Positions 1 to 20,948 of a stretch of 20,948 nt of DNA are shown here, piece by piece (position 1 is the stretch's first letter; each line of letters opens with the position of its first letter). A model generated the notes under the pieces. The model saw only the letters and a list, made by a program, of their open reading frames with translations, made no database searches and had not been told where the DNA came from. The position numbers and the translations under genes were made by a program. The stretch comes from Deltaproteobacteria bacterium (GTDB lineage: Bacteria > Myxococcota > UBA796 > SXON01), in contig CANKNP010000043.1 in assembly GCA_947483545.1 (NCBI GenBank), positions 1-20,948 of the forward strand, written 5' to 3'.

Positions 1-45
1 AGTGTATGCGGGCGAACCGAGCGGCTCCCTACGCCCAGCCGATGG

Positions 46-867
46 TCACCAGGAGATTCGGCCGCCGTCGCGATCCGCCTCGGCCTCGCTGCCGCCCGCC
101 AACCACGCCTCCGCGCCCCGGCCCACGGTGTTCAGCAGCCAGGCGACGGCATATTCCTGGATGAGCGCCTGTCGCGCCGAATCGCTGTCGCCGCAGACCA
201 GCGTACAGCCCGTCTCCGTGTCCGACTCGAAGTCACAGTGGCTGGCGCCGATCACGGTGACATGCCACGCCAGGGGGATGTCCCACGCCGTGGAGTTCGC
301 GTCGGAGTTGCAGGCTGTGGGCTCGCCGTGCAGAACGAGCGCGTTGAGGACGTCCGCCGCCGCCTCCAACCCCAGCTCCGACGAATCCACGGGGTCAAGG
401 CCAACGTAGGCATCGACGGGCGCCTGCGTGGCCGCGAGGAGGCTGGCCAGCCCCCCCGCGCTGTGACCGACGAGCATGACGCCCGCGCCCTGATCCACCG
501 CTGGAACCATGGAATCCGCGATGAACGCTCCGTTTGCGGCGTGGTCGGAGAATTCTGGGAGCACGGGGGTCGCGACGAGGAACCCCCAGCTCGCGGCCCG
601 ACGCGCTCCCGTGACATGGAACTGCGGGCCGCGCGCGAAGCCGTGGGACCACACCACCCCCGGCAGGGCCCCGGGCGCGTCGGGGGTGTAGAGCGTCACC
701 TCCTGACCCGCCACCTCGACCGTCTCCTCGATCACGCCGAAGGGCCCGTCGCCGTCACCGTAGGTGTCCGTGTCGCTGTCGGTCTCGCCAGCCGTATCGC
801 TGTCGCTTTCGGGTGGCCCCGAGTCGGAGGTCGGCGCCGAACAGGAGGACAGGATCAGGAGGAGCAT
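46..867 (-). CDS. Lipoprotein alpha/beta hydrolase (chlorophyllase / PET-hydrolase-like)
   Basis: Predicted 273-residue secreted esterase-type hydrolase. The first nine residues (MLLLILSSC) form a very short hydrophobic leader ending in a lipobox-like LSSC, so Cys9 is the probable lipidation site. Residues 12-41 are a Ser/Asp/Thr/Gly-rich linker of the kind that tethers surface lipoproteins. The hydrolase core follows: VVWSHGF at 71-77 (oxyanion strand and HG motif), the nucleophile elbow GHSAGG at 134-139 with Ser136, an acidic candidate in LDPVD at 157-161, and the catalytic His in GASH at 207-210. Cys186, Cys211, Cys221 and Cys225 could form disulfides. The reading frame runs open far upstream, but that part is His/Arg-rich antisense sequence of the neighbouring gene. 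The ATG at 867 directly precedes the leader and was chosen for that reason. The gene is divergent from the subtilase-like gene. Substrate unknown; polyesters, esters or lipids are all possible. Confidence 0.85.
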   Translation of the reverse strand: MLLLILSSCSAPTSDSGPPESDSDTAGETDSDTDTYGDGDGPFGVIEETVEVAGQEVTLYTPDAPGALPGVVWSHGFARGPQFHVTGARRAASWGFLVATPVLPEFSDHAANGAFIADSMVPAVDQGAGVMLVGHSAGGLASLLAATQAPVDAYVGLDPVDSSELGLEAAADVLNALVLHGEPTACNSDANSTAWDIPLAWHVTVIGASHCDFESDTETGCTLVCGDSDSARQALIQEYAVAWLLNTVGRGAEAWLAGGSEAEADRDGGRISW

Positions 868-954
868 TGGATTCCGGAGCCCGACGCAAGTAGCTTGTGG
901 CCCCGGCCGCGCCAGCCGCAGCGGTACCGATGGACCGCATATAGACTGCGCGCC
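868..954. promoter_or_regulatory. Divergent intergenic region with a near-leaderless -10-like box
   Basis: These 87 bases separate two divergent start codons and must hold or overlap both promoters. On the + strand, TATAGACT at 940-947 resembles a -10 box. Its better hexamer, TAGACT, ends 7 nt before the ATG at 955, which would put the transcript start at or just before the start codon. I see no good -35 hexamer at the expected distance and no Shine-Dalgarno sequence before either start. The assignment is tentative. Confidence 0.3.
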
Positions 955-3900
955 ATGCTGCTCCTCGTCCTCGCCGCCCATGCCGTGCTCCCCCTTCCTA
1001 CCCACCCCGAATGCGGGGAGCCCGACCGCGGCGATTTGTGTCCCGCCGACTTGAACGAGCGTTGGACCTACCTGTCGTACATCCCCGTCGCATGGCAGGA
1101 GAGCGTCCGGTCCGAGGAGACTGCGACCGGCGCGAGCATCGACCGCGCCTGGAGAACGACGACCGGGCGGACGGACGTGGTGATCTCCGTGATGGACAGC
1201 GGGATCGACTGGGGGGCGGATGGCATCGTTCGGAAAACCGCGTTGAACATCGCGGAGCTGCCGATGCCGAGCGGGTACGACGTCTACGACGCAGACGGGA
1301 ACGGGGTCGTCAACGTGAGCGACTACGTGGGCACGGTTGATCCGGAGGCGGGGGTGGCGGCTGCGGACGACATCCTCGATCCCTCGGATCTCATCGCCAC
1401 GTATTCCGACGGTACGGACGCCGACGGGAACGGTTTCGTGGACGATATCGCCGGTTGGGACTTTCTTTGGAACGACAACGACCCCTACGATGACACGGAC
1501 TTCGGCCATGGCACCGGCGAGGCCGAGTGGTCGTCCGAAGAGGGCGGGGACGGCGGCGAGATCGGGGCGTGCCCCAACTGCATGGTGATGCATCTGCGGG
1601 TGGGCGACACCTTCGTCGCAGACGCCGCTGCGTTTGCCTCAGCGGTGCTGTACGCGACCGACAACGGGGTGGACATTGTGCAGGTCGCCATCGGAGCGAT
1701 CACGCGCCCCGCGTATGCCCAGGTGGCGATTGACTACGCCTGGGAGCACGATGTGCTGGTGGTATCGAGCGCCGGCGACGAGACGGCGTGGCACTCCAAC
1801 CCGCCCGCCAACCAAGCGAGGGCGGTCTACGTGCATGGGATCACCTACGCGGGAGACTCCGAGGCAGAGGCCAGCTCGTTCCTGGCCTATGAAAACTGCA
1901 CCAATCATGGCCCACGCCTCGATTTTTCGGTTTCGAGCGACGATTGCTCGTCCTACGCCACTGGTCTCACCGCGGGCGTGGCCGGCCTGGTCCTCTCGGC
2001 GGCCCGCGACGCCGGGCTCACGCTCACGCCTGCCGAGCTCACACAGCTGCTTGTTCGCCAAGTCGAGGACATCGACCTCTCCGCCGACCCCGATCCGCGG
2101 TGGTATCCCTCGCAGCCGGGGTGGGACCGGTACTTCGGAGAGGGGCGCTTGAACGCCGAGGCATCGGTCGAGGCCGCTCGCTACGCCCGCATCCCACCCT
2201 CCGTCGAGATCACGACCCCCACGTGGCTCGCCTACCTCGACCCGGTCGCGACGCCCACCGTGACGGTCGGGGGGAGCGTGGCAGCGCCGCGCGGCTCTCT
2301 CTTGAGCTGGACTCTGGAAGTGGGCCCGGGCCTTGAGCCGGACGTTTGGGAGACCCTGGGATCGGGATCGGCAGCCACGGAGGCGCTCGCGGATTGGACG
2401 CTCCCCCAACAGGACTGTGCGCTGGAGGACTACGCCGTCGGCACCACGACGGTGGAGCGGGAAGAGGCGATGAACGCCTGCACGTGGACCCTGCGGCTCT
2501 CCGCCCTCGATGCCGCGGGAGCCGAGGCCGTTGTGCGGCGCACGGTTTATGTTCAACACGACCCCGATGCCTTGCCTGGGTTTCCGCAGCGGCTCGGAGA
2601 CGGCAGCTCGCTGGAGGCGTCGCCGCTGCTCGTCGATGTCGATGCGGACGGCGTGCTCGACGTGATCCAGGCGAGCGGCGGTGGTTGGGTGACAGCGCTG
2701 CATGGCGATGGCTCCTTGATCTGGAGCGCACATGTCGAGACGTTGGAGGAGATCGACGATGCGCTGCCGGGGTCGCACTCTGGGGCGCCGGCCTACGCGG
2801 AGGTCGGGCTCGCGATGTACGCGCCGATCGCCGCTACGCCGGCCGCGGGCGACCTCGACGGAGACGGGCAGATGGAGATCGTGGTCGCGACGATGCGCGG
2901 AGCGGTCCACGTGTTCGGGGCCGATGGCGCGACGCGGATGGGGTTCCCCGTCCTGCTCGACCCGATCCTCTCGACCGATCCGGCCTACCAGATCGACGAC
3001 GGCATCCTCGGCGCTCCCGTGCTGTCCGACCTCGACGGGGACGGGCGACTCGACATCATCGCCGCGGGCTTCGACGGCAAGGTGTACGCTTGGACGCCCG
3101 ACGGTGCGCTCCTTCCGGGGTGGCCCATCGTCCCGCGCTGGGACGCCGGGATCGAGGGCCGTGAACACATCGTGTCCTCCCCGGCCGTGGGTGATCTCGA
3201 CGGCGACGGGCTCCCCGAGGTCGTATTCGGCACCAACGAAGCGATTGACGACGAACACGCCCCCCTCTTTGCCTACCACGGGGACGGCACGCCGCTCGAC
3301 GGCTGGCCGGTGCGGATGTGGGGCTACTCCACAGACGTGCTGCCCGTCGTGGGGGAGGGGATGCCCGAGTCGGCTGCGATTGGCGACCTGGACGGGGACG
3401 GCGTCCCGGAGATCATCGCCCACTCGATCGGCGGCGCGGTGTCGGTGTTCGCCCCCGATGGCAGCACGATCATCGAGACCAACACCAGCCGTTCGACCTA
3501 CGGAGCACAGTCGAACGTGGGCGACAACGCCGTCCTCCCGCTCATCAACTCGCCCTCCGTCGGAGACGTGGACGGGGACGGCGTGCTGGACGTCGTGACC
3601 GGCGCGACGGGCATCGGGTACATGCTCGGGGGCGTGACCCGCGGCGAGCGGACGGACTTCGACCAGATGGTCGCGGCGTGGAGCGGGGTGGACGGCTCGT
3701 TTCTCGCTGGATGGCCCCGCCTGGTCGATGACCTTCCGTTCTTTTTGAACCCGGCCATCGGCGACATCGACGGTGACCGCGCGATGGAGGTCATCGCCGG
3801 AACAGGGGGTGGAACGGCGCACGCGTGGAACGCGGACGGCGAGGAGCCCTCCGGGTGGCCGAAGCTCGTCGGCGGCTGGGTGATCGCGTCTCCGGCCATT

Positions 3901-4257
3901 GGGGACATCGACGGCGACGGCTTCCTGGACGTGGTGCTCGGAACGCGGGACGGCTACCTCTTCGCGTGGACGACAGCGAGCCCGGCCGGTGCCTCGGTGG
4001 CGTGGTCGCAGCTGGGACACGATCCGATGCACACCAAGGACAGTCGGACCCCGCTGATTGGGTACAACCAAGGCTACCCGGAGTCCTCCGAACCGGCGCC
4101 GGAGCCGGAGCGTTGCGGCTGCGCGAGCGGGAGCGGGGCTTGGGGGTGGGCCGGCGTGGGGATCGCTTTGGCTCTGTTGCGGCGCCGTAGAGCGCGGCGC
4201 GAAGCGGTGCTGAGCGATGCCAGGGAGACCGCGCCGATGTGCAGCGGCGTCCTGTAG
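955..4257 (+). CDS. Secreted subtilisin-like (S8) protein with FG-GAP repeats and MYXO-CTERM tail
   Basis: Predicted 1100-residue surface protein. A hydrophobic leader (MLLLVLAAHA) is followed by a subtilase domain at about 60-410. Asp81 lies in SVMDSGID, His185 in FGHGTG, and Ser333 in CSSYATG, which takes the place of the usual GTSMATP. The oxyanion-hole Asn of the family is Asp275 here (SSAGDE). Two DxDxNG calcium-type loops lie at 112-117 and 155-160. A beta-rich domain covers about 410-540. Eight FG-GAP/VCBS motifs (D-[LVI]-D-[GA]-D) run from about 560 to 990 and suggest a beta-propeller. The C-terminus has CGC near 1055, one hydrophobic helix and RRRRARR, the MYXO-CTERM architecture processed and anchored at the myxobacterial surface. 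About 18 further residues follow the Arg cluster, which is unusually long. The ATG at 955 was chosen because the 239 codons upstream are shadow sequence. Activity is uncertain given the substitutions. Confidence 0.88.
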   Translation: MLLLVLAAHAVLPLPTHPECGEPDRGDLCPADLNERWTYLSYIPVAWQESVRSEETATGASIDRAWRTTTGRTDVVISVMDSGIDWGADGIVRKTALNIAELPMPSGYDVYDADGNGVVNVSDYVGTVDPEAGVAAADDILDPSDLIATYSDGTDADGNGFVDDIAGWDFLWNDNDPYDDTDFGHGTGEAEWSSEEGGDGGEIGACPNCMVMHLRVGDTFVADAAAFASAVLYATDNGVDIVQVAIGAITRPAYAQVAIDYAWEHDVLVVSSAGDETAWHSNPPANQARAVYVHGITYAGDSEAEASSFLAYENCTNHGPRLDFSVSSDDCSSYATGLTAGVAGLVLSAARDAGLTLTPAELTQLLVRQVEDIDLSADPDPRWYPSQPGWDRYFGEGRLNAEASVEAARYARIPPSVEITTPTWLAYLDPVATPTVTVGGSVAAPRGSLLSWTLEVGPGLEPDVWETLGSGSAATEALADWTLPQQDCALEDYAVGTTTVEREEAMNACTWTLRLSALDAAGAEAVVRRTVYVQHDPDALPGFPQRLGDGSSLEASPLLVDVDADGVLDVIQASGGGWVTALHGDGSLIWSAHVETLEEIDDALPGSHSGAPAYAEVGLAMYAPIAATPAAGDLDGDGQMEIVVATMRGAVHVFGADGATRMGFPVLLDPILSTDPAYQIDDGILGAPVLSDLDGDGRLDIIAAGFDGKVYAWTPDGALLPGWPIVPRWDAGIEGREHIVSSPAVGDLDGDGLPEVVFGTNEAIDDEHAPLFAYHGDGTPLDGWPVRMWGYSTDVLPVVGEGMPESAAIGDLDGDGVPEIIAHSIGGAVSVFAPDGSTIIETNTSRSTYGAQSNVGDNAVLPLINSPSVGDVDGDGVLDVVTGATGIGYMLGGVTRGERTDFDQMVAAWSGVDGSFLAGWPRLVDDLPFFLNPAIGDIDGDRAMEVIAGTGGGTAHAWNADGEEPSGWPKLVGGWVIASPAIGDIDGDGFLDVVLGTRDGYLFAWTTASPAGASVAWSQLGHDPMHTKDSRTPLIGYNQGYPESSEPAPEPERCGCASGSGAWGWAGVGIALALLRRRRARREAVLSDARETAPMCSGVL

Positions 4258-4364
4258 CGGTCGTGGACGGCGCCGAAAATCGCGTTGAGCCGCCCCAACG
4301 CGTCGAACACCGTCGCCGGTCCCGAGACCAACACATCCGTCAGCAACAAGTCTGTTGGGATCAA
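4074..4364 (-). CDS. Possible small 96-residue protein, last gene of the ABC/CPBP operon
   Basis: This reading frame starts with TTG at 4364, overlapping the TGA of the CPBP-fusion gene (TTGA). A GGAGGAG sequence lies about 8 nt upstream, so translational coupling is possible. Its first 55 or so codons have third positions that are mostly G or C and encode a natural-looking sequence, with LLLTDVLVSGPATVFDALG near the start. They fill the otherwise gene-free gap at 4258-4360. The last ~40 codons are antisense to the MYXO-CTERM tail of the convergent gene and look low-complexity (Arg, then Pro/Ser/Gly). I recognise no family. A GTG at 4334 is another possible start. It may be a real small protein, a truncated remnant of a longer gene, or chance. 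Confidence 0.35.
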   Translation of the reverse strand: MIPTDLLLTDVLVSGPATVFDALGRLNAIFGAVHDRYRTPLHIGAVSLASLSTASRRALRRRNRAKAIPTPAHPQAPLPLAQPQRSGSGAGSEDSG

Positions 4365-6181
4365 GCCCCCCGCTCCTCCCCCCCCGCCCGCCCCAACAAC
4401 CAAACGCTCGCCGCCCCCGCAATTCCCAACGCCCCAAGGCTCACCCACCCCGCCGTCTCGTCCGCTGCGGGGCTCCGGGTGACCGCCCAGGCGTTGTGCA
4501 GCATGTGCGCGACCATCCCCGGGAGAACGGACCGGCACCGCCATGCGATCCAGCCGAACAACAGCCCGATGACGAACACCGGGGCCAACTTCACCGCGGA
4601 TCCGTGGACCAGCGCGAACAAGACCGCTTGCACCACGATAGCCACCGCAGGCTTCGACCCGCGCAGGAGCAGTCCCTGGACCGCCCCGCGGAACAACAGC
4701 TCCTCGGGGATGCCCGCGCACAGCGTCAGAACCCAGAAAGGAAGCGCCACGCTCGCGAAGGCCTCCAGCTCCGCTGGGCTCAGGAACAAGGTTGGCGGGA
4801 GCAGGATCAGCGCGAGATCTGCGACCGTCGCGGAGGCTGCCACCAAACCCGGGATGAGCACCCAGACGCGAGGCGGCGGTAGGTAGAGGCCCAGCGCACG
4901 CTGAACGGGCAGCCCGAGGACCACCGGCATCATCAGCGCCGGCAGCGCGAACGCGCCGATCTGCACCGCGGCGAAGCCCCAGGCGCCGTCCGGACTGAGA
5001 GCACTGAGCAAGAAGAGCATGGCTGGCAACGCGGCGATCCCCAACAAGATGGCTTCGGCGCGGTAATCTCCCGCCGCGTGCCGGCGGAGGCTCCCACCAG
5101 ACTCTGGGTCTACGGCCATCCCGGTTGCGTACTGGCGGGTGACGTAGTGGGTGCAGGCGGCGATCACCGCCACCGCGCCCAAAACGGCGGCGACGGTTGG
5201 GCCCAAACGGAGCGGCTCGGACTCGAAAAAGAGCGAAATCAAGCCTCCGATGGGCACGAAAGCGCCGACCGGCCAGCCTGCGGCGTCCAGCGCCCGGGAG
5301 ATCCCGGCGAGCAGGGGCAGCCCAAGCATCGGGACCGCGATCCGCACGTTTGCGTCCGTCGCCCCCGCAGCGTTGGCGATGCTCGCGATGCTCGTCGCGG
5401 CCAGCAGGAGCACGGCCAGGGGCAGGAGCAGAAGATGCACGTCAAAGGGGGAGGATTGGGCGACTCCTGCGGCCACCGCCACGCCCGAGCCCAGCAGCGT
5501 GGGGAGCACGGTCAGGAGCCCCGCCGCGGTGGTCACGAAGAGCAGCGAAAGCGTCAGATCCCGGCGCCGAACACCCGTAGCGAGGATGGCCTCCAAGGTT
5601 CCGGAGAGCTTCATGGCCGGCAGCGCGGCCACAACCATGCCCGTACACGCGAACACCATCGAGAAGTACAAGGCGACCCGTGAGGTCGAGAGCCCCCCCC
5701 AGTCCGTGGGATCCGCGGTGGTGACCGTCACGGTCTCGCCGGGCCGCGCGTCGAACCCTGCGGCGGTCAGCCTTGCCGCGCGGGCCTCGCGGATCCGCTC
5801 CTTGACGCACTTGCGGACCTTGTCCACCTCGGTGTTGTCGTCGCCGGTCAGGTCGATCCGCGTGGCCTCGACGCATGGGCTGCTCAGAGTGTCGATGCAG
5901 GCCCCGGGAACGGTGACCACGATGCGGACAACGCCGTTGGGGTCGAGGGGATCGGGCCAGGTGAACGCGCCGTCCCCCTCGATCATCGTCGTGGGCAGGT
6001 CTTCGCAGGCGGGCGGATCGGGGGGGTTCAAGCCCTCGACGAACGCCGTGAACCACTCCGACCGCGGCTGGGCCCCGAAGTAGCCGAAAACCGCGGCGAG
6101 CACGAGCGTCAGGACGACCGCGCCTGGCTTGCGGAGCACGGGCGCGCCGATCAGCCGCGACAACGCCCAGAGCACCCTCAT
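4361..6181 (-). CDS. ABC-2 type permease fused to a CPBP intramembrane protease
   Basis: Predicted 606-residue polytopic membrane protein joining two modules. The N-terminal half (about 1-385) is an ABC-2/NatB-like permease: one helix near 18-36, a large extracytoplasmic loop at about 37-165 with Cys59, Cys95, Cys103 and Cys125, then a membrane domain. The C-terminal half (about 390-590) is a CPBP (CAAX/Abi, glutamic-type) protease-like domain with all three signature motifs: EELLFR at 493-498 (EExxxR), FALVH at 522-526 (FxxxH) and HMLHN at 559-563 (HxxxN). The fusion of ABC permease and CPBP domain is a known architecture in Planctomycetes and related bacteria. The ATG overlaps the TGA of the upstream permease (ATGA), so the two are probably translated together and pair in one exporter. 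Whether the CPBP part cleaves exported substrate or serves another role cannot be read from the sequence. Confidence 0.88.
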   Translation of the reverse strand: MRVLWALSRLIGAPVLRKPGAVVLTLVLAAVFGYFGAQPRSEWFTAFVEGLNPPDPPACEDLPTTMIEGDGAFTWPDPLDPNGVVRIVVTVPGACIDTLSSPCVEATRIDLTGDDNTEVDKVRKCVKERIREARAARLTAAGFDARPGETVTVTTADPTDWGGLSTSRVALYFSMVFACTGMVVAALPAMKLSGTLEAILATGVRRRDLTLSLLFVTTAAGLLTVLPTLLGSGVAVAAGVAQSSPFDVHLLLLPLAVLLLAATSIASIANAAGATDANVRIAVPMLGLPLLAGISRALDAAGWPVGAFVPIGGLISLFFESEPLRLGPTVAAVLGAVAVIAACTHYVTRQYATGMAVDPESGGSLRRHAAGDYRAEAILLGIAALPAMLFLLSALSPDGAWGFAAVQIGAFALPALMMPVVLGLPVQRALGLYLPPPRVWVLIPGLVAASATVADLALILLPPTLFLSPAELEAFASVALPFWVLTLCAGIPEELLFRGAVQGLLLRGSKPAVAIVVQAVLFALVHGSAVKLAPVFVIGLLFGWIAWRCRSVLPGMVAHMLHNAWAVTRSPAADETAGWVSLGALGIAGAASVWLLGRAGGEERGA

Positions 6182-7167
6182 CGGGCCGCGCCCCGGGCTC
6201 GCACGCAGAGGGCGACAATCGCCGCGGTGGCCCCGACCGTGCTGGCGACCCCCGCGAGCCAGCCCAGCACACCCTCAGCGACGAAGATCCCGCCGAGCGG
6301 GATCCAGGCCTGGCCCATCGCGATGCCCAGTCCCAACAGCGCCATCTGAACCATCAGCACCGAACCCGCCGACTGCATCGCCAGCACCGGCGTGGGCGCG
6401 ACCTCGCCGGTCCAGAGCAGCGATGCCGTCATCAACGCCTGGGCGAGCACCACCCGCAGGATGTCGCTGGGGTGGGGCTCCAGCAGCGTCGTCCCTCCGA
6501 TGAGCGCGACGACGGCCGCGAAGAACAGCGCCGCGCCGCCGAACGCGACCACCGTCGCGGCGACCACCCGCGCCAGCACGGGCTCCCAGCGCCGAAGTCG
6601 AAGCACGGCGAGCGTCTCGTACAGCCCCGACGCCCGGTCCGCAGCGGCCAAGGGCACCAGGGCATAGAGCAGCGCCCAGATCGGCGCGAAGGCCAGGTAG
6701 GCGGCGACCGACCCCTTCGGCAGGTCCAAGCCCTCCTTTGGCACCTCTGGCCGCGCGCTCAACTTCGGGAGGCGGACGGACGGTCCACGAGGCCCGACCG
6801 CGAGGCCGAGCGCGTGATCCCCGGCATCCTGAAGGGCCTCTTCCACACGTTCACCCCCCGCGCCCGCGACCTGGGCTTCCCAGCGCCCTCCTGGCGCCGC
6901 GACCACGCCGAAGATCGCACCGTCCACCCGCCCAGCGTCCAGCTCGGCCTGGGGGGTGGCGGAGGTCAGGACGGTGAGATCCTGCGCGCGCAGCTTTTCC
7001 TCCAGCGGGAACTGCTCCGGGAGATCTTTCGGAATCGCGATGGTCTTGGCCGGCGTCGGCTTGAGCAGAACCAGCATCCCGACGACCGTGAGGGGCACGA
7101 CGACCATCGGCACGAACCCAAGCGCGGCCACCACCCAGGGCGACCGAACCAGCCGACGCAGCTCCAT
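6178..7167 (-). CDS. ABC-2 type transporter permease (NatB-like)
   Basis: Predicted 329-residue permease with one N-terminal helix (about 12-34), an extracytoplasmic loop (about 35-155) and a cluster of further helices to the C-terminus, the layout of ABC-2/NatB-type permeases. MELRRLVRSPW at the start is the typical cytoplasmic lead-in. The ATG at 7167 was preferred. A longer form could begin with TTG at 7230, but those extra codons come from a dispersed repeat element. There is no clear Shine-Dalgarno sequence. The gene follows the ATPase gene after a gap filled by that repeat, and it overlaps the CPBP-fusion gene by 4 nt. With those neighbours it should form a heterodimeric exporter of unknown substrate; Na+, peptide, lipid or antibiotic are the usual options. 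Confidence 0.85.
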   Translation of the reverse strand: MELRRLVRSPWVVAALGFVPMVVVPLTVVGMLVLLKPTPAKTIAIPKDLPEQFPLEEKLRAQDLTVLTSATPQAELDAGRVDGAIFGVVAAPGGRWEAQVAGAGGERVEEALQDAGDHALGLAVGPRGPSVRLPKLSARPEVPKEGLDLPKGSVAAYLAFAPIWALLYALVPLAAADRASGLYETLAVLRLRRWEPVLARVVAATVVAFGGAALFFAAVVALIGGTTLLEPHPSDILRVVLAQALMTASLLWTGEVAPTPVLAMQSAGSVLMVQMALLGLGIAMGQAWIPLGGIFVAEGVLGWLAGVASTVGATAAIVALCVRARGAAR

Positions 7168-7190
7168 CCCGGTGAGCGCGGCGAAGGGCC

Positions 7191-7383
7191 GGAGCCAGCT
7201 TCGAGCGCCGGACGAAGTCCGAGCGGTCAAAGCTGGCTCCGGCGTTTGCGTCCGGGGCGGGACTGGCGCGAAGCGCCGGACCCGACCGGCCGGACGCGAA
7301 CACCAGCCCGCGAATGCGGGCGTTCTTCGAGAACACTGGCCGATGCGCCCGGGCCGCGCCCTCGCGGGCCGGGAGAATCGGCG
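7191..7383 (+). repeat. 193-bp four-hairpin repeat element, copy A (intergenic)
   Basis: This folded element occupies almost the whole gap between the ABC ATPase stop and the permease start. In order it contains: hairpin I (7191-7240, outer stem GGAGCCAGCTT/AAGCTGGCTCC, inner stem closed by a GAA loop); hairpin II (about 7243-7302, arms GTTTGCGTCCGG/CCGGACGCGAAC, with an inner GGCGC-GAA-GCGCC); hairpin III (GCCCGC-GAAT-GCGGGC, about 7306-7321); and hairpin IV (about 7340-7381, CCGAT...ATCGG). An inverted copy lies at 8775-8968. The last ~155 bases of the two are about 80% alike by eye, and hairpin I is the same 50 nt in both with compensating base changes. There is no transposase gene, so it resembles a MITE/REP-like or structured-RNA repeat. 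Confidence 0.85.
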
Positions 7384-7390
7384 TTTCCGA

Positions 7391-8158
7391 TCACGCCGTC
7401 GCCTGCTTCACCAGCGCGACGAACGCCCGCCGCAGGTCCGCACACCCCGTTCGGGCGCGCAGCCCGTCGGCGGTGTCCACCGCGTGGATCCGCCCGGCAT
7501 GCATGATCGCGATGCGGTCGCAGATCTCCTCGGCGATGCCCATGTCGTGCGTCGAGAAGAGCACGGCGGCGCCTTCGTCCCGGGCCTTGCGGATGGCGGT
7601 GAGCAGCTCCTCGGCGGCCATGACGTCCAGGCCAGAGGTGGGCTCGTCGAGGATCCAGGCGGGGGGCTGGTGAACCGTGGCGCAGGCGAGCCGGAGGCGT
7701 TGGCGGAGACCCGTCGAGAGGGCGTCCACCGAGCGATCGGCGAACGCTTCGAGGCTGAAACGGGCGAGCGCGGCCATCGGCGCGGCGGAATCGTCCACGC
7801 CCTGGAGAGCGGCGAAGGTCTCGATGGTCTCGCGGGTGGTGAGCAGCGTGGGCAACCCCGACGTGACGCTGACGTACCCGATGGATCGGCGGGCGCCGTC
7901 GGGAGAGGTGAGCACATCGTGGCCAGCGATTCGGGCCGTGCCGGAGGTGGGGGGGGTCAAGGTAGCCAGCATGCGGATCGTCGTGGTCTTGCCCGCACCG
8001 TTGGGGCCCAGCAGGCCGAACACCTCGCCCGGCTCCACGGTGAACGAGATGCTGTCCACCGCGATCACGGGATCCCCCTTGGCGACCGGCCAGACCCGGC
8101 GGAGTTGGTCAACGTCGATGACGGGCAAGGGCAGCCTCGTTCGGGATCTAACGCTCAC
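7391..8158 (-). CDS. ABC transporter ATP-binding protein (NatA-like)
   Basis: Predicted 255-residue ATPase that drives the exporter formed with the two permeases encoded downstream. Visible motifs are Walker A GPNGAGKTT at 51-59, the signature LSTGLRQRL at 147-155 (Thr in place of the common second Gly of LSGGQ), Walker B WILDEP at 168-173, the D-loop SGLD and the switch His204 (STHD). The usual Gln of the Q-loop is not evident (GYVSVTSGLP at 94-103). The sequence resembles the NatA/DRA subfamily. The start shown is GTG at 8158, 17 nt from the divergent ATG. A TTG at 8128 with GAGG just upstream is a reasonable alternative and would leave more room for promoters. The stop codon lies 7 nt from repeat copy A, which might affect expression of the permease genes. 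Confidence 0.9.
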   Translation of the reverse strand: MSVRSRTRLPLPVIDVDQLRRVWPVAKGDPVIAVDSISFTVEPGEVFGLLGPNGAGKTTTIRMLATLTPPTSGTARIAGHDVLTSPDGARRSIGYVSVTSGLPTLLTTRETIETFAALQGVDDSAAPMAALARFSLEAFADRSVDALSTGLRQRLRLACATVHQPPAWILDEPTSGLDVMAAEELLTAIRKARDEGAAVLFSTHDMGIAEEICDRIAIMHAGRIHAVDTADGLRARTGCADLRRAFVALVKQATA

Positions 8159-8175
8159 CGCGATAGGTGCGCGCG

Positions 8176-9876
8176 ATGGCCGACAAGCACCGCTGGATCG
8201 AGCCCGTCGCGGTGCTGGGCGTGATCGGGTGGGTCCTCGCCGAGGCCATTGCGCTCCCCGTACGCGACGTGCCGATCGGCACCGACTGGCAGCGTTATCT
8301 CGAGAACGCGGTCGCCATCCAGACCGGCGAATGGGCCGACTACCAGCGTTGGCGGGGGCCTTTTCATGCGCTCCTGTGCCTGCTGGTCACGCCCCTCGCT
8401 GGCCACCTGTTGGAGGCGAGCCAGGCGGTGAGCGTCATGTCGGTCGGTGCGCTGATCGCGACGTCGGCGGCGCTCGGAAGGCGGATGATGGGGCTGGGCG
8501 GCGGCGTGTGTACGGCGCTCCTGCTCGCGGGATGGCCGGATCTTGCCCTACAAGCGCGGATGTCCACCCCCTACCCACTGTTGGCCGGCTTGATCTGCGG
8601 GGGACTATGGGCCTTGGACCTCGGGCTTCGCGCGACCGACGGTCGGGTTCGCCCCGGTCCGTCGCTCCTCGCCGCCGTGCTCTTCGGCCTCGCCGGCGCG
8701 ACCGACGCCCGTGGCCTGGTGTTCGCCGGCGCCGCGCTCCTGGCGGTCGCCGGGGCCCGTGGGCAGGCCCTGTTCGCCGATTCCCCCGGCGCGCGAGGGC
8801 GCGCGCCTGGAGAATCGGCCAGTGTTGGCCAAGAACGCCCGCATCCGCGGGCTTGTGTTCGCGCCCTTTCGGTCGGGTCCGGCGCTACCGCGCCGTTCCC
8901 GCCCGGGACGCGAACACGGGAGCCAGCTTTGAAGGCGCGCACTTCGTGCCGCCTTCAATTCTGGCTCCGGGGTGGCCCGAGGTTCGGCCTCGCGCTCGTT
9001 GGGATCCTCGGGGTCGCGGCGTTGACCCGCGGCCTCATCGTCGGCCAGCTCCCCGTCGAGATCTTCCCGCTCGCCGACCAGATCGCCCTCCAGCGGGACC
9101 TTCACGCCCGCGAGGGTGGCCTCCGCGTCTGCACCGACCACCGCGGCGCCCCTGTCGCCGTGTCGGAGCTCTGGAGCGCGTGCGGGCGCACCACGGCGAT
9201 GCAGAACCTCCAACGGGTGGTCCAGGTCGCGCCGTTTCCGATCTGGCTGGTCGCCCCCTTCGCTCTCTTGGGCGTTCGCAGGCGCACCTTTGCCCTCACC
9301 ATCCTCCCGCTCACGCTCCTTCCCGCGGCGTTCCTCGTCGGCCTGGAGCACCGGTATGTGCTCCCGCTGGCCGGACCCGTGGTGGTTTTGATTCTCGCGG
9401 GCGTGAGCCGTGTCGCGGAGCTACCCAGGATCGTCGAGCGTTCCCGCGGCTTCGCCCGACCCGTCCTTCTCGCGTTCACCCTGGCCGGCTTCGCCACCGC
9501 CTGGCGTACGGGCACGGAGACGTTGAGCCTCCGCGCGCGTTCGGGCCCGCCGACGAATGGCCGCCGCGCGCCGGTCACCCAGCTCGATCCTCGCAACCCC
9601 GTGGCCACCACCCGCGGCTGGCTTCGCGCCAACGCCGCTCCCGACGCCCGGATCCTCGACTGCGCCGGGCTCTCGCTCCACCTGCGGCTCTACCCCCGCG
9701 CCGTAGATGAGGGCTCCCGCAACGGTCGGTCCAGCAGCCGGTGCCAGAAGCTCATAGGGGCGGCCGCTGAGCCAAAAACGCTGGTCCTAAGCAGGGAGTC
9801 AGTGAATCCCTCTTGGGTCAAGGTCGGCGAGGCCGCGATGCCGATGTCCCCGCTCCAGGTCTTTCGGGCAGAGTGA
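8176..9876 (+). CDS. GT39/ArnT-like polytopic membrane protein with an in-frame repeat insertion
   Basis: Predicted 566-residue membrane protein with roughly ten hydrophobic segments. The region around 36-64 (DW...Y...NA...GEW...WRGP.H) resembles the first extracytoplasmic loop of lipid-linked-sugar transferases (GT39/ArnT/PMT superfamily). Residues from about 470 form a non-membrane C-terminal domain. Such proteins move a sugar from a polyprenyl-phosphate donor to a lipid or protein on the periplasmic face. Residues about 200-265 do not belong to the fold: they are the translation of repeat copy B (8775-8968), rich in Arg, Pro and Ser, sitting between two hydrophobic segments. The frame stays open through it. 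The ATG at 8176 was chosen; a GTG at 8167 is also possible. The gene is divergent from the ABC ATPase. The exact transferase activity and acceptor are not determined. Confidence 0.72.
   Translation: MADKHRWIEPVAVLGVIGWVLAEAIALPVRDVPIGTDWQRYLENAVAIQTGEWADYQRWRGPFHALLCLLVTPLAGHLLEASQAVSVMSVGALIATSAALGRRMMGLGGGVCTALLLAGWPDLALQARMSTPYPLLAGLICGGLWALDLGLRATDGRVRPGPSLLAAVLFGLAGATDARGLVFAGAALLAVAGARGQALFADSPGARGRAPGESASVGQERPHPRACVRALSVGSGATAPFPPGTRTREPALKARTSCRLQFWLRGGPRFGLALVGILGVAALTRGLIVGQLPVEIFPLADQIALQRDLHAREGGLRVCTDHRGAPVAVSELWSACGRTTAMQNLQRVVQVAPFPIWLVAPFALLGVRRRTFALTILPLTLLPAAFLVGLEHRYVLPLAGPVVVLILAGVSRVAELPRIVERSRGFARPVLLAFTLAGFATAWRTGTETLSLRARSGPPTNGRRAPVTQLDPRNPVATTRGWLRANAAPDARILDCAGLSLHLRLYPRAVDEGSRNGRSSSRCQKLIGAAAEPKTLVLSRESVNPSWVKVGEAAMPMSPLQVFRAE
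8775..8968 (-). repeat. 194-bp four-hairpin repeat element, copy B (inside a coding region)
   Basis: Inverted copy of the element at 7191-7383. Read on the minus strand it gives the same four hairpins. Hairpin I has arms GGAGCCAG/CTGGCTCC, then TTGAAGGCG/CGCCTTCAA and a GCAC-GAA-GTGC tip. Hairpin II has arms GTGTTCGCG/CGCGAACAC with GGCGC-GGTA-GCGCC inside. Hairpin III is GCCCGC-GGAT-GCGGGC. Hairpin IV has arms CCGATTC/GAATCGG with GGCGCGC/GCGCGCC inside. Compared with copy A, paired positions change together: C-G versus G-C in hairpin I (two pairs) and in hairpin IV (one pair). The copy keeps the reading frame of the GT39-like gene. Its boundaries are set by similarity to copy A; I could not identify a target duplication. 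Confidence 0.85.
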
Positions 9877-9877
9877 C

Positions 9878-9909
9878 TTGCACGCTTGGCGCGGCGTGCT
9901 ATCTATGCT
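9878..9909 (+). promoter_or_regulatory. Candidate promoter for the DUF1304 gene
   Basis: Just after the stop codon of the GT39-like gene, TTGCAC (9878-9883) is followed 16 nt later by TATCTA (9900-9905); TATGCT at 9904-9909 is an overlapping -10 alternative. This AT-containing patch stands out in very GC-rich DNA. It lies about 165 bp before the DUF1304 start. Each hexamer matches the sigma-70 consensus only partly, so confidence is modest. Confidence 0.4.
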
Positions 9910-10070
9910 TCGCGCGGGGTGTTGAGTGGCACCGTCCCCCACCCCCAAGGTGTCGTTCCGCCCCGCGCTTTCTTTCCTGGTCCCGCCGGCACGCCGGTAG
10001 TGGACCTACGAGCGCACCGTTGAGACGGGGGGCTTGCCCCCCACGAAGCAGAGCGCGATAGCCGGCGGCG
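9910..10070 (+). other. Long leader region before the DUF1304 gene
   Basis: This is non-coding on both strands as far as I can see. It contains CCGG-CACG-CCGG and GTAG...CTAC small inverted repeats near 9990-10010 and the strong G/C hairpin at 10027-10042. If the promoter at 9878-9909 is used, this is an untranslated leader of about 150 nt. I recognise no riboswitch. Confidence 0.3.
10027..10042 (+). repeat. G-run/C-run hairpin E1
   Basis: GGGGGGC-TT-GCCCCCC is followed by ACG. It is one of three similar hairpins in the window, all with CCCCCCACG on the 3' side (others at 14424 and 16361). No T-tract follows, so it is not a classical intrinsic terminator. It lies 28 nt before the DUF1304 start codon and could limit translation or transcription there. 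Confidence 0.55.
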
Positions 10071-10442
10071 ATGCAATTCGTCGCCAGCTTCCTCGTCGCG
10101 CTCGTCGCCCTCGCCCACGCCTGGTTCCTGGTCCTCGAGATGTTCCTCTGGGAGAAGCCGCTCGGGCTCAAGACCTTCCGCAACACCCCGGAGAAGGCAG
10201 CGCTCACCGCGGTCCTGGCGAAGAACCAGGGGCTTTACAATGGCTTTCTCGTCGCCGGGCTGGTCTGGGGGATTGCGCTCGCGGCACAGGGCGCCCCCGA
10301 GGCCCGAAGCGTCGAGACGTTTTTCCTGGCTTGTGTGATCGTCGCCGGTGCTTACGGCGCAATGACCGTTTCGCGGAGCATTTTCTTCGTACAGGCGGTG
10401 CCGGCGATCGTGGCGTTGGGGGCGGTGTGGGTGTTGGGGTGA
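10071..10442 (+). CDS. DUF1304 family membrane protein
   Basis: Predicted 123-residue integral membrane protein with four hydrophobic helices (about 3-25, 55-73, 82-101 and 105-122). The family signature is visible: an EMFLWEKPLGLKTF stretch at about 23-36 and NQGLYNGFLVAGLVWG at about 52-67. The length is normal for DUF1304 (COG3759), whose function is not established. The ribosome-binding site is weak (GGCGGCG before the ATG). It is preceded by a long leader with a G/C hairpin and is probably transcribed alone. Its stop codon lies 3 nt from that of the convergent transporter gene, inside a shared hairpin. Confidence 0.88.
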   Translation: MQFVASFLVALVALAHAWFLVLEMFLWEKPLGLKTFRNTPEKAALTAVLAKNQGLYNGFLVAGLVWGIALAAQGAPEARSVETFFLACVIVAGAYGAMTVSRSIFFVQAVPAIVALGAVWVLG

Positions 10443-10452
10443 GCCTCACCCC
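10436..10452. terminator. Hairpin spanning two convergent stop codons
   Basis: GGGGTGA-GCC-TCACCCC forms a 7-bp stem in which the TGA of the DUF1304 gene (10440-10442) pairs with the TCA that is the stop of the opposite-strand transporter gene (10446-10448). With flanking AA/TT it may act as a bidirectional terminator. It lacks a clear T-run on either strand, so termination strength is uncertain. Confidence 0.45.
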
Positions 10453-13331
10453 CCAAACGATCGAAACCTGCCCGCGGCCGAAGTGGCCACCCTCGGCATC
10501 TGCGCCAACATGTCCCGCACGCGCCCGACCAGGACCCGGATGATGCCCTCCGCCAACCCCGGCGCGATCTCGCGGAGATCTTCAAAGTCGGATGCCGCGA
10601 TCTCCAGGGTCTTGACCTCCCCCACCGCGCGGGCCGTCGCCGCCCTGGGCTGATTGTCCAGCACGCCCATCTCGCCAACACACTCGTTCTCACCCAACAC
10701 GTCGAGCATCCGGCCGTCGCGATCCACCTGGACCTCGCCCTTCAGGATGACGTACAGCGCGTTGCTCGTGTCGCCCTGGCGAAACATCACCTCCCCGGCG
10801 GCGAACGTGCGCTCTCGGGCGACGGTCGCGAGCGGCAGGAGCTGCGCGGCGGTGACGTTGGCGAAGAGCGGGACGGCCCCGAGCGCCAACACGTGATCGA
10901 GCAGACGGTCGCGATCGGTAGGTTCCACGCAGGTCTCCTTGCGAAAGGTCCAAGACCACAACTCGCCGAGCAGCGGGTCGAGGGTGGTGAGCTCGGTCCG
11001 AACGGCCTCAGGAGGCGCGCCAGGGCCAACGCGCGTGCCGAGCTCCACGTATTCCGCGACGCCGAACACCCGCGTGCCCACAGTCACCATGTGATCCCCG
11101 CGGACATCGGATGCCTCGATCACGAGGATCAGGGATCGAAGCGCGGACTTGCCCGCCACACCCTCCAGCAGCTCGATCGCGTGGGCCCGCTGCCAGGCGT
11201 CCCCGTTCGCGAAGGCGACGAGCGCAGGCTCCGTGTGCCGCGCGCCCGCGTGAAGGCCGATGAGCTTGATGCCAAGCGACTCCGCGAGCCGCCGCCGAAG
11301 CGCAAGCTCGGTCCGCATGGGTGTACCCGCCCGGCCCAGCTTCCGCTCCAGCATGCTCTCCGCGAGCGACAGCACGAGGAGGTGCTGGGTCTCGCGGGCC
11401 GCCTCGGCCGTGATGAACGTGGCAGGCGGCAGGTCGTCGGGACGCTTGAGGGCACGTCGCCACAGCGCGAGGATCGCGCGGGTGCGCACGGTGTCCCCTT
11501 GGGCGCATGCCTGGATCAAGAGCGAGGTGGCCTGAGCCCCGCTGGAGAGCTCCAAGAGGCGCAGGACGCTGGACGCCTGGGCCCAACTGAGGGCGCCTCC
11601 GTCGAGGCGCCGCCCGACCGCAGGAAGCAGCGTGGCCTCCGGGAGCAGCGCCAGCGCGGTGATCGCGTCGCTCCGGGCATCCCGGTGCTCCAGCGCGAGC
11701 AGCAGGGCGTCGATCGAGTCCCCCTGTGGTGCTGTGGCCCGGGTCCGCCCCGTATCGGCGCGTGCAAGCCAGGCGCGGGCCGCCCCAGACACCACCGGAT
11801 CGGTGTTGTCGGCCAAGATCTGGACCATCGCCCTCAGCTCCGGCAGCGCGACAGGCCCAGCCCCCATCGCTGCGATCAACACCGACGCGGGCCGCTTGTT
11901 GTCGAGCAGGCCCCGCCAAGCGCTCGGCGGCACCTCCGCGCCAAGCGTGCCAAACAACGCCAGGGCGCCCTTCACTTTCGCCGGATCCGGGTGCCCCAAC
12001 TGCCGAACGAGCACGCGCGTCCAATGGTGTCGCATCCACCCGGGGACCGCGTCGCCCGCCGAGAAGCGGCTGCCCACAGCTTGTTCAATCGCGGCTTGGT
12101 GGCTCCGCGTCAGAAGGATGCCGGGCACGATGGCGAGCAGCGCGACGCAAGCGAGGACGGCAGGCAAGGCCGCCCCGTGGCTCTCGCTCGGGAGGAGGAG
12201 CAGCGCCCCGCTCACGACGAACACGGCGAGGCGACCCGCGAAACCTCCCAGGAAGAACCTGGCAGGCTCCGCCAGGGCGGGCTCGACGGGCGAGAGGGCC
12301 GCCTGGACGGCCCCCCGGGCGATCGAGAAGTCCACGATTCGCTCGAGCAGCGAGCCCAGCAGCAGCACGTACAGCCCGGCGCGGCCGGTGACTGCCGTCA
12401 CGACGACGGTCGCGAGAGCGGTGGCCCCCAGCACCCACGCCGGCGCCGCCACCGCCGTGCCGATCCCCAGGCGCCGATCGAGCTGTCCCCCCGCGAGGCC
12501 CCAGAACAGCAGGATCCCCATGTTCGCGACCGCGTAGTAGAGCCCCAGCAGCTGCGCGATCTCCACGCTCGCAAGCTCGCTCTTGAGCGCAGTCGAGAGC
12601 TGGAAGTCCAGCAACAGGTTGGCCGCCTGCCCGGCGAGGGTCAGGAACAGCAGGTGCCGAAGCAGGGGGACGCGACGGAAAGAGGTGAAGATCCGGCCAA
12701 GCTCGACCCGAGGAGCGGCGCCGGGACGGGCTTCTTCGCGCGCGGGGAGCTGTCGGACGCCCCACGCTGCCGCGATCGCCGCCCCCACGAGGGCAACGGT
12801 CGCCACGAGGAACGGCGCTTGGGCCAACCCGCCGGCGGCGAGGCTCACGCGGGTCAACGCACCGCCGACTACCGCGCCCGTCGTGGACGCGACAGACAGC
12901 GCGGGGAAGAGTCGTGCGAACTGCCGGGGTTCGAGCAGGGATCCACACCAGGATGCGCTCTGGATGACCAGCAGTTGGCTGACCGCTGCGGTCCACGGGA
13001 AGCCGATCATCGCCGCGAACGGGTTGCCCTGCCGCTGGCCGACCGCGAGCAGGAGCATCGCCACCGCGCCGCTCAGGGCCAGCCCGATGAGCTGGAACGT
13101 GGCCCTGCGGGGGCGCACCACCCGGGCCCAACCGAGCGCCAGCGCCGCGGTGAACGCGGAGGAGAGCAGGTACATCCACGGGAGCGCGTCGCTGCGCAGC
13201 ACGACGATGGTGGCCGCCTTCGCGCCGCTCATGGCCGTCACGTTGGCCGCCGCGACGAGCGCGAACACCAGCAGCGTCGCACGCGCCGCAGGGCGATCGC
13301 CGGCGAGGACAGGTGGGCCGATCCGGATCAC
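10446..13331 (-). CDS. MFS/nucleotide-translocase-like transporter with HEAT-like region and cyclic-nucleotide-binding domain
   Basis: Predicted 961-residue protein with three parts. Residues about 15-425 contain some twelve hydrophobic segments resembling MFS and ATP/ADP-translocase-like (Npt/NTT-type) carriers. Residues about 430-800 are soluble, Ala/Leu-rich and helical, consistent with HEAT-type repeats. Residues about 815-940 are a cyclic-nucleotide-binding (Crp-type) domain, with FRQGDTSNALYVILKGEV at 839-856 and the phosphate-binding cassette GEMGVLDNQPRAATARA at 886-902, including the Glu and Arg that bind the cyclic phosphate. Similar transporter-HEAT-cNMP fusions occur in other bacteria. 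The GTG start overlaps the TGA of the glycosyltransferase upstream (GTGA), with GGAGG 7 nt before it, so it is translationally coupled. The substrate is unknown; a nucleotide or a glycan precursor is possible. Regulation by cAMP or cGMP is inferred. Confidence 0.82.
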   Translation of the reverse strand: MIRIGPPVLAGDRPAARATLLVFALVAAANVTAMSGAKAATIVVLRSDALPWMYLLSSAFTAALALGWARVVRPRRATFQLIGLALSGAVAMLLLAVGQRQGNPFAAMIGFPWTAAVSQLLVIQSASWCGSLLEPRQFARLFPALSVASTTGAVVGGALTRVSLAAGGLAQAPFLVATVALVGAAIAAAWGVRQLPAREEARPGAAPRVELGRIFTSFRRVPLLRHLLFLTLAGQAANLLLDFQLSTALKSELASVEIAQLLGLYYAVANMGILLFWGLAGGQLDRRLGIGTAVAAPAWVLGATALATVVVTAVTGRAGLYVLLLGSLLERIVDFSIARGAVQAALSPVEPALAEPARFFLGGFAGRLAVFVVSGALLLLPSESHGAALPAVLACVALLAIVPGILLTRSHQAAIEQAVGSRFSAGDAVPGWMRHHWTRVLVRQLGHPDPAKVKGALALFGTLGAEVPPSAWRGLLDNKRPASVLIAAMGAGPVALPELRAMVQILADNTDPVVSGAARAWLARADTGRTRATAPQGDSIDALLLALEHRDARSDAITALALLPEATLLPAVGRRLDGGALSWAQASSVLRLLELSSGAQATSLLIQACAQGDTVRTRAILALWRRALKRPDDLPPATFITAEAARETQHLLVLSLAESMLERKLGRAGTPMRTELALRRRLAESLGIKLIGLHAGARHTEPALVAFANGDAWQRAHAIELLEGVAGKSALRSLILVIEASDVRGDHMVTVGTRVFGVAEYVELGTRVGPGAPPEAVRTELTTLDPLLGELWSWTFRKETCVEPTDRDRLLDHVLALGAVPLFANVTAAQLLPLATVARERTFAAGEVMFRQGDTSNALYVILKGEVQVDRDGRMLDVLGENECVGEMGVLDNQPRAATARAVGEVKTLEIAASDFEDLREIAPGLAEGIIRVLVGRVRDMLAQMPRVATSAAGRFRSFGG

Positions 13332-14365
13332 GCGCTCGCCTCCCGGAGCAGGTCAAACGCGCGGGCAAAGCTCCGGTCGGGGGTGAACGGCTCGGCGACA
13401 GCGCGGCAGCGGGCCCCGAGGGTGGTGGCCGCGCCGCCAGGCTCGACTCGGGTCCACGCGGTCTGGAAGCCCTCGGCGCTATCCGCGATCATCCAGGGTT
13501 CGGGCAACACCTCGCTGGCGCCATTGTGGGGGGTGGTGAGCACGGGGATGCCACAAGCAAGCGCCTCCAAACACACGTTCGCGAACGGGTCGTAGCGGGT
13601 CGGTAGGATCAGCAGATCCGCGGCCTGCATGAACCGCTCGGGCTCTCGCTGGGTTCCGAGGAACGTGACCTCAGGCGGCGCGGCCACGGCCGGATCGCCA
13701 CCGACCACCCAGAGCTTCCAGCCAGCCGGGAGCGCCCGGATCGCGAGGTCCAGCCCCTTCCGTCGGAAGCCGTTCCCAGCGAACAGCGCGACTGGGCCTT
13801 GCACACGCTGCTCGGCGCGAACGCCGCGCCGAACCTCCGCGCTCGGGCGGAACCGCTCCAGGTCCACGCCGTTGTAGACCACCTCCACCCGGGCCGGCCC
13901 GTAGTCCTCGCGCAAACCCCTGGCCCCAAGCTCCGAGTTGGCCATGCAGATCCGCGCCGTCCTGACCGCCCGGCGGTCTACGCACATCTCCAGCCAATCG
14001 GCGGGCGAGATCCACCGGCGCACCGGATGTTCCCGGCGCAGGGCGGCGACGTGGGACCCGCCGCCCGCGCGAAACAGGTGATGCCCCCCCGTCCGCCCGA
14101 AGCCCATGATCGCGTCCCAAGGCTCGGAAGCGAGGGCGATCCGAGCCGCGCGCCAGAGAGAAGGGAGCTTCAGGAATGGGGTCGGGCGGGACATCGGCAG
14201 GTGGACGAAGCGCACGCCCGGCTCGGCCAGCAGGTCCGGTCGGACCTCGTTGGCCAGCACTACGGGGGTGTGGCCATGGGCGACGAGCCAACGGGCGAAG
14301 CCCACGAGGTAGCGCTCGGTCCCGCCGTTCGTGGTGAACCGTCGGTGGACCAGGGCAATTTTCAT
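13328..14365 (-). CDS. Glycosyltransferase family 4 (WaaG-like)
   Basis: Predicted 345-residue cytoplasmic GT-B glycosyltransferase. N-terminal NGGTERYL at 13-20 is the acceptor-side glycine loop. FRAGGGSHV near 98-106 resembles the RAGxGxH region of the LPS core enzyme WaaG. YNGVDLERF at 164-172 and GFRRKGLDLAI at 199-209 are family motifs that begin the donor domain. PFANVCLEALACGIPVLTT at 260-278 contains the sugar-nucleotide-binding Glu267. The ATG at 14365 was chosen because the product then begins at the canonical MKIALV strand; upstream codons are repeat remnant. It is followed, with a 4-nt overlap, by the transporter gene and preceded by a 214-nt gap full of palindromes. It probably adds a hexose to lipid-A core or another envelope glycolipid. 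Confidence 0.88.
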   Translation of the reverse strand: MKIALVHRRFTTNGGTERYLVGFARWLVAHGHTPVVLANEVRPDLLAEPGVRFVHLPMSRPTPFLKLPSLWRAARIALASEPWDAIMGFGRTGGHHLFRAGGGSHVAALRREHPVRRWISPADWLEMCVDRRAVRTARICMANSELGARGLREDYGPARVEVVYNGVDLERFRPSAEVRRGVRAEQRVQGPVALFAGNGFRRKGLDLAIRALPAGWKLWVVGGDPAVAAPPEVTFLGTQREPERFMQAADLLILPTRYDPFANVCLEALACGIPVLTTPHNGASEVLPEPWMIADSAEGFQTAWTRVEPGGAATTLGARCRAVAEPFTPDRSFARAFDLLREASA

Positions 14366-14384
14366 ATAGTGTCCCCGCCGTGAC

Positions 14385-14403
14385 GTTCTTGGCCAGTGCT
14401 GGC
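14385..14403 (+). repeat. Possible remnant of the four-hairpin repeat
   Basis: GTTCTTGGCCAGTGCTGGC matches the segment between hairpins III and IV of copy B (read on the minus strand) at 16 of 19 positions. It lies about 20 nt upstream of the GT4 start codon. It is short and could be chance or a shared sub-motif. Confidence 0.3.
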
Positions 14404-14423
14404 TTTCGTCCCGCCCTGCTTTG

Positions 14424-14442
14424 TGGGGGGCGGGGCCCCCCA
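14424..14442 (+). repeat. G-run/C-run hairpin E2
   Basis: TGGGGGGC-GGG-GCCCCCCA forms an 8-bp stem. Its 3' side begins the 18-mer GGCCCCCCACGCCCCCCG (14434-14451), which recurs exactly at 16371-16388. It lies next to the three-branched element. No T-run follows. Confidence 0.6.
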
Positions 14443-14451
14443 CGCCCCCCG

Positions 14452-14527
14452 CGAGCCGAGATGCGCGCGACTACGAGCGCGTGGCCGGTTTCGTCGGGAG
14501 TACCCTCCGAAACCGGCCCTCGGCTCG
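14452..14527 (+). repeat. Three-branched palindromic element
   Basis: The outer stem CGAGCCGAG (14452-14460) pairs with CTCGGCTCG (14519-14527). Inside are two hairpins: CGCGC/GCGCG (14464-14468 with 14477-14481) and a perfect 11-bp stem GGCCGGTTTCG/CGAAACCGGCC (14483-14493 with 14508-14518). The latter is capped by a TC/TC internal loop and GGG-AGTA-CCC. The order makes a Y-shaped (three-way-junction) fold in RNA or in extruded DNA. There is no ORF. It is probably a dispersed palindromic repeat or a structured RNA; the window holds only one copy. Confidence 0.65.
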
Positions 14528-14579
14528 GGTGCGCTTGAGCGCTTGCGCGGTTGCGCAGGGCCGGTGCGGTGCGCCGAGG

Positions 14580-15314
14580 TCATCCCGCCGCCGGGCCGAG
14601 GCCCCTGGCCCGGGCGTACTTCAAGATCACATAGAGGGCGCCGAGCACCGCGACGACAAAGCCCGGGAGCCCGTCGCGAAAACCCTGGCCGAGCACATAG
14701 CCGCGGAAGAAGTGCCAGAGCGGCCGCACGCCCAGGTCGAAGGGGGCCAGCCCAACGCGAGCGGTGCGGGCCGCGATGGCGGTGTATCGGTCGATCGTCG
14801 CGAGGTGCTCGCCGAGGGTTCGGTAGGGCGCGTGCTGGAGGTCCTGTTGGAGCGCGGTGATCGTGCCAGCGTCGAGCTGATCGTGGGGGTTGAGCCCGGT
14901 CCAGCGGGCGCCCTCGCGCCGGGCCAGCCGTACCCGACGATCCGGATACCAGCGGCCGTGCCGCAGGGGCGTGCCGAGCCAGAAGTTGCGCCGGGGCATG
15001 GAAGCGCCTGTGGTGGGGGGCGCGTCCAAGAAGGCGAGGATCTCCGCGGCAAGCGCCTCGGGGACCCACTCATCCGCGTCGATCGAGAGGACCCATTCGC
15101 CCCGGCTGGCCGCGAGCCCCCGGTTCTTCTGCGCCACATGCCCCGGCCAGTCCACGCGGAGGACCCGCGCGCCCAACGCCTCCGCGCGCTCCGCGGTCCC
15201 GTCGGTGCTTCCAGAGTCCAGCACGACCACCTCATCGCAGAACCCGAGCGACTGAATCGCACGCTCGATCCGGTCGATCTCGTCGCGCGCGATGATGCAG
15301 CCGGAGAGCCTCAC
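14580..15314 (-). CDS. Glycosyltransferase family 2 (WaaE/KdtX-like)
   Basis: Predicted 244-residue GT-A enzyme. Motifs are GCIIARDEIDRI at 5-16, VVLDSGSTDGT at 30-40 (nucleotide binding), QKNRGL at 62-67 and SIDADE at 77-82, with the metal-binding D-A-D. These are followed by MPRRNFWLG and GRWYPDRRVRL, the pattern of LPS-core glucosyltransferases of the WaaE/KdtX type; the usual VHE is NPHDQ here. The C-terminal ~60 residues are basic and amphipathic, as in membrane-associated relatives. The GTG start at 15314 overlaps the TGA of the phosphoesterase gene (GTGA), so a longer reading frame into that gene was discarded. It probably transfers a hexose from UDP- or GDP-sugar to a lipid-A-core-like acceptor at the inner membrane. 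Confidence 0.88.
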   Translation of the reverse strand: MRLSGCIIARDEIDRIERAIQSLGFCDEVVVLDSGSTDGTAERAEALGARVLRVDWPGHVAQKNRGLAASRGEWVLSIDADEWVPEALAAEILAFLDAPPTTGASMPRRNFWLGTPLRHGRWYPDRRVRLARREGARWTGLNPHDQLDAGTITALQQDLQHAPYRTLGEHLATIDRYTAIAARTARVGLAPFDLGVRPLWHFFRGYVLGQGFRDGLPGFVVAVLGALYVILKYARARGLGPAAG

Positions 15315-16291
15315 GACGCCTTGTCCCTCTTGAGCTTCATCTCCCCCTTTCGGAACCGGAGCCAACCAAGGTATTGGTTTCGCCACCACCGCTCGAAGTG
15401 AAGCTCCTTCAGCTCTCCTCCCAGCACCGCGCGGTACAGCTCGCCGCGGTATTCGTGGCCTGTGACCCGGTCCTTGACCTCGAAGGCGCCGTCCACCAAG
15501 CGGGTGACCTGCGCCTGCGCGAAGGTCCACGAGCCGGTGTTGACGTAGCGCACGCCGTCCTCTTCGAAGTTCCCGGGCATGTGCGAGTGCCCGCAGACCA
15601 CAGCCTTGGCCCCGGACGCCTTGCCGAACGCCAACGAAGGGAATGTCAGCGTCATGGGATCGCCGGCCTCGCCCCGCACCCAGTAGTCCATGTAGCGCTG
15701 CGAGCGGTCGGTCAGCGCCCCGAGACCGCACAGCCGCAGCAGCCGGTTGCGCGCCGCGGTGATCTGCCAGAGTCGGTAGCCGAGCCAGAACGTGAACCGA
15801 TTGGGCAGGGTGTAGAAATCATGCAAGGGGATGCGGAGCCAAACGCCGAATTGTTTTTCGACGCCGTGATGCACGCGGGTCATCACGCCGGCGTTCTTTA
15901 CATCCTCCCCGATGAACGGGTCGAATTGGTGACCGTGCTGGATCGAGATCTCGTCGCCGATCCAGAGCCGCTCGGCCACCTCCCAACGTAGGAAATCGCG
16001 ATAGACGCGAATGTCGTGGTCGTGGTTTCCGGTCAGATAGATCACCCGGCACTTCTGGGCGAGATCCGCGATCACACGCAGCAGCGGGCCGTGCGCCTTG
16101 AGCACGGGGGTCAGGTCGTGCGCCTGCAGGAGATCGATCGCGTCCCCGTTGATCACGAGCACGCCGTTCTCGGCCTGAACCTCCGCGAGCAGCTCCATGA
16201 GGAGCCGATCCTTGCCCATGAACGCATCGCTGCGGCCGCCATCCCCCAGGTGCAGGTCCGACACGATCGTCACCGGTCGATCCCCGGCCAT
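15311..16291 (-). CDS. Metallophosphoesterase (LpxH / COG2908-like)
   Basis: Predicted 326-residue calcineurin-type phosphoesterase. Metal ligands are visible in order: SDLHLGD at 11-17, NGDAIDL at 48-54, GNHDHD at 88-93, QHGHQFD at 118-124 and GHSHMPG at 234-240. This matches the UDP-2,3-diacylglucosamine pyrophosphatase-like (LpxH, COG2908) group. It is longer than classical LpxH (about 240 residues) because of an insertion at about 125-225 and a basic C-terminal tail. The ATG at 16291 was chosen because GGAGGTCCGC gives a well-placed Shine-Dalgarno sequence. An in-frame ATG at 16336 lacks one but has GATAAG 8 nt upstream. The 4-nt GTGA overlap with the WaaE-like gene supports a shared role in glycolipid biosynthesis. 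Confidence 0.87.
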   Translation of the reverse strand: MAGDRPVTIVSDLHLGDGGRSDAFMGKDRLLMELLAEVQAENGVLVINGDAIDLLQAHDLTPVLKAHGPLLRVIADLAQKCRVIYLTGNHDHDIRVYRDFLRWEVAERLWIGDEISIQHGHQFDPFIGEDVKNAGVMTRVHHGVEKQFGVWLRIPLHDFYTLPNRFTFWLGYRLWQITAARNRLLRLCGLGALTDRSQRYMDYWVRGEAGDPMTLTFPSLAFGKASGAKAVVCGHSHMPGNFEEDGVRYVNTGSWTFAQAQVTRLVDGAFEVKDRVTGHEYRGELYRAVLGGELKELHFERWWRNQYLGWLRFRKGEMKLKRDKAS

Positions 16292-16296
16292 GCGGA

Positions 16297-16301
16297 CCTC
16301 C
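16297..16301 (-). promoter_or_regulatory. Shine-Dalgarno site deciding the phosphoesterase start
   Basis: GGAGG on the minus strand ends 5 nt before the ATG at 16291. It is one of the clearest ribosome-binding sites in the window and favours this start over the ATG at 16336. Confidence 0.6.
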
Positions 16302-16360
16302 AGGGAGTCGTTGGGGTGGGCCCAGGAGAACGGCATGGCGCGGGCTTATCACACTCTGTT

Positions 16361-16388
16361 GGGGGCTTTAGGCCCCCCACGCCCCCCG
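16361..16388 (+). repeat. G-run/C-run hairpin E3 with recurring 18-mer
   Basis: GGGGGC-TTTAG-GCCCCC (16361-16377) runs into the 18-mer GGCCCCCCACGCCCCCCG (16371-16388), identical to 14434-14451. It lies between the GH13 stop and the phosphoesterase start, both on the minus strand. It could separate the two units. Read on the minus strand, no T-run follows, so a classical terminator is doubtful. Confidence 0.6.
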
Positions 16389-16427
16389 GGCCGGACGCTT
16401 TGGCATCTGCTTCGTCTGGCGAGAACC

Positions 16428-17954
16428 TCAGGGCAGGGACACAAGGCCACCGCCGCACGCGCTCGCCTCCCGGGGGACGTCGAGGGTGTAGGCCCAAGGA
16501 CCCAGGGTCTCCCGCCCGACGCGCTGGGGCTCGCCGGAGAGGTTGATGGTCACGCGCAGGGCGCCAGCGGGGGTTTCGCGCACAAAATCGAGCACGGCGG
16601 GGGCTGAGCGGCGGGGCTCCCAGCCCTCCGTCGTGGCCAGATCCAGCCTCGATCGCACGCATCCCAGGTCCCGCACCAGCTGGAGCATGCTCCCGGCCAT
16701 AGCGAGCTCCGCTTGGACGTTCAGGCCCTGAAGGTAGCCTGGGTCGGCCGTGAACCATGCCGGGCCGTTGGAGAACCCGGCTTCGTTCGAGGTGTCCCAG
16801 GGCATCGGCGCCCGGTTCGCGAGGTCCTGGCCGGTGCCGCTGGTGGCGTCGGCGAGGTCCAGCTCCTCGCCGTAGTAGAGCACCGGGGAGCCGGGTAGCA
16901 GCAGGTGCGCGACCATCAGCGCGCGTCGGGCCGCTGGGTCGGGGATGCGCGTGGCGAGCCGATCCTGGTCGTGAGATCCCAGGAAACTCGCCATCTGCAG
17001 GTCCACCCCCACGTCCACCTGCGCCTGGATCACAGCGCGCAGCTCTGGGACCGCGCGGTCCGGATCCGCGTAGATGTCCTCCCACAGGTCGTTCCGCGGA
17101 AAATCGAGGACGTCGTCCGCTTCCGGGATATCCGAGGTTCCGAGCCAGGAGATCGACCGCGCCACGTCGTGTTCGCTCGCCTCCGCAAGGAAGCGAACGC
17201 CCGGGTGCGCCGCTTGGAGCCGGGCCCGCAAGCCCGCCAAGAGCACGTGCGACGACGCGGTCCCCTCGGTCACCTCCCCCTCCTCCACCAGCATCAGCAC
17301 CGCATCGAGGCGGTATCCGTCTGCCCCGGCTTCGAGCCATTCCCCCATCACCTCGACCATCGCGTCCACGACCTCGGTGCGCTCCCAGTCGAGATCCGGC
17401 ATCTCCGCGCCGAACTTCGCGTAGTAGGAGCCTCCTCGCGCTGAGGTGAACCAGGTGACGCCGTCCGCCGCGTCGGTCCGATGCACCGCCCAGACCGAGT
17501 CACCAGACTCGGCAGCTTGAAACCACGGATGGCTCCGATGCACGTGGTTGAGCGGCAGGTCGATCAGCACCTTCATGCCGCGCGCGTGGGCGTCGGCGAC
17601 CAGGAGGCCGAGGTCTGTCGGCGAACCATAGGCGGCGTGAAGCGTCGAAAAGTCGGTGACGTCGTAGCCGGCCGGCCCGAACGCTGGGAACAGCGGCATG
17701 AGCCAGAGGGTCTGCACGCCCAGGTCCTGAAGGTAGGGGAGGCGGCTTTGGAGCCCAGGGAGGTCGCCGATGCCGTCGCCATCGGAGTCCTGGAAGGATC
17801 GGACGTACACCTCGTAGGTCAGGCCGGAAGGCGCCTGCGGGGTTGACGGCGCCGCGTGGAGGGGTGGGGTGGCCGCGGCCACCGACACGAGCGGCGGGGT
17901 CAGCGAGATCGGGCGCGTGGACACGGGGGCACAGGCGAGCAACAGAGCGAGCAT
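16428..17954 (-). CDS. GH13 alpha-glucosidase/alpha-amylase-like lipoprotein
   Basis: Predicted 508-residue glycoside hydrolase of the alpha-amylase superfamily, exported as a lipoprotein: leader MLALLLAC with lipobox Cys8, then a Thr/Pro/Ala linker to about 43. GH13 landmarks are the calcium-type loop DSDGDGIGDLPG at 56-67, region I DLPLNH at 132-137, region II GYRLDA with nucleophile Asp217, region III FLAEAS with acid/base Glu258, and region IV FLGSHD with Asp329 (Ser replacing the usual Asn of NHD). PVLYYGEE at 357-364 and RAPMPWD at 381-387 recall oligo-1,6- and alpha-glucosidases. The ATG at 17954 was chosen for its GAGG 5 nt upstream; an ATG 27 nt earlier is also in frame. It probably hydrolyses malto-oligosaccharides or similar alpha-glucans outside the inner membrane. 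A palindrome array lies upstream. Confidence 0.88.
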   Translation of the reverse strand: MLALLLACAPVSTRPISLTPPLVSVAAATPPLHAAPSTPQAPSGLTYEVYVRSFQDSDGDGIGDLPGLQSRLPYLQDLGVQTLWLMPLFPAFGPAGYDVTDFSTLHAAYGSPTDLGLLVADAHARGMKVLIDLPLNHVHRSHPWFQAAESGDSVWAVHRTDAADGVTWFTSARGGSYYAKFGAEMPDLDWERTEVVDAMVEVMGEWLEAGADGYRLDAVLMLVEEGEVTEGTASSHVLLAGLRARLQAAHPGVRFLAEASEHDVARSISWLGTSDIPEADDVLDFPRNDLWEDIYADPDRAVPELRAVIQAQVDVGVDLQMASFLGSHDQDRLATRIPDPAARRALMVAHLLLPGSPVLYYGEELDLADATSGTGQDLANRAPMPWDTSNEAGFSNGPAWFTADPGYLQGLNVQAELAMAGSMLQLVRDLGCVRSRLDLATTEGWEPRRSAPAVLDFVRETPAGALRVTINLSGEPQRVGRETLGPWAYTLDVPREASACGGGLVSLP

Positions 17955-18186
17955 CGACACCTCGCGGGGCACCCATGTCAAGGACCGTGCCGCGCGGATG
18001 GTGCTGAAAACGGTAAGTTGTACCTGCGCCAGGGTGTCAGGGGTGACGGACCTCCGTCAGGGGTGACGGACGTCTGTCAGTTGACACCCCTGGGGGGGCC
18101 ATCGGCGCCGGTGTCGGCGCGGGCGCGGGCGCTCCTGCTTCTTTGGGGCGTCAGGAGTCGTCCGCGGGCGGTTAGGCGGTTGCCCG
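17955..18186. other. Divergent intergenic region
   Basis: This region of 232 bases lies between the GH13 gene (-) and a small gene (+). It contains the 20-bp-periodic palindrome array at 18032-18092 and a GC-rich stretch to the small gene. A TTGACA at 18081-18086 matches the -35 consensus, but I see no -10 at the right distance. No ORF here is convincing. Confidence 0.5.
18032..18092 (+). promoter_or_regulatory. Array of three GTCA-N-TGAC palindromes at 20-bp spacing
   Basis: GTCAGGGGTGAC occurs at 18036-18047 and again at 18056-18067, and GTCAGTTGAC at 18076-18085, giving an exact 20-bp period. The spacers form further palindromes (TGACGGA-CC-TCCGTCA at 18044-18059, and TGACGGA-CG-TCTGTCA at 18064-18079 with one mismatch). 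The whole is bounded by near-complementary CCAGGGTGTCA and TGACACCCCTGG. Equal spacing of about two helical turns is what a cooperative operator would show. A REP-like hairpin repeat is the main alternative. Confidence 0.55.
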
Positions 18187-18525
18187 ATGTCCACCCCGAA
18201 CAAGCCCGCTTCTGCGCCGTCGGCCCCGTCCGGGGCTCCCGGCACGGTTCTACCGGGCTCTCGCGTCCGGGTTCTGGATCGGCCGATCCATCCTCAACTG
18301 GAGGCGTTGGAGCCCGAGTTCGCCCGCCTCCAACGTTGGCAGATGGGGCGGGTCTTTCGGGTCAACAGCGTCAGCCCGGGCGGCCACGTCGGGCTCCCCG
18401 ATGAGGATGTCGACGGCAATCGGCAGCCCTCCGATCTCCACCCCGGGTTCGTTCACCCGTCGCTCGTGGAGGAGGTATGCTCTCCCGATGTGGTTCGCGC
18501 TCCTCCCGCTGGCCCTCGCCGATGA
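18187..18525 (+). CDS. Small protein of unknown function
   Basis: Predicted 112-residue soluble protein without a signal peptide. A Pro/Ser/Ala-rich start (to about 24) is followed by a natural-looking, charged stretch (about 25-95) that includes FARLQRWQMGRVFRV and SVSPGGHVGLPDED. I do not recognise the family. Its final 13 codons overlap the next gene in another frame. An antisense frame at 18250-18627 is also open but has a Ser/Gly/Arg shadow composition. The Shine-Dalgarno sequence is weak. It may be co-transcribed with the next gene. Confidence 0.5.
   Translation: MSTPNKPASAPSAPSGAPGTVLPGSRVRVLDRPIHPQLEALEPEFARLQRWQMGRVFRVNSVSPGGHVGLPDEDVDGNRQPSDLHPGFVHPSLVEEVCSPDVVRAPPAGPRR
18452..18481 (+). 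promoter_or_regulatory. Candidate near-leaderless promoter for the following small gene
   Basis: TTCACC (18452-18457) and TATGCT (18476-18481) are 18 nt apart, and the -10 ends 6 nt before the ATG at 18488. If used, the transcript would start at about the ATG. A GGAGGAGG lies 12 nt before the ATG, an unusually long Shine-Dalgarno spacing, so leadered translation from an upstream promoter is the alternative. Confidence 0.3.
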
Positions 18526-18910
18526 CCCGCAGCCGCTCAGCGCCTCGGAGGTGCTGGACTTCGTGGACACCCGGCCGCTTCGACACCCGGACGATTGGCG
18601 GCCGGTGCCGCTGACTCGTGTCAACATGGCGGATCAAGGGCCGATCGAGCTTCGGATGACGCACGATGCGCGGATGGAGGGGATTGCCAAGACCAAAGCC
18701 ATGATGTCATGTGGCGGGTCCGTGCCAGCGCCCCGCCGCACCTTCGGCCTGATGCCGCTTGTGTTGCGCTCGGAGGAGGATTGGGCGCCGGTCATCCTTG
18801 TGCGAATGGCGCTCGTCGCCCGGCCGCCGGCGGACCCGACGGTGGACACACAGGCGACCCGGATTGCGGAGATCACCGCGCTGAAAGAGCAGCTTCGATC
18901 CGGCTGGTAG
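18488..18910 (+). CDS. Small exported protein of unknown function
   Basis: Predicted 140-residue protein with a short cleavable-type signal (MWFALLPLALA, cut before DD). The mature part is polar with a single Cys in MMSCGGS near residue 75; no known domain is recognised. Residues 82-106 (RTFGLMPLVLRSEEDWAPVILVRMA) suggest a small beta-rich fold, and the C-terminus is a helical TRIAEITALKEQL. The frame is open further upstream to 18401, but those residues are Ser/Arg-rich and precede the signal, so the ATG at 18488 was chosen. It overlaps the end of the previous gene by 38 nt and is convergent with pntB, 89 nt away. Confidence 0.65.
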   Translation: MWFALLPLALADDPQPLSASEVLDFVDTRPLRHPDDWRPVPLTRVNMADQGPIELRMTHDARMEGIAKTKAMMSCGGSVPAPRRTFGLMPLVLRSEEDWAPVILVRMALVARPPADPTVDTQATRIAEITALKEQLRSGW

Positions 18911-18999
18911 CGTTGGCGTCAGCTCGGGTTCCTTCATTGCTGAGAGAGGAGAGAGCGCGCCGGCCCGCACAGAACACCGTTCCGTGGAAGGAATGGATC
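18911..18999. other. Short convergent intergenic region
   Basis: These 89 bases lie between two convergent genes. I see only a weak TTCC...GGAA inverted repeat near 18980 and no strong terminator. Confidence 0.3.
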
Positions 19000-20403
19000 C
19001 TACCCCCCCAACCCCGCCAACAACGCATCCACGCTCTTCTTGGCGTCCCCGTACAGCATCCGCGTGCAATCCTTCAAGAACAGCGGGTTCTCGACCCCTG
19101 CGTAGCCAGCACCCTTCCCCCGCTTGAACACGACCACCCGGGCCGCCTCCCACGCGTGCAGCACGGGCATTCCGTAGATCGGCGACGACGGATCATCCAG
19201 GGCCCCCGGGTTCACGATGTCGTTCGCCCCGATCACGAGCACCACGTCCGTCTCCGGAAAATCCTCGTTGATCTCGTCCATCTCCAGCACGAGGTCGTAG
19301 GGTAGGTTGGCCTCTGCGAGCAGCACGTTCATGTGGCCCGGTAGTCGGCCGGCCACCGGGTGAATCGCAAAACGGACCTCCACCCCCCGGGCGCGCAGGT
19401 TCTTCGTGAGCGTACACACGGGGTGTTGGGCCTGCGCCACCGCCATGCCGTAGCCGGGCACGATCACCACGCTCTGGGCGTCGATCAGCTCTTTCACCAG
19501 CTCGTCGATGTCGGTCGCGATCGGCTCTCCCACGGGTCCGCTCGCTGCGACCGGCGCCACGCCCTCCGCGACCCCGAAACCCCCCAGGATCACGCTCCAG
19601 AAGCTCCGTGCCATCGCCTTGCACATGATGTACGAGAGGATGGCGCCCGAGCTGCCGACGAGCGCGCCCGTCACGATCAGCAGGTCGTTCTGGAGCAAGA
19701 AACCATCGGCGGCGGCGGCCCAGCCCGAGTAGCTGTTCAGCATCGACACAACGACCGGCATGTCGGCGCCGCCGATCGCCATCACCATGTGCCAGCCCAG
19801 GAACCCGCCGATCGCGGTCATCGCCAGCAGGAGCGGGAGCCCGTCCACGGGGTTCATCGCGTACGGCACGGCCATGCCGAGCACTGCCAGCACCAGCACG
19901 AGGTTGAGCGCGTGCCGGCCAGGGAGCGTCAGCGGACTCGACCGGATCTTGCCCTCCAGCTTGCCCCAAGCCACCACCGAGCCGGTGAACGTCACTGCGC
20001 CGATGAACACGCCGATGTACAGCGCCAAGCTGTGGACGATGCCCTCGGCACCATCGGGGACGTGACCCCCAAGCTGGCTCGCGTACCCGACCAACGCGGC
20101 GGAGAGGCCCACAAAACTGTGGAGAATCGCCACCAGTTGGGGCATGGACGTCATGGCGACGCGCTGGGCCAGCGTGCCACCGATGGCCAGACCGATCAAC
20201 ACAACGACTGCCAGCACAGCGAGCGCTTGGGGGGGCAGCAGCAGCGCGGTCGCCCCGATGGCCACTGCCATGCCGATCATGCCCTGGGTGTTGCCCGACC
20301 GGGCGGTCTCGGGGTTCGAGAGCCCGCCGAGGCTGCGGATGAACAATGCGGAAGCGGTGATGTACGCCGCGGTCGAGAGCCCGGAGGCCAGGTTGGCGTC
20401 CAT
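19000..20403 (-). CDS. pntB: NAD(P) transhydrogenase subunit beta
   Basis: Predicted 467-residue beta subunit of the proton-translocating transhydrogenase, which uses the proton gradient to make NADPH from NADH and NADP+. The first ~270 residues are the membrane domain with about nine helices. The C-terminal ~185 residues are the NADP(H)-binding domain: [45 protein letters not shown] and the final [11 protein letters not shown] are all standard family sequences. The length is normal. The ATG follows the TAG of pntA directly (TAGATG), the usual operon order. The annotation is secure. Confidence 0.97.
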
Positions 20404-20948
20404 CTAGGCCTCCCTCCGGAACATGCCGAGCATTCGACGTGTCACGAGAAACCCGCCGCCGACGTTGATCATCGCGAGCAGGATGGCGAGCGTGGCGACG
20501 GCGGTCGTCGGGCTCAGAAGCTCTGCGCCGGTCGCCGACATCGCGGCCATGCCGCCGACCAGGATGATGCCGGAAATGGCGTTCGTCACGCTCATCAGCG
20601 GCGTGTGCAGCGCGGGGGTCACGTTCCAGACGACCTGCCAGCCAATGAAGCAGGCGAGCACAAAGACGAGGACGTGGGAGAGGAACGCCGGCGGGGCGAC
20701 CGGCCCCATCGCGAGGAGCAGAACCCCCGCCGCGGCGAGCGTGAGGTTGGTGGCTTTGGACGGCGGCGTGGCGGGCGCGCCGTGGCCGTGCGCGGAGGCC
20801 TTTTTCCGGGGCTTTGCCCTCGGGGCCGCCACGGCCACAGGCGCCTTCGCCGCGGAAGGGGCCGGCGTCGCTGCGATCGGCTGGGGCGCCAGCCGGGGTG
20901 GCGGCCAGGTGACCGCGCCGGCGTGGCAGACCGTCATCGGACGGACGA
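20404..20948 (-). CDS. pntA: NAD(P) transhydrogenase subunit alpha, C-terminal part (5' end outside window)
   Basis: The final ~180 residues of the alpha subunit. VTWPPP near the window edge marks the end of the NAD-binding domain. It is followed by a ~45-residue Ala/Pro/Lys linker with an AHGHG stretch, then four hydrophobic helices including VWNVTPALHTPLMSVTNAIS, the conserved membrane core. It ends with RRMLGMFRREA as in other PntA proteins. The frame stays open to the window end and the sequence before the internal ATG at 20937 is typical PntA, so that ATG is not the start. Fused NAD-binding and membrane domains indicate the E. coli-type two-subunit enzyme. Confidence 0.93.
   Translation of the reverse strand, partial: VRPMTVCHAGAVTWPPPRLAPQPIAATPAPSAAKAPVAVAAPRAKPRKKASAHGHGAPATPPSKATNLTLAAAGVLLLAMGPVAPPAFLSHVLVFVLACFIGWQVVWNVTPALHTPLMSVTNAISGIILVGGMAAMSATGAELLSPTTAVATLAILLAMINVGGGFLVTRRMLGMFRREA

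Follow-up and report, generated by a model that had tools for sequence, protein, structure and literature searches.

A four-hairpin repeat of about 192 nt, probably mobile, found within unrelated genes and mostly in frame

What is a GC-rich repeat of four hairpins, present twice in opposite orientations within a short stretch of DNA, and how does it persist where it stands? The window in which this question arises is a stretch of 20,948 nucleotides from a Deltaproteobacteria bacterium of the phylum Myxococcota. An earlier note on this DNA had described the two copies as related, and a BLASTN comparison of copy 2 (8775–8968) with the window confirms this, returning positions 7383–7191 at 82.0% identity over 194 positions with an E-value of 5.3e-51; the next-best matches are the element's own palindromic arms. 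In the alignments, copy 1 falls short of copy 2 by a single base, although the exact base is ambiguous (Table 1). That difference had been overlooked previously, as had the location of both copies within genes. Such DNA often contains GC-rich palindromes, and the source is probably a metagenome assembly; both could point to an assembly artefact or to chance likeness. This can scarcely be credited, since the identity of 82% extends over the full length, the copies nevertheless differ from each other, and five protein records on other contigs carry the same element (see below). No transposase domain was detected by Pfam in 17 ORFs picked from the 80 listed ORFs of at least 100 amino acids in the window, in agreement with the earlier remark that no transposase lies nearby.

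Table 1. Coordinates of the features in the window, and location of the insert in individual proteins
Feature	Positions	Strand	Remarks
Copy 1 of the element	7191–7383	+	193 nt, structured strand +; 82% identity to copy 2; fold z −9.55
Copy 2 of the element	8775–8968	−	194 nt, structured strand −; fold z −10.50
One-base length difference, copy 1/copy 2	7269–7272	+	Alignments; exact base ambiguous
Hairpin I, copy 1	7191–7240	+	50 nt, GAA loop; computed fold
Hairpin II, copy 1	7244–7303	+	Computed fold
Hairpin III, copy 1	7306–7321	+	Computed fold
Hairpin IV, copy 1	7339–7382	+	Computed fold
Hairpin I, copy 2	8919–8968	−	50 nt, GAA loop; computed fold
Hairpin II, copy 2	8854–8915	−	Computed fold
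Hairpin III, copy 2	8837–8852	−	Computed fold
Hairpin IV, copy 2	8776–8819	−	Computed fold
ABC permease frame	6178–7230	−	Now opens at TTG inside copy 1
Possible restart point in copy 1	7227–7240	−	Sequence; function inferred
ABC transporter ATPase gene	7391–8158	−	Upstream of copy 1, same operon; ABC_tran domain; 75% identical homologue in L221
Membrane-protein gene bearing copy 2 in frame	8167–9876	+	569 aa from GTG; database form 566 aa; translation
P0003			Insert mid-protein
P0014			FG-GAP/ASPIC; insert near annotated N-terminus
P0015			No Pfam domain; insert near annotated N-terminus
P0016			Bacterial sugar transferase; insert mid-protein
P0017			No Pfam domain; insert just before lipoprotein-like stretch
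P0018			Fatty-acid hydroxylase; insert mid-protein

Each copy, when folded alone, gives the same four hairpins, and hairpin I is of equal length in the two, with an identical GAA loop, all as first described. The paired changes reported between the copies are also present: in hairpin I, C-G is replaced by G-C at 16/35 and G-C by C-G at 21/29, and in hairpin IV, C-G is replaced by G-C at alignment columns 165/178 (15/28 of that hairpin). The MFE is −139.5 kcal/mol for copy 1 and −131.1 kcal/mol for copy 2 (on its gene strand), to be compared with a mean of −82.5 and a best value of −113.0 kcal/mol for the 206 stretches clear of the copies in a scan of 214 stretches of 194 nt along the window. 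On the structured strands, the MFE z-scores of copies 1 and 2 are −9.55 and −10.50, with none of 200 shuffles equally good. When the fold of copy 1 is applied to copy 2, 10 of 75 pairs are broken against 20.7 expected from placing the same substitutions at random positions; in the reverse direction, 8 of 71 are broken against 18.2, and in neither direction did any of 20,000 simulations give as few. Double changes within pairs number three against 1.0 expected (P 0.07, either direction), so the inference that the fold has been kept stands on the retention of pairs, and the flips that were first offered for it are no proof by themselves. We conclude that the four-hairpin fold is conserved between the window copies. 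The 34 differences counted between them are distributed over the three codon positions as 11, 13 and 10; because this spread is even, no constraint on the peptide is apparent, and it looks from the sequences as though the structure, rather than the peptide, is under constraint. In the five copies known at the protein level (see below), eight double changes are forced in four different pairs, and seven of these, in three pairs, are able to pair. The share of pairs made impossible by the peptides is 0.063, compared with 0.008–0.117 in slid controls, and since it is not lower than in the controls, these five copies add little on the fold.

Such a fold invites the view that the repeat is a structured regulatory RNA, self-expressed or acting on the messages of its hosts, and the strength of the fold on both tested strands of copy 1 (z −9.55 and −7.37) would suit it, as would the retention of pairs. 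We nevertheless regard this as improbable. Rfam 15 gave no match at the gathering score in the window, a search restricted to the sigma-70 pattern gave no promoter-like site in 7100–9100, and the element lies inside unrelated protein genes, where it is read opposite to its best-folding strand.

Copy 2 forms a stop-free, in-frame insert within a membrane-protein frame, as established by translation. A search for this protein yielded 12 proteins, one of them the window's own, and the insert is absent from all eight of the homologues that were aligned, among which the same loop also varies. In the AlphaFold model of the window protein (mean pLDDT 72.9, nine sequences), the insert is made up of blocks with pLDDT values of 40–60 (residues 201–260) between confident helices. 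A modelled insert of such low confidence fits tolerance by the host protein, not function.

Further copies were found by searching with the element peptide alone against 5.8 billion proteins, in two length ranges that together covered about 105–996 aa. The first search returned P0014, P0015, P0016 and P0017 together with the window's own protein, and the second, in the lower length range, added P0018; there were no partial element matches in either. These five additional proteins match at 74–86% identity over 90–100% of the query, with E-values from 1.9e-18 to 4.4e-25. Their records are listed for ncbi and ena and lie on other contigs; our guess is that their species is the same as that of the window. 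In all six proteins, the window's included, the insert amounts to 64 residues between the flanking residues, stop-free and in frame. Seven copies are thus known here, and the main addition to the earlier note is that the element has apparently entered genes repeatedly, six of these copies being in frame. The frame rule follows in part from the peptide search, which detects that frame only; the two window copies, found independently of it, are free of this bias and agree in orientation and phase with respect to their genes.

Comparison with homologues provides a measure of the insertion. A match to P0016 was found in 36 of 61 genomes, and in all eight loci fetched the alignment is gapless at the join once the 64 residues are omitted, which gives a net insertion of 192 nt, a length measured for this one host, the sugar transferase, only. 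Four of eight fetched relatives of P0014 (L223, L225, L226 and L227) have readable leaders without such an insert, the remainder standing outside the count because they aligned spuriously at the leader (L224 and L229) or were not conclusive (L228 and L230). A homologue of P0018, L198, is without most of the stretch and is too diverged for the ends to be placed. The presence of copies in unrelated genes, with homologues that have no insert, argues that the element is mobile, and its small size and want of a gene of its own argue that it is non-autonomous. We therefore favour, with a probability of roughly 0.7, a dispersed non-autonomous mobile element that lives inside genes in the manner of the Rickettsia palindromic elements (RPEs) and mostly preserves the reading frame. 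The proposal of a MITE/REP-like mobile element made at the outset survives in the broad sense of mobility, given the five further copies and the insert-free homologues; the REP assignment does not, for want of an end tag, and there are no inverted terminal repeats (ITRs).

The seventh copy is instructive. Copy 1 is located between an ABC ATPase and its permease, at the start of the permease gene. In the related operon of L221, the one close homologue (ATPase 75% and permease 40% identical), the ATPase gene is beside that of the permease, and stop and start overlap as TGATG with no sequence between them. In the window, a GTG at 7394–7392 overlaps the ATPase stop, and we infer that it was the ancestral permease start. 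Three of nine joins tried in copy 1 restore the permease frame from this GTG: one omits 191 nt (GTG followed by IGNRPFAALTGMELRR) and two omit 194 nt, with one residue fewer. We would prefer the 191-nt omission, because copy 1 is one base shorter and the insertion elsewhere was measured as 192. In the present sequence, reading from GTG 7394 enters copy 1 in the phase of copy 2 and stops at TGA 7229–7227, the stop-free frame of the element being broken through the one-base loss. The permease frame is opened by TTG 7230–7228, which this TGA overlaps, and GGAG at 7240–7237 lies six bases upstream; ribosomes may restart at this TTG inside copy 1. A GGAG–six bases–TTG start was also considered as a general function of the element and was set aside as the main explanation, being relevant in the window to copy 1 only.

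An element that is excised from the message, or skipped by ribosomes, would leave the host proteins unaltered. The out-of-frame position of copy 1 in an operon that is open elsewhere and the colinearity of the permease start with its homologue once copy 1 is omitted would be in keeping with this, as would the exact insertion in the sugar-transferase host and the very strong fold. Removal of this kind would have no need of the stop-free, in-frame inserts found in six of six protein-level cases, however, and no known ribozyme family was matched; we hold it to be very improbable.

The ends of the element bear on how it might move. On the gene strand, it runs from CGCCGATTC to TGGCTCC, a length of 194 nt in copy 2; the end sequences CCGGAGCC and ATCGGCG are the same in both copies, and no inverted terminal repeats are present between the ends in the sequence of the two window copies. 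Were the element to add 192 nt net, as it does in P0016, two of the end letters would belong to the site. On that reading, the site is CC in both window copies (GG on the structured strand), preceded by T in copy 2 and by A in copy 1. In all five protein-level copies, this preceding base is T (V or L codons); the residues leave the first C of the site unfixed, and at the second position they require C in three copies (P) and allow C or T in the other two (L). From these alignments, any target duplication would be at most about 2 nt. A 2-nt duplication (TC, gene strand) could be present in copy 2, and the residues at the five protein-level copies allow it. It would suit a MITE of the DDE-transposase type, derived by deletion from an ordinary insertion sequence and leaving a very short target duplication, to which a short, non-autonomous and dispersed element would also conform. 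We consider such a MITE unlikely, because the two ends are not mutual inverted repeats and because the duplication is absent in copy 1.

Relatives of IS200/IS605 end in hairpins, lack inverted terminal repeats, duplicate their target little or not at all, and are moved as single strands by Y1 transposases. The element resembles the non-autonomous members of this group in having a hairpin near each end (I and IV) and in being free of ITRs, but no parent element came to light, nor any transposase with the same ends. Of 22 genomes in the nearest family, 12 contain Y1 transposase genes; none of three Y1 loci checked has this repeat, L219 having a different palindrome on both sides and L215 having 54-nt inverted arms. 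Returning to the mobile element that we favour, we propose that it is transferred as a folded strand of DNA, with mobilisation supplied in trans. The lack of ITRs, the lack of a clear target duplication and the hairpin at each end tentatively suggest a Y1 (HUH) tyrosine transposase encoded elsewhere as the most likely mobiliser, at about one chance in three. Once in a host gene, the element would be read through, because 192 nt correspond to 64 codons and the frame used is stop-free, and the protein would gain a probably unstructured loop of 64 residues. Selection would eliminate insertions that disrupt the frame or the protein, and in copy 1, following the one-base loss, the permease may be restarted from the TTG inside the element. 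Judging by the open frames, the cell probably makes host proteins with the extra 64-residue loop.

Searches for element DNA elsewhere were made in sets that overlap, with few candidates scored per genome and no positive control, so that their blanks are weak. By the neighbouring PNTB gene, 'uncultured proteobacterium Ki3-D2_bin-0965', a MAG, is the nearest genome (87% identity); no element DNA was found in it, again without a positive control. Among 22 genomes of the family, 13 gave short matches only (E-values of 1.4e-4 to 0.01) and no credible copy. No element DNA was found in any of 63 genomes of the order or 71 of the class, and the single match among 377 genomes of the phylum, L197, reads as an ordinary, tsaD-like coding sequence rather than a credible copy. 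With a covariance model derived from the window copies, 60 genomes gave no credible copy, also without a positive control; its sole match, L214, lies inside an ordinary open frame and was judged to be due to chance. Plasmids and phages gave no match to the element, and in L001, the sole viral contig to match the hairpin I pattern, the rest of the element is missing on reading. The 85 stretches that match a loose hairpin III pattern (16 fixed bases) were taken as chance; a stricter pattern, requiring an exact match and so missing copies with one change, found none in viral or genome contigs.

Comparison with described systems places the element closest to the RPEs, which are in-frame insertions in many genes (PMC10969869; PMC2229807). 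Like them, it is a short, non-autonomous palindromic element found in frame in unrelated protein genes (six of six full-insert proteins), whose frame has no stops and whose peptide is conserved (74–86% identity), a pattern from which copy 1 deviates by its one-base loss. RPEs as portrayed there are elements of 105–146 bp in Rickettsia with 12-bp inverted terminal repeats (PMC2229807), whereas the present element is GC-rich and has 193–194 nt and four separate hairpins in place of one long stem-loop with ITRs. There is, moreover, no Rickettsia among the 80 loci listed for PNTB, the best being the uncultured proteobacterium MAG. Intragenic REPs are likewise reported as palindromes within reading frames, also near N-termini, with clusters that may encode 43–82 residues (PMC3733652), a likeness that extends to the element. 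The REP unit is given as 20–40 bp (PMC3733652) with an end tag of GTAG/GTGG or CGTC (PMC3686654; PMC2817692; PMC3733652), while the element is a single block of about 192 nt with no such tag in either copy; GGAG at the foot of hairpin I was considered as a tag and dropped, the tags in these accounts being GTAG/GTGG and CGTC. The enterobacterial MITEs of the ERIC/RU type share with it an intragenic location and open reading frames joined in phase to host genes, in their case sometimes at signal peptides (PMC2229807). The inverted terminal repeats with TA ends and the target duplication described for ERIC/RU-1 in that source (PMC2229807) are not seen here.

In the literature cited here, the coding palindromic elements come mainly from Rickettsia, with short REPs reported from some other bacteria; among the papers listed by a search of open-licence literature, none showed a described case in Myxococcota. 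The filled and empty forms of the host proteins are directly comparable. That the differences are evenly spread over codon positions suggests selection on the hairpins and not on the peptide that they force into proteins, and a family of 64 codons and four hairpins in a further lineage, itself GC-rich, would show that mobile DNA has adopted life inside genes more than once.

Read on the gene strand, hairpin III of the second copy of the four-hairpin repeat, which lies in frame within a membrane-protein gene, scores as terminator-like, with 1 such site found against 0.7 expected by chance. A 32-nt inverted repeat pair in the window is built around a GGGGGGC...GCCCCCC hairpin core, and is possibly either a further small dispersed repeat or a terminator. 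At L219, a Y1 transposase locus of the nearest genome (G001), the two palindromic repeats are 90% identical to each other and have no sequence relation to the four-hairpin element of the window.

Coordinates of the features discussed
Feature	Location	Strand	Remarks
Terminator-like hairpin III, copy 2	8837-8852	+ (gene strand)	followed by TTGTGTTCGC
Protein, 1339 aa	238-4257	+	subtilase domain and FG-GAP repeats
Protein, 961 aa	10446-13331	-	cyclic-nucleotide-binding domain at C-terminal end
32-nt inverted repeat pair	10027-10058 and 14409-14440		arms 81% complementary
Palindromic repeats, 61 nt each	L219 (G001) 1393-1453 and 2393-2453		either side of Y1 transposase gene

The FG-GAP repeats of the subtilase protein are visible at the DNA level too, as direct repeats, and the PADLOC matches of the 961-aa protein (PycTIR and others) are confined to its cyclic-nucleotide-binding domain.

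In P0017, a protein without a Pfam domain that carries the 64-residue insert of the element, residues ~28-120 of the annotated N-terminal part are repetitive, comprising two FPFSL(W/R)EK...YSAPDEGSP stretches together with AAHPPVR-like repeats. This casts doubt on the annotated start of the protein, and a further small repeat may be present upstream of it.
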